Position numbers and translations under genes: made by a program
Source: Sulfurimonas autotrophica DSM 16294
GTDB lineage: Bacteria; Campylobacterota; Campylobacteria; Campylobacterales; Sulfurimonadaceae
Assembly (NCBI RefSeq): GCF_000147355.1
Contig: NC_014506.1
Coordinates: 62,001-126,000, forward strand
DNA length: 64,000 bases
Reading direction: 5' to 3'
The notes under the pieces: model-generated
What the model saw: only the letters and a program-made list of their open reading frames with translations
Database searches by the model: none
What the model was told of the DNA's origin: nothing
Shown: piece by piece, positions 1 to 64,000 of the stretch
How the letters are laid out: the number at the start of each line of letters is the position of its first letter
Numbering within the stretch: the stretch's first letter is position 1

Positions 1-75
1 AGTGGTCGAAGGCGCTCGCCTGGAACGCGGGTGTAGAGCAATCTACCTAGGGTTCGAATCCCTAGCTGTCCACCA
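1..75 (+). tRNA. tRNA-Ser (GGA anticodon), 5' end outside window
   Basis: Only the 5' acceptor strand is missing. The anticodon stem CTCGC/GCGGG encloses the loop CTGGAAC, so the anticodon is GGA (serine UCC/UCU). A long class II variable arm follows (GTAGA-GCAA-TCTAC), then a T arm (TAGGG-TTCGAAT-CCCTA), the 3' acceptor strand GCTGTCC, an A discriminator and an encoded CCA. The long variable arm and anticodon agree on serine. The last 17 bases are the left copy of the direct repeat that bounds the island downstream, so this tRNA is the integration target. Confidence 0.95.
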
Positions 76-77
76 CT
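59..77 (+). repeat. Left attachment-like direct repeat in tRNA-Ser 3' end
   Basis: The 19 bp tccctagctgtccaccact cover the 3' half of the T stem, the acceptor strand, the encoded CCA and two further bases. The copy at 3967-3985 is identical. Confidence 0.85.
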
Positions 78-340
78 TTAACGGTAAACCCCTAAAACAA
101 CCGCTACTACGAAACAAACAAAGAGACAAAAGCAAAATTGATACACTATACGACAAAAACCAATACGGTTTGAGACTATTAAGTCAGCTTATGAGGAAAA
201 TACATTTACAAGAAATTAAGTGTGAAACAGTTAAAGCAAAGATATTGGCAAAAGCTCCAGAACTTCATTATTTAATAAAAGAACTAAATGAGGAAGACAA
301 GAAGCTATATAGACTATTTAATAGATATAGATTTGAATAA
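77..340 (+). CDS. Reading-frame fragment (about 87 codons) beginning at the left island end
   Basis: The frame runs open from within the tRNA to a stop at 338-340. The part after the tRNA encodes a basic, helical, Lys/Arg-rich peptide ending LYRLFNRYRFE. There is no ATG with a convincing ribosome binding site before Met at 190, so it may be the C-terminal part of a longer gene. The frame matches that of the fragment at 3895-3987, which ends in the other copy of the repeat. In a circular form, joining the two repeats would give one ORF of about 118 codons. I recognise no domain. Alternatives are a small gene starting at 190 or a non-coding remnant. Confidence 0.35.
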   Translation, partial: FNGKPLKQPLLRNKQRDKSKIDTLYDKNQYGLRLLSQLMRKIHLQEIKCETVKAKILAKAPELHYLIKELNEEDKKLYRLFNRYRFE

Positions 341-413
341 AGGGGAGTGATAGGATTTCTCCTATCAGAATTATTTTGACACGAAATATTTAACGGTCTC
401 GAATAAAGACATA

Positions 414-3107
414 TTAAAAGAGCATTTTTCCTCGTTTTTGTTCGAAGTTCTCAATGATTGTCGTTAGTTCATTTAATAAGCTTTCAAATTCCAATATTTG
501 TCGTTTCTCTACTAAGTATTGAAGTCTACTTTGTAAGCTATATAAACCACTAGACATAGATTTTCCGTCTTCATATTGTGAAATTTCTTCTTTAATTTTT
601 TCACTTAAATCTTCTATGTCAACTGACTGAAATTCAGTTATTAATAAAAATAGTTGGAAGTCTATCTGTTCGAATAGACTTTCAATATTTTTATACTCAA
701 TATTATTTATAAATGTTTTAATTTCTTCCTTAATTTTCTCATTTGATATGTGATACAAACTTATTAAGAAGTATTGTGAAATTTCAACCTTTTGAGCCAA
801 CTCCCAACTGTTAAATTCAAACAGCAACTTTTGAACTAACTTTAAGTTGTCATAATTAAAATTTGTGTCCATTTCTAAATAGGCATAAATATTATTAATA
901 TAATTTGATTTTATCGCATATAATTCACGTCCATTATAGTTTTGATAGATAATCTTATTTAAAACCAATTCTATTAAGCTTATAAGTTTAGAACTATCAA
1001 ATTGCTCTTTATATAAGCTATATTGTAGTCCAAGAAAAGTATTAATTGTTTGGTAAGTTGAAATAGAGTTGTTTGAAGTATTTAAAATAAAAGTAAAACC
1101 TTCTAAAATATTTTCCATTATTTCTTTTTCTAACTTAGATATTGAAAGTAAATACATTGTTTTTTTCCAACTGTTTTCAAAAATTGAAAAATTGTTTGTA
1201 TCGTTGTTTCTAATATGCTTGACAGTGTTAGCAAGGACTTGTAATAAGTATTTTTGATTTTCAGTATCAAGCACTAGTCTTTTTGAAGACTCTTTATTGC
1301 TATAAGATTCAAAAATTCGTTTCAAGCTTTTTTCTTTTAAAAACTTTATACAAGAAAATATTTCCAATTGATTCAGAACAATATTTTCTTCTTGAACTTG
1401 CCTTACCAAACTAATATTTATGAAATATTCAATTATAGTTTGAAATTCACGATACCTGTCAATAGCTAGTCCATTCCCAAGTATGAAATAAATTAAGTTT
1501 TTATGCCTTAATTCTGCTTCAAATGAGTTATTTGAAAAAATGATACTTCCGCTTTCAATCGATTTTTTTTGTTCTTCTTTTTCTTTGAGTAAGGAAGAAA
1601 TAGTAAAAGCAAAACTATAAATAAAGTTAAAATCTTTAAAAGTTGAAATTATTGGTGAGATAGTTTGTTTAATATTATTTGGGACATCTTGATATTTTTC
1701 TTCTATGTCATATTCTTCAACTGTTTCATATTTAGAATAGTCTATTGAAAAATCATATTTTAAAAATGACAATAACTGGTTTCTATTAAACATTGAAAGG
1801 AATAAATCTATATAGTTTTTTGATTTTAAAGAGCTTTTTATATTGTTTTCATAAAGCTTATAAGCCTTTTCATTATTTTCTAAAAGATAAAAAATGAATG
1901 CCTCGTTTGCATTCTCATTGGTATCAAGCTTAAAACTAAGTATATTACTTAAATCAAGGGCATTATAAAGTGGAAACTGAAACTTATAGTATTCTTTATC
2001 ATTAAGCATAATCCCACCAATACCTGCTTTTGATAATATTGAAAATATGTGATTTAATCTGTACTCAAGTTCTTTGAAAGAGTTTTCATTTTTATCTAAT
2101 TTTGTTAATAGTTCTACAAATTTATTATAATAGCTATTTGACTTATCTAATTGTAAAAGGTCTAAGATTATAAATTCACTGTCATATCTATAAAATACTT
2201 TTTTAAAAATTTTCTTGATTTGTTCTGGCATTAGGACATTCATTGGGTCAAATGCCACAAGTTTTTTATAAAAGTAATCAACTACGCTTTCATATGTTAG
2301 ATTTTCACTCACTAAAACATTTTTATTTTTTATTCTTAATAAGAAGTCTTCTACTGCTTGATTGTATTTATTATTACCTAAACTACTATCTGTTTCTAAA
2401 ATTAATGATTTAATACCATGGTTTTCTAAATATTTTATTTCACTGCTTTGATTAGAAAATCCTACAAGATAAGCTGGTGGTTTTACATTTGAAAAAGATT
2501 GAATCCATTTCATAATTTGTTTTAAATTATAATCACTATATGAATACCCTAGAAACACTATTGTATGCGTAGATAAAATACTTTTTATATAGTTTTCAAT
2601 TAAAGGAAAATTTGTTTGGTAATTTAAATAGTCGTCTTCTTTAAAAACAATATTATGGTGCTTAAAGTCTCCATGTATTTTGATAAGTTTTTTCTGTATA
2701 GTTGATTTGACTAAATCTGTATCAGAAACGACTATATCATATATAAATGCGTTGTCAATGACTGTATTATCTAATAGTTTATCCCAATTTGTTGTTATGA
2801 CATAATCAGGTTTTATCTCAAAAATCAACTTATGTATATTTGAAGGTTCTAAATTGATATCAAAAATTTTTTTTAGCTTGGCATAATATAAATATTCTCC
2901 ATATTCTAAGTAGTATAATTGGGCAAGTTTTAGGTAGTTAGTTTCTTCAACACCTTCTAAATCTTTTTCTAATTCTGAAATCAAATCCTTCCATAAGGGC
3001 ATTTTGTGATTCTCAGTTTCAGAACTTTTAGATATACCAGAACCTATGAAAAATGCTAGTCTATTATCATTATTTGCTTCGATAATATGTTGGATATCTT
3101 TATTCAT
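414..3107 (-). CDS. SIR2-domain protein with long helical C-terminal region (putative NADase defence effector)
   Basis: The protein has 897 residues. Residues 1 to about 250 form a SIR2-like fold: a nucleotide loop FFIGSGIS (19-26), TTNWD with Asn107, KIHGDF with His145, and FLGYSYSDYN (185-194). The Asn and His positions match the residues that make defence SIR2 domains NAD+ hydrolases. No deacetylase zinc Cys cluster is visible. The remaining 640 residues look mostly helical and match no family I know; by analogy with DSR and Avs proteins they may sense infection. The start at 3107 has a good Shine-Dalgarno sequence (AAGGG). The membrane-protein gene ends 12 bp upstream, so the two are cotranscribed. 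Base composition is very A+T-rich, fitting acquisition with the island. A defence role is inferred; the SIR2 assignment is firm. Confidence 0.85.
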   Translation of the reverse strand: MNKDIQHIIEANNDNRLAFFIGSGISKSSETENHKMPLWKDLISELEKDLEGVEETNYLKLAQLYYLEYGEYLYYAKLKKIFDINLEPSNIHKLIFEIKPDYVITTNWDKLLDNTVIDNAFIYDIVVSDTDLVKSTIQKKLIKIHGDFKHHNIVFKEDDYLNYQTNFPLIENYIKSILSTHTIVFLGYSYSDYNLKQIMKWIQSFSNVKPPAYLVGFSNQSSEIKYLENHGIKSLILETDSSLGNNKYNQAVEDFLLRIKNKNVLVSENLTYESVVDYFYKKLVAFDPMNVLMPEQIKKIFKKVFYRYDSEFIILDLLQLDKSNSYYNKFVELLTKLDKNENSFKELEYRLNHIFSILSKAGIGGIMLNDKEYYKFQFPLYNALDLSNILSFKLDTNENANEAFIFYLLENNEKAYKLYENNIKSSLKSKNYIDLFLSMFNRNQLLSFLKYDFSIDYSKYETVEEYDIEEKYQDVPNNIKQTISPIISTFKDFNFIYSFAFTISSLLKEKEEQKKSIESGSIIFSNNSFEAELRHKNLIYFILGNGLAIDRYREFQTIIEYFINISLVRQVQEENIVLNQLEIFSCIKFLKEKSLKRIFESYSNKESSKRLVLDTENQKYLLQVLANTVKHIRNNDTNNFSIFENSWKKTMYLLSISKLEKEIMENILEGFTFILNTSNNSISTYQTINTFLGLQYSLYKEQFDSSKLISLIELVLNKIIYQNYNGRELYAIKSNYINNIYAYLEMDTNFNYDNLKLVQKLLFEFNSWELAQKVEISQYFLISLYHISNEKIKEEIKTFINNIEYKNIESLFEQIDFQLFLLITEFQSVDIEDLSEKIKEEISQYEDGKSMSSGLYSLQSRLQYLVEKRQILEFESLLNELTTIIENFEQKRGKMLF

Positions 3108-3119
3108 ATATAACCCTTA

Positions 3120-3746
3120 CTATGATTTAAATTTTATTTTATTTTTATTTACGATATATTTTAGTTGTTCATAGTCTATTTTTGATAGAAAATTAGATAC
3201 ATTAGTTTGAACTTCATTTATATTTTTAGCTTGTTTTATATTCCTCATTGTATCTTCAAAGTCGACAGATAAGTGTGTAAAAAAACTTCTTAACAACCAT
3301 AAAAGTTTTACATAAGATTGTCTATTTTCAAAATTATTAAGGACTTCTCTTCCTAAATCACATAATCGTGTCGGTTCTCCGTCATCCGCATTTATAAAAC
3401 CACCTAATGCTGTGGATACATTGGACAGTCTTAATAATAATTCATTAAACTCTGATATTGTAAGTTCTTGACATATTGTAAGTTTTTCCAATAAAAAAAT
3501 ATTCTCATTAGTTCTTTTATTCTCATATATTGATTTTACGAGTGATATCGACGCAATAAAAGCTGATATAATAATTCCAAGTGAAGATAATAGTAAATAT
3601 TTATTTTCATTTTCTATACTAAGATATTCAATTACTATATGTATCCCTAAAATAACACCAACTATCCAGAAAATAGTTAAAAAAATATTTATAATTTTTA
3701 TATTATTGAAAAGGATATATTTAAAATAAAGCCCTTTAATACTCAT
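3120..3746 (-). CDS. Two-TM membrane protein, first gene of the SIR2 operon
   Basis: The protein has 208 residues with two hydrophobic segments (about 18-42 and 50-72), then a soluble helical region of about 135 residues containing NADDGEPTRLCDLG near its middle. There is no signal peptide. I do not recognise the family. It lies immediately upstream of the SIR2 gene behind a strong promoter, so it is probably a dedicated partner: a membrane anchor, a sensor of membrane or phage state, or a second effector. The architecture resembles the two-TM effectors of other bacterial immune systems, but no homology is claimed. Confidence 0.7.
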   Translation of the reverse strand: MSIKGLYFKYILFNNIKIINIFLTIFWIVGVILGIHIVIEYLSIENENKYLLLSSLGIIISAFIASISLVKSIYENKRTNENIFLLEKLTICQELTISEFNELLLRLSNVSTALGGFINADDGEPTRLCDLGREVLNNFENRQSYVKLLWLLRSFFTHLSVDFEDTMRNIKQAKNINEVQTNVSNFLSKIDYEQLKYIVNKNKIKFKS

Positions 3747-3785
3747 ATTGTTTCACCCTATAAAAGTTATATTATTTCTTCAGTA

Positions 3786-3814
3786 ATTATATCTGTAATG
3801 AGTATTTTTGACAA
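3786..3814 (-). promoter_or_regulatory. Near-consensus sigma-70 promoter of the membrane-protein/SIR2 operon
   Basis: Read on the minus strand, TTGTCA (3809-3814) is separated by exactly 17 bp from TATAAT (3786-3791). The -10 is perfect and the -35 differs at one base. The start codon of the first gene is about 40 bp downstream. Most genes in this window lack a recognisable -35, so this promoter stands out and suggests constitutive expression. Confidence 0.7.
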
Positions 3815-3894
3815 GCTTCTTATGTTAACAAGTTCTTTTAATAGTAGATTTACTATTATATCGTTTAACACTAATACATTTTAAAGGTTTTACT

Positions 3895-3987
3895 ATGACG
3901 TTTCAACTATCCGACACTAAACTAAAAAGCCTAATTCACGAAGTTTTGAGCGAGTTTGTCCAAGACTCCCTAGCTGTCCACCACTAA
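3895..3987 (+). pseudogene. N-terminal ORF fragment (30 codons) ending in the right attachment repeat
   Basis: ATG at 3895 follows a plausible ribosome binding site (AAAGG) and opens a frame starting MTFQLSDTKLKSLIHEVL. That amphipathic helix resembles the leader helix of many small excisionase/HTH proteins. The frame stops at TAA 3985-3987, just past the 19-bp repeat, after SLAVHH. The left-end fragment reads SLAVHH and continues in the same frame, so recombination between the repeats would join the pieces. Whether this is a gene split by integration or a truncated remnant is not decided by the sequence. Confidence 0.4.
3967..3985 (+). repeat. Right attachment-like direct repeat
   Basis: This is an exact copy of 59-77. 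It also contains the stop codon (minus strand, 3970-3972) of the regulator gene at 3970-4398. Before integration the tRNA-Ser 3' end and this regulator therefore overlapped tail to tail. Confidence 0.85.
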
Positions 3988-4398
3988 TAAATCAATATAA
4001 TAACCAATTCCCTGATTATTTTTAATGAGATCAGTTTTTAGTTTACCCCTGAGTCTCCATACTAATGTTCGTAAATTATTTTCGGTTATTAATTCTTCTT
4101 GATTCCATATATAGTTTGTGGCTTGCTCAAAAGTGACGACATGTCCCATATTCAGAAGAAGAAGTTTTAAAAAAAGGCTCTCTTTTTTTGTCAGTTTGAC
4201 CTTCTCACCTTTATAAAAAGTTTCTTTGGTCTTAAGATTAAATTGATAGTATTCTCCAAAGTCAATAATATTTTTGTTACTTTTTTTTGTTTTCTCATTT
4301 ATTTTTTTTATTTCATATCCACGGGAAGCTATATAGCTTTCTATATCTAATATATCGGTGTCATCTGCTTCAAATACCAGTACAACATTTTTGCTCAT
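3970..4398 (-). CDS. Short OmpR-type winged-helix regulator with rudimentary receiver
   Basis: The protein has 142 residues. Residues 1-35 resemble only the first beta-alpha-beta part of a receiver domain. From about 45 to the end it is a Trans_reg_C (OmpR/PhoB) effector domain, with KLTKKESLFLKLLL, the recognition-helix region NNLRTLVWRLRGKL and the wing GIGYYI. A full response regulator would be about 220 residues, so the phosphorylation core is missing and control must be by another route. It is divergent from the metal-uptake operon with 104 bp between starts and an inverted repeat there, so it probably regulates that operon. Its stop codon lies in the attachment repeat. Confidence 0.7.
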   Translation of the reverse strand: MSKNVVLVFEADDTDILDIESYIASRGYEIKKINEKTKKSNKNIIDFGEYYQFNLKTKETFYKGEKVKLTKKESLFLKLLLLNMGHVVTFEQATNYIWNQEELITENNLRTLVWRLRGKLKTDLIKNNQGIGYYIDLLVVDS

Positions 4399-4457
4399 AG
4401 GCTCTCCTTTGACGTAAAAAATAGTAATAGTGTAACTATAAAGTGTAAAAGCTGTGT

Positions 4458-4482
4458 AAAATTTTATTTGCCATAAAATTTT
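4458..4482. promoter_or_regulatory. Perfect inverted repeat, candidate operator of metal-uptake operon
   Basis: AAAATTTTAT (4458-4467), a 5-bp spacer, and ATAAAATTTT (4473-4482) form a perfect 10-bp inverted repeat between the divergent starts at 4398 and 4503. The element also reads as a direct repeat of TAAAATTTTATTT (4457-4469 and 4474-4486). Position and symmetry suit a dimeric repressor such as a Fur/Zur protein or the adjacent winged-helix regulator; which one is unknown. Confidence 0.5.
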
Positions 4483-4502
4483 ATTTAAGATAGAATTTCA
4501 TT

Positions 4503-4778
4503 ATGATAAATAGATTTTTTAGAAAATATCTCAGCATTATTTTTATACTTGCAACTTTTATGGGTGTTTTTCACCATCATAATGATTTAAAACAACATAA
4601 TGACTGTAAGATTTGTACGGTGCAGTCGAGCCTGGCACATGCTGATACGCCTGTAGAAATACACTATCTTACAGATTTAGAGATTGTAAATGAATCTATC
4701 ATCACTCTATTAGCTTCTTTACATGTAAAGAAGATTGACAATCAACTCAACGCAAGAGCCCCTCCTCAAATCTCCTAA
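4503..4778 (+). CDS. Small His/Cys-rich exported protein at head of metal-uptake operon
   Basis: The protein has 91 residues. An N-terminal hydrophobic segment (about 9-22) suggests a signal peptide or anchor. It is followed by FHHHNDLKQHNDCKICT, a cluster of four His and a CxxC pair that looks like a metal-binding motif. It is the first gene of a plus-strand operon with an outer-membrane barrel and ABC metal-transport genes, so a periplasmic metal-chaperone role is plausible. I know no named family for it. The region resembles small proteins often found before metal or TonB transport genes. Confidence 0.6.
   Translation: MINRFFRKYLSIIFILATFMGVFHHHNDLKQHNDCKICTVQSSLAHADTPVEIHYLTDLEIVNESIITLLASLHVKKIDNQLNARAPPQIS
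4719..4728. repeat. Iterated palindrome TTACATGTAA (first of 14 exact copies in the window)
   Basis: Exact copies start at 4719, 6663, 29782, 32806, 33091, 36092, 39354, 40451, 42636, 47965, 59149, 59824, 60124 and 60559. Most lie within coding sequence; 40451 is in a terminator loop and 47965 in the gap before recA. Near copies with one changed base are also frequent (for example 15558, 20926, 31383 and 59281). None is in the SIR2 island. At about 36% G+C roughly 0.2 exact copies are expected by chance. Confidence 0.85.
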
Positions 4779-4831
4779 TTATTTTAACAAAACTACAAAA
4801 AAACTATTACAAAAATATTGGAGATACAATA

Positions 4832-6100
4832 ATGAAAAAAACCATATACCTTTCTCTGTTTGCGTGTGCATCATTGTTTGCAGATGCAGATTTAGATGCA
4901 CTCAAAGAGCAGATAGCACAACAAAAACTTGTGATGCAAAAATTAGAAGCCAAACTTGATGCCTTGAGCAAAAAACAGACACAAATGCAGCAAGCACAAA
5001 AGAGTGCACAGGCTAGTGCTCCTGCTGTTAATACTTCGGCTTCTTTTTCACAAAAAGCCTATTTGCCAGATATTGCATTGATTTTAAATATGTCGGCAGT
5101 AGGTCGTGATGTCAAAAATTCTGATTATGAAAACTTTGCAATTCCGGGATTTATCAACAGTGGTGATGCCGAACTGCCGTTTAATAAAGATAGAGGCTTT
5201 AACTTCAACTACGGAGAGTTGGCACTTGCTTCAACAGTTGATCCTTATTTTGATGCTTTTGCTATTTTGCATTTGCATCCTGATAGTTTGGAGATTGAGG
5301 AAGCCTTTGTCCGAACGCGCGCACTGCCTTATGGTTTACGCGTGAAAGCGGGTAAATTTAAGAGTGCCTTTGGACGCATAAATGCAAAACACCAACACTC
5401 ATGGCATTTTGATTCTCAGCCTATTATTTATAAGGCGCTTTTTGGACCAGACAGCATTAGTGATGCGGGAATTCAACTGCAGTGGGTAGCACCGACAGAT
5501 ACTTACGTTATGGCAGGTCTTGAAGCGATGCAGGGAACGAATGACAGAAGTTTCGGTGATACCGAAGAAAATAATTTGTATGTAGGTTATGTGAAATCGA
5601 GTGTGGATGTCGGTGATGACTTGTCCATTCTGGGCGGCGTGAGTTTGGCTCATGGAAAAAACAGCGAAAATAATGCAACAAATCCGACGAATGTGTACGG
5701 TATTGATTTAACACTACGTGAACAGCTCGGCAGTTACAGCGCGCTTACCTGGCAGAGTGAATACCTTTATAGAAACAAAGATATAGGTCCAAGAAACGAT
5801 AAGCAGGCGGGGCTTTACTCTGAACTTATTTACCAGTATAACAATAATTATTCTGCAGGTTTCAGATATGATGCCATTACGAAAAATGATACGGATTTAT
5901 CATCTTATGCAGGCATTGATACAAATAATTTAGACAGATATACGGCAATGCTGGAGTATAAACCCTTTCCTATGTCAAGACTAAGACTCTCATATACATA
6001 TGACAGAACAAAGATCATCGCAGGTGAGAGAAAAAATATGAGTGAAGTGATGATGTCGTTAAATATTGCAGCGGGTGCGCATGGCGCTCACGACTACTAG
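4832..6100 (+). CDS. Outer-membrane beta-barrel (porin-like) of the metal-uptake operon
   Basis: The protein has 422 residues. A signal peptide (MKKTIYLSLFACASLFA) is followed by a coiled coil (about 20-58, Gln/Lys-rich heptads) like that of trimeric or peptidoglycan-associated porins. The rest has alternating aromatic/polar beta strands, for example FNFNYGELALAS and RLRLSYTYDRTKI. The C-terminus is AAGAHGAHDY, not the classic terminal Phe. No plug domain or TonB box is seen, so it is a porin-type barrel rather than a TonB receptor. It ends 9 bp before the ZnuA-like gene, suggesting it lets the same metal across the outer membrane. Confidence 0.65.
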   Translation: MKKTIYLSLFACASLFADADLDALKEQIAQQKLVMQKLEAKLDALSKKQTQMQQAQKSAQASAPAVNTSASFSQKAYLPDIALILNMSAVGRDVKNSDYENFAIPGFINSGDAELPFNKDRGFNFNYGELALASTVDPYFDAFAILHLHPDSLEIEEAFVRTRALPYGLRVKAGKFKSAFGRINAKHQHSWHFDSQPIIYKALFGPDSISDAGIQLQWVAPTDTYVMAGLEAMQGTNDRSFGDTEENNLYVGYVKSSVDVGDDLSILGGVSLAHGKNSENNATNPTNVYGIDLTLREQLGSYSALTWQSEYLYRNKDIGPRNDKQAGLYSELIYQYNNNYSAGFRYDAITKNDTDLSSYAGIDTNNLDRYTAMLEYKPFPMSRLRLSYTYDRTKIIAGERKNMSEVMMSLNIAAGAHGAHDY

Positions 6101-6109
6101 GAGAAAATT

Positions 6110-6988
6110 ATGAGAAGAATTATTTTACTAACAGTTTTACTAACAAACCTGGCATTTGCATCTGTAAAAGTAGATACAACCTACTCGACAGCAGGTGCTG
6201 TTGCACAAAAAATCGGAGGTGATTTGGTACATGTAACGGTTCTTGGCAGCCCAAAATATGATCCGCATTTTATAGTGCCAAAACCTTCTCTTATTTCAAA
6301 ACTCCGTCGGGCGGATCTGCTCATCATAAACGGCGGAGGATTGGAACTAGGCTGGCTGCCACCGCTATTGCGTGCTGCAAACAATGCCAAAATTCAAAAC
6401 GGGGCCAAAGGCTTTTTGGATATGTCTCATTTTGTGCATATGATAGACGTTCCGGCTTCTATTTCTCGTGCCTTTGGAGATGTGCATGCACAGGGTAATC
6501 CCCACTATACAACAGACCCTTATGTCATAGTGCCAATGGCAAAGGCAATAGCGCAAAAACTCTCTCAAATAGACCCGCAACACCAAAAAAGCTATGAAGC
6601 CAATTTGAAAAAATTCACAAATGAATGGCAAACGTATTTAAACAAACTTGATGCGAAGATGCTTACATGTAAAGATAAAAAAGTTGTGCAATACCATGAA
6701 CTTTTTAACTATTTTTTAAAGCGATACAACTATAAAATTTATGGAACAATTGAGCCGCTTCCGGGGATTGCACCAAGCTCAAAGCACACGATAGAGCTTA
6801 TAAATATTATGAGAGAAAATGGTGTGAAAAAGATTCTGCAGGATGTTTACCATGAGCGTAAAACGGCACAATTTATAGCGGCTAAAACCGGTGCAAAAGT
6901 CCTGATAATTCCACATGATCTGGGTGCTGATGGCAGTAAAACACTGCAAGAGTTTTATAACAAAATCGCTAACAGAATATGTCAATAG
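6110..6988 (+). CDS. Metal ABC transporter substrate-binding protein (ZnuA/TroA family)
   Basis: The protein has 292 residues with a signal peptide (MRRIILLTVLLTNLAFA). It has the cluster A-I fold with the expected metal ligands: His in KYDPHF, His in GNPHY, Glu in GTIEPLPG and Asp in IPHDLGA. There is no long His-rich loop, which many zinc-specific ZnuA proteins carry, so Zn, Mn or another divalent metal is possible. The gene overlaps the permease by 10 bp. It binds metal in the periplasm for delivery to the inner-membrane permease. Confidence 0.85.
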   Translation: MRRIILLTVLLTNLAFASVKVDTTYSTAGAVAQKIGGDLVHVTVLGSPKYDPHFIVPKPSLISKLRRADLLIINGGGLELGWLPPLLRAANNAKIQNGAKGFLDMSHFVHMIDVPASISRAFGDVHAQGNPHYTTDPYVIVPMAKAIAQKLSQIDPQHQKSYEANLKKFTNEWQTYLNKLDAKMLTCKDKKVVQYHELFNYFLKRYNYKIYGTIEPLPGIAPSSKHTIELINIMRENGVKKILQDVYHERKTAQFIAAKTGAKVLIIPHDLGADGSKTLQEFYNKIANRICQ

Positions 6989-7755
6989 TAGAGTTATTGT
7001 GGCCGGCCTTTGTGCTGGCCATTGCCTTGGTATTTATTCACTCCATCTTTGGTTTGGAGATTATTAAACGGGGTGTAATTTTCACAGACTTGGCTATAGG
7101 ACAGATAGCGGCTATCGGGATGGCATTGAGCGTTGCCTTTATGGACTCACAGTATCAAAACATTATGACGCTTTTATTTGCACTTTTAGCAGCTGCTATT
7201 ATTACCTGGGCTACAAAAAAAGTACAAAAAATCGAAGCTTTTATAGGGCTCTTGTATGCGCTTGGTATCTCTTCTATTATGCTTATACTTGCACAAAGTG
7301 CAGAGGGAACGGAGCTTTTTTCTAAGTTAAGTGCGGCCGATATTCTTTTTACTTCAAGTGATGATCTTTTAAAAAGCCTTTTGTTATATGGTGGTGTGGC
7401 ATTTGTTATGTTTATTGTATATCCAAGACTTAGCGGAGTAAAAAAAGAGTTTCTATTTTTTGTAATGCTTGCTCTTACTGTGACATCCTCTGTACAATCA
7501 GCAGGTGTGTTAGTCGTTTTTGCGCTCTTGATTGCCCCTTCATATGCCGGACTTGCACAAATGAAAATGAATGCGCTTTTGTTTGCCTGTTTGTTTGGTT
7601 CACTGAGCATCATTTTGGCATTGTTTGGCTCGTATTATTTGGATTTGCCTACAGGTTATGCTATTATATTTGTAACTGTTTTATTTTCACTTGTTTTTGT
7701 TATAGTTTCAAGTATAATAAAAGAGACACAAGCGAAGGTAAACAATGAAGAGTAA
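6979..7755 (+). CDS. Metal ABC transporter permease (ZnuB/TroC family)
   Basis: The protein has 258 residues and about seven hydrophobic segments, typical of ABC-3 metal permeases. It includes the family-like stretch SAGVLVVFALLIAPSYAGLA near residues 174-193. It overlaps the binding-protein gene upstream and the methyltransferase gene downstream by about 10 bp each, so translation is coupled. The partner ATPase (ZnuC-like) is not present anywhere in this window. Confidence 0.85.
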   Translation: MSIVELLWPAFVLAIALVFIHSIFGLEIIKRGVIFTDLAIGQIAAIGMALSVAFMDSQYQNIMTLLFALLAAAIITWATKKVQKIEAFIGLLYALGISSIMLILAQSAEGTELFSKLSAADILFTSSDDLLKSLLLYGGVAFVMFIVYPRLSGVKKEFLFFVMLALTVTSSVQSAGVLVVFALLIAPSYAGLAQMKMNALLFACLFGSLSIILALFGSYYLDLPTGYAIIFVTVLFSLVFVIVSSIIKETQAKVNNEE

Positions 7756-8176
7756 AATATTGGTTGGGTTACAGTTTTTTATCATATTTTTAATGATTTT
7801 ACCTTTGGGAACAAAGACTCAGCATCTATATCTTGGTTCATTGATTTTAATTTTTGGAATAATTATAGGGCTTTTGGCACTTAAAGAACATAAGAGCGGA
7901 AACTTTAATATTCGCCCCGATATAAAAGAAAACTGTGAATTGGTTACGAGTGGTATTTACACTTATGTAAGACATCCGATGTATCTTAGTGTACTATTGA
8001 GTATGTTTGGGTTAGCTGTGATTTATTTCACCTATTATGAATTTGCACTGCTTGTAATACTACTTATAACACTTTTGGTAAAACTATTTTATGAAGAGAG
8101 TTTATGGAAGTGTCACAACCCGGCTTATATTGAGTATTTACAAAAAACAAAACGATTGCTACCTTTCGTTTTTTAA
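7745..8176 (+). CDS. Isoprenylcysteine carboxyl methyltransferase-like membrane protein
   Basis: The protein has 143 residues with three to four TM segments and the signature SGIYTYVRHPMYLS (about 74-87), typical of the ICMT/PEMT superfamily of SAM-dependent membrane methyltransferases. A second conserved region, FYEESLWKCHNPAYIEYLQ, follows near the C-terminus. The substrate in bacteria is generally unknown. It is translationally coupled to the metal permease, but no functional link is evident. Confidence 0.75.
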   Translation: MKSKILVGLQFFIIFLMILPLGTKTQHLYLGSLILIFGIIIGLLALKEHKSGNFNIRPDIKENCELVTSGIYTYVRHPMYLSVLLSMFGLAVIYFTYYEFALLVILLITLLVKLFYEESLWKCHNPAYIEYLQKTKRLLPFVF

Positions 8177-8191
8177 ATAAAGGTTTATGAG

Positions 8192-8620
8192 ATGGATATA
8201 ACTTTACTAATAAAATCTATAGCTGCTCTGATCGGAGCATTCGCTATTTTAATCATTCTATATTTTTATCTTTCACATACAAAAAAATTTGCTAAAAAAA
8301 TACAAAATATACCTGAAGAACAGCCTGATTTAAGCACACTGCTTGAAGTTATAAAAGATAAAAAATCGACAACGCAGGAGCTCAAAGAAGCAGTTGATTT
8401 GATTTTAAAGTATTATTGGAAAATCCCTAAAAAGTTAGGTATGCGAGTAAATCCAAAATTTGAAATATATTCAGAACTACTGCTAAGAATTTGTCAGCAC
8501 CCAAATACAAACAAAGACATCATTTTGAAGCTTGATAAAGAGCTGGAGAGATTTAACCCCCAGTATAAATTGGAGTTGGATGATTCTTTGACAAAGGGAC
8601 TAAATACCAGAGCTATTTAG
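8192..8620 (+). CDS. Unknown protein with one N-terminal TM segment
   Basis: The protein has 142 residues. One hydrophobic helix (about 5-27) is followed by a charged helical cytoplasmic region with an LxxLxKxLE-type pattern. It starts 15 bp after the methyltransferase gene, so it is the probable last gene of the metal operon. I do not recognise the family. Confidence 0.6.
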   Translation: MDITLLIKSIAALIGAFAILIILYFYLSHTKKFAKKIQNIPEEQPDLSTLLEVIKDKKSTTQELKEAVDLILKYYWKIPKKLGMRVNPKFEIYSELLLRICQHPNTNKDIILKLDKELERFNPQYKLELDDSLTKGLNTRAI

Positions 8621-8636
8621 CTGTATAGGCTCTCTT

Positions 8637-11600
8637 TTATGACTCACAGATTGTGTCTTTGGGCAGTGAAATATAAAAACAGCTTCCTTTACTGTTACTC
8701 TCCCAGGAGAGTCTGCCGCCAAGATGTTTTTCTACAATTATTCTTGACATATATATGCCTAAACCTGTGCCATTTTTAGATTTTGATGTCACATAAGGCT
8801 CTCCGAGTTTTTTGAGTATTTCGGGTTTTATGCCTCCGCCGTTGTCGCAAATTTTCAAGAGAATCTCTTTTTTCTTTTTTATAACATCTATGCTGATATT
8901 TCCGTCTTGTGCTCTGTGCTCTTTGATGGCATCTTTGGCATTGTTAATTATATTTATAAGCACCTGCAGCAGTTGATTTTGATACGTGCATAACTCAATA
9001 TCGCTTTTTTTAGGCAGTGTTAAACTGATTGCATTATTCTGTAAAGATTTTTCAATCAGATGGGTAAGTTTTTCTAAAATGACATCTATTTTAATAAACT
9101 CTCTATTTTTGTCAGGTTTGAAAAAATTTCTAAAATCATCTATGGTGTGTGAGAGATATTGCGTTTGCTCATTGAGCGTATGTATGAGATCGTGCAGAGA
9201 TTTTGCATCAACACTTCTCTGCAGTTCTATTTGTGCTTGAATATTGTTTGCGACCATAGAAATAACACTCAAAGGCTGTCTCCATTGATGGGCTATCATT
9301 GAGAGCATATCTCCCATTGCAGCCTGGCGGGATTGTGCGACCATGAGTTCATCTTTTTTTTGTATATCGGTTATATCAACTATTGCGATAAGATATAAAA
9401 TTTCACTACTGTTGCCCTCCTCATCGAGCTTAACGGCATCAAGAATTCCGACTCTTCTCTCTTTTGATTTTGTGGTAATGCATTGTTGCTGTTTTGGCAG
9501 TTTTGTAGGCTCTTTGTAGTACTGCTTTATACTTTTTATACTGTCTGCATCTTCATTGACAAAAAGTTTTTCCACCATTTTGTCAATTGTCGGGATTTCT
9601 TCCAGGGTATAGCCTGTGTTGTCCTGGAAAATTTTGTTAAGTATTAAAATATCTCCGTCTGTGTTGTAAAGCATAGTCGGAATCGGCGTAAACTCTATGA
9701 TTCTTTGAAATCTGTTTTTTTCAATCTCTATCTGGTACATTAAAAGCTTGAGTTGTGATATGTCACGGATTATTTTCAGTAAGTAGAGCGGTTTTTTCTG
9801 CTCATCAAGTAAAAGTACGACAGCCAGACTCACCCAGATGATATTGCCGTTTTTATGCACATAGCGTTTTTCGATATGATAAGACTTTTTTTCTCCTTTA
9901 TGCAGTTGCTCTATCATATGCATGTCGGTATCTCTGTCCTGGGGGAAGGTAATGTCGAAAACATGCATATTTTGAAACTCTTCTTTTGTATATCCTAAAA
10001 GTTTTGAGAGGTATTCGTTGGTGTCTATCCATCTGCCATCAAGAGAGACATGAGCTATACCAATGTCTGCTTCTTCAAAGGTCAGTTTGTAAAGATGTTC
10101 CTGCTCGAAAAGTTTTTCTGTGAGTGCTTCTTTGTCGGTGATGTCAATGCCGGAACTCAAAAGAGAAGTAAGTGTGCCGTTGTCATCTTTAATGTAGTTG
10201 TTTCTCCATGAAATGATATGCTCTTTGCCCTGTGCATCAATGATGATGTTTTTGTACTCTTTTAAAATATCTGTTTTTTCACTAATAAGTGAGTCAAAAA
10301 CATTTTGGTTTTCCGGCTGTCTTGCTTTTGGTATGAAATTGTGTATAAAATTTTTGCCGATAATTTTTTCTTTTGGCAGTCCCAGCAGCTCGCAGCCGCT
10401 GTTGTTTATCATGTTGACACTGCCTGCTAAATCCAAAACCATTACAAGAGTGCCTGTTGTATTGACATATAAATTGGCAAGCCTGTGCTCATACTCAGCC
10501 TCTTGTTGCAGCTTTTTCTTCTCTGTAATATCACGAAAAGAGAGCACGGCTCCTTTTACTTTACCCTCTTCTATAATCGGGTTTTGCAATACTTCTACAT
10601 TAAAACCTGTACTGTCTTTTTTGAAAAAGAAATCTTCTTTTCGCACGGAAAGACCGTCAACAAGATGAGTATGCAAAGTACATTCACTAAAAAGATAATG
10701 ACTGCCGTCCGGTTTTGTGTGATGCCAGATTCTATGGGCATTTTTGCCCAAAAGCTCATCTTTGGTATAGCCCAGCATTTCAAGTGCGGCTGCATTGACA
10801 AAAGTATGCCTTCCCTCAAGATCAAGACCCATGATGCCGTCATGGGTGGAGTTGAGTATCAATGCAAGTTGTCTTTGCAGTTTTTGTTCATTGATGATGG
10901 AGACCTGGAGTTCTTCGTTTGAGCTTTGGAGCTCTTCATTGGATGTCTCAAGCTCTTCGTTGGCACTTTGGAGCTCTTCATTGGATCTTTGCAGCTCTTC
11001 GTTGAGCAGCTGCATATTCTCTTTTGATATACTCAACTCATCCAAAAGAGCATGGTAGTCCTCTTGGAGCTCTTTTACCCGGTTTGTAAGGTTTTCAACG
11101 ACATAAGATTCATTTGGCAGTACAATTTCGCGAGTGTCAAACTCCAGACCATGTGCATTTAACTCCTGAAAATAGAGCAAAATAAACGGAGTGTTTTGTT
11201 TGTTTGCAAAAGGGGCGGCAATAACTTTGACAAAGGTCTGTTCTTTATTATCGAGTTTGACTTCAATAAATTTTGTACTGTGAAGTGTCGCTGTTTTGAG
11301 AGTTCGTTTGAGAATCTTTTTTACACTGTATCGAAGCTCTTTTTTCAGATTTTCAACAATATTTAAAGTCACAAAACCATCACCCAGTTCTAAAAAAGGA
11401 TTGCTCCCCTGCTTATAAACAATAGTAAAATTTGTATCAACTATAATACATTCGTGAGAAAAGAGTTCAAAGACGGTGTTTGTTATTTCCTCTTTTATAT
11501 TTATGTCTTTGAGTGTAGATGTTTTTATTCCTGTCTGGTTTTGTTTTGTATTTATATGTGAGGAAAAGTAATGCGAAGATATTCTCGGCGGATTCTGCAG

Positions 11601-12962
11601 TGCTTCTTTGACATAGACCTTATGTTCCTGATTTAAGGCTTTAAAATAATCTACACTCATGAGTGTAGATTCCGATGAACCCAAAAAGAGCAGCCCTTTG
11701 TCTTTGAGCGCATAATGAAAGAGCACAAAAAGCTCCTGCTGGACTTCTGGCAAGATATAGATGAGAAAATTTCTGCAGCTGATGATATCCTGCTTGATAA
11801 AAGGCGGGTCACTTAAAATATTGTGTTTGGTAAAAACAATCTGTGAGCGTATAAATTCTTTTATTTTGTATCCCTCATCCAGTGCGCTGAAATAGGTTTT
11901 AATAATTTTTTTATCTATTTTTTCAAGTAATTTTTTTGTGTATATACCCTTTTTTGCAATCTCAAGTGCTTTTTCATCAATGTCAGTGGCAAAAATATGA
12001 ACACTGAAGTTTTTCTTGAGCTTTTTTTTGATTTGATCAATGATGATAGCCAAAGAGTAAGCCTCTTCACCGGTAGAACAGGCAATAGACCAGATTCTCA
12101 AGTCATAATGATCAGGCTTGTCCAAGAGATAATGCTCAAGATGCTGCTTGAATACTTCAAAAGATTCTTTATCTCTGAAAAACTCTGTCACTCCGATTAA
12201 AATATTTTGATACAGCAGGTAAAGTTCATCAGGATGTGTCTGAATATAATCAAAATACTCGTCGAGATCCGCACATTTGGTAAGCATCATACGTTTGTTC
12301 AACCGCCGCATAATGGTCTCTTTTTTGTATTTGTCGATGTCGAGACACTCTTTTTCTTCAAGAAGTTTTGTAATCTTCATCAAAGGCTCGGGCATTATAT
12401 GTATAATGCTCTCAAGGTTTTCACCAATCTGTGCTACCTTAAGCACATAGTCAATATAGCCGCTTTGTATGGCATTTTTAGGCATATCGGCATATTGTGC
12501 TTCATCTGGGGACTGTGCAACGGTGATACCGCCGTTTTCTTTAATGGTTTTGACACCTGCTGTTGCGTCATGTCCTGCACCGCTGAGAACTATGCCTACA
12601 CAGTTTTCTTTTTTATAACTGCTGAGTGCTTTGAAGAGTTCATCAACAGAGGGTGTGGGTGTATGCGGGGTTTTTGAAATTTTTTCAAGCAGCAGTTTAT
12701 GTTTGGCATATGTCAGATTGTATCCGGGAGGAACAATATTTACACTGTTTGGCAGGAACGTGTATTTTTGGGAAATTGTAACTACCGGCATAGCAGTGTA
12801 TGCTGTCAAAATTTCACCTAAGGCACTTTTTTTATGCGGGTCAAGGTGCTGTGCAATGATGTAAACATAACCTTCGTCTTGCGGCAACAGCGGCAATAGC
12901 TCTTTTAAGGCTTCTAACCCTCCGGCACTTGCACCTATGCCGATAAATACAGAATCTTTCAT
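8637..12962 (-). CDS. CheB-CheR-multi-PAS hybrid sensor histidine kinase
   Basis: The protein has about 1441 residues from the ATG at 12962, chosen for its GGAG ribosome binding site over an upstream TTG. Domains in order: CheB methylesterase (1-190; GIGASAGG, AQHLDPH, SGAGHDAT); CheR methyltransferase (200-470; EFFRD, WSIACSTGEEAYSLA); a PAS-like region; a coiled coil of repeated SNEELQ heptads (about 660-690); then about four PAS/PAC domains. A HisKA domain (AHQWRQPLSV with the phosphoacceptor His) and a HATPase (NNAKDAI, DNGGGI, GTGLGIYMSR) end it. There is no receiver domain, so the phosphate must pass to a separate regulator. The divergent REC/HD-GYP gene 51 bp away is the obvious candidate. 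CheB-CheR fusions of this type usually regulate non-chemotaxis outputs. Confidence 0.92.
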   Translation of the reverse strand: MKDSVFIGIGASAGGLEALKELLPLLPQDEGYVYIIAQHLDPHKKSALGEILTAYTAMPVVTISQKYTFLPNSVNIVPPGYNLTYAKHKLLLEKISKTPHTPTPSVDELFKALSSYKKENCVGIVLSGAGHDATAGVKTIKENGGITVAQSPDEAQYADMPKNAIQSGYIDYVLKVAQIGENLESIIHIMPEPLMKITKLLEEKECLDIDKYKKETIMRRLNKRMMLTKCADLDEYFDYIQTHPDELYLLYQNILIGVTEFFRDKESFEVFKQHLEHYLLDKPDHYDLRIWSIACSTGEEAYSLAIIIDQIKKKLKKNFSVHIFATDIDEKALEIAKKGIYTKKLLEKIDKKIIKTYFSALDEGYKIKEFIRSQIVFTKHNILSDPPFIKQDIISCRNFLIYILPEVQQELFVLFHYALKDKGLLFLGSSESTLMSVDYFKALNQEHKVYVKEALQNPPRISSHYFSSHINTKQNQTGIKTSTLKDINIKEEITNTVFELFSHECIIVDTNFTIVYKQGSNPFLELGDGFVTLNIVENLKKELRYSVKKILKRTLKTATLHSTKFIEVKLDNKEQTFVKVIAAPFANKQNTPFILLYFQELNAHGLEFDTREIVLPNESYVVENLTNRVKELQEDYHALLDELSISKENMQLLNEELQRSNEELQSANEELETSNEELQSSNEELQVSIINEQKLQRQLALILNSTHDGIMGLDLEGRHTFVNAAALEMLGYTKDELLGKNAHRIWHHTKPDGSHYLFSECTLHTHLVDGLSVRKEDFFFKKDSTGFNVEVLQNPIIEEGKVKGAVLSFRDITEKKKLQQEAEYEHRLANLYVNTTGTLVMVLDLAGSVNMINNSGCELLGLPKEKIIGKNFIHNFIPKARQPENQNVFDSLISEKTDILKEYKNIIIDAQGKEHIISWRNNYIKDDNGTLTSLLSSGIDITDKEALTEKLFEQEHLYKLTFEEADIGIAHVSLDGRWIDTNEYLSKLLGYTKEEFQNMHVFDITFPQDRDTDMHMIEQLHKGEKKSYHIEKRYVHKNGNIIWVSLAVVLLLDEQKKPLYLLKIIRDISQLKLLMYQIEIEKNRFQRIIEFTPIPTMLYNTDGDILILNKIFQDNTGYTLEEIPTIDKMVEKLFVNEDADSIKSIKQYYKEPTKLPKQQQCITTKSKERRVGILDAVKLDEEGNSSEILYLIAIVDITDIQKKDELMVAQSRQAAMGDMLSMIAHQWRQPLSVISMVANNIQAQIELQRSVDAKSLHDLIHTLNEQTQYLSHTIDDFRNFFKPDKNREFIKIDVILEKLTHLIEKSLQNNAISLTLPKKSDIELCTYQNQLLQVLINIINNAKDAIKEHRAQDGNISIDVIKKKKEILLKICDNGGGIKPEILKKLGEPYVTSKSKNGTGLGIYMSRIIVEKHLGGRLSWESNSKGSCFYISLPKDTICES

Positions 12963-13013
12963 ATGACACTCCAATATTTGTATATATTAGCATAATTTTG
13001 ATAAGATTGGCGT

Positions 13014-14510
13014 ATGATAAATTTAAAAGAGTTACAAGCATTAGCAAAAAAATTTAAAGTTCTATATGTAGAAGATGACATCTCCGTACAAAATGCACTG
13101 GCTGAGTATTTGAAAAATTTATTTTCTCAAGTGACAACCGCGAATGATGGAGAAGAGGGTCTGCAAACGTACAAAAAAGGGCAATATGACATAGTCATAA
13201 CAGATTTGTCCATGCCTAAAATGAACGGTATAGAGATGTTGCAAAAGATTCGAGAGATAAATCCCTCTCAGGCTGTTTTGATTACAACTGCGCACAGCGG
13301 ATCTGATTATATGTCACAGGCTATTAAAATAGGCGTGGATGGTTATATTGTGAAACCGTTTGATTATGAACAGCTTAATTATGAACTTTATAAAACAAGT
13401 GAAAAATTAGAAGTAATGCAAGAGAACGAGGCATACAAAAAAACTCTGCAGCGCATGGTGGAACAAAAAACAGCCGAGCTTAGTTCCATGATACATTTTC
13501 AGCATGATAATTATGAAAAAACACTCCTGGCTATGGTAAAACTCATAGAAGAGAGAGATACTTACACAGCCGGACACTCGCAAAGAGTTGCGAACTATTC
13601 TAAAATGATAGCCAAAGAGATGGATTGTAGCGAAGAAGAATGCGATCAGATTTACAGAGCCGGAATTTTGCATGATATCGGCAAAATCGTAACGCCGGAT
13701 GTAGTGCTTTTAAAACCTAAAAAATTAAATGCTCTGGAATATAAACTGATTCAAGAACATCCCCAGGTCGGGTATAGACTTTTGGCAAATATCCCAATGT
13801 ATAAAGATCTCGCCGATACGGTACGCGATCATCATGAACGCTGCGACGGCAGCGGATATCCGAGGGGCATTGAGGCGAATGAGATTGACAAACTTGCAAA
13901 AGTGATGATGATTGCGGATACCTTTGATGCCATGACAACCAACAGAATATATAAGGGTCGAAAAACATGTCAAGAGGCACTTGATGAAATACAAAGCCTT
14001 GGTACAAGCCAGTATGATTCTGATGCTGTCAAAGCAGCATTGCGAGTACTCAAAGATGTGGTTATTGCTGAAGATATAAATCAACTGCCCCATACCGAGA
14101 TAGAAAAAGAGCGTTTTGCCTATTTTTACAAAGACAGCCTGACCGATTTGTACAATCAAAGTTATCTTGATGTTATTTTGAGCCAAAATTCTTATGATAT
14201 AAAATATACAAAGCTGCATCTTCTACGGCTGAAAAATTTTTCGCGTTATAACAAAGATTCCGGATGGAAAAAAGGTGACGCAGTGTTAGAAAAAATTGCA
14301 AAATCTTTACAAAGATGTTTTGACTTATCTATGGTTTTTAGAATTTTTGGAGATGATTTTGCCATACTTGATAACGGAGAATGCAACATGACAGAAATAG
14401 AGCAGCAAATCAAAGAAATTTTGGCTGAAACTATCATAGAATCTGATATGCTGGAACTTTCTCTGGTTGCAAAAAAAACTATAACTGTAGATGATTTAGA
14501 AAAACTTTGA
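13014..14510 (+). CDS. Response regulator with HD-GYP and degenerate GGDEF-like domain
   Basis: The protein has 498 residues. An N-terminal receiver (10-130; VEDD, phosphoacceptor Asp in ITDLSMP, Lys in VKPFD) is followed by a helix and an HD-GYP domain (about 175-345; HSQRVA, ILHDIGKI, DHHERCDGSGYPRG). HD-GYP domains hydrolyse c-di-GMP and the motif residues are intact. A C-terminal domain (about 360-498) has GGDEF-like surroundings (DSLTDLYNQSYLD, RIFGDDFAIL), but the GGDEF site reads FGDDF and is probably inactive. It is divergent from the CheB-CheR kinase with a shared promoter region, suggesting a cognate pair. Confidence 0.9.
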   Translation: MINLKELQALAKKFKVLYVEDDISVQNALAEYLKNLFSQVTTANDGEEGLQTYKKGQYDIVITDLSMPKMNGIEMLQKIREINPSQAVLITTAHSGSDYMSQAIKIGVDGYIVKPFDYEQLNYELYKTSEKLEVMQENEAYKKTLQRMVEQKTAELSSMIHFQHDNYEKTLLAMVKLIEERDTYTAGHSQRVANYSKMIAKEMDCSEEECDQIYRAGILHDIGKIVTPDVVLLKPKKLNALEYKLIQEHPQVGYRLLANIPMYKDLADTVRDHHERCDGSGYPRGIEANEIDKLAKVMMIADTFDAMTTNRIYKGRKTCQEALDEIQSLGTSQYDSDAVKAALRVLKDVVIAEDINQLPHTEIEKERFAYFYKDSLTDLYNQSYLDVILSQNSYDIKYTKLHLLRLKNFSRYNKDSGWKKGDAVLEKIAKSLQRCFDLSMVFRIFGDDFAILDNGECNMTEIEQQIKEILAETIIESDMLELSLVAKKTITVDDLEKL

Positions 14511-16010
14511 TTATGCCTGCTGTCGTTTGTTAAATCCTGAAGTGCCCAGCTTTGCATTGGTTTGAAAATCATCTGCAAAAGGTTTAAGATAAGCCGGAAC
14601 GGCTCTTCCTTTGAGTTTCATCATATCTTCCAGCATTGCATCGGCTACATTTTGTCTGTCAAGTTTTTTCACCTCACTCAGATAAGAAAACAGGAGTTCT
14701 CCCTGGCGTTGGAGTGAAATTTTCCAGGTAGAGTCTGTCTGCTCATAAATCCACAATCCAAAAGCATAAAAATTTTCATAAATGCTTGTCTCCTGCCAAA
14801 GCAGCAGCAGGCTTGTTTTAAAGTTTCCGCTGTTGTAGTAGAGGTCCCAAAACCTTGCAAAGCGTTTCATTATTTGAATATCAAGGAAACTGAGTTGATT
14901 ATTTTTTAAAATATCATAAGGCGGAATATCGCTGTAAACCATACCCTCTTCTATATCATGGCGGTTGATCTGCGTGCCGGAGAGTTTTTTGAGGATGCCT
15001 ATTTGAATTTCACAGCTGCTCATGCTCATCAGTTCATCTAAATTACGTCCAAAACTCTCTAAACTCTCGCCCGGCAGTCCAACAATCAAATCAAGATGAA
15101 TATGTGCTGTTGTTTCATTTTCCAAGAAGCGAATATTATCTTTGATTTTATCAAGTTTGAGCTGTCTTGATATGTTGTTTGCAATTACAGGGTTGAGTGT
15201 CTGTATACCGATTTCAAGCTGCAAAGCACCGGGAGCAAAGCGTTTTATTTTTTCACGCAAAGATGCGGGGAAATGGTCGGGTATCACTTCAAAATGGGCA
15301 AAGTAGGGCGGCTCTTTTTCTAAAAAAAAGTCTAAGATTTTGTTTGCCGCTTTCATATTGAGGTTAAAGGTTCTGTCTACAAATTTAAAATTTCTCGCAC
15401 CTCGCTCCCAGAGTTTTTCAAATTCGGCCAAAACTTCATCAAGCTCAAATGCCCGCACTTTCTCATCCATAGAAGAGAGGCAAAACTCACACTCAAAAGG
15501 GCAGCCTCGTGAAATTTCTACATAAATGTAACGGTTTTTGATGTCATCATCTGTATAGTACATGTAAGGCAGTTGTATCTCTTTGAGATTTGGCGCACTC
15601 ATTTTGATGATTTTATCGACCTTTTCTTCATTGATGATTTTTTTACACAGTTCATAAAAAGCCAAGTCACCTTCACCCTGTATAATGTAGTCCGCGTCAT
15701 CAAAATTTACACGAAAAGGCTGGTAGGTGACCTCGGGACCGCCAAGAATTATGCGTGTTTGAGGAGATACTTTTTTGATAATGTGAATAAGTTCATGTAC
15801 CTCAGAAGCATTCCATATATAGACGCCTATGCCTATAATGTCGGGCTTGTTTATAAGCAGTTTTTCTGCAATTGTTTGAATGGCATCATTGATGCTGAAT
15901 TCAAGTATATTTGTATTGTTTTTTAGTTCTTGCATATTCGCATAAAGGTAACGTAGACCGATAGCTGAATGGGTAAATCGTGAGTTTAAAGTGGTTAGTA
16001 TAATTTTCAT
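14511..16010 (-). CDS. B12-binding radical SAM protein (DUF4080 type)
   Basis: The protein has 499 residues. The N-terminal 140 form a cobalamin-binding Rossmann-type domain (IGIGVYIWNASEVHELI, ILGGPEVTY, YIIQGEGDLAFYEL). A radical SAM core follows, with the cluster motif CPFECEFC (CxxxCxxC) near residue 175. The C-terminal 130 residues match the accessory region of DUF4080 proteins. The substrate is unknown; relatives include class B methylase-like enzymes. It converges with the HD-GYP gene with no gap. Confidence 0.88.
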   Translation of the reverse strand: MKIILTTLNSRFTHSAIGLRYLYANMQELKNNTNILEFSINDAIQTIAEKLLINKPDIIGIGVYIWNASEVHELIHIIKKVSPQTRIILGGPEVTYQPFRVNFDDADYIIQGEGDLAFYELCKKIINEEKVDKIIKMSAPNLKEIQLPYMYYTDDDIKNRYIYVEISRGCPFECEFCLSSMDEKVRAFELDEVLAEFEKLWERGARNFKFVDRTFNLNMKAANKILDFFLEKEPPYFAHFEVIPDHFPASLREKIKRFAPGALQLEIGIQTLNPVIANNISRQLKLDKIKDNIRFLENETTAHIHLDLIVGLPGESLESFGRNLDELMSMSSCEIQIGILKKLSGTQINRHDIEEGMVYSDIPPYDILKNNQLSFLDIQIMKRFARFWDLYYNSGNFKTSLLLLWQETSIYENFYAFGLWIYEQTDSTWKISLQRQGELLFSYLSEVKKLDRQNVADAMLEDMMKLKGRAVPAYLKPFADDFQTNAKLGTSGFNKRQQA

Positions 16011-16190
16011 AAAGGAAGTGTAACATAGATTTTACAAAGATGGAGGAAAAACAGCCGAGAATAAAAAGGGGGAAAACTCGACCGTTTTAAAAATTTATAG
16101 GAGTATATATCTCTTTTATGAAAGGGGAAAACATAATTGAGATATAGAATTATATTTATTATAAGTTAATGTTAGGTAAATAGCGTAAAA

Positions 16191-17627
16191 TCACCCCTTT
16201 TGTTCATACTCCTCAAGCATTAAATCTAAATCTTTAAAGAGTTCATGTGAAGCATTTTCCATCACTCTGAAATTATCAGTGATTATTTGAGGATGGTTCG
16301 CTTTTAATATACTGCCTTCCTTTACATATGCCATGTTCTTAGCAACGTTGTCATGGACAGTTGCATGCGGCACATCCATTTTTCTAAAGGCAGAGGTATT
16401 TCCGAAGCGCTCTTGACCGATACCTAAGTACCATTTCCCCATTCTACAGTGTTTATGGTCAGGGAACTCTTTGTCCGCATCTTCATTGAGCACGGTTGAA
16501 TATGCATTTGATTTAAATAAAATATGGTCAACCTTTACAAGTGTCGTAAAGAGGCGGTTTTGGATTCCGATAGCTGTAGTGTGTGCTGAATTAGCCTGTT
16601 CATTAAGTTCTGAGAATGTATTTTCAAATTCATGAATTACTTCATTTGATTCTTGCGCAATTGTACTGATTTCATCAGAGTTGCCTCGCATATCGTTGGC
16701 TTCTTGCTGGAGCGTTGATATGTTGATTTCTATCTCCGTTGTTGCTTTTTGCGTACGTTCTGCAAGTTTTCTTACTTCATCGGCAACGACGGCAAAACCG
16801 CGTCCATGCTCACCGGCACGCGCTGCTTCTATGGCAGCATTGAGTGCAAGCAGATTTGTCTGGTCCGCTATATCTTTAATCAGACCTACAACTTCTGAAA
16901 TATCACGTGAACGGCCTTCCAGGTTGACGATACCCTCATGTGAAGAGGAGATAAGCTCAACAAGAGTGTTGAGTCTTTGGCCTATTTCAAGAACGCTGTT
17001 GAGACTTCCTGTTGCCTGTTCTGCCGTTTGTTGTGAAACATCGACAATCTCTTTCGCTTCATTCGATGAACTTGTTAAATCTGTTTGAATGATAGCAAGA
17101 CCTTCTCCTATACCACCACCAAGGTTTGTAAACTCATGTGAAAGCTCGCCAAGCATTTTTGTTCTATAACCGTTTGCAATAGATTTGATGGCTTTTTTGA
17201 CTTTTTCTGAAGTATTATGAAAGAGCCCGTGTAGCCCTTGCGGATAGGTATGTCTGTATGTTTTCCCGACAGAAGCAGCTTCTATAGTAGTTTCGGTATC
17301 GCGCATAAATGCTTCTATTTGGTCAAGCATATTATTAACCGCCCAGGCAATTTTGGCATCACGTGAGTCATCATTTGGAATGTGTGTGATACGTCCTTCG
17401 AGTTTTCCCTGTGCCGCATCTGTTAAAATTTTTTCTGCATTATCTAAGATAGTTGAGTTTTTAGCAGTTGCGGCACTCGGAATAAAAAGTGTTGCAATGA
17501 CTATAATGAAAACAAGTGCCCCTAAAATGTAACTTGCACTAAAAAGAGCATAAATGCCAACGCCGATAAGACTTGCAAAAAGTACAAGTGCCTGATTATT
17601 TTTGAAGAGAGATGATGTATTCATCAT
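16191..17627 (-). CDS. Methyl-accepting chemotaxis protein with C-terminal CZB zinc domain
   Basis: The protein has 478 residues. Two closely spaced N-terminal TM segments (about 11-50) leave no periplasmic sensor. A HAMP-like linker and the MCP signalling domain follow (hairpin tip [48 protein letters not shown] region, about 250-300). The end (about 360-440) has the CZB pattern of His/Cys ligands ([25 protein letters not shown]), which binds zinc and can sense HOCl or zinc. It overlaps the PAS gene by 32 bp; the two resemble the split CetA/CetB energy-taxis pair of Campylobacter. Confidence 0.9.
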
Positions 17628-18081
17628 AGCTGACTCCTTCTTGATCTAGTAAATCTGTTAAAATTTTCATGCCTGATTCCACGCCGCCGCTTTTTTCAGC
17701 CTGAAGCATTTTGCTGTAAATTGGTTTGATTGCTTCAAGTGCCTGCGCATTGGGTTTTCTTCTGACTGAGTAATATCCGATTATATTGCCGCGTTCATCC
17801 AGAGAAGGTGTTACGTTGGCATACACCCAGTAAGAGTTGTTGTTCTTTGTTTTGTTCACAACAAAGGCAAAAATTTCCTCTTTTGCCTGAATTCTGTCCC
17901 AAAGCAGTTTAAAAACTGCTTTTGGCATATCTGGATGACGAATAATGCTGTGAGGCTTTCCAAGGAGTTCCTCTTCTGTGTATTCTGCTAAATTCATAAA
18001 ATTTTTATTGACATATGTGATACGGCCTTTTGTATCTGTCTTAGAGACAATAAAGTCATTTTCACCTAATTCTCTTACCAT
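17596..18081 (-). CDS. Single PAS-domain protein, Aer/CetB-like energy-taxis sensor
   Basis: The protein has 161 residues. The PAS core spans about 10-125, with [38 protein letters not shown], close to the FAD-binding PAS of Aer and CetB (the motif around HPDMP is typical). The C-terminus [13 protein letters not shown] overlaps the start of the downstream MCP. The likely role is a cytoplasmic redox sensor that signals through that MCP. FAD binding is inferred from the family. Confidence 0.85.
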
Positions 18082-18163
18082 TATTTTCCTTTCTTAATGT
18101 TACTCGCGGATATTGTAGCATATATTTATTTCATTATTGCTATAATTTGTGATAAGGAAAGCT

Positions 18164-19297
18164 ATGTTCGTATTATTGTCTGTTTTTTATTATTTTTATT
18201 TTTCCATTGTAGGAATATACATTATATTTTTACCAAAAGTTCTCAGCGGTGTGGGGTATGATGCAAGTGAGATAGGTATTATCTTTGCGGCATCGCCTTT
18301 AGTGCGCTTTATCCTGCCTTTTTTGTTTATGCGTGGACTGACACTAAATGCCACAATTTTTAAGAGCTCTTTGTTTATTGTCGTTGCAAGTGCGCTCTCT
18401 TTTTACTTCTCTTTGGAACATTTTTATGCATTATTGCTCTCAAATGTCTTTCTCGGACTGGGCATGAGTCTGATGCTGCCTTTTGTGGAAGTAATTTCTT
18501 TGCACAGTATCGGCAAAGAACGTTACGGCAAAGTACGGCTTTTCGGTTCTTTGGGTTTTATAGCAGTCGCACTTGTTTTGGTGAAGTTTTTAAGTTCTGC
18601 CTATGTGGCACTTGATTTTTTGCTTGTTTTGACTCTTTTGACTGCTTTTGTTGCTTATAAGGTATTGCACCGTGCACCCGATACAACCTATGCTAAAGAA
18701 GAACATGTCAAAAATGATATAAATATATTTAAAGATTGGAGACTTTGGGGCGGACTTATCTTGGTACAGATGAGTTTTGGCTCTTTTTACAACTTTTTTA
18801 CGATTTATGAAACAGACCATGGCATTAGTTTGGATATGACGGTATATTTATGGAGTTTCGGTGTGTTGATTGAAGTACTGATGTTTTTCTTTCAAGGCGG
18901 ACTTTTGCGGGGAAATCTGCTGAATTTACTGCGTTTTACGGCACTGGCAACTGTTTTGCGATGGTTTTTGGTTTTTTTATTCCCTCAGAACTTAGCGATT
19001 CTCTTTTTCTCTCAGGCCCTGCATGCACTGAGTTTCGCACTCTTTCACACGGCGGCTATCAGCTATCTTTTTCATCTGTATAAGCATAAAAGCCTTTCTC
19101 AGCAGCTTTTTTCAGGGTTGACTTACGGGTTTGGAGGTCTTGGCGGGGCGCTTATTGCCGGGTATGTTTATGAGTATTATCCGAAATATTTGTTTTTGAC
19201 ATCAAGTCTGATGGCGTTTGGAGCGTTTTTGCTTTTTATGGCTGTAAATGATAAAAAAATTGAAAATCTGCGCTGTTCTATAAGTCGAGAAAGCTGA
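18164..19297 (+). CDS. MFS transporter (LacY/nucleoside-symporter-like)
   Basis: The protein has about 377 residues and 12 hydrophobic segments. The ATG at 18164 has a good AAGGAA ribosome binding site; a GTG at 18149 lies upstream without one. The early sequence SGVGYDASEIGIIFAASPLVRFILP and the loop GKERYGKVRLFGSLGFIAV match the MFS_1_like/PucC-LacY group. The substrate is not predictable. Its 3' end overlaps the DUF309 gene on the other strand by 121 bp, which is unusual. Confidence 0.82.
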   Translation: MFVLLSVFYYFYFSIVGIYIIFLPKVLSGVGYDASEIGIIFAASPLVRFILPFLFMRGLTLNATIFKSSLFIVVASALSFYFSLEHFYALLLSNVFLGLGMSLMLPFVEVISLHSIGKERYGKVRLFGSLGFIAVALVLVKFLSSAYVALDFLLVLTLLTAFVAYKVLHRAPDTTYAKEEHVKNDINIFKDWRLWGGLILVQMSFGSFYNFFTIYETDHGISLDMTVYLWSFGVLIEVLMFFFQGGLLRGNLLNLLRFTALATVLRWFLVFLFPQNLAILFFSQALHALSFALFHTAAISYLFHLYKHKSLSQQLFSGLTYGFGGLGGALIAGYVYEYYPKYLFLTSSLMAFGAFLLFMAVNDKKIENLRCSISRES

Positions 19298-19566
19298 TAA
19301 TAACTGTTTTGATACGCCGAGTCAATTTCAAATATATAAGGTCTGTACTTGAGGTAGTTTGCCCAGACTTTTTTGCTCTGTTGTTCTCTGCCACGCTTTA
19401 AAAGTTCAAAACTGACTGAAGCATTAATGAAACCTTTGAGCAGTTTTACCTCTTTGTCATCTTCAAAACGACGCGGAAACCACGCTTCTTCAAGCGCTTC
19501 ATGGGCATCATAGAAACGCTCTTCATTCAAGCATTTTGTAAACTTTTGTATATGTTTATGCATCAT
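19177..19566 (-). CDS. DUF309 domain protein
   Basis: The protein has 129 residues. The DUF309 core at about 10-70 shows FYDAHEALEEAWF and LLKGFINASVSFELLKRGR. The function of the family is unknown. The last 40 residues are coded antisense to the end of the MFS gene, so one of the two genes has probably lost its original stop. It overlaps the rhodanese-like gene upstream by 11 bp and is likely cotranscribed with it. Confidence 0.72.
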   Translation of the reverse strand: MMHKHIQKFTKCLNEERFYDAHEALEEAWFPRRFEDDKEVKLLKGFINASVSFELLKRGREQQSKKVWANYLKYRPYIFEIDSAYQNSYYQLSRLIEQRRFSIFLSFTAIKSKNAPNAIRLDVKNKYFG

Positions 19567-19876
19567 CTTCTTCCAAAAGCATCATATTTTTTCTCCAGTA
19601 TCCGCGTCCGCCTTTGAGCGAAATACAAGTGTACTGGGGAAACTTTTGCTTGTACTCTCCCAGCCTGTCAAGTGTTGCTTTTCCTGTATCGCAGTAAAAA
19701 ACAAAGACGCTTCCCTGTGGGTATTGTTTGAGTTCATAAGGATTGTAAGTAATCGTGTCCGCTTTTTCAATAGGCGATAAAATAGTGTCAACAAGGAGAA
19801 CATCTACATCTTTCTGTGCTAATTTTTTTTTATTTTGTAAAAACTCTTTTTGAGTCCATTCGTTGGGATAATTCAT
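19556..19876 (-). CDS. Rhodanese-like domain protein, small
   Basis: The protein has 106 residues. The second half has a rhodanese pattern: VFVFYCDTGKATLDRL with a Cys active-site loop, then YTCISLKGGRGYW. The N-terminal part is shorter than a full rhodanese domain. The Cys followed by D-T-G-K-A-T suits a sulfurtransferase site. It would form an operon with the DUF309 gene. Confidence 0.6.
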   Translation of the reverse strand: MNYPNEWTQKEFLQNKKKLAQKDVDVLLVDTILSPIEKADTITYNPYELKQYPQGSVFVFYCDTGKATLDRLGEYKQKFPQYTCISLKGGRGYWRKNMMLLEEDDA

Positions 19877-19968
19877 ACGACTATTATATAGCAGCTCTTT
19901 TATATTTTATTTAAAAAGTAGCATTAAACTTTTCTCGGAACCTAGGTTTTAATCTAGGCTGAGTTGCT

Positions 19969-19995
19969 TTGTAACTGCTAAACTTGTGTTATAAT
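19969..19995 (+). promoter_or_regulatory. Promoter placed so that the helicase mRNA may be leaderless
   Basis: A perfect TATAAT lies at 19990-19995, only 6 bp before the ATG at 20002, so initiation about 7 bp downstream would fall on the start codon. A weak -35 (TTGTAA, 19969-19974) is present. No Shine-Dalgarno sequence precedes the ATG. Confidence 0.5.
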
Positions 19996-20001
19996 CTCTA
20001 T

Positions 20002-22797
20002 ATGGCAAGAAAAAATAAAAAAAATAGTAAAATTAACCAAAGAATTAAAAAATATTTTGATGATGACCCTTTTGATGTGGGGATAGAACGTGTTGAAGCA
20101 AAAACACTCAGTGAACTTTTTGCAACACTGGGCATATATGATATAGACCACAATAAAACATTGATGGTAAAAACACTCCGAATGATTTGGAGTGAAGCAG
20201 ACAGCGGTATGCGTCATGATATTCTTAACTTTTTTGAGAGTGACGGACGGGTGTACAAGTCAGAAAAACCAAAAGAACATGTGGGGTTTGACAGAGAAGA
20301 TAAAATCAATGCTATTTTAGAAGAACTTGATGTTAACCAGGAAGAGGCTGTGCGTCTGCATGAAGCTTATGCCAATGTCAGAAGCAAAAAAATCACAATA
20401 GAAAAAATGGAATCATCTCTGCGTCATATTCGTTTTGAGATGAAAAAAGAGAAGCTTGAACGCGAGTTAGAGGGACTGTTTGATTTGGATGACTGCTTTG
20501 AGTTCAATGCTTCATTAAAGTATGAGCTGTATGAGCAAAGTTTTCATAAGATTTTGACACTTAAAACCAAGCCTTATTCTTATGAGTACATCGAAACTGC
20601 GCCTTTTGAGGCAATAGTAGAAAAAATAGGGCAGGATAAAGTTACAACACTCAAGCAAAAGCAGCAGAGTATTAACAAATTTTTAAGCTCTTTAAAGCAT
20701 CCTCATTCTTATTTGAGCACCAAAGAGATTTTGGATTCCCTGCGGGCATCGCCTCCAAAATCAAAAGTAAACTATCCGTTAATATCACACAAGGTTTTAA
20801 AAAATATTATTAAAGCTAAAATAGATGCCGAGGGTGTTGAACTTCATGATGAAGAGGTTTTAATCCGTCTAAATGAGCAGGTAAATCTGCCTTACAGCGA
20901 TAAGAAATTTTCTTATAAATTGGAGTTACATGTAGAGCTTGACGGTCTTTTAGAAGAGATATGGAACTCAAAGCGATTTAACTTTGATACTATTTTGGCA
21001 GAGGTAAAAAAAGAGCATGAAGATGACTTTTTGCTCTCTCTTGACGCGCTGGTAAAAGAGTGTGCAGAATATGCACAGCTGCTGCACTTTACACCCGAAG
21101 AACTGCATGAAAGAGTCTATGAGTTTTTGTTTGAACTGCTGCCGATGACGTTGACTATTACACCTAAAATACACAGAAAAATAACACGCAGATTTTTGCA
21201 CTCAATTCATGATGAATTGATTAAAAAGCAGCGTCAGGAACTTTTGGCTCGCACTATTCGTGATTTTAAAAACCTGTTTCCGATTGCGCGGAGTATGCAG
21301 AGAAAACTTGTACTGCATATCGGTCCTACAAACAGCGGTAAAACTTATGAAGCAATGCAAGCTCTTAAAGAAGCTGACACGGGCTATTATCTTGCACCTT
21401 TGCGGCTTTTGGCGCTGGAGGGGTATGAAACGCTCAAAGCAGAGGGTATTGAAAGCTCGCTCATAACAGGTGAAGAGCAGATTCTTGATGACGAGGCAAC
21501 ACACATCAGTTCAACGATTGAGATGATGAATTATGATGTGGATGTTGATGTCTGTGTCATAGATGAAGTACAAATGATAGATGACAGAGACCGCGGCTGG
21601 GCATGGGCAAATGCTATTATCGGTGCTCCTGCAAAAGAGGTCATTATGACGGGCTCGCCAAATGTCAAAGAGGCGATTATTGCACTTGCGGAGTATTTGG
21701 GCGAGGAGCTTGAAATAAGAGAGTTTGAACGAAAAAATCCTCTGGAACTTTTAGAAAAACCGACACACCCAAAAGATGTAGAAGCAGCAACTGCCATTAT
21801 CGCCTTTAGCAGAAAAGATGTTTTAAGGCTGAAGCAGAATTTTTCAAAAGATTTTGAAGTAAGTGTAGTGTACGGGAACCTTTCTCCCGAAGTCAGACGT
21901 GAAGAGGCAAGGCGTTTTCGAGAAGGTGAAACGCAAATACTTGTTGCGACAGATGCAATAGCAATGGGTATGAATCTGCCTATAAAAACTGTGCTGTTTT
22001 CAAAAGCCGAAAAATTTGATGGTATCATACAAAGAAATCTTTTTCCATCAGAAATACATCAGATTGCAGGACGGGCAGGGCGTTACGGTCTGCATGAAAA
22101 CGGGTATGTCGGAGCTTTGCATGCAGATGCTTTGAATATAGTCAAGAAGAATTTTAATAAGAGAGCAAAAGAGATAAATGTTCCTTTTAAGGTTATGGCA
22201 AATTTGGAACACATAAAACTCGTCAGCACAATATTGGAAGAAAATTCTTTAGAAGAAATTTTGCGATTTTTTATAAAAAATATGGTTTTTGACGGTCCTT
22301 TTTATGCAGCTTCACTTGATGATATGCTTGAAGCATCGCGTATAGTAGACAGCTATGATTTGGATATTGCAACAAAGTATCATCTCGCCTGTGCCCCTTT
22401 GACTTTAAAATCAGCTTATATTATCAGCGCTTATGAGCGTTATATCAATGCTTTGGAGAAAAAAGAGCCGGTCTATTATCATGCACCCAAGCTGACAGGT
22501 TCGTATGCACAAACCTCGGAAGAACTCCTGCGTGCGGAAGATATGGTTAAAGAGATTTCTTTGTATTTGTGGCTGAGTTATCGTTTTAATGAGTATTTTG
22601 TAGATGAAAACAAAGCAAGGGCATACAGAGGCGTTTTGAACAAGTATATAGAAGAGACACTCAGACAAACACAGCTTGCACAGACCTGTAAACTCTGTGG
22701 TACGGCATTGCCGACAAATTCAAAATACAGTATCTGCCAGTCGTGTTTTAAAAAGAATTATGTGCATAAAAGAGGGCACAGGCGCTCACCGCGCTAA
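20002..22797 (+). CDS. SUV3-like DExH RNA helicase with C-terminal zinc ribbon
   Basis: The protein has about 931 residues. The first 430 are helical and unrecognised. The helicase core follows: Walker A GPTNSGKTYEA (about 440), DEVQMIDD as DExH box, GSPNVKEA, ATDAIAMGMNLP and QIAGRAGRYG (motif VI). These match SUV3-type RNA helicases, which in mitochondria work with RNA-degrading complexes. The C-terminus has two CxxC pairs (TCKLCG...SICQSCFKK), a zinc ribbon not usual in SUV3. The ATG at 20002 is used because no upstream start has a better context. Confidence 0.88.
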   Translation: MARKNKKNSKINQRIKKYFDDDPFDVGIERVEAKTLSELFATLGIYDIDHNKTLMVKTLRMIWSEADSGMRHDILNFFESDGRVYKSEKPKEHVGFDREDKINAILEELDVNQEEAVRLHEAYANVRSKKITIEKMESSLRHIRFEMKKEKLERELEGLFDLDDCFEFNASLKYELYEQSFHKILTLKTKPYSYEYIETAPFEAIVEKIGQDKVTTLKQKQQSINKFLSSLKHPHSYLSTKEILDSLRASPPKSKVNYPLISHKVLKNIIKAKIDAEGVELHDEEVLIRLNEQVNLPYSDKKFSYKLELHVELDGLLEEIWNSKRFNFDTILAEVKKEHEDDFLLSLDALVKECAEYAQLLHFTPEELHERVYEFLFELLPMTLTITPKIHRKITRRFLHSIHDELIKKQRQELLARTIRDFKNLFPIARSMQRKLVLHIGPTNSGKTYEAMQALKEADTGYYLAPLRLLALEGYETLKAEGIESSLITGEEQILDDEATHISSTIEMMNYDVDVDVCVIDEVQMIDDRDRGWAWANAIIGAPAKEVIMTGSPNVKEAIIALAEYLGEELEIREFERKNPLELLEKPTHPKDVEAATAIIAFSRKDVLRLKQNFSKDFEVSVVYGNLSPEVRREEARRFREGETQILVATDAIAMGMNLPIKTVLFSKAEKFDGIIQRNLFPSEIHQIAGRAGRYGLHENGYVGALHADALNIVKKNFNKRAKEINVPFKVMANLEHIKLVSTILEENSLEEILRFFIKNMVFDGPFYAASLDDMLEASRIVDSYDLDIATKYHLACAPLTLKSAYIISAYERYINALEKKEPVYYHAPKLTGSYAQTSEELLRAEDMVKEISLYLWLSYRFNEYFVDENKARAYRGVLNKYIEETLRQTQLAQTCKLCGTALPTNSKYSICQSCFKKNYVHKRGHRRSPR

Positions 22798-22809
22798 ATC
22801 TTTTCGTGT

Positions 22810-24399
22810 CTAACTTTTAAACTCGTCAATAGTTTCTTGTAAAGATGAAGCGACATGCACGAGTTTTTGTAAATCACTTTCAATACTCATAACACTTGTA
22901 CCGTTAGCTGTTGAGAGTGTTTCAATTTTTCCAATATAGGAAATAATCTCTTGAATGTTTTGAGACATTTTTTCACTATCATTTTTTGATTTGTTTGCCA
23001 TTTGTGTTGATGTTTGCATCGCATTAGAAGTGAGTGAAATTTTTTGCTCGACATCATCAGATATATTGACAAGTGCTTCTATATTTTGCGCATTTATTGT
23101 CATTTTATCACTGACATCATTGATTGCCTGAACAATGGTGCTTACGCTTATATCTATCTCTGCCAAACTTTTTTGTGTACGTTCTGCAAGCTTTCTTACT
23201 TCATCGGCAACAACGGCAAACCCGCGTCCGTGTTCACCCGCACGTGCTGCTTCAATAGCAGCGTTGAGTGCGAGAAGATTTGTCTGTTCTGCTATCTCTT
23301 TGATAACATTGAGTACATCTTTGACCTGATCGGCATCATTTTTAAGGACTAAAAGTTCGTTAGAGAGTTCATTTTCACTTTCTACAAAAGTTTCTACTTC
23401 ATTGTTCAAGTTCGCCAATGAATTATGTGCTTTTGCCAGTTCTTTTTCTGCTTCTATTATAGTCTCTTGTGTTGTCGTTGCAGCTTGTATGGTTTCATCT
23501 AAAATATTTTGAATATCTTCACTTTTTTGGCTTGTTTGTGAAACGATTTCTCTCTCTTGCTGTACGCCTTTGCGTATTACATGTGAGGAAATTTCAATTT
23601 CAGAAGCAATTTCATTGTTTTGTTCACCCAAAGATTTCACTTCATTGACAGTAGATTGAATCATTTGGATAAAATGGTTGACTTCATTGGCTGTTTCTCC
23701 AAACTCATTGCCTTTTTTATGTGCAAGTCGTTTTGTTAAGTCTTTGTCTCCGCTGACAAGGTCTGCAATTCTCTCTTTGAGATTATTCAGCGGTGTGAAA
23801 ATTTCACGGCCAAAAAAGATTAAAGCTACAATACTAAAAGCAATACCGCCGATAATTAAAGAGATAATAAGTGTTGTATTGGTTTGAGTGATTGCATCGT
23901 CGTTTTTATCAAGAGATATTGTCAAGTCCATTGCACCAAGTGCATAACCAACCTGTGCATTATAGTGGCACTGCAGACATCTCTGCTCCGCAATCATGGG
24001 TTTAATCATACGAATGATGTGATTACCGTTTTCATCACTTTCAATGATTTTTGTCGTTTTGTTTTGTAAGACATCACTTAGCAGAGGGTCTGTAGTGTAC
24101 TTTTCATTCGGAGCATATACCTCTATAACTGCCTTTGATTTAGTAATTTTCAAGTCAGCAATTCCATCAATACCTTTTGCACTTTTAAAGGCAGTTTCAA
24201 CAACTTCAGGATCACCCATCATCATGCTTGTTGTCATAGTTTGAAAGATTGATTCACTGAGCATCTTTAAAGATTTTTTTGCCGTAGTATTTGAAAGACT
24301 GTGCAGTGTCGAAGAGAGATAATAAGACATCCCAATGAGTCCGAGGATACTCAGAGAGACAATGGAAAGAATTACTTTTGATTTTACTGATGCTAACAT
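22810..24399 (-). CDS. Chemotaxis receptor with periplasmic CxxCH (heme c) sensor
   Basis: The protein has 529 residues. TM1 is at about 8-28 and TM2 at about 178-200, with a 150-residue periplasmic domain between them. That domain contains [16 protein letters not shown], a c-type heme attachment motif, so the sensor probably carries covalent heme like known heme-PAS receptors for redox or gas sensing. A HAMP domain and the MCP domain with the conserved tip follow. The start at 24399 opens a normal uncleaved signal anchor. Confidence 0.88.
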
Positions 24400-24460
24400 A
24401 AAGAGACCTTACTAGATTTAAAATTTTAAATAATTATAACTAAAAAAAGTCTTTATAATG

Positions 24461-25516
24461 TTACATACTGTATATTAAATACTCAATTTGTTCTAAAAGT
24501 GTTTGATTTGTGATGGTGTTTTTGTTTGCATATGCCAGACAGGATCCAGCACCCACACCCTCTTTAGCTTCGCCTTCGTCATACTTTTTAAGTATTGGTA
24601 TTGCTGTATTTTTAAAGTTAAATGTTGCATAAATCGCATGAGGTTTGTAGCTTAACTGCTCGAGTATATGGGCAATATTTGAATTTTTATCTTGTGTGAC
24701 CCATTGTGTTGTTGCCAATGTAATGTTGTCATGTTTTACACGCATTAAAACATCTTCTCTGAGCTTGTCAGCAATTAACAAACACGCTGCCATCTGTGTT
24801 CCGCCGGCTAAAACAATCTGGAATCGTTTCGAGGCTTCAAGTAAGAATCCGGCACAAAAAATGAGCATATTGTCGCTTACTATGCCAAGTTTTTCAAAAC
24901 TTGTCATATCTTTATTGATTAAACTTAGTGCTTGGTTTATCGTTTGTGTTTTAATGTTATTGGGTACATGTAAGAAACTTGAGGAAAAATCATCTGCACA
25001 GTCATAGCCGAGCGCCAAGGCTGAAGCTGTTGCTGTCGTTGTGCCTGCGGGTGTACTCTCCCCAAGAATAAGATAGTTCCCTTTAAGCTCATATGATTTT
25101 CCAAATTCCATGCCTTTTACAAAAACTTCTTTTGCATTAATATCTGCACCCTCATTTATTGCTTGGGAGGGTTTTATATCAAAGTGGTGCACGGTGCAGT
25201 TTTGAGGCTCTGCTGTGAGTCCCAAATTTAAAATTTCTATAGTGCTAAAAGGTGTTAGGTTATGTACGGCACGGGTAATAAGTGCGGGTGTCGGTACACC
25301 TGTGGGTGTTTCAGCAAGTTCACCGAGTGAAAACACTTTTTCATTTGTAATGAATTCCGCATCAAGTGTAGGGGTAAGAGGAATCATGCCGGGAATTCCG
25401 GCTTGTGTTATGCCTTCTATTTCACAAGTCTTTGTAACACTGGCTGCGAGTAAAAAGTCAGCTTTGCCCTCAGGCAGGGAATCTAAATCATTTGTCAGTA
25501 TGTTGTATGTTTGCAT
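24461..25516 (-). CDS. CobT-like nicotinate-nucleotide phosphoribosyltransferase homologue (TIGR00303 type)
   Basis: The protein has about 351 residues from ATG 25516; a TTG ten codons upstream is a weaker start overlapping the previous gene. Recognisable regions are GIPGMIPLTPTLDAEF, ILGESTPAGTTTATASALALGYD and VLAGGTQMAACLL. The TIGR00303/UPF0284 group is related to CobT, which activates the lower-ligand base for B12 nucleotide-loop assembly. That fits the B12 genes at 29-39 kb, though it lies apart from them. Substrate specificity is not established. Confidence 0.8.
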   Translation of the reverse strand: MQTYNILTNDLDSLPEGKADFLLAASVTKTCEIEGITQAGIPGMIPLTPTLDAEFITNEKVFSLGELAETPTGVPTPALITRAVHNLTPFSTIEILNLGLTAEPQNCTVHHFDIKPSQAINEGADINAKEVFVKGMEFGKSYELKGNYLILGESTPAGTTTATASALALGYDCADDFSSSFLHVPNNIKTQTINQALSLINKDMTSFEKLGIVSDNMLIFCAGFLLEASKRFQIVLAGGTQMAACLLIADKLREDVLMRVKHDNITLATTQWVTQDKNSNIAHILEQLSYKPHAIYATFNFKNTAIPILKKYDEGEAKEGVGAGSCLAYANKNTITNQTLLEQIEYLIYSM

Positions 25517-25539
25517 AAATAAAATCTTTTTTTGTAATT

Positions 25540-26349
25540 TTACCAAAGTAAAAAGTAATTTGCCCCAAAAAGTACCAATAACTTAGCTAAAGTTATACCT
25601 GTAACCCCTATAATATTTCCTATTTGACATGATGAACAGTTTTTATACTGTTTGCCTTCATGTATTGCATAAAAAAAGTAGATGACAGTCAGAATAAGTA
25701 TACTCAGCATTGCATAATTTTCTGCGCTTTTTAAAATAGAGAGGTTTTCTTCAGATAAAAAGAATTTTGTAATCAGTGCTAAAAGTGATGCAACAAAGAC
25801 AAATTTTATAAGATGCAGTAATTTGTCTCGTTTAAATGTGGTAGGACAGCCGTTGTCTGTAATGGCATCTGTTCCAAATTCAAGCTTTGAGTCTAAAAGT
25901 TTTCGTTCATTGTCATCAAGTCTCACCCTGAAATTTGAGCCGAAAACATAGTCAAGTTTTCTTTGTATGGTGACGGCTAAATCACCCTCAGCTTCTAAAA
26001 ACTGCTGGTTTGCATCTCTGTCTTCATACATCAGTTTTATTTTTTCATACCGTTTTGTTTTAGCACTCAGACCCGGAAAGTAAGCTGTTGATTCTACAGG
26101 AGTGATCGTTCCCTCACGTTTAATAATCCTTGGATTGATTAATTCCAAAAATTCTCCGTCATCTTTTTTTATAACAATAACGGCATAAGGCGAGCCTATT
26201 TGAAAAGCAGAGAGTGCATCTAAATTGTTTGCCTCTATTGTATCTTTTAAATCTTTTATCAAATCAAAAAGTTCTTGATTGAAGTGCCTGACATTTGCAC
26301 CAAACTCCAAACTTGGTGTTGTCGGGTATTTTATAATCTCTTTTACCAT
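25540..26349 (-). CDS. Peptide-deformylase-like domain lacking catalytic residues, fused to TM segments
   Basis: The protein has 269 residues. Residues 1-150 follow the deformylase fold (IKYPTTPSLEFGANV, ALSAFQIGSP for the GLAAPQIG loop, ELINPRII). The active site is lost: the EGCLS Cys position is Thr88 (ESTAYFPGL) and the HExxH metal site reads QRKLDY (129-134), with both His and Glu missing. About three TM segments (180-265) follow, with CSSC at about 238. It cannot be a deformylase; a binding or scaffold role is possible. It lies tightly upstream of the CobT-like gene. Confidence 0.72.
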   Translation of the reverse strand: MVKEIIKYPTTPSLEFGANVRHFNQELFDLIKDLKDTIEANNLDALSAFQIGSPYAVIVIKKDDGEFLELINPRIIKREGTITPVESTAYFPGLSAKTKRYEKIKLMYEDRDANQQFLEAEGDLAVTIQRKLDYVFGSNFRVRLDDNERKLLDSKLEFGTDAITDNGCPTTFKRDKLLHLIKFVFVASLLALITKFFLSEENLSILKSAENYAMLSILILTVIYFFYAIHEGKQYKNCSSCQIGNIIGVTGITLAKLLVLFGANYFLLW

Positions 26350-26364
26350 GAGTATAGTTCCTTT

Positions 26365-26928
26365 TTAATTTAAATCGCTGTCTTTCCAGTATTTTGTTCC
26401 CTGAATAGTTGCCTGCAGAGCCAGACCGTTTTTTGTCAATTTATAGATTCTCATGCCCGGTGCTACCGTTACAGAAGCATTGACAGCTCCGCCGTGTTCA
26501 CTTGCTTTTGCCGCCGCATCTGCCTGTGCGTTTGCTTCCCAGCCTTTATTTACAAAGTTGTCAAAAATTTTTTTATTTGCAAATAAAAATACGATACGGA
26601 AATCTTTTACGCCGAGTCCTAAACCTACTCCCGCGGAAGCCATATTCATATAGATATTTTTTCCTGTTTTGTTATTGTGTGCCATTCCTGTACCGCCTTC
26701 TGCGGAAACAAAAATAAGATTTACGCCGGCACTGCTAAAAGTAGCATAGCCGTAGGATTTCGCAAGGAGCTTTTTTGCTTCAGGTGCATGTTTATATAAC
26801 AATGCCAGTGTCTTTTTGCTTTGTTTGATACGTGCTTGTTTTTTATCGGCATTTGAATTGCCCGACCAAAAACCGGAAAAAAGTAAGATAAATGTAAACA
26901 GGAGTGCAGTAATTTTAAGTTTTTTCAT
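26365..26928 (-). CDS. SYLF (Ysc84-type) exported lipid-binding protein
   Basis: The protein has 187 residues. A signal sequence (about 1-27) is followed by the SYLF/Ysc84 domain: SYGYATFSSAGVNLIFVSAEGGTG, KNIYMNMASAGVGLGLGVKDFRIVFLF, then VNKGWEANAQADAA. The domain binds lipid in eukaryotes; bacterial members are periplasmic or outer-membrane proteins of unknown role. It could be cotranscribed with the deformylase-like gene 15 bp downstream. Confidence 0.85.
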   Translation of the reverse strand: MKKLKITALLFTFILLFSGFWSGNSNADKKQARIKQSKKTLALLYKHAPEAKKLLAKSYGYATFSSAGVNLIFVSAEGGTGMAHNNKTGKNIYMNMASAGVGLGLGVKDFRIVFLFANKKIFDNFVNKGWEANAQADAAAKASEHGGAVNASVTVAPGMRIYKLTKNGLALQATIQGTKYWKDSDLN

Positions 26929-26938
26929 TGTGTATTCT

Positions 26939-27148
26939 TTAGTCTATATCGACACCGTTCCAAAATTCATCATAATCAAGATTGGTGAGTGCATTTTCAT
27001 CTTCAATGTTTTTCTCTAGCAGTTTTTTCTGTTGTTCTTGAAAAAAGAGTTCAAGTGCTTCATTAATAAGTGTACTCTCATCTTTTTTGAGTATTTGTGT
27101 AAATGTTTCTAGGTTTTGTAAGTTGTAGTCGTTTATTGTTATTTGCAT
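26939..27148 (-). CDS. Small acidic protein, possible ribbon-helix-helix regulator/antitoxin
   Basis: The protein has 69 residues starting MQITINDYNLQNLETFTQILKK, with the strand-helix pattern of MetJ/CopG-type proteins. Its acidic C-terminus ends DYDEFWNGVDID. No toxin gene adjoins it, so it may be an orphan antitoxin or a regulator. Confidence 0.5.
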   Translation of the reverse strand: MQITINDYNLQNLETFTQILKKDESTLINEALELFFQEQQKKLLEKNIEDENALTNLDYDEFWNGVDID

Positions 27149-27185
27149 AAAATATTTTAGCCAAAGTTAGTTAAATATGCTAAAT

Positions 27186-27459
27186 TTACGCTGTATAAAT
27201 GAGCTTTTCATGAACGCTGTTTCCATCTAGTTCAACATAACGCATCGGGTACATGTCCAAATCAAGTGGACGTACAAAGCCGCGTGTGACTATGACTTTT
27301 GTTCCCTGCACTGTCATTGTCGCCGAGGTCCATGTGTGAATCCGTTACATGTATAAACTTCAATGTCTTTTTTTTATTTTCTTGTGCAGTTACCAGTAGA
27401 GGCATGGAACTAAGAGCTACTGCACTTTTTAAAAAGTTTCTTCTTGATATTTTTGACAT
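27186..27459 (-). pseudogene. Decayed Tat-exported calcineurin-like phosphoesterase
   Basis: The start encodes a twin-arginine signal (MSKISRRNFLKSAVALSS) and the first metal motif of a metallophosphoesterase (FIHVTDSHMDLG). After about 48 codons the frame runs into a stop. In another frame the following sequence encodes a typical C-terminus (TVQGTKVIVTRGFVRPLDLD... to HEKLIYTA) ending at TAA 27186-27188. The middle of the gene, normally over 200 codons, is gone. The ends therefore survive around a large internal deletion with a frameshift. Confidence 0.8.
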
Positions 27460-27559
27460 AATGTTTCCTCTTTTTACTATGATTTTATCTTATATAAGTA
27501 ATATTTGTGATAAACTTTAGGACTTTTTAGATTATTTAGGGATTATTTATGGATTATTT

Positions 27560-29254
27560 ATGGATAAAGTTGCATTAAGAAGCATTATAAACAGTACAAA
27601 AACATTAAAAGTTTTGTTTGTTGAAGATGATGACACTTCCAGAGAAGCTTTAACCCAGTTTATGAGCGTGTTTTTTGATGTTATCATCGAAGCATATAAC
27701 GGGGAAGACGGATGGAACAAATTTAATGACGATGATTTTGATTTAGTTATTACAGATATAAATATGCCAAAAATAAACGGCTTGGAACTTGCAGCGATGA
27801 TAAGGGAAGTAAAGCCTTATCTCCCTATTTTAATCGTTTCGGCACATAGAGAAACAAGTTTCTTTTTGGAAAGTATTAAACTCAATGTTGACGGCTATAT
27901 ATTAAAGCCTTTTGAAATGGATCAGTTTTTGTCGGTACTTTCAAAAGTCGTGCACAGAATCGATACAGAAAGAGAACTAGCCGAGTATCAGCAAAATTTA
28001 GAAAATATGGTACATGAAAAAACAAAAGAGTTAGAACATAAATGCCTGCATGAGTATTATACCGATTTGCCTAATGAGATTATGCTCAGAGATGATTTGA
28101 TGGCGCAAGAGTATGCTTATATGCTGCTTTTGGATATTTCCCATTTTTCTGTGTTAAACAAAGAATACGGAAAAGACTTTGCAACGCATATTATCATTAG
28201 AACAGCCAGAATTTTAGAAAAACATATACATAATGATGCAAAACTTTACAAAGTAGAGTCAGACAGATTTGCCATACTCGTAAAAAGTACAGAAGTCAAA
28301 AAAGTCAATGAATACTGTGATCAGATAGTTTCATTTTTTGACATGAAAAATGTTAAAGTTGACGATACAGAGCTGAATGTGACTTTTAATATAGGTGTAG
28401 ACAAAGTAAGAGCAGATGTGAGTGAAACACTGATAAACTGTGAGTACGCTCTTGATAAATCAAAAGAACTCGGCAGCAGGCATTATGAAATATATAGTGA
28501 AAACCATGCTGTTTTTGTAGATGAAAAAGATGCCATTAAATGGTTGAGACTTACAAGGGAGTTAATAGTTGAAGAAAAAATTGTACCACATTTTCAGCCT
28601 ATTATGAATACCAAAACAGGTGAAATTTATAAGTACGAAGCCTTGGCAAGAGGATTTCACAACAATGAAATAATAGCTCCCTATTACTTTATAGCGTCTG
28701 CCGAGAAGCTTGGACTCTCTACTGCAATTACACGCCTGATGATAAATAAAAGTTTTGCATTTTTTGAAGATAAAACAGTACAGTTCTCCATTAATCTTAC
28801 AGAAAGAGATTTGCTCGAGGGTTATTTGATAAAATTTTTAAATGAAAAACTCAAACAGTACAATATAACTCCGAATCGTGTTACTTTTGAGATTTTAGAA
28901 AATATTACCGTGGCAAAAAGCTCTCAAAGAATTACGAAAAAGCTCAATAAACTCAGGGGAATGGGTTTTAAAATTGCAGTAGATGATTTTGGCATTGAAA
29001 ACTCAAACTTTAGCAGACTTTTGGAAATACAGCTTGACTTTATAAAAATAGACGGACTTTTTATAAAAGACTTGAAAACAAATCCGAGAAACAGAACAAT
29101 TACAAAAGCCATAGTAAATTTGGCAAAAACGCTCGGTATCAAGACGGTTGCTGAATATGTAGAAGATGAAGAGATATATGAACTAATCAAAGGCTGCGGA
29201 ATTGATTATGCACAGGGCTATCACATTGGTAAGGCAGAAGAATATCTGATTTAA
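27560..29254 (+). CDS. Response regulator with degenerate GGDEF and EAL phosphodiesterase domains
   Basis: The protein has 564 residues. The receiver (15-135) has VEDDD, Asp in ITDINMP and Lys in LKPFE. A GGDEF-like domain (about 165-300) has SDRF in place of GGDEF, so it is probably inactive. The EAL domain (about 325-560) keeps EALARG, ILENITV, AVDDFGIENS and FIKIDG, the metal and substrate residues of c-di-GMP phosphodiesterases. It therefore likely lowers c-di-GMP on phosphorylation. An 11-bp tandem repeat (GGATTATTTAT) covers the start codon region and no Shine-Dalgarno sequence is obvious. Confidence 0.9.
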   Translation: MDKVALRSIINSTKTLKVLFVEDDDTSREALTQFMSVFFDVIIEAYNGEDGWNKFNDDDFDLVITDINMPKINGLELAAMIREVKPYLPILIVSAHRETSFFLESIKLNVDGYILKPFEMDQFLSVLSKVVHRIDTERELAEYQQNLENMVHEKTKELEHKCLHEYYTDLPNEIMLRDDLMAQEYAYMLLLDISHFSVLNKEYGKDFATHIIIRTARILEKHIHNDAKLYKVESDRFAILVKSTEVKKVNEYCDQIVSFFDMKNVKVDDTELNVTFNIGVDKVRADVSETLINCEYALDKSKELGSRHYEIYSENHAVFVDEKDAIKWLRLTRELIVEEKIVPHFQPIMNTKTGEIYKYEALARGFHNNEIIAPYYFIASAEKLGLSTAITRLMINKSFAFFEDKTVQFSINLTERDLLEGYLIKFLNEKLKQYNITPNRVTFEILENITVAKSSQRITKKLNKLRGMGFKIAVDDFGIENSNFSRLLEIQLDFIKIDGLFIKDLKTNPRNRTITKAIVNLAKTLGIKTVAEYVEDEEIYELIKGCGIDYAQGYHIGKAEEYLI

Positions 29255-29257
29255 CCG

Positions 29258-30100
29258 TTAAAGTAGTTTGAGCGCATTTTGCACATCTTCTTTTGTTATT
29301 TCATCTGTGCCCTTGCCAAAATAAGGCTTATGTTTTATTTTGCCAAAGTAAGATGTATCACCGCCTAACTTTACATGTAGAGCTAGTGCCATAGCGGTTA
29401 TAGGGTGCCCCGCATTTGGACTTTCATGTTTTTTCCCGTCTTTGTAAAAAGCAAAAATATTTTTTTGTTTTGCCAGTGCCGTTATAAGCAGTGCTGTTAG
29501 CCGAGAGGGAATGTAGTTTGCAATGTCATCAAGTTTGGCAGCACATTTGCCGAAATTTTCATATTTTTCATTTCTGTAGCCGACCATAGAATCCATGGTA
29601 TTGATGGCTTTATAGATAATAATACCCGGAAGATTAAAAAGCAACAAATAAAACAACGGTGCAATAACGCCGTCACTCAAATTTTCGGCATAAGTCTCTA
29701 TGGCAGCTTTATAAATATCGCTCTCGCTCATATGTTGTGTGTCACGTGATACCAGCATTGAGAGGGCCTCTTTTTTATTCTTTACATGTAAGATGTCTGC
29801 AACAGAATCACGAAGCATTTTATGGGCTATGAACATAGATGCTATAAAAGAGCTGATAAGAATATTTAAAAATGAGTTAAAAAACTGAAGATACAGATAG
29901 AGTGAAATACTGAAAAAACTAATAACACTTAAAACAAACACGACAAGCAGACATCCGCGCGTTATACTGTTTTTGTAAAACTTCTTTTCAAAAAAACTTA
30001 TCAATTCACCTATAATAATAACAGGGTGCTTGATAAATGAAAATTCACCGAATTTTTTGTCAATCAAATAGGCAAAAATGGCAATAAGCAGGTTATTCAC
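29258..30100 (-). CDS. cbiB: Adenosylcobinamide-phosphate synthase CbiB/CobD(B)
   Basis: The protein has 280 residues and is an integral membrane protein. It has family motifs KHPVIIIGELI, VSRDTQHMSESDIYKAAIETYAENLSDGVIAPLFY and NTMDSMVGYRNEKYENFGKCAAKLDDIANY. It joins adenosylcobyric acid to an aminopropanol or ethanolamine phosphate arm. It overlaps the cobQ gene by 8 bp and ends the B12 operon. It converges with the EAL gene 3 bp away. Confidence 0.92.
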   Translation of the reverse strand: MNNLLIAIFAYLIDKKFGEFSFIKHPVIIIGELISFFEKKFYKNSITRGCLLVVFVLSVISFFSISLYLYLQFFNSFLNILISSFIASMFIAHKMLRDSVADILHVKNKKEALSMLVSRDTQHMSESDIYKAAIETYAENLSDGVIAPLFYLLLFNLPGIIIYKAINTMDSMVGYRNEKYENFGKCAAKLDDIANYIPSRLTALLITALAKQKNIFAFYKDGKKHESPNAGHPITAMALALHVKLGGDTSYFGKIKHKPYFGKGTDEITKEDVQNALKLL

Positions 30101-31481
30101 TCAGTCTCTTTTGTATAAAGTCGACATCTACATGTAAGTCGATGTGCTTGGCAAAGTCGGCAATGGCATTTTGTTTAAAGTGTTTGAAGTTATAGCCTTT
30201 GTAGTTTTTGTTTATTGTATGAAAAACTTTGTATCGAAAGGCATCGTTTTCAAAGATACCATGCAAAAAAGTGCCATAAAGATTTTTTTTCTTTTTAGAG
30301 CGTTTTTTTGCAACAGCATTATGAATTTCATACCCTGCAACCATAATTCCCTGCTGGTTGTAGCAACCCTTTTGTACGATTTTTTCTTTTTGAAAATGAA
30401 CATTACCCTTAAATCTTCCAAACCCCTTGACTAACTTGTTTGGTGATTCTATCATCTGCTCATCAATAATACGTTCAAACATCATCTCGTATCCGCCGCA
30501 GATTACTATAATATGTCTGTTTTTATCTGTCAAGATAGGCTCAAAACCACGCTTACGCAGCCAAAGCAGATCATCAACAACCCGTTTACTTCCCGGTACT
30601 ATAAGTAAATCGCAAACAGCTGCCTGGCTCGGCGATGTAATGAAGTTTAGCTCAATCTCTTCATCAACGACAAGCGGTTCAAAATCGGTAAAATTACTAA
30701 TGTGAGGCAGTTTTATAACCCCGACTTTTATGATAGCCTTGGAGGTATCTTGTGTGTAGCCCATAAGCGAAGCCGAATCTTCAAAACCGAGGTTAAAAGG
30801 CTTAAAGGGCACAACGCCCAAAACTTTTATACCGAAATCTTCTTCGATTATTTTGATACCTTCATCAAAAAGAGAGATATCGCCTTGAAATTTATTGACT
30901 ATAACACCTATAACGTTTTTACGCAGTTTGTTAGGCAATAGATTGTATACACCGTAAATGGATGCGAATACACCGCCTCTTTGAATATCTGCGACTAAAA
31001 CTATTTTAGTGTTAAACTCCTCAGCTACATAAATATTTGAGAGGTCTTTGTCCATGAGGTTGAGTTCAACCGGACTTCCTGCACCCTCGGCAACAATGCA
31101 TTCATACTCTTTTTGCAAACCTACAAAAGCCTCTTTTACAATAGGCTTGAGCCGCTTCATATCTTTGTAGTATGCCCAGACATCTGTGTCGCCGACGCTT
31201 TTACCGTTAATAATCATATGGGCTCTGTTCGCTTCGCCTGATTTTAAAAGTATGGGATTAAAAAGAGATGTGGTTTGCAGTCCGATAGCCTCGGCAGCAA
31301 AAGCTTGAGGTATGGCTATTTCACCTTTGTCTATATCTGTGACAAGTGAATTATTTGAGACATTTTGCGCTTTAAAAGGGGCTACATGTAAGCCTCTGTG
31401 ATGCAAAAGATAAGTCAGCGCAAAGCTAAGTGTAGACTTGCCGGCATCACTGCTCGTGCCAAAGATGCTAAGAGAGTGCAT
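30093..31481 (-). CDS. cobQ: Cobyric acid synthase CobQ/CbiP
   Basis: The protein has 462 residues. The N-terminal dethiobiotin-synthetase-like ATPase (GTSSDAGKSTLSFAL, PFKAQNVSNNS, EGAGSPVELNL) precedes a class I glutamine amidotransferase-like domain with the nucleophile Cys in IVICGGYEMMF and His in GTFLHGIFEND. It amidates four side chains of the adenosylcobyrinate ring. Four bases separate it from the thioredoxin-like gene. Confidence 0.95.
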   Translation of the reverse strand: MHSLSIFGTSSDAGKSTLSFALTYLLHHRGLHVAPFKAQNVSNNSLVTDIDKGEIAIPQAFAAEAIGLQTTSLFNPILLKSGEANRAHMIINGKSVGDTDVWAYYKDMKRLKPIVKEAFVGLQKEYECIVAEGAGSPVELNLMDKDLSNIYVAEEFNTKIVLVADIQRGGVFASIYGVYNLLPNKLRKNVIGVIVNKFQGDISLFDEGIKIIEEDFGIKVLGVVPFKPFNLGFEDSASLMGYTQDTSKAIIKVGVIKLPHISNFTDFEPLVVDEEIELNFITSPSQAAVCDLLIVPGSKRVVDDLLWLRKRGFEPILTDKNRHIIVICGGYEMMFERIIDEQMIESPNKLVKGFGRFKGNVHFQKEKIVQKGCYNQQGIMVAGYEIHNAVAKKRSKKKKNLYGTFLHGIFENDAFRYKVFHTINKNYKGYNFKHFKQNAIADFAKHIDLHVDVDFIQKRLSE

Positions 31482-31484
31482 TGT

Positions 31485-31916
31485 TTATTTGGTCCACAAT
31501 TTCTTTAGTGCATCGAGTTTTTTAAGGAAATTGTCTTTTTCTACATATCCATTGATGATGAGAAGTGTTTTTTGCGTAAAAGGGTCTATAAAAAATGTAC
31601 GGGGACTAAAGGGTGCCGGAAACATCTGAGCAGGATATTCACCCTCGTCAAAATTTTTATACACAAGTACAACAACCGCCTCTTTTTTTAAACGTGCATG
31701 CACTGTTGTATCAGTTAGTGTACGATCTTCAAGGCGGTCACACCAAGGACATTCCGCCTTGGTAACGGTGAGCATAAGCGGACGGTGCAGTTTTTTTGCT
31801 TTTGCAAGTGCCGTATAGTAGTCACGTTCAAAACCCATCTTTTGGGCATATTCATCAAGGTCTGCTCTTCCAAAGAGGCTAAGGGCTATAAATAGCAGGC
31901 TAAGTATTATTTTCAT
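31485..31916 (-). CDS. Exported thioredoxin-like protein in the B12 operon
   Basis: The protein has about 143 residues from ATG 31916, whose overlap with the upstream stop (ATGA) makes it the better start. A signal peptide (MKIILSLLFIALSLFGRA) is followed by a thioredoxin-fold motif TVTKAECPWCDRLEDRTL with the redox pair CPWC. The rest matches SoxW/DUF255-like periplasmic thioredoxins. Its placement between B12 genes is unexpected; it may keep a B12 transport or heme protein reduced. That role is inferred. Confidence 0.8.
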   Translation of the reverse strand: MKIILSLLFIALSLFGRADLDEYAQKMGFERDYYTALAKAKKLHRPLMLTVTKAECPWCDRLEDRTLTDTTVHARLKKEAVVVLVYKNFDEGEYPAQMFPAPFSPRTFFIDPFTQKTLLIINGYVEKDNFLKKLDALKKLWTK

Positions 31917-32923
31917 GGTAAATCTCCTAAAAAAGTTGTAAATGCTTCTTGAAGCTGTTTGTGTGAATCTGTGTCTTTGAGCGCAAAGCGAAGCCAATTC
32001 TCATCAAGGTAATCAAAGCTTTGACATGTTCTTACGAGTATTTTATACTCCAGTAAATGCGTAAAAATTTCTTGCGCTTTTGATGATTGCGCAAGGATGA
32101 AGTTTGCATCACTATGCACAATCTGCTCAAAAAGCCCAGAGTTTTTTAAAATATTGAGCAGTTCTTGTTTTTGTATTGTGTGAAGTTCTAGGCTTTTTTC
32201 TACAAAGGCCTCATCGCCAAGACGCTCTTGTAAAAACTCTACATCAAGCGAAGATATATTCCATAAGGGTGCTTTGAGCTTTTTGATATTTTTTTTGTTG
32301 GAAAAAACAGCACCGATTCTCAGCCCTGCACAACTGTAAAATTTGGAAAATGACTGGATAATATAGAGCTTTTTATACTTCTCTATCATATTACGAAAGG
32401 AGGGATGCTTTTCAAATTCTAAAAAGCTTTCATCTAAAATAATGGTACATTTTTTCTTTTTCCACTGCGTAAACAACGCTTCAAGCTCATAAAAACTTCC
32501 CTCCGGGGTAGATGGATTTACAAAAATTATGATAGAATTTTTACTCACTTCATTATCTATATTTTCAATACGGTTTATTTTGTAAATATCTTTTTTACTT
32601 TGCAGGGCCGCTTTTTCATATTCACCGTATAATGGAGCGTAGAGGGTGACTTTTTTTTGTTTTAAAGAGTCAAGCAGAGCATAAATGGCGGCAGTCGCAC
32701 CGTTATACAAGGCAATTTGCGATTTTTTCAGTGCATATTTTTTTGCAATGACTGTTTTGAGTTCTTTGTAACTGCTGTCTGCATACTTTGTGAGTGCAGC
32801 ATTGTTTACATGTAAAGCGGTTTGCGGCCGGTAGAGGTTGATATTGGATGAAAAATCTATAATCTCATCACTGTTGCATCCGAGTTGTTCTGCATATTTA
32901 TATATGTTTGCGCCGTGTTTCAT
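31913..32923 (-). CDS. PLP-dependent aminotransferase-fold decarboxylase, CobD type (threonine-/serine-phosphate decarboxylase)
   Basis: The protein has 336 residues, fold type I PLP, close to histidinol-phosphate aminotransferase. It starts MKHGANIYKYAEQLGCNSDEIIDFSSNIN and has the PLP Lys in IIQSFSKFYSCAGLRIG. CobD makes the aminopropanol phosphate arm of B12 from threonine phosphate; in Sulfurospirillum the homologue uses serine phosphate. The B12 context supports this over histidine synthesis. It overlaps the thioredoxin-like gene by 4 bp. Confidence 0.85.
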   Translation of the reverse strand: MKHGANIYKYAEQLGCNSDEIIDFSSNINLYRPQTALHVNNAALTKYADSSYKELKTVIAKKYALKKSQIALYNGATAAIYALLDSLKQKKVTLYAPLYGEYEKAALQSKKDIYKINRIENIDNEVSKNSIIIFVNPSTPEGSFYELEALFTQWKKKKCTIILDESFLEFEKHPSFRNMIEKYKKLYIIQSFSKFYSCAGLRIGAVFSNKKNIKKLKAPLWNISSLDVEFLQERLGDEAFVEKSLELHTIQKQELLNILKNSGLFEQIVHSDANFILAQSSKAQEIFTHLLEYKILVRTCQSFDYLDENWLRFALKDTDSHKQLQEAFTTFLGDLP

Positions 32924-32932
32924 AAGCGGATT

Positions 32933-33733
32933 CTACCAAAAATTTGCTAACTCTTGGGCACGCTTGGTTTTTTTGTCATGGCTTATACGAAGCAGGGCAT
33001 AAAATTTGGCTGCAATTTTGAGCTGCTTTTGTAGTTCATCATACGATATTTTCTTTTTTGAAGTTTGATTATAGGCACGCAAAAAGGCATTTACATGTAA
33101 GCGTTTATTGCTTGGATTAAATGAGAGCAAGGCTATGGCCGTGTCAAAACTAAACTCACCCAGACCGCCGTCTATAAAATCAAATACTGCTATTTTTTCT
33201 TTATCAAAAAGGGTGTTGTCTGTGAAAATATCTCCATGAATAAAGCCATCATGTTTTTGGTCTAAATTGTGTAGGCAAGAGAGTTTTTTATAATAAGCAT
33301 AGTGACTTTTTTTTACACTTGCAAGGAGTTTATTTATCTCATATGATACAAGAAAAGGCGCTGTATATGTGATTTTTTTGCTGATATTATGAAACTTTGC
33401 CATAAATCTTGCAAGAGCGTGAATGTGATATAACTGCACATTTTTTGGTATTTCACCGCTAAGCTTTGTATACAAATACCACTCTTGATTTTCTTGCAGA
33501 TATTTTGGTACATTAAGATTATGAGCAGATAAAAGATTTAAAAGTGTTTTGTCGATTTGAATTTTTTTACTTATATCTCTTTCATATTTTTTTAAAATAT
33601 ATGCAGACGTGGCGTTGTTTATGATGTAGGTTGTATCTATGATGCCATTTTTTGTCGGTGTAATTTGAGTAAAATCATATGCCGGAAAAAGAAGATTTGC
33701 CTCTTGGAGTGTAATGGGCGTTTTTACACCCAT
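32933..33733 (-). CDS. APH-family small-molecule kinase (ThrB2/choline kinase-like) in B12 operon
   Basis: The protein has 266 residues of the aminoglycoside phosphotransferase fold: Lys in YILKKYERD, the Brenner motif HGDIFTDNTLF (HGDxxxxN) and metal-binding DFIDGG. Relatives phosphorylate homoserine, choline or ethanolamine. It is 9 bp upstream of the CobD-type decarboxylase, which needs phosphothreonine or phosphoserine, and no PduX-type kinase is visible. It is therefore a good candidate for the amino acid or ethanolamine kinase of the nucleotide-loop arm. This role is inferred. Confidence 0.78.
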   Translation of the reverse strand: MGVKTPITLQEANLLFPAYDFTQITPTKNGIIDTTYIINNATSAYILKKYERDISKKIQIDKTLLNLLSAHNLNVPKYLQENQEWYLYTKLSGEIPKNVQLYHIHALARFMAKFHNISKKITYTAPFLVSYEINKLLASVKKSHYAYYKKLSCLHNLDQKHDGFIHGDIFTDNTLFDKEKIAVFDFIDGGLGEFSFDTAIALLSFNPSNKRLHVNAFLRAYNQTSKKKISYDELQKQLKIAAKFYALLRISHDKKTKRAQELANFW

Positions 33734-34158
33734 TAGACTTTGCAGACCTGCATGATTTTAGCCCAGTCCAAATCAAAATGTTTTTGGACATAAGCTCTGT
33801 GATGCGGCACAGTGCAGCCTGAACAATCTTGATGAATTTTTTCACCGTAAATACCTTGCCTGCCGTCTTTTGATTCAATGGAACAGTAGCTAAACTGTGT
33901 TTTGTTGTCTATTTTTTTAATGCCTTTGTCATTAAAACGAAAATTAGGACAAGAACAAAGATAGCAGTTAAGTTCTTCCATATCATGACATTTTTTATTC
34001 TTGGCATACAGCGGACAAAAATCACTCTCTTTTTCTTTCATGTTTTCAAAATCAAAGTAGTCTATGATTTGCTCTTTGTCATAACCTTGTTGCAGGAGTT
34101 TATCTATGATTTTTTTATGTGCTGTCGCATGTTCTTGCACCCATGTTTCGTAACCCAT
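33733..34158 (-). CDS. Cysteine-rich small domain protein linked to B12 genes
   Basis: The protein has 141 residues. The Cys clusters are FCPLYAKNKKCHDMEELNCYLCSCPNF, then YCSIESK and HQDCSGCTVPHH. This pattern matches PF04071, a small cysteine-rich domain found beside cobalamin genes in bacteria and archaea. It probably binds a metal or Fe-S cluster. Its stop overlaps the kinase start by 1 bp. It is separated from btuC by the palindromic element. Confidence 0.8.
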   Translation of the reverse strand: MGYETWVQEHATAHKKIIDKLLQQGYDKEQIIDYFDFENMKEKESDFCPLYAKNKKCHDMEELNCYLCSCPNFRFNDKGIKKIDNKTQFSYCSIESKDGRQGIYGEKIHQDCSGCTVPHHRAYVQKHFDLDWAKIMQVCKV

Positions 34159-34200
34159 TTAGACTCCTTTGCTTTGTGCTTTTGAAAGGGCACCTCTAAC

Positions 34201-34442
34201 AAACCCTAATCATTCTCAGCATTATAACAAGTAAACTAATATAAGGTGAAACTACGCAGAGGCTACAGGTAGCCTCAAATGGTTTGAACGCAGTAGTAGT
34301 TTACTTGTTATAATGCCCATAGGGAGGCTAAATATGGAGCAATCTTGCACACAATTTTTTTTCAGCGTAGCTATGGCTATGCTTTAAAAAAAGTTCTGCA
34401 CAATCTTACTTCATCTTTAGCCTCTGAGATTGGTTAGGGTTT
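34201..34442. repeat. 240-bp nested inverted-repeat element inside the B12 operon (MITE-like or structured RNA)
   Basis: An outer 19-bp inverted repeat (34201-34219 and 34424-34442) encloses two arms. Arm 1 is a perfect 20-bp inverted repeat, gcattataacaagtaaacta at 34219-34238 and its complement at 34297-34316, with a small hairpin GAGGCTA/TAGCCTC (34259-34276) in its loop. Arm 2 is AGGCTAAA/TTTAGCCT (34325-34332 and 34416-34423) around an imperfect hairpin of about 34340-34407. The whole folds as a three-way junction. The outer repeat supplies the last codons and stop of btuC. The operon elsewhere has gaps under 15 bp, so insertion is likely. No target-site duplication was seen. Confidence 0.75.
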
Positions 34443-35402
34443 TTTAGAAGTGCCCATGATAAGATAGATAAAAAACGGCCCGCCAATAATGGCTGTAATA
34501 ATGCCGATAGGCAGTTCACTTTGTGTCTGCATCGTTCGTGAAATTGTATCACACAGTACCAAAAAAAGGCCGCCAAACAGAGTTGTTTTTATAATTCTTT
34601 TGCTGATATTCACAGGGTAGAGTTTGTGCACAATGTGCGGAACAATAAGCCCGACAAAACCAATAGGACCGCTGATACTGACAAGAATACCGATGGCAAA
34701 AGAGGAAACAATGAGTAAAATCAGGGTAACTTTTTTTGTATTTACACCTTTGAGCTGTGCCTGCTCTGAGGAAACACTTAAAAGCTGCAATTCAAACCTG
34801 TACATGTAAATAAATACAAAGAGTATGATGGCTGCAATGCTGATTATAAGAGGATATTGCCAGCCGATGACGGAGAGAGAACCCATAGTAAAACGTATGA
34901 GCATGTCATTTTGTATAGCACTGCCGAGGTAAAAAATGACCATCAAAACGGCACTGTAAAAAAGAGAAAGCGCAATACCCAAAAGTAAAAGAGACTCCGC
35001 ATGACTTTGACGTAAGAACTGGGCGAGATAGAGCAGTAAAAAGACAGTGAACAAAGCGCCCAAAAAACCAAAAATAGAGATGGCGGCAAAACCAAAAAGA
35101 AGCGTGCCGAGTGAGAGTTTTATAGCAATACCTGCACCCAAAACCGCTCCGCTTGATATTCCCAACGTATAAGGAGTCATCAAAGCATTTCTAAAAAGTG
35201 TCTGAAACAATAGTCCGCTGATTGCCAAAACAGCACCTGCAAAGAAGGTAAAAAGTACCCGAGGAAGACGCAAATCAAAGAAAATTTTTGCATCTAAAGA
35301 GTTTACATGGAAGATGTTTTTCGGACTCAAATCAACAGAACCGACAAAGGCTGAGAGTAAAAATACACCTACTAACAGAAGCCAAATAAGTTTTCTAATC
35401 AT
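34434..35402 (-). CDS. btuC: Vitamin B12/siderophore-type ABC permease (FecCD family), BtuC
   Basis: The protein has 322 residues and about nine to ten TM segments. FecCD hallmarks are DLRLPRVLFTFFAGAVLAISGLLFQTLFRN, GISSGAVLGAGI and GPIGFVGLIVPHIVH. B12 rather than iron is inferred from the adjoining btuB-like receptor and cob genes. The terminal codons come from the inverted-repeat element. It overlaps btuD by 8 bp. Confidence 0.85.
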   Translation of the reverse strand: MIRKLIWLLLVGVFLLSAFVGSVDLSPKNIFHVNSLDAKIFFDLRLPRVLFTFFAGAVLAISGLLFQTLFRNALMTPYTLGISSGAVLGAGIAIKLSLGTLLFGFAAISIFGFLGALFTVFLLLYLAQFLRQSHAESLLLLGIALSLFYSAVLMVIFYLGSAIQNDMLIRFTMGSLSVIGWQYPLIISIAAIILFVFIYMYRFELQLLSVSSEQAQLKGVNTKKVTLILLIVSSFAIGILVSISGPIGFVGLIVPHIVHKLYPVNISKRIIKTTLFGGLFLVLCDTISRTMQTQSELPIGIITAIIGGPFFIYLIMGTSKKP

Positions 35403-36120
35403 ACTTCACCGCCAAAGATTCAAATGCAACGCCGTAAAGCTGCCCCAGCGAGGCATCATTAAAGAAATCTTTTTCATAATAGGTGGCCGATTTGTTTTTT
35501 ATAAAAAGAACAGGCGTATTAACCGAAGCAGCGAGGTGCAGGTCATGGGTGATGAGTATGACGGTGTGTCTGGCTTTGAGCTCTTTTATATGAGAGGCGA
35601 TTATTTTTGAGTTGTGAGGATCCAGGTTAGCTGTAGGTTCGTCAAAAATGATGATTTTGCTTTGCTGCGTGAGTGCTTGTGCAATGAGAACGAGCTGTTG
35701 TTCTCCGGAACTGAGCTGACTTACAAGATGTTCACTCAAATGTATAATATTTAAAAACTCCAGCATCTCTTTTGTAATGTTTTTGTCTTCCTCAGAGTAG
35801 TCAAAAAAACTCTTTTTGTAGGCAAACCTGCCTAAAAGCACAAATTCACTGACAGATATATCAGGGTCATAAATTTCCAGTTTTGCGGGAATATAAGCAA
35901 TGAGTTTTGCTTTTTCGTTGAGCGAAAGTGCTTTTGTGTTTTTATGCTCAAGAAATATTTCTCCTTCATAATCTATAAGAGAGCAAATTGCTTTTGCCAG
36001 TGTACTTTTACCCGAACCGTTCGCACCGAGAATACTCAGATGTGTGTTTATATCCAAAGAGATGTTTTCAAAAACAGTGTTGTTTTCATACTTACATGTA
36101 AGGTTGTGAAGCTTAATCAT
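35395..36120 (-). CDS. btuD: B12-type ABC transporter ATP-binding protein, BtuD
   Basis: The protein has 241 residues. Walker A is GANGSGKST, the signature is LSSGEQQL, Walker B is KIIIFDEPTANLDPH and the switch His is in ILITHDLHLA. It powers the BtuC permease. It overlaps its neighbours on both sides by 8 bp. Confidence 0.9.
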   Translation of the reverse strand: MIKLHNLTCKYENNTVFENISLDINTHLSILGANGSGKSTLAKAICSLIDYEGEIFLEHKNTKALSLNEKAKLIAYIPAKLEIYDPDISVSEFVLLGRFAYKKSFFDYSEEDKNITKEMLEFLNIIHLSEHLVSQLSSGEQQLVLIAQALTQQSKIIIFDEPTANLDPHNSKIIASHIKELKARHTVILITHDLHLAASVNTPVLFIKNKSATYYEKDFFNDASLGQLYGVAFESLAVKYD

Positions 36121-36931
36121 TCATTTCCCCACAGAGCCGTTTTATGGTAAGAGCAACTCTTTGTGAAGGAATATGCAGATAATCTTCATCAATAATAGAA
36201 ATCTTTTTGTTTTTTGCGGCTTTGGTGGGCAGGGCATACCAGTTTTGCAAAGCTTGTTTTATGTTTACGTTTGGTTCGGTAGCATGAGAATGCAAAATAA
36301 TGATTTGCTGAGGATTTAAAGCAATAACATTCTCATAATTTAAAACAGGTTGGTTTGTTGTGTGTGAGGTGTAAGCGTTTGTATTGCCGCAGACTTTGAT
36401 AATGTCATCAAAAAAGATGCCATGCCCCGCTATATAGATACCGTTTCGCAAATCTTCTTTGAGCCCGTAAACTATCATTACACTGTGCGGATGTTTGGCT
36501 TTTGGTGTATTTGTTATGGCGTTAGTTATGTTTGTATTGAGCTTTTTTGCCTCTTTTAGTGCATGCAGAATTTCACCCAGTTTTTTTATAGAGTTTTGTA
36601 TGTCAGGCAGAGTTTTTAGCGTAAGCATAACTGTTTTTATATGAAACTTTTTAAGTTGCTCCAAAGTGTTTTGGTTAAAAGTCTGTCCTACAACCAGAGT
36701 AGGGCAAAGTGCTATGATTTTTTCTATATTAGGAGTTTGATACCCTCCGATAACAGGCAGCTTTTGTGCCTCTTTGGGGTAGAGCGAATAGCTGCTCGTG
36801 GCAACAAGTGCATTGCCATGATGCAGACCGTAAATAATTTCGGTAATAGAAGGGCTCAAAGAGACAACCCTCTCATTTGCCCAAAGGTTGAGTATAAAAA
36901 GTGAGATAAGGAGAAGTGTTTTTATACTCAT
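36113..36931 (-). CDS. btuF: Periplasmic B12-binding protein, BtuF-like
   Basis: The protein has 272 residues with a signal peptide (MSIKTLLLISLFILNLWA). The fold is the helical-backbone periplasmic binding type: RVVSLSPSITEIIYGL, VATSSYSLYPKEAQKLPVIGGYQTPNIEKIIALCPTLVVG and ISIIDEDYLHIPSQR. It passes corrinoid from BtuB to BtuCD. It overlaps btuD by 8 bp. Confidence 0.85.
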   Translation of the reverse strand: MSIKTLLLISLFILNLWANERVVSLSPSITEIIYGLHHGNALVATSSYSLYPKEAQKLPVIGGYQTPNIEKIIALCPTLVVGQTFNQNTLEQLKKFHIKTVMLTLKTLPDIQNSIKKLGEILHALKEAKKLNTNITNAITNTPKAKHPHSVMIVYGLKEDLRNGIYIAGHGIFFDDIIKVCGNTNAYTSHTTNQPVLNYENVIALNPQQIIILHSHATEPNVNIKQALQNWYALPTKAAKNKKISIIDEDYLHIPSQRVALTIKRLCGEMND

Positions 36932-36942
36932 AATTTTACCTT

Positions 36943-38865
36943 TTAATATTTGAGTTTAAAGCCGATAATTGCTGTTGTTGTGAAATTTACAGGGTATATA
37001 GCATTATCTCTAATCCATAAGCCGTTCTTTTGGTTAAACAGATTATTTATTTTAGCGAAAACTTCCCAATTATCTTTTGCATATGTTGCCGAGACGTCTG
37101 TTGAGGTGTACGCTTCTTGCTTTTGTGTCAAGTTATTATTAAAATCATTTGCAGCATAGGCGTTTGAACGATACACCTCAGTCAATGCTAGTGTCGCAAA
37201 TTTGTTTGGCAAATAGTTCAGTGTTGCTTTTACATTATGATTACTTACGCCCGGAAGTTCATTTCCTGAGTAATTATTACCATTTTCAATTTCATCATCT
37301 ATGATTGCTTTTACATAGTTATAATTTAAGACCATACTAATTTCCTGGGAGAGAAGGTATTTATCATAAACATCAAAACCATACTTATGAGACTTGTCAA
37401 GGTTTGTGTTTTTAGAGTTTAAAAAAGTTGGATCTGCATAGTAATAGATTTCATTATGCATATTGATGTAATATGCTGATATTTTGAGTTTGTTCGTTTT
37501 TGTAATAATATTGTAGCCAAGTGTATAACTGTCTGATTTTGATGGTTTGATAAACTGGTTAAAAGTACCACCATAATTAAAGAATCTATCTATATTAGGT
37601 GCCTGGTAACTTTTTGCATAATTTAAAAAGAGGGACTGTTCCTTGTTTAACATATAGTTGTACCCAAGTTCTATACCGTGCAGAGAATCATCCTGTTTAA
37701 GTGTAATACCTGCAGTCGGGGCATATTTATAGGAAACATTTTCATATCTGTAACCGGCTTTAAGTGTTGATGCACCAAGGTAAATATTTGTTTTCACAAA
37801 TGCGGCTTGATTCTTTTTGCCAGTTATATTCGTAGCACCTTTTCTATCCCCGTCAAACAAATATCCTCCCGCAATAACTTCAAAGTTTTCTTTTATATAT
37901 TTTAAAGCCATGTCTGCAGAGTTGTAACTATATTTGTATTCACTGCTGTATGTGATGTAGTTTGAAGTTTTGTATTCATGATTGTAATCTATGTCTAATG
38001 AAAGTGCATCATTGATATCATATGTGATTCCCGCCCCGATAACATCACTGCTGGCTTTTTGATGTACACCCGAATAAAAAGAATTGCTTTTTTGTGTCGG
38101 GTCTTCATTATATTGATCAAGTGTCAGACTGCTTGCATACCAAACGTTTATATCAGAGGTGAGCCCATTTGCTCTTAGCTCTAAGTTTTCAAGCGCTTTG
38201 TATGCAACATCAAAGCCGAAATTTGAAAATTTATTTTCATCTTTATTGCCGTTACTGTCAATATATCTGATCCCTCCATGCTTTTGAGCTTCTCCGTTAA
38301 GATTATAAGAGAGTTTATCATCAATATGCCCTATATTGAAAGTTCCGTCAAAAGTGTTGTAGCTTCCTGTATAAAAGCCTACCTGAGCATTATTGGATTT
38401 TTTTGTTATTATATTGATAACACCTGCATTGGCACCATCGCCTGCTTCTACAATACCGCTTGCTTTAATGATTTCTATTTTTTCAATCGCATCGGGTGAA
38501 ATACTTGCTAAAAGTTGAGGCACACCGTCAATATTGTTCAGTCTTCTGCCATTTACTTTAATAACAATATTTTCATAACCGTCTCCTATACCAAAACCTC
38601 GCATATCGATTTTTTGAGAAAATGGATTTCCGTAAGATGGCATTGTAATAACAGAAGTTTGCTGGTTTAAAAACTCATATACATTTTGAACATGTGCCGC
38701 TTCTATATCTTTTTGTGTATAGACTTCAACGGCATCAGTAGACTTAAGTTCATCGGTTTTAATAGCTGTGGAAGTTATTTCAAGAGGTGTTAGCGTGATT
38801 TCCTGCGCATGTAACTGGCTCAAAAGAGCACCTAAGAGAAGTGATAACTGTATTGTTTTTTGCAT
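36943..38865 (-). CDS. btuB: TonB-dependent receptor, BtuB-like
   Basis: The protein has 640 residues with a signal peptide (MQKTIQLSLLLGALLSQLHA). A TonB-box-like ITLTPLEITSTAI and a plug domain follow (about 40-150; DVEVYTQKDIEAAHVQNVYEFL-like region, MRGFGIGDGYENIVIKVNGRRLNNIDG). A 22-strand barrel follows, ending in FKLKY. It imports corrinoids across the outer membrane in the btu/cob operon. No cobalamin riboswitch was recognised upstream. Confidence 0.85.
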   Translation of the reverse strand: MQKTIQLSLLLGALLSQLHAQEITLTPLEITSTAIKTDELKSTDAVEVYTQKDIEAAHVQNVYEFLNQQTSVITMPSYGNPFSQKIDMRGFGIGDGYENIVIKVNGRRLNNIDGVPQLLASISPDAIEKIEIIKASGIVEAGDGANAGVINIITKKSNNAQVGFYTGSYNTFDGTFNIGHIDDKLSYNLNGEAQKHGGIRYIDSNGNKDENKFSNFGFDVAYKALENLELRANGLTSDINVWYASSLTLDQYNEDPTQKSNSFYSGVHQKASSDVIGAGITYDINDALSLDIDYNHEYKTSNYITYSSEYKYSYNSADMALKYIKENFEVIAGGYLFDGDRKGATNITGKKNQAAFVKTNIYLGASTLKAGYRYENVSYKYAPTAGITLKQDDSLHGIELGYNYMLNKEQSLFLNYAKSYQAPNIDRFFNYGGTFNQFIKPSKSDSYTLGYNIITKTNKLKISAYYINMHNEIYYYADPTFLNSKNTNLDKSHKYGFDVYDKYLLSQEISMVLNYNYVKAIIDDEIENGNNYSGNELPGVSNHNVKATLNYLPNKFATLALTEVYRSNAYAANDFNNNLTQKQEAYTSTDVSATYAKDNWEVFAKINNLFNQKNGLWIRDNAIYPVNFTTTAIIGFKLKY

Positions 38866-38913
38866 TATAATCCTTATTGTATGGTTATTTTTTTGTGTTG
38901 TAATAAAAGTGGA

Positions 38914-39069
38914 TTATGCTGCGGGAGGGGAGTTTATCTTTATTTTGAGAGGTTTGCCGTCAAGTGTGCATACTGAAGAGCTGAGTGCTACTATCTTTTT
39001 GAGTGATATATAGGCTTGTATGGCTGCTAAAGTAAAATAGTTTTTTCCAAAACCCTTAGGTGTATGCAC
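38914..39069 (-). CDS. Possible 51-residue small protein upstream of btuB
   Basis: A GTG start at 39069 follows an AGAAG-type ribosome binding site. The product ends VCTLDGKPLKIKINSPPAA and has one Cys. It lies between the divergent NFACT gene and btuB. Similar small proteins sit before TonB receptor genes in related bacteria, but I cannot name a family. It may be a gene remnant. Confidence 0.35.
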   Translation of the reverse strand: MHTPKGFGKNYFTLAAIQAYISLKKIVALSSSVCTLDGKPLKIKINSPPAA

Positions 39070-39113
39070 TTGTCTTCTCTCTGTTTTTTTGAAATTTTAG
39101 CTAAAATACTCTT

Positions 39114-40442
39114 ATGAAACTTTCACATTTAAAACAAATCATCAATTATTTACAAAATTTTACAAAAATATCGGCTGTTCACAGAGTCAGCGACAGTATT
39201 ATCAAAATAGTCTTTGACAAAAACGACGCACTCTATTTTAACATGCAACGCTCAAATTCGAGTATTTTCAGGTGTCAGGAGTATCCCCGTTCAAAAGTCT
39301 ACAATGCCCCTTTTGATGTCATTCTTGCCAAACGTTTTAACCGTGCTAATGTGTTACATGTAAAGCTGTTAAACAATGACAAAATAATACGTATGAAGAC
39401 CTCTTTATCTTCTGCTTATAAAGAAGAAACAACCTACCTGCAAATAGAATTTACGGGAAAATATACCAATGTTATTATTTTGGATGAGGACAATGTTGTC
39501 CTTGAAGCGCTGCGTCATGTTGATTTGTTTTCTTCATTTCGTGAGGTGCGTGTAGGACAAAAACTGTTGGATGTTCCGCCTGCACCTTTTGTGGCAAAAG
39601 AGTACCCGCTTGAAGATGTGGAGCAGTTTTTGTATGAGGTGTATGCAAAAGAACAAAACAGTAAACTCGAGAGTCTTAAGAAACAAAAGATTGCATTTTT
39701 ATCTAAAAAGCTTAAAAAGCTTAAAAAACTTTATGAAAAACTGGATTCAAAAGAGAGTCTGGAACAAGAGGCACAAAAGAGTGAGCATTTAGGTAATTTG
39801 GTGCTCTCAAACGTACAAAATATTAAGCCTTATGCAACAGAAGTCGAGCTGGATGATTATGACGGCTCAAAAGTGAAAGTAACACTGTCAAAGCCATATG
39901 CCACACCTTTTATGATAAGCGAAATGTTTTTTAGTAAAAGTAAAAAAGCAAAGCAGAGAGCAAAGCACCTGCACATAGAAGAAAAGTCTCTGCACTCTAA
40001 AATAGAACACCTTGAACTCTTTATAAATGTTGTCAAAGAGGCAAAAGACGTGGCAAAAATAGAGATGCTCTTTCCTAAAAGAGTACAAAACAAAAAGATA
40101 AAGCAAAATGACTCTATAGAGGTATTTTGGGTAGAAGGCTATAAAGTACAACTGGGAAAAAATGAAAAAGGCAATGTAGAACTGTTAAAAAATGCAAGAG
40201 CAAAAGATATTTGGCTGCATATGAAAGACCGCCCTTCAGCGCATGTTATTATCACAACAGACAAACAAAACCTGCCGCAAAACATCATAATGGCAGCAGC
40301 AAAACTCTGTGTAGAGTTTAGCACAACTTCAAAAGACAGGTTTTTGGTCGATTATACTCCAAGACGAGAAGTTACCATACAAAATGGTGCAAATGTATTG
40401 TATAATAAATACAAGACAATAGAGGTGGATACAAGAGAATAA
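39114..40442 (+). CDS. NFACT family protein (RqcH/fibronectin-binding-like)
   Basis: The protein has 442 residues. The N-terminal NFACT-N domain (about 1-180) is followed by a coiled coil (185-320, Lys/Leu-rich) and a C-terminal NFACT-R/DUF814 domain (about 335-430). The last contains NARAKDIWLHMKDRPSAHVII and FLVDYTPRREVTIQNG. Family members (RqcH) bind stalled 50S-peptidyl-tRNA and add alanine tails in ribosome quality control. It is shorter than RqcH of Bacillus (about 570), as usual in epsilonproteobacteria. Confidence 0.85.
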   Translation: MKLSHLKQIINYLQNFTKISAVHRVSDSIIKIVFDKNDALYFNMQRSNSSIFRCQEYPRSKVYNAPFDVILAKRFNRANVLHVKLLNNDKIIRMKTSLSSAYKEETTYLQIEFTGKYTNVIILDEDNVVLEALRHVDLFSSFREVRVGQKLLDVPPAPFVAKEYPLEDVEQFLYEVYAKEQNSKLESLKKQKIAFLSKKLKKLKKLYEKLDSKESLEQEAQKSEHLGNLVLSNVQNIKPYATEVELDDYDGSKVKVTLSKPYATPFMISEMFFSKSKKAKQRAKHLHIEEKSLHSKIEHLELFINVVKEAKDVAKIEMLFPKRVQNKKIKQNDSIEVFWVEGYKVQLGKNEKGNVELLKNARAKDIWLHMKDRPSAHVIITTDKQNLPQNIIMAAAKLCVEFSTTSKDRFLVDYTPRREVTIQNGANVLYNKYKTIEVDTRE

Positions 40443-40483
40443 AAAAGTGTTTACATGTAAACTCTCAAAAAACAACACTTTTT
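40442..40483 (+). terminator. Intrinsic terminator after NFACT gene
   Basis: AAAAAGTGTT (40442-40451) pairs with AACACTTTTT (40474-40483), ending in five T. The stop codon overlaps the stem. A copy of the palindrome TTACATGTAA (40451-40460) lies in the loop. Confidence 0.6.
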
Positions 40484-40510
40484 ATGGATAAAAAGATAGA
40501 GGAGGATGTC

Positions 40511-40831
40511 ATGAGTGTCGGAGCTATCGGCAATGTAGTTTTAGTAAACCAAATGACACCTGCCGTAACGCCTGTGCAAGGTAACCAGTATACTCGCTTT
40601 GATTTGCAAAATGTTGCCGCCCAGACAGCTGTACAGGAAAAAGAAAAAGAGATAGAAGAAGTTCGTCCTACAGAAGAAAGCCATAAAATTGACCCTGATC
40701 GTGAACACCAAAGAGAAGAAGCGGACGAAGAGACACAAAACCTTCCAAAGAAAAAAAATCATAAAATAGTTGAAGAAGAGAGTGAAGAAGAATCAGACAA
40801 ACCGCTGCACCTATTAGATATTAAAGTCTGA
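40511..40831 (+). CDS. Small acidic protein of unknown function
   Basis: The protein has about 106 residues from ATG 40511, chosen for the AGGAGG sequence 6-7 bp upstream; an in-frame ATG at 40484 has no such site. The N-terminus MSVGAIGNVVLVNQMTPAV is followed by a Glu/Lys-rich low-complexity region ending HLLDIKV. Such proteins sit near flagellar or cdsA-linked genes in Sulfurimonas-like genomes; no function is assigned. Confidence 0.65.
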   Translation: MSVGAIGNVVLVNQMTPAVTPVQGNQYTRFDLQNVAAQTAVQEKEKEIEEVRPTEESHKIDPDREHQREEADEETQNLPKKKNHKIVEEESEEESDKPLHLLDIKV

Positions 40832-40836
40832 TTTGA

Positions 40837-40842
40837 TATAAT
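40837..40842 (+). promoter_or_regulatory. -10 element for the cdsA-dxr-tsaD operon
   Basis: TATAAT lies 30 bp before the cdsA start codon. No -35 is clear, as is usual for sigma-70 promoters of Campylobacterota. Confidence 0.5.
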
Positions 40843-40871
40843 ATTTCATCTGAAAAATTATAGGGATATTT

Positions 40872-41627
40872 ATGAGTATATTAAGAGATTCCAAAGAGAG
40901 AATTATCACGGGTATAGTCTTGCTAGCGGTTGTGGCGGTTGTCGGTCTGATAGACAATTTTTTTGTTATGTGGCTATTTTTGGGGGCTGTATATCTATTG
41001 GCCTTTAAAGAGGCTGTGGTACTTTTTGGTGTAGAAAAAGATAATCTTTTACCATATGCTGCAGCACTTTGGCTTATAGCTGCGATTTATCCTTATGGTG
41101 ATGACTTGTTTGTTTTGGCGGGTGTTGCCTATGCCGGTGCCGTGGCTTATGACAAAAACCTTAAATGGGTTGATTTTTTACCGTTTATTTATCCGACTGC
41201 AGGATTGCTCTTTATTCTGACAATGTATGAAGAGTATGGTGTTTTATCACTTGTATGGCTGCTTGGTGTGGTTGCATTGACTGATATTGGTGCTTATTTT
41301 GTAGGTAAAAGCATAGGAAAAACCAAATTTTGCGAGACAAGCCCCAATAAAACACTTGAGGGCGTCATAGGCGGAGTAGCACTGGCAACATTTGTCGGGG
41401 CATATCTTGGAGTTTTTGTTGTTGACTTTTGGATTGCACTTGTTATTTCTTTTATGGTTGCTCTGAGTTCTATATTTGGCGACTTATTTGAATCTTCGCT
41501 CAAGCGCAGTGCAGGTGTGAAAGACAGCGGAGACTTACTTCCCGGCCACGGTGGAATATTAGACAGGATTGACGGTTATCTTTTTGGTGCGATTGTCATG
41601 CTTGTACTGCTTCGCGGGTTAGTCTAG
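40872..41627 (+). CDS. cdsA: Phosphatidate cytidylyltransferase CdsA
   Basis: The protein has 251 residues and about seven TM segments. The CDP-alcohol family signature is at the C-terminus (SSIFGDLFESSLKRSAGVKDSGDLLPGHGGILDRIDG), with the catalytic KD...PGHGG..DR residues. It makes CDP-diacylglycerol for phospholipid synthesis. Its TAG stop directly abuts the dxr start. Confidence 0.95.
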   Translation: MSILRDSKERIITGIVLLAVVAVVGLIDNFFVMWLFLGAVYLLAFKEAVVLFGVEKDNLLPYAAALWLIAAIYPYGDDLFVLAGVAYAGAVAYDKNLKWVDFLPFIYPTAGLLFILTMYEEYGVLSLVWLLGVVALTDIGAYFVGKSIGKTKFCETSPNKTLEGVIGGVALATFVGAYLGVFVVDFWIALVISFMVALSSIFGDLFESSLKRSAGVKDSGDLLPGHGGILDRIDGYLFGAIVMLVLLRGLV

Positions 41628-42701
41628 TTGGTTCTTTTAGGTTCTACAGGCTCTATAGGAGTCAATGCTTTAATTGTTGCCAAACGTTTTGGCATTGAAG
41701 TTGAGGTTTTAGCCTGTGGAAAAAACATCAAACTACTCAATGAACAAATAAAAGAACACAATCCAAAAGTTGTGGTTGTTGCAAATAAAGAGGATGTTTA
41801 TAAAGTCAATCATTCTCATGTATATTCCGGTGAAGAAGCAATTTTACAGGTCATTGAGGATTCAACCTCAAAACTTGTTGTCAATGCATTTGTAGGTTTT
41901 TTAGGACTGCGCCCGACACTTAAAGCAATAGAATGCGATAAAAAAGTAGCTTTGGCAAACAAAGAATCACTTGTTGCCTGCGGCAGTTTTATAGATACTT
42001 CAAAAATACAGCCCATCGACAGTGAACATTTCGGACTTTGGTATCTGCTTCAAAATAGACCCGTAAGTAAAATGATAATTACTGCAAGCGGCGGAGCATT
42101 TCGTGACTGGGATATAAAAAGACTTGCAACTGCCACGTTAGAAGACACACAAAATCATCCAAACTGGTCGATGGGACAAAAAATCACGATAGATTCTGCA
42201 ACGATGGTCAATAAAATGTTTGAACTGCTTGAAGCGCGCTGGCTCTTTGGCGAGGGTGAATATGATGCCATTATTGAAACACAGTCATTGATTCACGCGA
42301 TGATAGACTTTAAAGACGGTTCAACCACGGCACATTTGGCAAACGCAAGTATGCAGCTGCCAATAGCATACGCGCTGGATGAAAAGATGGATGAAGCAAT
42401 ATTACCGCATGTTGATTTACTCAAAGTCGGGAGTTTGGAATTTCGCGAGATAAATCAAGAACGCTACCCAATTTGGCAGATTAAAGAGGATTTACTTAAA
42501 AATCCCCAAAGAGGCGTTGTCATAAATGCCGCCAATGAAGCAGCAATTGAGATGTTTATCGCTAAAAAAATAGGCTTTATGGATATCAGCAAAACCATCA
42601 TCAATGCATATGAAAATTTTAGCGATGCCCTCCCTTTACATGTAAACGATATATTTTTGATAGATAAAGAAGTACGAAAATTTGTAGGAATAAACAGATG
42701 A
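41628..42701 (+). CDS. dxr: 1-deoxy-D-xylulose 5-phosphate reductoisomerase
   Basis: The protein has 357 residues. NADPH loop LLGSTGSIG is at the very N-terminus, with [13 protein letters not shown], the substrate region [11 protein letters not shown] and [11 protein letters not shown] as expected. The only in-frame start is TTG at 41628, immediately after the cdsA stop (TAGTTG), so translation is tightly coupled. It carries out the second step of the MEP isoprenoid pathway. The stop overlaps tsaD by 4 bp. Confidence 0.95.
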
Positions 42702-43675
42702 TTTTAAGTATAGAAAGCTCTTGTGATGACAGTGCAATTTCCATTACCGAGATAGCTACAAACAAGCTTGTTTTTCATAAAAAAATCTCTCAAGAACTTG
42801 AGCATAGTGTTTACGGTGGTGTTGTCCCTGAACTTGCAGCAAGACTTCATGCAGAGGCTCTGCCAAAAATACTGCAGCAATGCGAGCCTTATTTTCAAGA
42901 TTTAAAGGCCGTTGCAGTGACTTCGAGTCCGGGACTTGCTGTGACACTTATAGAGGGTGTGACTTTGGCAAAGGCTGTGAGTGTCGCACTTGATATCCCA
43001 CTTATTAGTGTGAACCACCTTATAGGGCATATTTATTCGCTTTTTATTGAAAAAGAGACGACTTTTCCTTTAACTGTTTTGCTGGTATCTGGTGGACATA
43101 CACAGGTTATGGAAGTACAGAGCCTGACTGATATTAAAACAATCGCCAAAAGTATGGATGATAGTTTTGGAGAGAGTTTTGACAAAGTAGCAAAGATGAT
43201 GGGACTTGGTTATCCTGGCGGTCCGGCCATACAAGAACTGGCAAAAGAGGGCGACAGAAAAAGATACGACTTTACCGTTCCGCTGCTTCGCACTCCAAAA
43301 CTTGCTTTTAGCTACTCAGGGCTAAAAAATGCAGTCAGATTGGCAGTAGAAAAGTCGCAAGAAAAAGATTATAAAGATATAGCGGCTTCATTTGAGCATA
43401 TTGCAACAAAACATCTTGTGCATAAACTCAAAAAATATTTTCAAACACATCCGCCGAAAAACTTTGCCATTGTCGGCGGTGCAAGCGCTAACCTTTATTT
43501 GCGTAAACAGATTGAGGAGTTGTTGGCTCCTTATAATGCAAAGTTACTTTTGAGTGATTTACAGTATTGCTCAGACAACGCGGCAATGATAGGACGCGTA
43601 GCCGTAGATATGTATAAACAAGGAATGTTCAGTTCTTTAGAAGCGTTGGATATTACGCCAAAAAGTATCATTTAG
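42698..43675 (+). CDS. tsaD: tRNA N6-threonylcarbamoyladenosine synthase subunit TsaD
   Basis: The protein has 325 residues. [23 protein letters not shown] (with the metal-binding His), [10 protein letters not shown] and LLVSGGHTQ match TsaD. It transfers the threonylcarbamoyl group to A37 of ANN-decoding tRNAs. The ATGA overlap with dxr shows coupling. Confidence 0.95.
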
Positions 43676-43794
43676 CTGAATTTATTCTTAAGCAAAAAGA
43701 TTTGTTCACTAAATAAGACAAATATTATCCGAATTAAAATATACTTCACTTATCAAAACGCAAAAGAGAGGTTTACGGCTTAAATCACTCAAAA

Positions 43795-43934
43795 AAATGC
43801 AAGTGCATTTTGGGCTTCCTGCCGAAGGCGTAAGTGCCCTCGGGGTGAAACCGAGCGTTCAGAAAAAAATTTAGTTTTTTTCTAAGTCGTGCTTTAGCAC
43901 AGAAGCGAAAAAGGGAAATGAAAAAGGTTCCCTT
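43795..43934 (+). promoter_or_regulatory. Multi-hairpin leader upstream of tpx
   Basis: The 282 bp between tsaD and tpx hold at least five perfect small hairpins: AAATGC/GCATTT (43795-43810), CTCGG/CCGAG (43839-43855), AGAAAAAAA/TTTTTTTCT (43861-43883), GTGC/GCAC (43889-43900) and AAGGGAA/TTCCCTT (43911-43934). A possible GGGC/GCCC stem at 43812-43839 is less certain. G+C is raised in the middle. A structured 5' UTR or a small RNA is likely; no known family is recognised. Confidence 0.5.
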
Positions 43935-43958
43935 AAATTTAAAAAAAGGATATTGAAT

Positions 43959-44465
43959 ATGGCAACAACTAAATTCAAAGGTACAGACGTAGAGTTATTA
44001 GGAAATGAAGTAAATGTTGGAGATAAAGCTCCTGAGGTTAACGTTGTTAACTCAGAAGGTTTAGGTGACGTAAAAGTTGGTGGAGCTCAAGGTGAGAAAC
44101 AACTTATAATCGTAGTTCCTTCTTTAGATACAGGTGTATGTGCTACTGAAACTCGTAACTTCAATGCAAAAGCTTCAGAACTTGACGGTGTTAAAACTGT
44201 TGTTGTTTCTATGGACCTTCCATTTGCTGCAGGACGTTTTTGTTCAGCTGAAGGAATCGACAAATTAACTGTTGCTTCAGATTTCAGAAACAAAGATTTC
44301 GCAAACGCTTACGGTGTACTTTTAGGTGGTTCTCCACTTGCCGGTGTTACTGCAAGAGCTATATTCGTTATTGATGCGAACGGTGTTGTAACGTATAAAG
44401 AGATTGTTCCAGAAATTACTGAAGAACCTCAGTATGACGCTGCAATAGAAGCTGCTAAAAAATAG
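43959..44465 (+). CDS. tpx: Thiol peroxidase (Tpx)
   Basis: The protein has about 168 residues from ATG 43959, behind AAGGA; an in-frame TTG lies two codons upstream. The peroxiredoxin motif SLDTGVCATETRNF contains the peroxidatic Cys, and RFCSAEGIDKL carries the resolving Cys about 34 residues later, typical of atypical 2-Cys Tpx. It reduces hydroperoxides in the cytoplasm. Confidence 0.95.
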   Translation: MATTKFKGTDVELLGNEVNVGDKAPEVNVVNSEGLGDVKVGGAQGEKQLIIVVPSLDTGVCATETRNFNAKASELDGVKTVVVSMDLPFAAGRFCSAEGIDKLTVASDFRNKDFANAYGVLLGGSPLAGVTARAIFVIDANGVVTYKEIVPEITEEPQYDAAIEAAKK

Positions 44466-44535
44466 TAACTTCTTCTCTTGCCGCCATTGGTGGCAAACAA
44501 ATGAAGTGAGCACGTCTCATTTTATTTCTCCTTCT

Positions 44536-44567
44536 GTTTGTATTTTGAATTTTTTCAAAATACAAAC
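44536..44567. terminator. Strong 14-bp hairpin after tpx
   Basis: GTTTGTATTTTGAA and TTCAAAATACAAAC are perfectly complementary around a TTTT loop. There is no T run after it, so it may be an mRNA stabiliser or terminator. A smaller hairpin (TTGCC/GGCAA, 44478-44496) precedes it. Confidence 0.5.
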
Positions 44568-44611
44568 GCTAATTAATCAAAAAATTTAATAATCTCTCTA
44601 AAAATCTCTGA

Positions 44612-44617
44612 TATAAT
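44612..44617 (+). promoter_or_regulatory. -10 element of outer-membrane protein gene
   Basis: TATAAT lies 29 bp upstream of the start at 44646. The leader contains an AGGGG ribosome binding site. Confidence 0.5.
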
Positions 44618-44645
44618 TAACAAAATTAATAAAACAGGGGTATCT

Positions 44646-45398
44646 ATGAAAAAAATATTATCTACTATTGCTATGAGCACATTTTTGAGTGTCTCGCTCT
44701 GTGCTGATATTACAAAAGTTGAAATCGGTGCAGGTGCATGGGGACAGACACCATCGGGGACAGCTAACTATGACAGAGGTTTAGGAATAACTGGTACAAA
44801 TACTTTTGATGAGACAAAAGATACATCTCCTTATGTTTGGATGCTTATTAAACATCCGATTCCCGTAGTTCCAAACATCAGACTGGAATATACGAGTATT
44901 CATGCAACCGGTAAGGCAAGTGGTTCATGGAATGGTTTAAACGCACCTGCAAACACAAAGAGTGTTTTGGACATTAAAGAGTATGATATTATTCCATACT
45001 ATAATCTTGTTGACAATACTTTTTGGACAACACTTGATTTGGGACTTGATATAAAAGTATTGGATTTGGATTATAAAGTAGAGCCAAATGGCTTATTTAC
45101 CGGGTATGAAGACACTTACACAGCACCAATTCCACTTGTATATGCACGAGTGAGAGTAGAAATACCAACAACAAATATTGGACTAGAAGGTGATGCAAAG
45201 TATGTGACAACAGGCTCATCAACTATATATGATGCACGCGTAAAAGTTGATTATACATTTAATATTTCGCCAGTTGTGCAACCCGCTCTTGAAATTGGTT
45301 ACAGAAAACAAAAAATTAAAATAGATGAAAATAATTTGGATGTAAAAACAGATATGGATTTTTCAGGTTTCTTTGCAGGTTTAATGCTGCGTTTTTAA
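44646..45398 (+). CDS. Outer-membrane beta-barrel protein (TIGR04219 type)
   Basis: The protein has 250 residues. A signal peptide (MKKILSTIAMSTFLSVSLCA) is followed by ITKVEIGAGAWGQTPSG, alternating beta strands and a terminal GLMLRF with C-terminal Phe. This matches the TIGR04219 barrel family. The function is unknown. Confidence 0.8.
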   Translation: MKKILSTIAMSTFLSVSLCADITKVEIGAGAWGQTPSGTANYDRGLGITGTNTFDETKDTSPYVWMLIKHPIPVVPNIRLEYTSIHATGKASGSWNGLNAPANTKSVLDIKEYDIIPYYNLVDNTFWTTLDLGLDIKVLDLDYKVEPNGLFTGYEDTYTAPIPLVYARVRVEIPTTNIGLEGDAKYVTTGSSTIYDARVKVDYTFNISPVVQPALEIGYRKQKIKIDENNLDVKTDMDFSGFFAGLMLRF

Positions 45399-46199
45399 TC
45401 AAAAAAGAGTTTTTGTCTGCGTGTCGAGTATAATAATTTCTAACTCAAGTTTTATACCAAACTCTTCAAAAACTCTTTTTTGTGCCTCATTTATAAGATA
45501 AACGGCATCTTCAAACGTACCGCCGCCGTGATTGACTAAAAAATTTGCATGTTCTGTGCTAAATTCCATATTGCCGACTTTTTTGCCCTTGAGTCCGACT
45601 GCTTCTATGAGTCTTCCCGCATAATCTCCCTCAGGATTTTTAAAACAGCTTCCTGCACTTGGCGTCGATGGTTGGTTTACCCGCATAGTTTTAAACATTG
45701 CAACTTTTTCTCGGCTGAATCCATATTCTAATTCAAAAGCTGCTTCAAGTATGGGCTCATGAATATTTGTAAATCTATATCCGAAGTTAATTTCTTTTTT
45801 TCTCTTGAGCCCGTTAGGCGTTGTAATATATTCAAGATGATTGAAAATTTCAAACTCTTTGAGTCCCGCATTCATATAGACAAGCCCTCCGAGTTTTCCC
45901 GGAAGATGAGAAACAAACTCAAAGTTTGTAATATTGTGTTTTTTACAAAAAGAGGCGATTTTTCCAGAGGGTGTAGCGCCGCCGATTTTTAGCAGGTCGT
46001 TTTCTATTTTAATATAGTCATATTGTTTGTCCAGCATCATAAGTTTTGGGGGATTTGGGCCAATGAGAGTATTGTTGCATGAGCCTATAAGGTAATAATC
46101 ATTAATATTTTCAAAATTATTTTGTAAAAGAGCAACATCTACAATGCCTCCGATTTTAAAAGAGGAATATTTTGAAAAATCAATAGTTTTAAACTGCAT
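45399..46199 (-). CDS. murB: UDP-N-acetylenolpyruvoylglucosamine reductase
   Basis: The protein has 266 residues. FAD-binding and MurB motifs are SSFKIGG, HLPGKLGGLVYMNAG, the catalytic region TPSAGSCFKNPEGDYAGRLIEAVGLKG and VNHGGGTFEDAVYLI. It is shorter than E. coli MurB, consistent with a type II enzyme. It makes UDP-MurNAc for peptidoglycan. It adjoins fliQ by 1 bp. Confidence 0.95.
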   Translation of the reverse strand: MQFKTIDFSKYSSFKIGGIVDVALLQNNFENINDYYLIGSCNNTLIGPNPPKLMMLDKQYDYIKIENDLLKIGGATPSGKIASFCKKHNITNFEFVSHLPGKLGGLVYMNAGLKEFEIFNHLEYITTPNGLKRKKEINFGYRFTNIHEPILEAAFELEYGFSREKVAMFKTMRVNQPSTPSAGSCFKNPEGDYAGRLIEAVGLKGKKVGNMEFSTEHANFLVNHGGGTFEDAVYLINEAQKRVFEEFGIKLELEIIILDTQTKTLF

Positions 46200-46465
46200 T
46201 ACTCGACAAATGTTGGAATCATATTAAAAACGCCGATAGAAAAATCGGTCATTTCATTGAGCATCCACGGCATAGTAAGAACAATGACTATAACAACACC
46301 GATGATTTTTGGAATAAAAGAAAGGGTCATCTCATTGATTTGCGTTGTTGCCTGAAATATACTGATAGCAAGACCTGCAAGCATTCCCGTAAGCAGTGCC
46401 GGCAGTGCCAAATAAAGTGCTATTTGAAATGTCTGAACGCCTAAACCGATGAGTTTTGCTTCCAT
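46199..46465 (-). CDS. fliQ: Flagellar export protein FliQ
   Basis: The protein has 88 residues with two TM segments. The conserved GMLAGLAISIFQATTQINEMTLSFIPKI is the FliQ signature. It is part of the type III flagellar export gate. Upstream mqnD and downstream murB are contiguous, an order common in Campylobacterota. Confidence 0.95.
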   Translation of the reverse strand: MEAKLIGLGVQTFQIALYLALPALLTGMLAGLAISIFQATTQINEMTLSFIPKIIGVVIVIVLTMPWMLNEMTDFSIGVFNMIPTFVE

Positions 46466-47328
46466 TACGACTCTCTTAGTTCTGTGTATTGTGTAGGAAT
46501 GAGATAATCATGAACATTGACAGGTCTGTCATAAAAGCCATGCTCATAGCCAATTTCAAAGAGTTTATTGATTGCTTCATATTGCACAGGGCTTAAAGTG
46601 ATTGAATCATCATTTGCATAAAGTTCAAGATATTTCTCAAGCGTCGCTCCATCTATGCGAACCAAATCGCGTTCTAGAAGCATTTGTGAGAGTCTCTCTT
46701 TATGATCTCGTGCAACTTGCACGGCTTTTGTGAGGGTATTTTCATAATCAATCGCACGATTAAGCGGAAGTGAACGGCGAATTGCCATCCCGCCAAGAGG
46801 CAGAGGTAACTCTTTTCCTGCAAGTTCCTGCCAAATATCCCACATTTCACGCTCGACTTCAAGCTCATCCGCAAAAGTAAGGATGCTCTCATGTATGAGT
46901 ACACCTGCATCAACTTTTCCCTCTTTGACGGCATCTTCAATTTCTAAGAAATTCATGTAAGTTATTCGTGCGTCAGGGTAAGCTATGCGAAAAAGCATTG
47001 CATTTGTTGTATGCTCCCCGCTTAAAGCCACTTTGAAATTACGTTTGAGTTTTTGACCTTTTCTCTTAATTACCTTAGGACCATAACCCTCACCAAAACT
47101 TACAGCAGTTCTTAGTGGTGCATATTCTTCTTTTATATGTGGATACAGAGCAAAACTGATGGCTACAATGTCGTATACACCATTAAGTGCATCTTCATTG
47201 AGTGTTTGTATATCTTTTGCAATGTTGTCAAAGTGCGTATCTTTCATATCTACCCATCCAAATTTGATGGCATAGTACATAAAAATATCGTCGGCGTCAG
47301 GTGAGTGTGCTATAAGAGTTTTTTTCAT
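46465..47328 (-). CDS. mqnD: 1,4-dihydroxy-6-naphthoate synthase MqnD (futalosine pathway)
   Basis: The protein has 287 residues with a periplasmic-binding-type fold. It starts AHSPDADDIFMYYAI (typical HSPDxDDxFM) and has VLIHESILTF and LPLPLGGMAIRRSL. It makes the naphthoate intermediate of menaquinone by the futalosine route, the pathway used by Campylobacterota. Confidence 0.92.
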   Translation of the reverse strand: MKKTLIAHSPDADDIFMYYAIKFGWVDMKDTHFDNIAKDIQTLNEDALNGVYDIVAISFALYPHIKEEYAPLRTAVSFGEGYGPKVIKRKGQKLKRNFKVALSGEHTTNAMLFRIAYPDARITYMNFLEIEDAVKEGKVDAGVLIHESILTFADELEVEREMWDIWQELAGKELPLPLGGMAIRRSLPLNRAIDYENTLTKAVQVARDHKERLSQMLLERDLVRIDGATLEKYLELYANDDSITLSPVQYEAINKLFEIGYEHGFYDRPVNVHDYLIPTQYTELRES

Positions 47329-47430
47329 AGGTTTATTTTATCAAAAAATAGATAAAAGGAACTTTTTGATTAAATTAATAATAATAGGAGTATAATAAAT
47401 TAACATTATTTTCAATATAAGGAAATAGTT

Positions 47431-47913
47431 ATGAGTAAAAAAGTATTGGTAAAAGTATATGATACATATGATGAGGCTGCTGAAGTTGTGAATAAATTGT
47501 TGGAAAACGGCGTACTGAAAAAATATATTTCTGTAATTGCAAAAGGCGAGCAGGAAGAAAAAAATGAATTTGAATATAATAAAAACAGTGAAAATATGAT
47601 ATTTTGGGGTGAACAGGGCGCTTTTTGGGGTGGACTCTGGGGACTACTCAGCGGTGGAATTCTTTTTTGGACTCCGGGAGTCGGACCGATTGTAGCAACT
47701 GGACGAATATTGACAGCCATAGCAGGCATGGCAGGCGCTGCTGTGATGTTTGGTGCAACAGGTGCAATGACGGCATGGCTTATTGATTTGGGAATTGAAA
47801 AATCTTTAGCAAAAGAGTATGGCGATATGATACAAGACAATAAGATTTTAGTTATCGTTCACGGCGATGAAGATGCCATAGAAATAGCAAAAAAAACTTT
47901 AGGCGAAGAGTAA
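47431..47913 (+). CDS. DUF1269/general-stress-type membrane protein
   Basis: The protein has 160 residues. The N-terminal YflT-like segment (KVLVKVYDTYDEAAEVVNKLLENG) is followed by a Gly-rich membrane region (WGEQGAFWGGLWGLLSGGILFW, then GAAVMFGATGAM) and a C-terminal beta segment (ILVIVHGDEDAIEIAKKTL). The family is stress-linked but uncharacterised. Confidence 0.65.
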   Translation: MSKKVLVKVYDTYDEAAEVVNKLLENGVLKKYISVIAKGEQEEKNEFEYNKNSENMIFWGEQGAFWGGLWGLLSGGILFWTPGVGPIVATGRILTAIAGMAGAAVMFGATGAMTAWLIDLGIEKSLAKEYGDMIQDNKILVIVHGDEDAIEIAKKTLGEE

Positions 47914-48073
47914 ATAATTTTTTATTTCCTTTTTTTTATTTTCTTTGGCTAAAATTCGTCATATTTACATGTAAAAAGAATTTACTTAAAAATATGTCAT
48001 TTTGTCATAATTTTAAGCAGCTTTATAAATTTTACATAGAATAAGTCTAAATTTCATAATAAGTGAGTCCAAA

Positions 48074-49111
48074 ATGGATGCAAACAAACAAAAATCATTA
48101 GACTTGGCGATGAAGCAGATAGATAAAGCCTTCGGAAAAGGTGCCCTGATGCGCCTTGGTGATAAAGATATTGTGCCAATTCAGTCAATTAGTACAGGTT
48201 CATTGGGACTTGATTTGGCATTAGGAATAGGCGGTGTACCTCAAGGACGCGTGGTAGAAATATATGGACCTGAGAGTTCGGGTAAAACGACACTTGCTTT
48301 ACAGATAACAGCTGAGTGTCAAAAAAACGGCGGAGTATGTGCTTTTATAGATGCAGAACATGCTCTTGATGTTGTCTATGCAAAAAACCTCGGTGTAGAT
48401 ATTGACAATCTTTTAGTTTCTCAGCCTGATTACGGCGAGCAGGCACTTGACATTGTAGAAACAATAGCAAGAAGCGGTGCAATTGATCTGATTGTAATAG
48501 ATTCGGTTGCAGCTTTAACGCCAAAAGTTGAGCTTGAGGGTGAAATGAATGACCAGCAGGTCGGTGTGCAGGCACGTTTAATGTCTAAAGCACTGAGAAA
48601 ACTTACAGGTGTTTTGAGTAAAATGAACTGTACGGTTATATTTATTAACCAGATTCGTATGAAAATAGGGATGATGGGATACGGCTCGCCAGAAACGACA
48701 ACAGGTGGAAATGCTCTGAAATTTTATGCTTCAGTACGTATAGATGTTCGTCGTATCGCTTCACTCAAGCAGGGTGAGAGCCAAATCGGTAACAGAGTAA
48801 AAGCAAAAGTTATAAAAAATAAAGTAGCCCCTCCTTTTCGTCAGGCAGAATTTGATATAATGTTCGGAGAAGGAATCTCTAAAGAGGGTGAGCTTGTTGA
48901 TTACGGTGTGAAACTAGACATTGTAGATAAAAGCGGAGCCTGGTTTTCTTACGGAGAGACTAAACTCGGTCAAGGCCGCGAAAATGTGAAGGCAAAGTTT
49001 AAAGATGAGCCGGAACTCGCATCTGAGATTGAAGAGAAGATTAAACAGGCTATGGGCATGAGCTCGCTTATGACGATGGATACTTCTGAAATAGCAGAAG
49101 CTGACGCATAA
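48074..49111 (+). CDS. recA: Recombinase RecA
   Basis: The protein has 345 residues. Walker [18 protein letters not shown] (Walker B), loop region [37 protein letters not shown] and ALMRLGD at the N-terminus are all standard. It carries out recombinational repair; any SOS control cannot be seen (no LexA box is recognised). Confidence 0.98.
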
Positions 49112-49151
49112 GAAGCCTTTGGTATTTTAAAATTTTAATGAGGTAAGATAT

Positions 49152-50417
49152 ATGTTTATTGATGATATTAGTGCAATCGAGGTAATGGATTCTCGCGGAA
49201 ATCCGACGGTAAAAGCGACGGTAAGATTGAGTGACGGAACAACTGCTGGTGCTATTGTGCCTTCAGGTGCAAGTACAGGAAAGCGTGAAGCATTAGAACT
49301 TCGTGACGGCGGTGAGCGCTACATGGGCAAAGGTGTGTTGCAGGCGGTTGAAAATGTAAATTCTCAAATTTCTGATGTGCTTATAGGTATGAGTCCTTTT
49401 AATCAGGCTGTGATTGATGCAACAATGAAAGAGCTTGATGGTACGCAAAACTATGGTAACCTCGGTGCAAATGCAGTGCTTGGTGTTTCTATGGCTGTAG
49501 CACGCGCAGCTGCACAGAGTCTTGGTATTCCTTTGTACCGCTATTTAGGCGGAGCAAATGCGATGGTTATGTCGACACCGATGCTTAATATCATCAATGG
49601 TGGAAGTCACGCAGACAATAACGTGGATTTTCAAGAGTATATGATTATGCCTGTCGGTTTTGAAGATTTTGCAACGTCTCTTCGCGCTGCATCTGAAGTG
49701 TATCATAATCTTAAATCGATTTTATCGGCAAAAGGTCACAGTACATCTTTAGGTGATGAGGGTGGTTTTGCGCCGAATCTTTCATCAAATGAAGAGCCTA
49801 TTCAAGTTATTATGGAAGCGATAGAAAAAGCCGGATATGTACCGGGTGAGCAGATCGGCATTGCACTAGATGTCGCAGCAAGCGAAATTGTTACAGATGG
49901 TGGTTACAGACTTGAATCTGAAGGACGTACACTGGGCAGCGAGGAACTTGTAGCTTATTATGAAAATTTATGCGCGAAGTATCCTATTGTATCTATTGAA
50001 GATGGTCTAAGTGAAGATGACTGGGATGGATTCAAATTGATGACAGAAAAATTGGGTGATAAAATCCAGATTGTCGGAGATGATTTATTTGTTACAAATG
50101 CAAGCATTTTAAACGAAGGGATAGAAAGAGGTATTGCCAATTCTATCTTAATCAAACCAAACCAGATCGGTTCTGTAAGTGAAACAATGCTTACAGTTCG
50201 TCTTGCACAAAGAAACGGCTATACATGTGTAATGAGCCACCGTTCAGGTGAAAGTGAAGATGCTTTTATAGCTGATTTTGCTGTGGCACTTAACTGTGGT
50301 CAAATTAAAACAGGTTCAACTGCCCGAGGTGAGCGAACTGCAAAATATAATCGCTTGTTAGAGATTGAAAATGAAATTGTATACAGCGAGTATTTAGGGT
50401 CAGCACTATTTACCTAG
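49152..50417 (+). CDS. eno: Enolase
   Basis: The protein has 421 residues. [73 protein letters not shown] and [14 protein letters not shown] include the catalytic and metal residues. It interconverts 2-phosphoglycerate and PEP. It follows recA with 40 bp between. Confidence 0.98.
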
Positions 50418-50424
50418 GTCTTTT

Positions 50425-50703
50425 ATGAATAAAGAAGAACTTTTTGAAGAGATTGATACATCACAAACGATTACCCAAAAATATTTGGGGCTCTCATTAA
50501 AAAAGTTTTTTCTTTTATTTGCTTTAGTAATAGCTTTAGGCATATATTTAGGCGTACTGCTTTATGGGACAAACTCCCTGCAAGTCCTTTTTGGGCTGCA
50601 AGATTATGAAAACTATCTTCAAGAGGAAGTTGTTCATTTGAAAAAAGAAAATGCCCAATTGCAACGTGAGTATTTTGAACTCAAAGAAATTTCTGCACAA
50701 TAA
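50425..50703 (+). CDS. FtsB/DivIC-like single-TM coiled-coil protein
   Basis: The protein has 92 residues. One TM helix (about 28-50) is followed by a coiled coil (LQEEVVHLKKENAQLQREYFELKE). This is the arrangement of division proteins FtsB/DivIC. It lies 7 bp after eno, as in Campylobacter where the gene follows eno. The division role is inferred. Confidence 0.7.
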   Translation: MNKEELFEEIDTSQTITQKYLGLSLKKFFLLFALVIALGIYLGVLLYGTNSLQVLFGLQDYENYLQEEVVHLKKENAQLQREYFELKEISAQ

Positions 50704-50735
50704 TCATTTATTATGGTTTGACACATATAATTTGC

Positions 50736-50741
50736 TATAAT
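50736..50741 (+). promoter_or_regulatory. -10 element of AMIN-domain gene
   Basis: TATAAT lies about 28 bp upstream of the ATG at 50769, giving a short leader. A TTGACA at 50717-50722 is spaced too closely (13 bp) to be its partner. Confidence 0.45.
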
Positions 50742-50768
50742 GTTTGTAAAAAAGTAGGGTTTATTTAT

Positions 50769-51419
50769 ATGATAAGAGTTTTATTATTGATTTGTCTGTG
50801 TTCTTTACTGCTTCAAGCAAGAGAAAACCCATTTTTTCCTATAGATACTGCCCAAGACATTCCTTTTACATCAAATCAGGCAAATACTTTACCTATGCTA
50901 AAAAGAGCAACTGCTACTTTGCCCTCAACCGCAAGAACCATAGAAAGTGTAACAGTAGAGTATAAGAATCTTGACGGTTCAATTGCACATAAAAAAGTAT
51001 TGATTCAAAATACCATAGATTGGCATTTGCCTATTTTTATTTCGCAAAACTACAATGAATCAAATGGCGAAACTGTAGTGAAAAAGCAAGTAATAAAACA
51101 GGCAAAAAAAGTGAATTATAAAAAAATTGCATCATTAAAGTTTATATCATTTTATGCAAAGAAAAATAAGCTTAAAATTTTGACAAAAGATAAAATACTA
51201 AGAAACTTTTTACTTGTTAAACCACATAGAATAGTATGTGATTTTAAACGTGACACAGATATAGGCAGTTTTATAAAAAGTATCAATGAAAAATCATTGT
51301 TTACGAAAATACGGGTGGGAACACATAAAGACTACTATAGAGTAGTTATAGAGCTGGATGGATATTACAGCTACAAATTAGATCATATTCCGGGTGGATA
51401 TATGATTAAACTTTTATAA
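50769..51419 (+). CDS. AMIN-domain exported protein
   Basis: The protein has about 216 residues from ATG 50769, which places a signal peptide (MIRVLLLICLCSLLLQA) at the N-terminus; an upstream in-frame start lies before the promoter. The C-terminal AMIN domain (about 120-216) has RNFLLVKPHRIVCDFKRDTD and KDYYRVVIELDGYYSYKL. AMIN domains bind peptidoglycan. Its place after eno and the FtsB-like gene matches the Campylobacter locus. Confidence 0.8.
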   Translation: MIRVLLLICLCSLLLQARENPFFPIDTAQDIPFTSNQANTLPMLKRATATLPSTARTIESVTVEYKNLDGSIAHKKVLIQNTIDWHLPIFISQNYNESNGETVVKKQVIKQAKKVNYKKIASLKFISFYAKKNKLKILTKDKILRNFLLVKPHRIVCDFKRDTDIGSFIKSINEKSLFTKIRVGTHKDYYRVVIELDGYYSYKLDHIPGGYMIKLL

Positions 51420-51434
51420 AAGACAAGGTTGTAA

Positions 51435-52178
51435 ATGAAGTTTTTAATTTTATTCATAATGAGTATAATGAGTGCACAGGCCGTAATTACTATTGCGCCG
51501 GTTGATATAGGTGCACAACCTGGTTTGAGCGGGAGTGTTAAAGGCTCCTTTGTAACTAAAAGAGGAAATACAGATAGTGATGAATACAGTGCAGGCGCAA
51601 GAGTACAGTATGATAATAATAACACATATATCATATGGGGTGATATAGCATTCAGTTATGCGAAAGCATCAGGACAAACAAATACAAATAAAACATATGC
51701 ACATATCCGTTATATTCATACATTTTATAAAAAAGATTTAAACTGGGAAGCTTTTGTACAGTCTCAAACAGATAAATTTACAAAAATTCAAAAAAGATTA
51801 TTAGCAGGTATTGGCTTAAGATATCATGCAGCAATGCAAAGTTATGGAAATATATATTTGGGTTTTGGTGGTTTTGCAGAACATATTGACTATACAACAA
51901 ATATTGATCCAAGCGAGGATAATGTAAGATTAAATATGTATATTGCATACAAAAATAAATTTACCAAGAGTGTGAAATTTTCATATATAGGCTATTATCA
52001 ACCGAGAGTAGATATATTCAGCGACTATATTTTATCAAATTCTGCAGAATTAAAAGTCAAAATTTACAAGCAGCTTTCAATTAATTTTGAATTAACATAT
52101 AATCAAGATACAAAGCCGGCAATTGGGGTGCAAAAATATGATTTTGTACAAAAAACAAGCTTTGTGTATGATTTTTAA
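51435..52178 (+). CDS. DUF481 outer-membrane protein
   Basis: The protein has 247 residues. A short signal peptide is followed by SGSVKGSFVTKRGNTDSDEYSAG and many amphipathic strands (YIIWGDIAFSYAKA, HIRYIHTFYKKDLNWEAFVQSQTDKF), a pattern typical of DUF481 barrels, ending TSFVYDF with C-terminal Phe. The function is unknown. It is probably cotranscribed with the AMIN gene. Confidence 0.8.
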   Translation: MKFLILFIMSIMSAQAVITIAPVDIGAQPGLSGSVKGSFVTKRGNTDSDEYSAGARVQYDNNNTYIIWGDIAFSYAKASGQTNTNKTYAHIRYIHTFYKKDLNWEAFVQSQTDKFTKIQKRLLAGIGLRYHAAMQSYGNIYLGFGGFAEHIDYTTNIDPSEDNVRLNMYIAYKNKFTKSVKFSYIGYYQPRVDIFSDYILSNSAELKVKIYKQLSINFELTYNQDTKPAIGVQKYDFVQKTSFVYDF

Positions 52179-52196
52179 ATACAAATAAGATAATAA

Positions 52197-53525
52197 ATGA
52201 AAGAATTAAGTAAATATTTAAAATCTCATAATGCGAGTGAGATACATCCGGCTGAGATTGCAAAAATTTTAAAAGGTCTCAATGACAAAGATTTCAGCAA
52301 GGCAATTAAGCTGGTACCAAAAGATCTTGTCGGGGATGTCGCACTTGCATTGCCTGATAGATATTTTGATGATGTTGTTGAAAACCTAAGCGTTGATGAG
52401 CTTTCACACGCAGTCAGTGAACTTGAATCAGATGATCAGCTCGAATTTATGCAAGAGCTTGAAGATGTTGATGAAAATGTCGCTTCAAAAGTTTTTAACA
52501 CACTTGATGCCGAAGATAAAAAAGAGATTTCAAAACTTAAAAAGTATGATGAAGATCAAGCCGGTGCTTATATGCAACTTGAGGTCTTTACGGCTAGAGA
52601 AGATGAAATAGTTCAGGATGTTATTAAAAGATTTGCTCGTCTTAGAAAAGAAAATGAGCTTGAAAATGTTCAAAATCTATTTATTGTAGATAAAAACAAC
52701 AGACTTTTATATACTGTCGGTTTAGATGATTTATTAATATTTGATTTTTCAAAAACTATAAAAGAAAATATAGAGCAGAGCGAAGACTCTTTTGAGCCTA
52801 AAATTGCAACTGACACTGAGGATATTAAAGAGGTAGTAAACTACTTTAAAGAGTATGATTTATCCGTCATGCCGGTTGTGAATGAGAAGGGAATTTTAGT
52901 CGGTCGTATTACATCTGATGATATTTATGATATCATTAACGAACATGCAACAGAACAGATGTATAATCTTGCCGGTGTCGATGATGAAGCCGAAGAGGAT
53001 GAAGATATACTCAAAGCCAGTAAAAAGCGTGCAACATGGCTGGGCATAAACCTTTTAACGGCGATAGCAGCTTCTCTTGTAATTGGCTTATTTCAAGATA
53101 CGATTAACTTAATGGTTGCTCTTGCTGTACTGATGCCGATTGTGGCTTCTATGGGCGGAAATGCAGGAACGCAGAGTTTGACTGTTGTTGTTCGTCAACT
53201 GGCTTTAGGTGAAATATCGCATACGGATGCGTTTAGAACTATAAAAAAAGAGGTAGTGATTTCTTTAATGAATGGTCTACTTTTTGCTGTAGTTATGGCT
53301 ATAATAGCCTGGATGTGGTTTCATATACCGCTGCTTGGTGTTGTGATTGGCTTAAGTATGATTATAAACCTTTTGATGGCAGGTTTTTTTGGAGCAATGA
53401 TTCCGTTAATGCTTAAAACCTTAGGTATAGACCCGGCTATAGGAAGTACGGTTATTTTAACAACTATAACTGATATAGTAGGCTTTTTTAGCTTTTTGGC
53501 TTTAGCAAAATATATATTACTTTAA
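52197..53525 (+). CDS. mgtE: Magnesium transporter MgtE
   Basis: The protein has 442 residues. The N-terminal helical MgtE_N domain (20-125) precedes two CBS domains (about 135-260) and a five-TM channel domain with VLMPIVASMGGNAGTQSLTVVVRQLALGEI and a second GFFGAMIPLMLKTLGIDPAIGS. It is a Mg2+-gated Mg2+ channel/transporter. Confidence 0.95.
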   Translation: MKELSKYLKSHNASEIHPAEIAKILKGLNDKDFSKAIKLVPKDLVGDVALALPDRYFDDVVENLSVDELSHAVSELESDDQLEFMQELEDVDENVASKVFNTLDAEDKKEISKLKKYDEDQAGAYMQLEVFTAREDEIVQDVIKRFARLRKENELENVQNLFIVDKNNRLLYTVGLDDLLIFDFSKTIKENIEQSEDSFEPKIATDTEDIKEVVNYFKEYDLSVMPVVNEKGILVGRITSDDIYDIINEHATEQMYNLAGVDDEAEEDEDILKASKKRATWLGINLLTAIAASLVIGLFQDTINLMVALAVLMPIVASMGGNAGTQSLTVVVRQLALGEISHTDAFRTIKKEVVISLMNGLLFAVVMAIIAWMWFHIPLLGVVIGLSMIINLLMAGFFGAMIPLMLKTLGIDPAIGSTVILTTITDIVGFFSFLALAKYILL

Positions 53526-53539
53526 AGGAATTGTAAAAC

Positions 53540-54583
53540 TTGGAATTATTAATACTCTTTTTTGTCCTTTCTGTAGGAATTTCATTCTTGTGCTCTGTTT
53601 TAGAATCAGTGCTCTTATCTATTAATATGTCTTACGTTGCAGTACTTGAAAAAGAAAAGCCTTCTGTTGGGAAACTGATACGTCATCACAAAGAAAATAT
53701 CAACAAATCAATAGCTGCCGTACTTATATTAAATACAATAGCAAATACACTCGGAGCTGCTGCAGTTGGTGCACAAGCTTCAAAAATATTTGGAAATGAT
53801 GCTGTTGTTTATGTATCTGTAGTGCTAACATTTGCAATTTTATTTATATCGGAGATTATTCCAAAAACAATAGGTGCAATTTACTGGAAACAGCTTGCAC
53901 CTATTTCTGCTTATTTTATACAAGCTTTCATTTGGTTGACGTATCCAATCATTTTAAGCACCTTAGCGGTTACAAACAGAATATCTAAAGGTAAAACGGA
54001 TGCACATTCTCTAACTAAAGAGGAACTTCTAGAGAGTATGTTGATGAGTGAAGATGAAGGTATCATAGATGAAAAAGAATCTGATGTTATTGAAAATATT
54101 TTAAATCTTGATAATATAAAAGCGAGTGAGGTTCTAACGCCGAGAAGTGTTGTTTTTGCGTTGGATGAGAGTATGAAAATAAAAGATGTGATCAAATCAC
54201 AGCCGGCTATTTTTAAATTTTCCCGTATACCTATTTATCGTGGCTCATTAGAAGATGTAACAGGTTTAGTGCTTACAAAAAAAATTTTTAAACAGGCCCT
54301 TGAAGATGATTCTGTGCCTCTTTCTGCAATAAAAAAAGAGATGTTTTCCATTAATGAAAATATACCGGTAAGCAAGGCGCTTGACCTGCTGATATCAAAA
54401 AAAGATCATATGTTTTTAGTAACTGACAATTATGACCAGACTGAAGGAATTATAACGCTTGAAGATTGTGTTGAGACGATTTTGGGTGTTGAAATTATGG
54501 ATGAGAGTGATACGACAGAAGATATGCGTGAACTTGCAAAAAGAAAAATGAAATTACGCCGCAAAGCAAAAGAGAGCGAATAG
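53540..54583 (+). CDS. CNNM/CorC-type transporter (DUF21 plus CBS domains)
   Basis: The protein has 347 residues. The start is a TTG codon behind AAAGGAA. The N-terminal DUF21 membrane domain (1-170; ALLSINMSYVAVLEKEKPSVGK, NTIANTLGAAAVGAQ, EIIPKTIGA) is followed by paired CBS domains (about 190-315). The family handles Mg2+/Na+ exchange. Its place directly after mgtE supports a shared magnesium role. Confidence 0.85.
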   Translation: MELLILFFVLSVGISFLCSVLESVLLSINMSYVAVLEKEKPSVGKLIRHHKENINKSIAAVLILNTIANTLGAAAVGAQASKIFGNDAVVYVSVVLTFAILFISEIIPKTIGAIYWKQLAPISAYFIQAFIWLTYPIILSTLAVTNRISKGKTDAHSLTKEELLESMLMSEDEGIIDEKESDVIENILNLDNIKASEVLTPRSVVFALDESMKIKDVIKSQPAIFKFSRIPIYRGSLEDVTGLVLTKKIFKQALEDDSVPLSAIKKEMFSINENIPVSKALDLLISKKDHMFLVTDNYDQTEGIITLEDCVETILGVEIMDESDTTEDMRELAKRKMKLRRKAKESE

Positions 54584-54596
54584 AAATGGTTCTCTT

Positions 54597-55778
54597 TTAC
54601 ATACCAGGAATTCTAGGAATTTTACCGAGTTTAGAGTTACGACAGTAAAGACCCCATCCTTTTTTAAGCCAATGCCCGATGACAGGCAGAGGCAGCATAA
54701 AAGCACGTTTTTCATCTCTGTAGACAAAGGCTGCTCCATTACCTGTATCCATAACACATAGAATGTTTAAGTGCTCATGATAGCCTTTAAAATCACTGCC
54801 TCCGTTGTCACGCTGCTCAATATTATGTGCTGTGTTTTTTGCCATAACTTCGGCAACATGTCCCTGCTTTGCTCTCCAGTCATATCCTTCAAGTGCAGCA
54901 ACATCACCAATAGCATAAATATTACTCATGGAACCGTCGTCATTTAAAACACAAGAATAATCATCTGTTTTTATAAATCCGGCATCATTTGTCGACAAAT
55001 CTGACTTTTTAATCACATCATGCCCATCACCTGCCGGGATAAACATGGTGAAATCTGATTCGAGTTTACTTGTATCTTCGAAGACTATGCCGTCTTTTTC
55101 AAACTGTTTTATTTTTTTGCCAAAATGCTGTTTTATACCTAGTTTGCCAAACATCGTGTCCATCATTTTAAGAGCCTGTGGTCCCATACGCTTGCCTGGT
55201 TCGGCCATTGGAGCAAAAAAAGTAAGTTCGTAGTTATCTCTGATACCTTTATCTTTAAGCATATTATGTACATTAAAAAGCAGCTCAAATCCCGGCCCGC
55301 CACGTACAGCAGAACTATCTTTTGGATTGCCGCCAAATCCCATACAGATTTTGCCGCTGCCTTTTTCTACAAGCGCATCAAGCGCATCTCGAATTTTGAG
55401 AGATTGTTCGGGTGCCCCACAGATTGAAAGGGTGTTTTCTATACCTGGTGCTTTCATTTTTGAAGCACCCATCGCAATTATAAGGTAATCATAATCATTT
55501 ATGATCTCTCCACCTGCAAGGGTAACAGAATTTTCTGCTTGTGAAATTGCTGCAACATCGTCTATAATGAGTTTAAAGCCATGAGCACGCTGCAACTCTT
55601 TTAAATCAACGCAGACATCTTTAAATTCATTCTCATGTGTCGGTATCCATATAGAAGTAGGATAGATATAAAAATAGTCTCTGTTGCTTACCAGAGTAAC
55701 ATCATAATCCATTTTTCTTAAGTATGATGCAGCATCAACTCCGGCAAAACCAGCGCCTAAAATAAGTACTTTTTTCAT
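54597..55778 (-). CDS. Sulfide:quinone oxidoreductase-like FAD flavoprotein
   Basis: The protein has 393 residues. The N-terminal FAD loop GAGFAGVDAASYLRK and IPAGDGHDVI/IYAIGDVAAL are typical of the SQR/FCSD family. Cysteines lie at SICGAPEQ (about 120), KICMGFGG (about 147), LCVMDTG (about 350) and LYCRNS (about 382); some correspond to the redox cysteines of SQR. It could oxidise sulfide and pass electrons to quinone, which suits a sulfur oxidiser. The SQR type is not settled; NADH dehydrogenase-like proteins share the fold. Confidence 0.75.
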   Translation of the reverse strand: MKKVLILGAGFAGVDAASYLRKMDYDVTLVSNRDYFYIYPTSIWIPTHENEFKDVCVDLKELQRAHGFKLIIDDVAAISQAENSVTLAGGEIINDYDYLIIAMGASKMKAPGIENTLSICGAPEQSLKIRDALDALVEKGSGKICMGFGGNPKDSSAVRGGPGFELLFNVHNMLKDKGIRDNYELTFFAPMAEPGKRMGPQALKMMDTMFGKLGIKQHFGKKIKQFEKDGIVFEDTSKLESDFTMFIPAGDGHDVIKKSDLSTNDAGFIKTDDYSCVLNDDGSMSNIYAIGDVAALEGYDWRAKQGHVAEVMAKNTAHNIEQRDNGGSDFKGYHEHLNILCVMDTGNGAAFVYRDEKRAFMLPLPVIGHWLKKGWGLYCRNSKLGKIPRIPGM

Positions 55779-55889
55779 ATTTCAACCTTTTATTTGTTCA
55801 AATTATAAGAAATATTAGCCTAATTGATGTTAAAAATAGATTAAACATGCTATTTTTATCGTCAATTTGATTAGACTTTTGCAAGAAGT

Positions 55890-56762
55890 CTATTTTTTAT
55901 TTATAAAGTATACCGCAAGCATGCTGATAAGTCCACCAACAATTATATGTGGCTGCAAGGGTTCATCTAGAATCAGCCAGGCACAAATCAGGGCAAAAAA
56001 CGGCACTAAAAACATAAAAGAGCTTGTCTTTTGACTGCCGAGTTTTCCGCTGGCGATAAAGAAGATAGTTGTCGCAACTGTTTGGCCTAAAACAGCGAGA
56101 TAAATCAGGGCAATCCAAAATTTTGCACCTTGAGTAAAAACAGCACCAAGATCAGAATTATAGGCATACAAAAAACTAAAAAAAGTGGCTATAACTGAAA
56201 TAAAAAAACTGTAATGCACAGGATGAATATGCTTTTGTGAGTATTGTGAGAGAAGAGTAACACCTGCCCAGATAATAGCACAGAGTAGGAAGTAAATATT
56301 TGAACCGTTTAAAAATAGTGAGAAATTATTGAGCTGCAGTAAAATATAACCGCCGATTAGTCCGAGTAAAAGACCAAGATACTGTCTTGTTGAGAGTCTG
56401 CTTTTAAAGAATATGGCAACAAGTAAAAAGGTCATAATAGGACTGAATGTTGTAATGATGACACTTCCGGCCCCTGCAAGACCATACTTTATACCCAAAA
56501 AGGCAAAAACCATAAAGGCAATGTTTAAGAGTGAACTGAGGGCTATGTACTTAAGTGAGCCTCGAGTAAGCGTTATAGGTGTTTTAAAAAAATAAAGAAT
56601 TGGTAAAAATGAGAGACTCATAAGAAAAAAACGCCAAAATATGACGACATCCATCGGCATTGTAAGTGTAAGAATTTTTAAAGCAGTCCATCCTCCGCCC
56701 CAAAGCAACATAGCAAAGAGCAGTAGATATTCATAATGTTTATCGTCGTTTTTCAAATTCAT
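55890..56762 (-). CDS. EamA/DMT family transporter
   Basis: The protein has 290 residues and ten TM segments in two EamA repeats (LLWGGGWTALKILT near the start; ALICAWLILDEPLQPHIIVGGLISMLAVYF at the end). It probably exports or imports small metabolites; the substrate is unknown. The start overlaps the end of the symporter gene by 23 bp. Confidence 0.85.
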   Translation of the reverse strand: MNLKNDDKHYEYLLLFAMLLWGGGWTALKILTLTMPMDVVIFWRFFLMSLSFLPILYFFKTPITLTRGSLKYIALSSLLNIAFMVFAFLGIKYGLAGAGSVIITTFSPIMTFLLVAIFFKSRLSTRQYLGLLLGLIGGYILLQLNNFSLFLNGSNIYFLLCAIIWAGVTLLSQYSQKHIHPVHYSFFISVIATFFSFLYAYNSDLGAVFTQGAKFWIALIYLAVLGQTVATTIFFIASGKLGSQKTSSFMFLVPFFALICAWLILDEPLQPHIIVGGLISMLAVYFINKK

Positions 56763-57951
56763 CTACAATTTTTGTCACAATCAAATCTGAGGTGACATTA
56801 AGTGAAGTTCTGCACATGTCAAGAATCCTGTCAACGGCTACTATTAAAGCCATATACTCAATAGGAAGTCCCAACTGGTTTAATATAATCACCATCATAA
56901 CAAGTGAAGCACTTGGCAGAGCGGCTACACCTACGCTTAAAGCAACAACCGTAATGCCCAAAAGAAGTTGGTCACCCAGACTTAAAGCTACTCCGGCTAA
57001 ATTGGCAATGTATAAAACGGCAATGCTCAAATAGGCTGCTGTACCGTCCATAGAGACTGTTGCACCTAAAGGAAGGACAAAAGAGGCTGTCTTTTTATCT
57101 ACTTCGCCTATCTCTTCAACAACGCGCATGCTTACAGGAAGCGTAGCTGCAGAAGAGGCGGTGGAAAAAGCCATAATAGGTGCCTCTCGAACATCTGAAA
57201 GGTAAGAGTACGGGTTTACTTTTGTAAAAAATCTCAGTACACCGGGCAGAGTGATAAGAGCGTGAAAGAGTATAACGCCGACAACGAGTAGAACATATTT
57301 GTAAAGCCCAAATACTACATCAATACCCTGCTCGGCAATAACATACGATATAAGAGAAAAAACACCGATAGGCGTAAGTAGAATAACCCACTCCGCCATT
57401 TTGAGCATCGCTTCACTGACGGCAGTAAAAAAACTGCCAAGCACCTCTTTTTGTTTGGGAATAAGATAGAGTGATGCCACACCAAAAAGAATGGCAAACA
57501 CAATAATCTGCATCATTTTCCCCTCGCTCAGGGCATTGAAAATATTTGTAGGAATAAAACTCAGTAGCATACTCTCAAAAGAAAAAGGTGCCAATGTTGC
57601 AGCTTTTGTGTACTCAAGCCCCACATTGCTGACATGCTCGCCGATATGAAAAATATTCATCGCAATAATTGCTGTAACGACGGCAAGAGCAGTTGTTAAG
57701 ATATACAAACCAATGGTTTTTAACCCCATTCTTTTTAAATGCTCAATTGACCCAAGCCCGAGTATGGCAACAAAAATACTGGCAAATACAAGAGGAACAA
57801 CAAGCATTTTCAAAAAATAGACAAAGGCTGTACCTATCATCTTTTGTTTGAGTGCAAGTTCGGGGAAGAGTATGCCAAATACAAGCCCAAGAATGATGCC
57901 AAAGACTACGAGTGTGTTGGTTGTGGCATATTTTTTTATTTTTCTAATCAT
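56740..57951 (-). CDS. Dicarboxylate/amino acid:cation symporter (DAACS family)
   Basis: The protein has about 403 residues from ATG 57951 (MIRKIKKYATTNTLVVFG); an upstream frame would overlap asnB. The substrate motif SSAATLPVSM (about 275), the MDGTA loop (about 310) and ALPSASLVMM are those of GltP/DctA-like carriers. It takes up dicarboxylates or glutamate/aspartate with Na+ or H+. Confidence 0.92.
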   Translation of the reverse strand: MIRKIKKYATTNTLVVFGIILGLVFGILFPELALKQKMIGTAFVYFLKMLVVPLVFASIFVAILGLGSIEHLKRMGLKTIGLYILTTALAVVTAIIAMNIFHIGEHVSNVGLEYTKAATLAPFSFESMLLSFIPTNIFNALSEGKMMQIIVFAILFGVASLYLIPKQKEVLGSFFTAVSEAMLKMAEWVILLTPIGVFSLISYVIAEQGIDVVFGLYKYVLLVVGVILFHALITLPGVLRFFTKVNPYSYLSDVREAPIMAFSTASSAATLPVSMRVVEEIGEVDKKTASFVLPLGATVSMDGTAAYLSIAVLYIANLAGVALSLGDQLLLGITVVALSVGVAALPSASLVMMVIILNQLGLPIEYMALIVAVDRILDMCRTSLNVTSDLIVTKIVDEFEKRR

Positions 57952-57962
57952 TGAGTATGGCC

Positions 57963-59762
57963 TTAAAGCAGATTCTTTTTTATCCAGTATGATAGTACAT
58001 AAAGTCCCCAAACATGCTGCTTAAAACTTCCCCTTGATGCTGTGTTTATATATTCGTCTAATTTCTTTTTGTGAAACATCCCTGTTTGTGTATTGACTTC
58101 TTGAATAAGGTTGATTTTTTTAGAGTTGATGAGGTACTCCATATAAGGATTTGAAAAACCTTTTTTCTTTCTTGTGAGTATTTTTGTATCAAGTTTGTTT
58201 CTCATAACTTCTTTTAAAAGTGATTTTGTAATGCCATCTCCGTAGCGTAGTTTTGGGTCGATGCTAAAAAGAGCAGATGCAAGTTTATGATCTAAAAAAG
58301 GAGTGCGTGATTCTATGGAGTGCGCCATACTGACACGGTCAAGTTTTGTCAAAAAATGCTCTGCTTGAAATATATTTAAATCTATATAACTGTACCAGAT
58401 GCTTTCATCCTTATGTTGTGAACCTTCAAAGCGTTGCCTGTAACTTTTTAAATATTTCAGGCTTTCATTATCTTTGACATTACGCCGCATCAGCTGATTT
58501 TTCTGCAGATCTGTAAACTTCTCTCCGGAACTGCGAAAAAGCAGGGTGTCATCAAAAATTCGTTTATACCATTCCCACTCTCGGTTCATCGAAAAATTTG
58601 CCCGAAAGTATTTTTTGAGCCAGTTTTTATGTGCCAGAGTTGCAGCACCCTGTATGTCGAGATATTCAAAATACTGTCTGTATCCTAAAAAAAGTTCATC
58701 CGCACCCTCTCCGCTCATGACAACTTTGTAACCGTCTTTTTTTATCTGCTCAAAAAGTAGATACAAAGGTACGGCAGCAGGGTCATTAAGCGGTTCATCA
58801 AGCGTGTCCATCACTTTATCACTTGCACGGATAAAATCATTTTCATCTATTTCTATCTGGGTATTACTCAAACCTAAAAATTCGGCACTCTGTCTGGCAT
58901 TTTCGCGTTCATCATACTTTGCAAACTCTTTGTAGCCGAGTGTATAGGTTTGCAGAGGCATGGCTTTTAGCTTGGCAAAATAGTTGATAGTTGCACTGTC
59001 TATGCCGCCTGAGAGCAGTGATGCCACAGGTACATCCGCACTCAGACGCAGTTCTATGGACTCTTCTAAAAGGGTTTCAATCTTTTTAAGGGCTTCTTCT
59101 TTTGTAGTGATAAGCACAGAGGGTGCATCAAGCAAATCAAAATAGCGTTTACATGTAACCTGTCCCTCTTTGTATGCCAGATACTCTCCTGCGGCAAGTT
59201 TTTTGATGCCCTCATAAAAAGTATGCGGCGGTGTAGGTGCTAAAAAAGAAAGATAGGATAGAAGTGCGTCATTATCCAGCTTACATGTAGACAAAAAAGG
59301 CTTCAGTGCTTTTATTTCAGAAGCAAATACAAAAGAGGAACCCTCAAGATAAAAAAGCGGTTTTTTGCCGAGTCTGTCACGAAAGAGGTAGAGCGTGTCA
59401 CCATCCATTAAAGCAATGGCGAACATTCCTCTGAGATGCTTTACAAAGTCAATACCCCATTTGAGATATGCTGCAATGATGACCTCACTGTCACTTTGTG
59501 TTTGAAAGTCAAAATAAAGTTCAGATTTAAGCTCTTGAAAGTTGTATATTTCCCCGTTAAAAGAAAGCAGAATATTTTTATGTTTGAGTGGTTGATGACT
59601 TCTGTGGTGTGTATCTAAAATTGAGAGGCGCTGATGTGCAAAGAAAAGATTTTTCTTTTGGGTTATACCGCAGTAATCCGGGCCGCGGTGCGACAAAAGC
59701 GAAAGGGCACTTTTTGCCTGATTGTCATTATATTCACCGATGATACCAAAAATTGCACACAT
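57963..59762 (-). CDS. asnB: Asparagine synthase (glutamine-hydrolysing)
   Basis: The protein has 599 residues. Cys2 (MCAIFGIIGEY) is the glutaminase nucleophile, with SFNGEIYNF and FLFRDRLGKKPL. The synthetase half has the PP-loop VASLLSGGIDSATI and MSGEGADELFLGY. It may make asparagine or amidate a cell-surface sugar, since AsnB-like proteins do both; the neighbouring methyltransferase does not settle this. The 1-bp overlap with that gene shows coupling. Confidence 0.92.
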   Translation of the reverse strand: MCAIFGIIGEYNDNQAKSALSLLSHRGPDYCGITQKKNLFFAHQRLSILDTHHRSHQPLKHKNILLSFNGEIYNFQELKSELYFDFQTQSDSEVIIAAYLKWGIDFVKHLRGMFAIALMDGDTLYLFRDRLGKKPLFYLEGSSFVFASEIKALKPFLSTCKLDNDALLSYLSFLAPTPPHTFYEGIKKLAAGEYLAYKEGQVTCKRYFDLLDAPSVLITTKEEALKKIETLLEESIELRLSADVPVASLLSGGIDSATINYFAKLKAMPLQTYTLGYKEFAKYDERENARQSAEFLGLSNTQIEIDENDFIRASDKVMDTLDEPLNDPAAVPLYLLFEQIKKDGYKVVMSGEGADELFLGYRQYFEYLDIQGAATLAHKNWLKKYFRANFSMNREWEWYKRIFDDTLLFRSSGEKFTDLQKNQLMRRNVKDNESLKYLKSYRQRFEGSQHKDESIWYSYIDLNIFQAEHFLTKLDRVSMAHSIESRTPFLDHKLASALFSIDPKLRYGDGITKSLLKEVMRNKLDTKILTRKKKGFSNPYMEYLINSKKINLIQEVNTQTGMFHKKKLDEYINTASRGSFKQHVWGLYVLSYWIKKNLL

Positions 59763-60343
59763 TATTTGAAAAATCCTACTGTGATGTCATGTTCTATATA
59801 TCCTTCTATAAAGCTGACACTCTTTACATGTAAGCTCTTTGCAAGCGATTGGATTGTGTCCATATTTATGTAATTATATATGTCGCTCTTTTTATCGCCG
59901 TACAAAGCATTAAAAACAAAACCTTGTGTAGAGGATTGATAACAGCTGCGTATAAAAAGTTGTGTTTCAAAAGGTGTTAGAATATTTAAAGCACCGCTGC
60001 AGATATAATAATCCGCCATAGGAAGTGCTTCTTTTATTATATCTGCATGTATAATTTCACACTCTGTTTTTTGTGTGGCAATTTCACACATCTCTTTGAG
60101 AGAATCAATGCCTAGATATTTTTTTACATGTAAATTATTTGCCTGCAAATAATGATAAAAATCTCCAAAACCGCAGCCTGCATCGCCTATGACAGACTCG
60201 TTGAGCGCATCGCCTAAAAGTGCTGCAATCTTTTCAAAGCGGATAGACTGATGCACATCTGATGACCAATTAAGACCACGGGAAGTTGCGCCATGTTTTT
60301 TAAGTGATGCCAGATAAAATTTTTCACTGTCAATTCGCGGCAT
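59762..60343 (-). CDS. SAM-dependent methyltransferase
   Basis: The protein has about 193 residues from ATG 60343, chosen for its AGGAG ribosome binding site. The SAM loop is VIGDAGCGFGDFYHYL, with YLGIDSLKEMCEIA and a possible NALYGD substrate loop. The substrate is unknown. Its stop overlaps asnB. Confidence 0.8.
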   Translation of the reverse strand: MPRIDSEKFYLASLKKHGATSRGLNWSSDVHQSIRFEKIAALLGDALNESVIGDAGCGFGDFYHYLQANNLHVKKYLGIDSLKEMCEIATQKTECEIIHADIIKEALPMADYYICSGALNILTPFETQLFIRSCYQSSTQGFVFNALYGDKKSDIYNYINMDTIQSLAKSLHVKSVSFIEGYIEHDITVGFFK

Positions 60344-60393
60344 AAGGCTCCTTTTTATCAATGCTATTATATAATAATTCAAAGGAAAGTACT

Positions 60394-61251
60394 ATGAAAA
60401 TTGCAATAGTAGGTTTAGGCGGTGTCGGCGGATATTTGGCGGCATCATTTACAAAAAGTGGTTTGGATGTAGTGGGTTTTGCACGGGGGGCGCACTTGAA
60501 AGCTATAAAAAAGACAGGTATCAGAATTATAGAAGATGAAACAGAGTGGAGTACGCCTTTACATGTAAAGAACCTGGATGAAGCAGAGGGCTATTTTGAC
60601 GTGGTTATGTTTTGTACGAAAAGTTATGATTTACCAGATGCATGCAAGGCATTGCAAAATCATATAGATGCAAACTCAATTTTGCTCTCTTTTTCAAACG
60701 GCGTGAACAATGGTGATATGCTGCGAGAATTCTGTGACGCTAAAGTTTTGGATGCCTGCATTTATATACTTGCACATATTGAGTCTCCCGGAGTTATTCG
60801 TAAAAAGGGAAAAGTTTTTGCCGCACTGTTTGGTCCGCAAAGTGAAGCTGCCCAGACAGTTGCAGAGCTGTTTGAAAAAGTATCTTTGCGCTACAAAATA
60901 CCTCAAAATATCAAAGAGGCGCTTTATAAAAAGTATATATTTATTGCAGCTTTTGCGACACTTACAGCCTACTACAATACAAGCATAGGTGCTGTATATG
61001 AAAAACATTATGATGAGGCAAAAAAACTTTTAACGGAGATTGCAGAGTTTGCAAAAGAAACACAGGACATAGATATATTTGATGAGGTGCAAAAGTCTTT
61101 AGATACAGCAGCCAAAGTACCATATGACTCTTCTACGTCGATGTATCTTGATTTTAAAAACGGTAAAAAAACTGAGCTTGAAAATTTAAGTGGATATGTT
61201 CAAAAGCCTTTTATGCAAAAACTCTATAATGAGCTAAAAAAGAGAGCATAA
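60394..61251 (+). CDS. 2-dehydropantoate 2-reductase-like (PanE family)
   Basis: The protein has about 285 residues from ATG 60394 behind AAAGGAAAG. The Rossmann loop VGLGGVGGYLAASF and the ApbA C-terminal domain (about 160-285; EALYKKYIFIAAFATLTAYYNTSIG, SSTSMYLDFKNGKKTELE) fit ketopantoate reductase. Pantothenate synthesis is likely; a related substrate is possible. Confidence 0.85.
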   Translation: MKIAIVGLGGVGGYLAASFTKSGLDVVGFARGAHLKAIKKTGIRIIEDETEWSTPLHVKNLDEAEGYFDVVMFCTKSYDLPDACKALQNHIDANSILLSFSNGVNNGDMLREFCDAKVLDACIYILAHIESPGVIRKKGKVFAALFGPQSEAAQTVAELFEKVSLRYKIPQNIKEALYKKYIFIAAFATLTAYYNTSIGAVYEKHYDEAKKLLTEIAEFAKETQDIDIFDEVQKSLDTAAKVPYDSSTSMYLDFKNGKKTELENLSGYVQKPFMQKLYNELKKRA

Positions 61252-61264
61252 GGAATTACAAGTT

Positions 61265-61792
61265 ATGAAAAAAGAGAGAATTGTATTGGGCGGCGGGTGT
61301 TTTTGGTGTATAGAAGCGGTATATAGAAATGTCAAAGGCGTAATTTCTGCTGTGAGCGGATATGCCGGTGGTGCCAGAGCAAATCCTTCATATGAAAATG
61401 TCTGCTCAGGAGCAACAGGACATGCCGAAATTGTAGATATTACTTATGATGTTGATGTTATCACTCTGAGTGAGATTTTAGATATATTTTTTGAAATTCA
61501 TAATCCGACAACGCTCAATGCTCAGGGAGCAGACAAAGGAACGCAGTACCGTTCTGTAATTTATTACGCCGATGAAGAACAAAAGAAAGTTATTGAAGAC
61601 TCCATAGCAAAACATCAGCAGAAATTCTCGGACAAAATAGTGACTGAAGTAAGTCCATTGCCTGAAGTCTATCCGGCAGAGCATTATCATCAAAATTATT
61701 ATAATCTTAACTCTTCTCAAGGCTATTGCCAGGTTGTCATCGCTCCAAAACTGCAAAAATTTATGACAAAGTTTCCTGATAAATTAGCATAA
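61265..61792 (+). CDS. msrA: Peptide-methionine (S)-S-oxide reductase MsrA
   Basis: The protein has 175 residues. The catalytic GGGCFWCIEAVYRNVKGV, GYAGG and EVYPAEHYHQNYYNLNSSQGYCQ match MsrA. It repairs oxidised methionine. Confidence 0.97.
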   Translation: MKKERIVLGGGCFWCIEAVYRNVKGVISAVSGYAGGARANPSYENVCSGATGHAEIVDITYDVDVITLSEILDIFFEIHNPTTLNAQGADKGTQYRSVIYYADEEQKKVIEDSIAKHQQKFSDKIVTEVSPLPEVYPAEHYHQNYYNLNSSQGYCQVVIAPKLQKFMTKFPDKLA

Positions 61793-61831
61793 ATGTGCTA
61801 AACTACATGTAAATATATAAAGGTGGTTCTT

Positions 61832-62797
61832 ATGGAAAAAATTTATAATTTAGCTATTGTAGGTGCTGGACCTGCGGGATTAGCTGCTGCAGTTGAGAGT
61901 TATCTGCAGGATATAGATGATATTGTAGTTTTGGAAAAAAATGTGAATCATAATTCCACGATACGTAAATATTATAAAGACAATAAGCGTGTTGATCTTG
62001 AATGGAAAGGGCAAAAAGTTGAACTTAACGGTCGTATAGTTTTTGTAGACGGGACAAAAGAGTCAACATTAGACCTTTTTGATGAACTGATAGAAAATCA
62101 TAATATTGAGTTAAAAATACAGGTTGAAGTCACTTCTATAGAAAAAGAGGATGATTATTTTAATATTCATATGGCTGGCAGCACTATTATGGCAAAGAGA
62201 GTTGTTGTTACTATAGGACGTATGGGCAAACCGAATAAGCCAAGTTATAAAATCCCTCCAAGTATCAGAAAAAAAGTAAATTATACCCTTGATGAATGTC
62301 AGGATGGTGAAAAGGTCCTTATTGTGGGCGGTGGAGACAGTGCTGTAGAATATGCTGTGGATTTAGTCGGCAGAAATGAAGTCGCAATTTGCTACAGAAG
62401 GGAAACATTTCGCCGTGCAAATCCTTTAAATCAAAGAAATATTGCCAATGCAATAGCTCATAATGAAGTACGACCGATTTTAGGTGTAAATATTGACGGT
62501 CTTGAAGATGATAATGGTAGAGTGAAAGTTCTTTTTACTGAGATTGAACCGGAAACATTTGATAGAGTGATTTATGCTATCGGCGGAACAACACCAAGTG
62601 CATTTTTAGCAAGCTCAGGTATAGAAGAAGAGGATGGAAAACCCAAATATGATGAGCATTACGAGACAAATATCAAAGGTCTTTTTGTAGCTGGAGATAT
62701 AACACAAGAGAGCGGCGGAAGCATAGCGCTTGGACTGAACCAGGGCTATGAAATTGCCTGTTATATAAAAGGCGGATGTAAAAACTGTAAGGATTAG
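61832..62797 (+). CDS. NAD(P)/FAD-dependent oxidoreductase, thioredoxin-reductase-like without CxxC
   Basis: The protein has about 321 residues from ATG 61832 after AAAGGTGG. FAD loop VGAGPAGLAAA, NAD(P) loop VGGGDSAVEYA and FAD-closing GLFVAGDITQESGG are those of thioredoxin reductase/YpdA-like enzymes. The internal redox CxxC is absent; the C-terminus has GGCKNCKD instead. A low-molecular-weight thiol or ferredoxin-linked substrate is possible. Confidence 0.8.
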   Translation: MEKIYNLAIVGAGPAGLAAAVESYLQDIDDIVVLEKNVNHNSTIRKYYKDNKRVDLEWKGQKVELNGRIVFVDGTKESTLDLFDELIENHNIELKIQVEVTSIEKEDDYFNIHMAGSTIMAKRVVVTIGRMGKPNKPSYKIPPSIRKKVNYTLDECQDGEKVLIVGGGDSAVEYAVDLVGRNEVAICYRRETFRRANPLNQRNIANAIAHNEVRPILGVNIDGLEDDNGRVKVLFTEIEPETFDRVIYAIGGTTPSAFLASSGIEEEDGKPKYDEHYETNIKGLFVAGDITQESGGSIALGLNQGYEIACYIKGGCKNCKD

Positions 62798-63156
62798 GTC
62801 TTTGTCTCGGATAAAATCGCAGGGTCTTTTTCACTTATAATACCTTCTGGGGTATCAAGGATGAGTTCAATCTCGCAATGAAGATATTCTGAAGTGGAGA
62901 GGGGCACAAAAGCAGGGTCTTCAAAGGCGGCTTTTTTTGCTCCGATTATTACAGCATCAGCCAAAGAGAGATTTTTGTCACTTTCATAAGAACCGCGAAG
63001 TTCATCATTTAAGTAAAGATTTGTAGTTGTTTTTACAACTTGATGCAGCAAAGGGTGTTCGCCTAAAAGAGATTTTTTGTCAATGCTGTTTTGTGCTTGA
63101 AGTACTTCTTGTATGGAATCGCGAGAGAGTTGCAGTAAAACAGAACGACTCATCAC
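62794..63156 (-). CDS. Short AMMECR1-like domain protein
   Basis: The protein has 120 residues. LYLNDELRGSYESD, ADAVIIGAKKAAFEDPAFVPLSTSEYLHCEIELILDTPEGI match the AMMECR1 domain. The usual RGC near the conserved loop is RGS here and the protein is only about two thirds of the common length. The family is linked with radical SAM/Memo neighbours but has no settled function. It overlaps the end of the flavoprotein by 4 bp on the opposite strand. Confidence 0.7.
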   Translation of the reverse strand: MMSRSVLLQLSRDSIQEVLQAQNSIDKKSLLGEHPLLHQVVKTTTNLYLNDELRGSYESDKNLSLADAVIIGAKKAAFEDPAFVPLSTSEYLHCEIELILDTPEGIISEKDPAILSETKT

Positions 63157-63184
63157 ATACTCCTTTGCTCTTTTTTAATGTGAC

Positions 63185-63232
63185 CCACTATAATGAGCAA
63201 AGCCCATTATAGTGGCAGGGACTCAAGTCCCT
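63185..63232. repeat. Two adjacent perfect hairpins between Kef and AMMECR1 genes
   Basis: CCACTATAATG (63185-63195) pairs with CATTATAGTGG (63205-63215), 11 bp. AGGGACT/AGTCCCT (63217-63232) follows, 7 bp. They could serve as a terminator for the Kef gene or as REP-like sequences; a T run is lacking. Confidence 0.5.
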
Positions 63233-63255
63233 ACAACCCCCTAAAGCTACAAAAA

Positions 63256-64000
63256 CTAAAGTTTTTGAGAATTTAAGGACTTTCTAGATTTGTAGATATT
63301 TACTAATTTTATAACAATCATAACACTTATCACCTGAAACAGAGCCGCCAAAATAAAGGCATAGTAGTGAAACTTATCTATAGAGTTGGCTGTATACGCA
63401 AGGGTTGCCATCGCAATAAGAAGTGTCAACGGCATAGAGTGGGAAAGCCCGAATAAAATAGTGTCAACAAACCCCAGCTCTTTTACAAAGACCAAAGAAG
63501 CAAAAAGACGCATCAAAATCATAACTACGGTAATAATAACCGCTTCTTTTATAAGCCCGTTTATTAAAAGAGCATCAAGATTAAAAGAACTTCCGATATG
63601 AATGAAAAAGATAGGTATTAAAAACCCAAAGCCAAAAGATGCAAGTTTCTCAGGCAGCTGGTGTTTATGCTCAAAAAAAGTCGGAATAAATATACCTGCT
63701 AAAAATGCGCCAAAAGCAAGTTCAAGATGTAAAAAGAGCATGGCACCTATGAGCAGAAAAAATATACCCATTGAGAGACGAATGTCTTGCTCTTTGTTGT
63801 CATTGTGCGGCATCAGCGCTATGGCAACTTTAGGAAACCACCAAAATATAAGCTGCATTGAGCGAAACAGGATGAACATAAAGAGTAAAAATGCCAAAAG
63901 TGCCATAATCGTTTGAAAAAGCCCTAAACCAAAACCGGATTTTAAGGCTGCAGAAGTAATGGTAAGAATCACGATACTCACAACTTCACCTATCCCGCCG
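63256..64000 (-). CDS. Kef/CPA2-type cation:proton antiporter, 5' end beyond window
   Basis: At least 247 codons are open to the window edge. The frame continues upstream of the ATG at 63981 as GGIGEVVSIVI, so the true start is outside. Several TM segments and GLFQTIMALLAFLLFMF, FGAFLAGIFIPTFFEH and ALSHSMPLTLLIAMATL-like helices match the Na+/H+ exchanger domain of CPA2. No TrkA domain follows; the protein ends after the membrane part. Confidence 0.8.
   Translation of the reverse strand, partial: GGIGEVVSIVILTITSAALKSGFGLGLFQTIMALLAFLLFMFILFRSMQLIFWWFPKVAIALMPHNDNKEQDIRLSMGIFFLLIGAMLFLHLELAFGAFLAGIFIPTFFEHKHQLPEKLASFGFGFLIPIFFIHIGSSFNLDALLINGLIKEAVIITVVMILMRLFASLVFVKELGFVDTILFGLSHSMPLTLLIAMATLAYTANSIDKFHYYAFILAALFQVISVMIVIKLVNIYKSRKSLNSQKL

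Follow-up and report, generated by a model that had tools for sequence, protein, structure and literature searches.

Among the repeats described from bacterial genomes, MITEs such as ERIC, Correia/NEMIS, RUP, Nezha and QMITE are short and non-coding, with terminal inverted repeats, target duplications, stably folding transcripts and intergenic AT-rich sites (PMC10969869, PMC2229807, PMC3733652), all of which they share with the element analysed here. The CIR elements of Caulobacter and Brucella likewise consist of two long inverted-repeat arms joined by a linker, and their fold is conserved phylogenetically (PMC2229807). REP and BIME sequences, which go with RAYT transposases, are also extragenic palindromes in many copies, though REPs measure only 20–40 bp and depend on transposases of the IS200/IS605 type (PMC3733652). 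Campylobacter, Helicobacter and Epsilonproteobacteria go unmentioned in a 2024 review of prokaryotic MITEs (PMC10969869). The open literature on MITEs in Sulfurimonas, Sulfurovum or Epsilonproteobacteria and on covariation in bacterial MITEs yielded no description of the present family, nor of any core with exchanged ends.

The window, a stretch of 64,000 nucleotides from Sulfurimonas autotrophica DSM 16294, contains at the 3' end of btuC a non-coding element of 268 bp (34188–34455). An earlier note, made from the letters alone, had described a large nested palindrome at this site. The palindrome is real and larger than first described, its true boundaries lying outside the limits of 34201–34442 given in that note. 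The outer repeats, put at 19 bp, extend over 32 nt at 88% identity (34188–34219 and 34424–34455), and the first arm with its inner hairpin is present with a stem of 23 nt at 96% (34219–34241 and 34294–34316) rather than a perfect 20 bp. The second arm with an imperfect hairpin was described correctly, and has a stem of 39 nt at 77% (34324–34362 and 34386–34424). The features of the element are as follows.

34188..34455, no strand: whole MITE, delimited by the coinciding ends of matches in congeners (BLAST query 17–286), the inverted repeats and an alignment of 35 full-length relatives.
34188..34213, plus strand: left terminal inverted repeat, type A (GGGCACCTCTAACAAACCC...), an inverted repeat whose ends are shared with an autonomous IS5-family insertion sequence (L039).
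34430..34455, minus strand: right terminal inverted repeat, type A, containing the btuC stop codon.
34215..34428, no strand: conserved core, constant while the ends differ.
34219..34316, no strand: arm A, with a stem, a conserved internal loop and an inner hairpin.
34316..34324, no strand: CCC-ATA-GGG mini-hairpin between arms A and B, kept in at least 30 of 32 relatives with a variable loop (CCC-NNN-GGG).
34324..34424, no strand: arm B, with an imperfect stem and an apical hairpin (34365–34371 and 34376–34382).
34339..34351, minus strand: left side of the arm B motif (GCAATCTTGCACA on the plus strand), with fixed mispairs to 34394–34409.
34394..34409, minus strand: right side of the arm B motif (TTCTGCACAATCTTAC on the plus strand), whose mispairs with the left side are G.U, tandem A.G/G.A and tandem G.U/U.G.

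From the outside inward, the terminal repeats, of which about 26 nt at each end are exchangeable, are thus followed by CTCAG (34215–34219) and CTGAG (34424–34428), which close the core, by arm A with its inner hairpin (34259–34265 and 34270–34276), by the mini-hairpin and by arm B with its apical hairpin. Both strands fold with a stability well beyond that of shuffled sequences: the btuC-coding strand reaches −122.7 kcal/mol as RNA (z −12.6) and the plus strand folds as DNA with a z of −10.8, with no shuffle as good in either case. Members of the family are typically 264–272 bp long, and their longest stop-free stretch has a median of 50 aa; no conserved ORF or peptide was seen across them. 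Some copies depart from this plan. One shorter element (L347, G023:C10) seems to have its two arms joined through their apical hairpins, which resemble each other (GTAGCTACGG), as though arms A and B had recombined, and three others (L024:1501–1783, L072:253–557 and L197) carry extra sequence, including small hairpins, within the arms, indicating that the arms tolerate insertions.

The element sits between two genes read from the minus strand.

34434..35402, minus strand: btuC-type permease gene (FecCD family; PF01032, 3.2e-82), with its last six codons and stop inside the element.
33733..34158, minus strand: gene for a 141-aa Cys-rich protein downstream of the element, present in 64 of 80 Sulfurimonas genomes, with a weak PF04071 match below the cut-off.

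The earlier note had placed the element in a B12 operon and had it contribute the btuC stop codon, and both statements stand. The other neighbouring genes overlap or nearly adjoin, the stop codon (34434–34436, minus strand) lies in the right terminal repeat, and the last six btuC residues, GTSKKP, are encoded by the element. Comparison of the locus in relatives revealed an empty orthologous site in G030, G059 and G099, where btuC ends with its own stop. The gap from btuC to the gene downstream, the same one in all, is 13–14 bp in the first two and 35 bp in the third, compared with 279 bp in S. autotrophica. These stops and short gaps indicate that the element was inserted in the lineage of S. 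autotrophica and took the place of the btuC stop. The gene for the 141-aa Cys-rich protein and btuC are separated by other genes in several relatives. An insertion can evidently supply a stop codon and stretch a gap of 13–35 bp to one of such length with both genes kept, and in the B12 operon it is probably tolerated rather than useful.

Of the options in the earlier note, that of a MITE is borne out by further copies, target-site duplications, empty orthologous sites and matching autonomous insertion sequences. BLAST with the element found related copies in 18 of 59 congeners, the matches sharing both of their end points, and no copy in 39 genomes outside the genus; this is the opposite of conservation at one site in distant relatives with no copies elsewhere, which the note took as an argument against mobility. 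The S. autotrophica genome holds two copies in all, the second of which is diverged, has type B ends and lies between two divergent genes (L002:1476–1743; genome positions 1126421–1126688). Full-length copies are often flanked by 4-bp target duplications, mostly TTAA and also TGAA, ATAT and ATAA. One genome (G316) contains nine near-identical copies at nine sites, eight of them with exact 4-bp duplications that include ATAA, ATTA, TACA, TGAA, TTTA and ATAT, which points to recent transposition. From these comparisons the mobility of the family appears well supported. At btuC no target-site duplication can be recognised (GAAA / ATGA), in keeping with an insertion of some age. The S. autotrophica genome also yielded no IS5-type (PF01609) transposase, so that this copy looks like a fossil. 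For both reasons, its movement is inferred from its relatives.

The terminal repeats of the family are of at least three unrelated kinds, A, B and C, each matching a different autonomous IS5-family element in the genus. Type A ends (GGGCACCTCTAAAAACC) are those of a 1258-bp autonomous insertion sequence in G052 with PF05598 and PF01609 domains, and of an 88% relative in G055 flanked by TTAA (L266). Type B ends (TAGACTTCTTGCATAACC) belong to an 898-bp insertion sequence with PF13613 and PF13359 domains and TTAT flanks, and type C ends (TTGAACCCTCTGAA) to a third, with PF05598 and PF01609, which is present once in G013 and repeatedly in G107. From their Pfam domains and general knowledge, we take the three partners to be different groups of the IS5 family. 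The MITE shows no match to the type A and type B insertion sequences beyond the terminal 45 nt, and the absence of a shared interior leads us to reject the element as an internal deletion of a known insertion sequence. Type B ends also occur on core-less palindromes of 51–61 bp and around unrelated palindromic interiors (L123, L129, L267, L268 and L340–L346), indicating that ends and interiors are modular in both directions. Within the window, a 21-bp palindrome of type B end sequence (TAGACTTTTGCAAGAAGTCTA) at 55874–55900 is followed by TTTTTT; it is either what is left of a type B element that lacked the core or simply an intrinsic terminator.

Closely similar cores are found between different ends. 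The cores of L224 (type A) and L231 (type C) are 98.1% identical over 210 nt while their ends are entirely different on both sides, the difference starting at the same point, beside CACAA/TTGTG. The second S. autotrophica copy (type B) and L314, a type A copy from another species, have cores that are 91% identical, and copies with A ends and with C ends occur together on a single Sulfurovum contig (L227). A tree built from 135 cores requires about 14 end-type changes over the three end kinds; changes of group A ends number 12–14 over bootstrap trees, a bootstrap that is not fully settled, and supported branches force at least seven changes for A and at least five for C. Collectively, these comparisons show a core of about 210 nt that stays constant while both ends of about 26 nt are replaced together. 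Such pairwise replacement might come about if the core inserted into a palindrome lacking one, or if one end converted the other through the hairpin, though both are guesses.

The core also reaches beyond the genus. A scan of 84,980 prokaryote species with a 24-base pattern from arm B gave 93 matching stretches, and among the 80 matches listed all hosts are campylobacterotal: Sulfurimonas, Sulfurovum, Nitratifractor, Sulfurospirillum, Hydrogenimonas, Arcobacter and unnamed epsilonproteobacteria. A covariance model of arm B has matches in 46 of 397 near-complete Campylobacterota genomes, from 19 of 68 genera; its copy numbers per genome are lower bounds, as at most nine candidates were scored in each. 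The core is older and more widespread than its ends. The arm B pattern had no match in viral contigs, plasmids or phages, and an origin from any of these was rejected on that ground.

The fold of the core is retained as its sequence changes. Among 32 copies chosen by BLAST, double changes are seen in 57 of 81 pairs, and the covariation score is 0.512, compared with 0.184 for shuffled alignments and at most 0.138 with partners slid. Arms A and B covary on their own, arm A in 17 of 19 pairs. The terminal repeats would covary in any case, since both have to be recognised by a single transposase, and covariation of the arms could stem in part from hairpin-templated repair of imperfect palindromes rather than from selection. 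With fixed positions removed, one-sided stem changes yield G.U and A.C at similar frequencies (about 50 vs 34 and 42 vs 41), as expected for DNA palindromes or templated repair, and show no sign of RNA-specific stem selection. The RNA energy of the whole element, strand against strand, also reveals no preference.

Arm B contains five fixed positions. Read on the minus strand, they form G.U, A.G/G.A and G.U/U.G; the plus strand has C.A or C.T mismatches in their place. They are seen in the BLAST set and in a set chosen with the covariance model, with a motif-chosen "wide" set, on which that model was partly trained, left out. In G316 a pair between the fixed mispairs has gone from G-C to T-A on both sides with the mispairs unchanged. 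One-strand mispairs together with this compensation point to selection on the folded minus strand, and provide moderate evidence that one folded strand, as RNA or single-stranded DNA, would be under selection.

Two readings of the core bear on these data. According to the first, it is a mobile non-coding RNA gene or single-stranded DNA structure that acts in trans or in its own propagation, with the ends as its vehicle. Exchange of the ends while the core is kept, G.U and tandem G.A pairs that are fixed in a strand-specific way next to covarying pairs, and confinement to one phylum in the scan of 84,980 species are consistent with it. However, Rfam yielded only chance matches to microRNA hairpins, below gathering scores, and no relative; no promoter is conserved across subfamilies; orientation is unbiased both to genes and to the assumed direction of replication (28 of 46, p 0.18, not significant, with the origin position assumed); and the equal frequency of one-sided G.U and A.C changes in the stems counts against it, and we regard this reading as rather unlikely. 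Similarly doubtful is the more specific proposal that the core may be a selfish structured RNA or single-stranded DNA cassette of Campylobacterota that works by way of its minus-strand fold and reaches new hosts and sites by repeatedly taking up matched end pairs from different IS5-type transposons; if true, it would amount to a non-coding gene with interchangeable transposon ends. The second reading, to which we give no better than a modest chance, is of a passive palindrome whose fold is kept by hairpin-templated mutation alone, with the arm B motif, in two direct copies of TTGCACAA, bound as duplex DNA by a host protein. The motif is indeed quasi-palindromic and present twice in direct orientation, and stem changes are symmetric between strands; yet in G316 the two motif copies carry different but complementary changes (TTTCACAA and TTGCAAAA) that preserve the fold at the expense of the linear site, and every fixed mispair is of a kind stable on one strand.

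The relation of the element to transcription was assessed both at the locus and across the family. A single promoter-like site was found, compared with 2.0 expected from shuffles.

34221..34250, minus strand: weak promoter-like site in arm A, TTCACC-18-TATAAT with a preceding TG (TGTTATAAT), directed outward to the gene for the 141-aa protein.

The arm A TATAAT is common to about a third of Sulfurimonas copies and absent from the other subfamilies, and an outward promoter was rejected as a selected function on this basis. Among 107 non-redundant insertions, the element shows no preferred orientation with respect to codirectional genes (32 vs 27), giving no sign of a conserved sense-strand role in host mRNAs; an apparent sense-strand bias in a count that included contig ends and duplicates was gone in the non-redundant one. 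These insertions are commoner in divergent than in convergent gaps (33 vs 15, p 0.013), and the elements often end 10–30 bp before a start codon. No intrinsic terminator-like site, defined as a G+C-rich stem followed by a T-run on the sense strand, was found in 33900–34700. The transcription attenuator offered in the earlier note is not supported, on this count and on the unbiased orientation, and an attenuator specific to the operon was rejected also for occupation of the site in one lineage only. That the fold in the btuC transcript is a domesticated regulator, by which the mRNA would be attenuated, processed or stabilised at the junction of uptake and assembly genes, is improbable. In its favour, the fold is very stable in the sense transcript, the strand transcribed here is the one on which the mispairs of arm B make sense, and ERIC and NEMIS MITEs are known to affect mRNA stability (PMC2229807); against it, the btuC site is that of one lineage, no terminator-like site accompanies it, orientation is even and family members lie at unrelated sites.

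As a whole, the data are very probably explained by an old, immobile copy of a MITE in which a structured core has swapped ends and borrowed IS5-type transposases. In this preferred explanation, an IS5-type transposase acting in trans would have put the element at the btuC 3' end, replacing the stop codon, and S. autotrophica would have lost that transposase afterwards. The core would be a selfish structured cassette that persists by borrowing any transposase available, and selection would act on its fold as read from one of the strands. Putatively, transcription passes through the element or restarts near its end.

Comparison with the known systems places the family as follows. It is short and non-coding, with terminal inverted repeats, dispersed copies, 4-bp duplications in many members and the ends of autonomous insertion sequences, as expected of a MITE; its interior is not derived from an insertion sequence, a feature that some definitions do without. 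The MITEs compared are each the remnant of one insertion sequence, whereas here one core is combined with at least three unrelated end kinds and has no such interior. CIRs lack terminal repeats and an end-to-end stem, whereas the ends here pair and match known insertion sequences. With the IS5 family, in both its PF05598 plus PF01609 and its PF13613/PF13359 groups, the element shares ends and 4-bp duplications, but it has no transposase and, against the type A and B insertion sequences compared, no shared interior, the termini alone matching. In contrast to REPs, it is about 268 bp long with terminal repeats and target duplications, and its partner insertion sequences carry DDE transposases, which sets it apart from REP/RAYT systems. 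The usual view of MITEs is that each is a degenerate copy of a single insertion sequence, its interior dispensable. In this family it is the interior that is conserved and the ends that are exchanged, which implies that something selects the core, and selection on selfish DNA without coding function can be tested on it; its covariance model would account for many intergenic repeats that lack annotation in Campylobacterota of vents and sediments. The family is a MITE in the broad sense, and the structured core with exchangeable ends is what is new.
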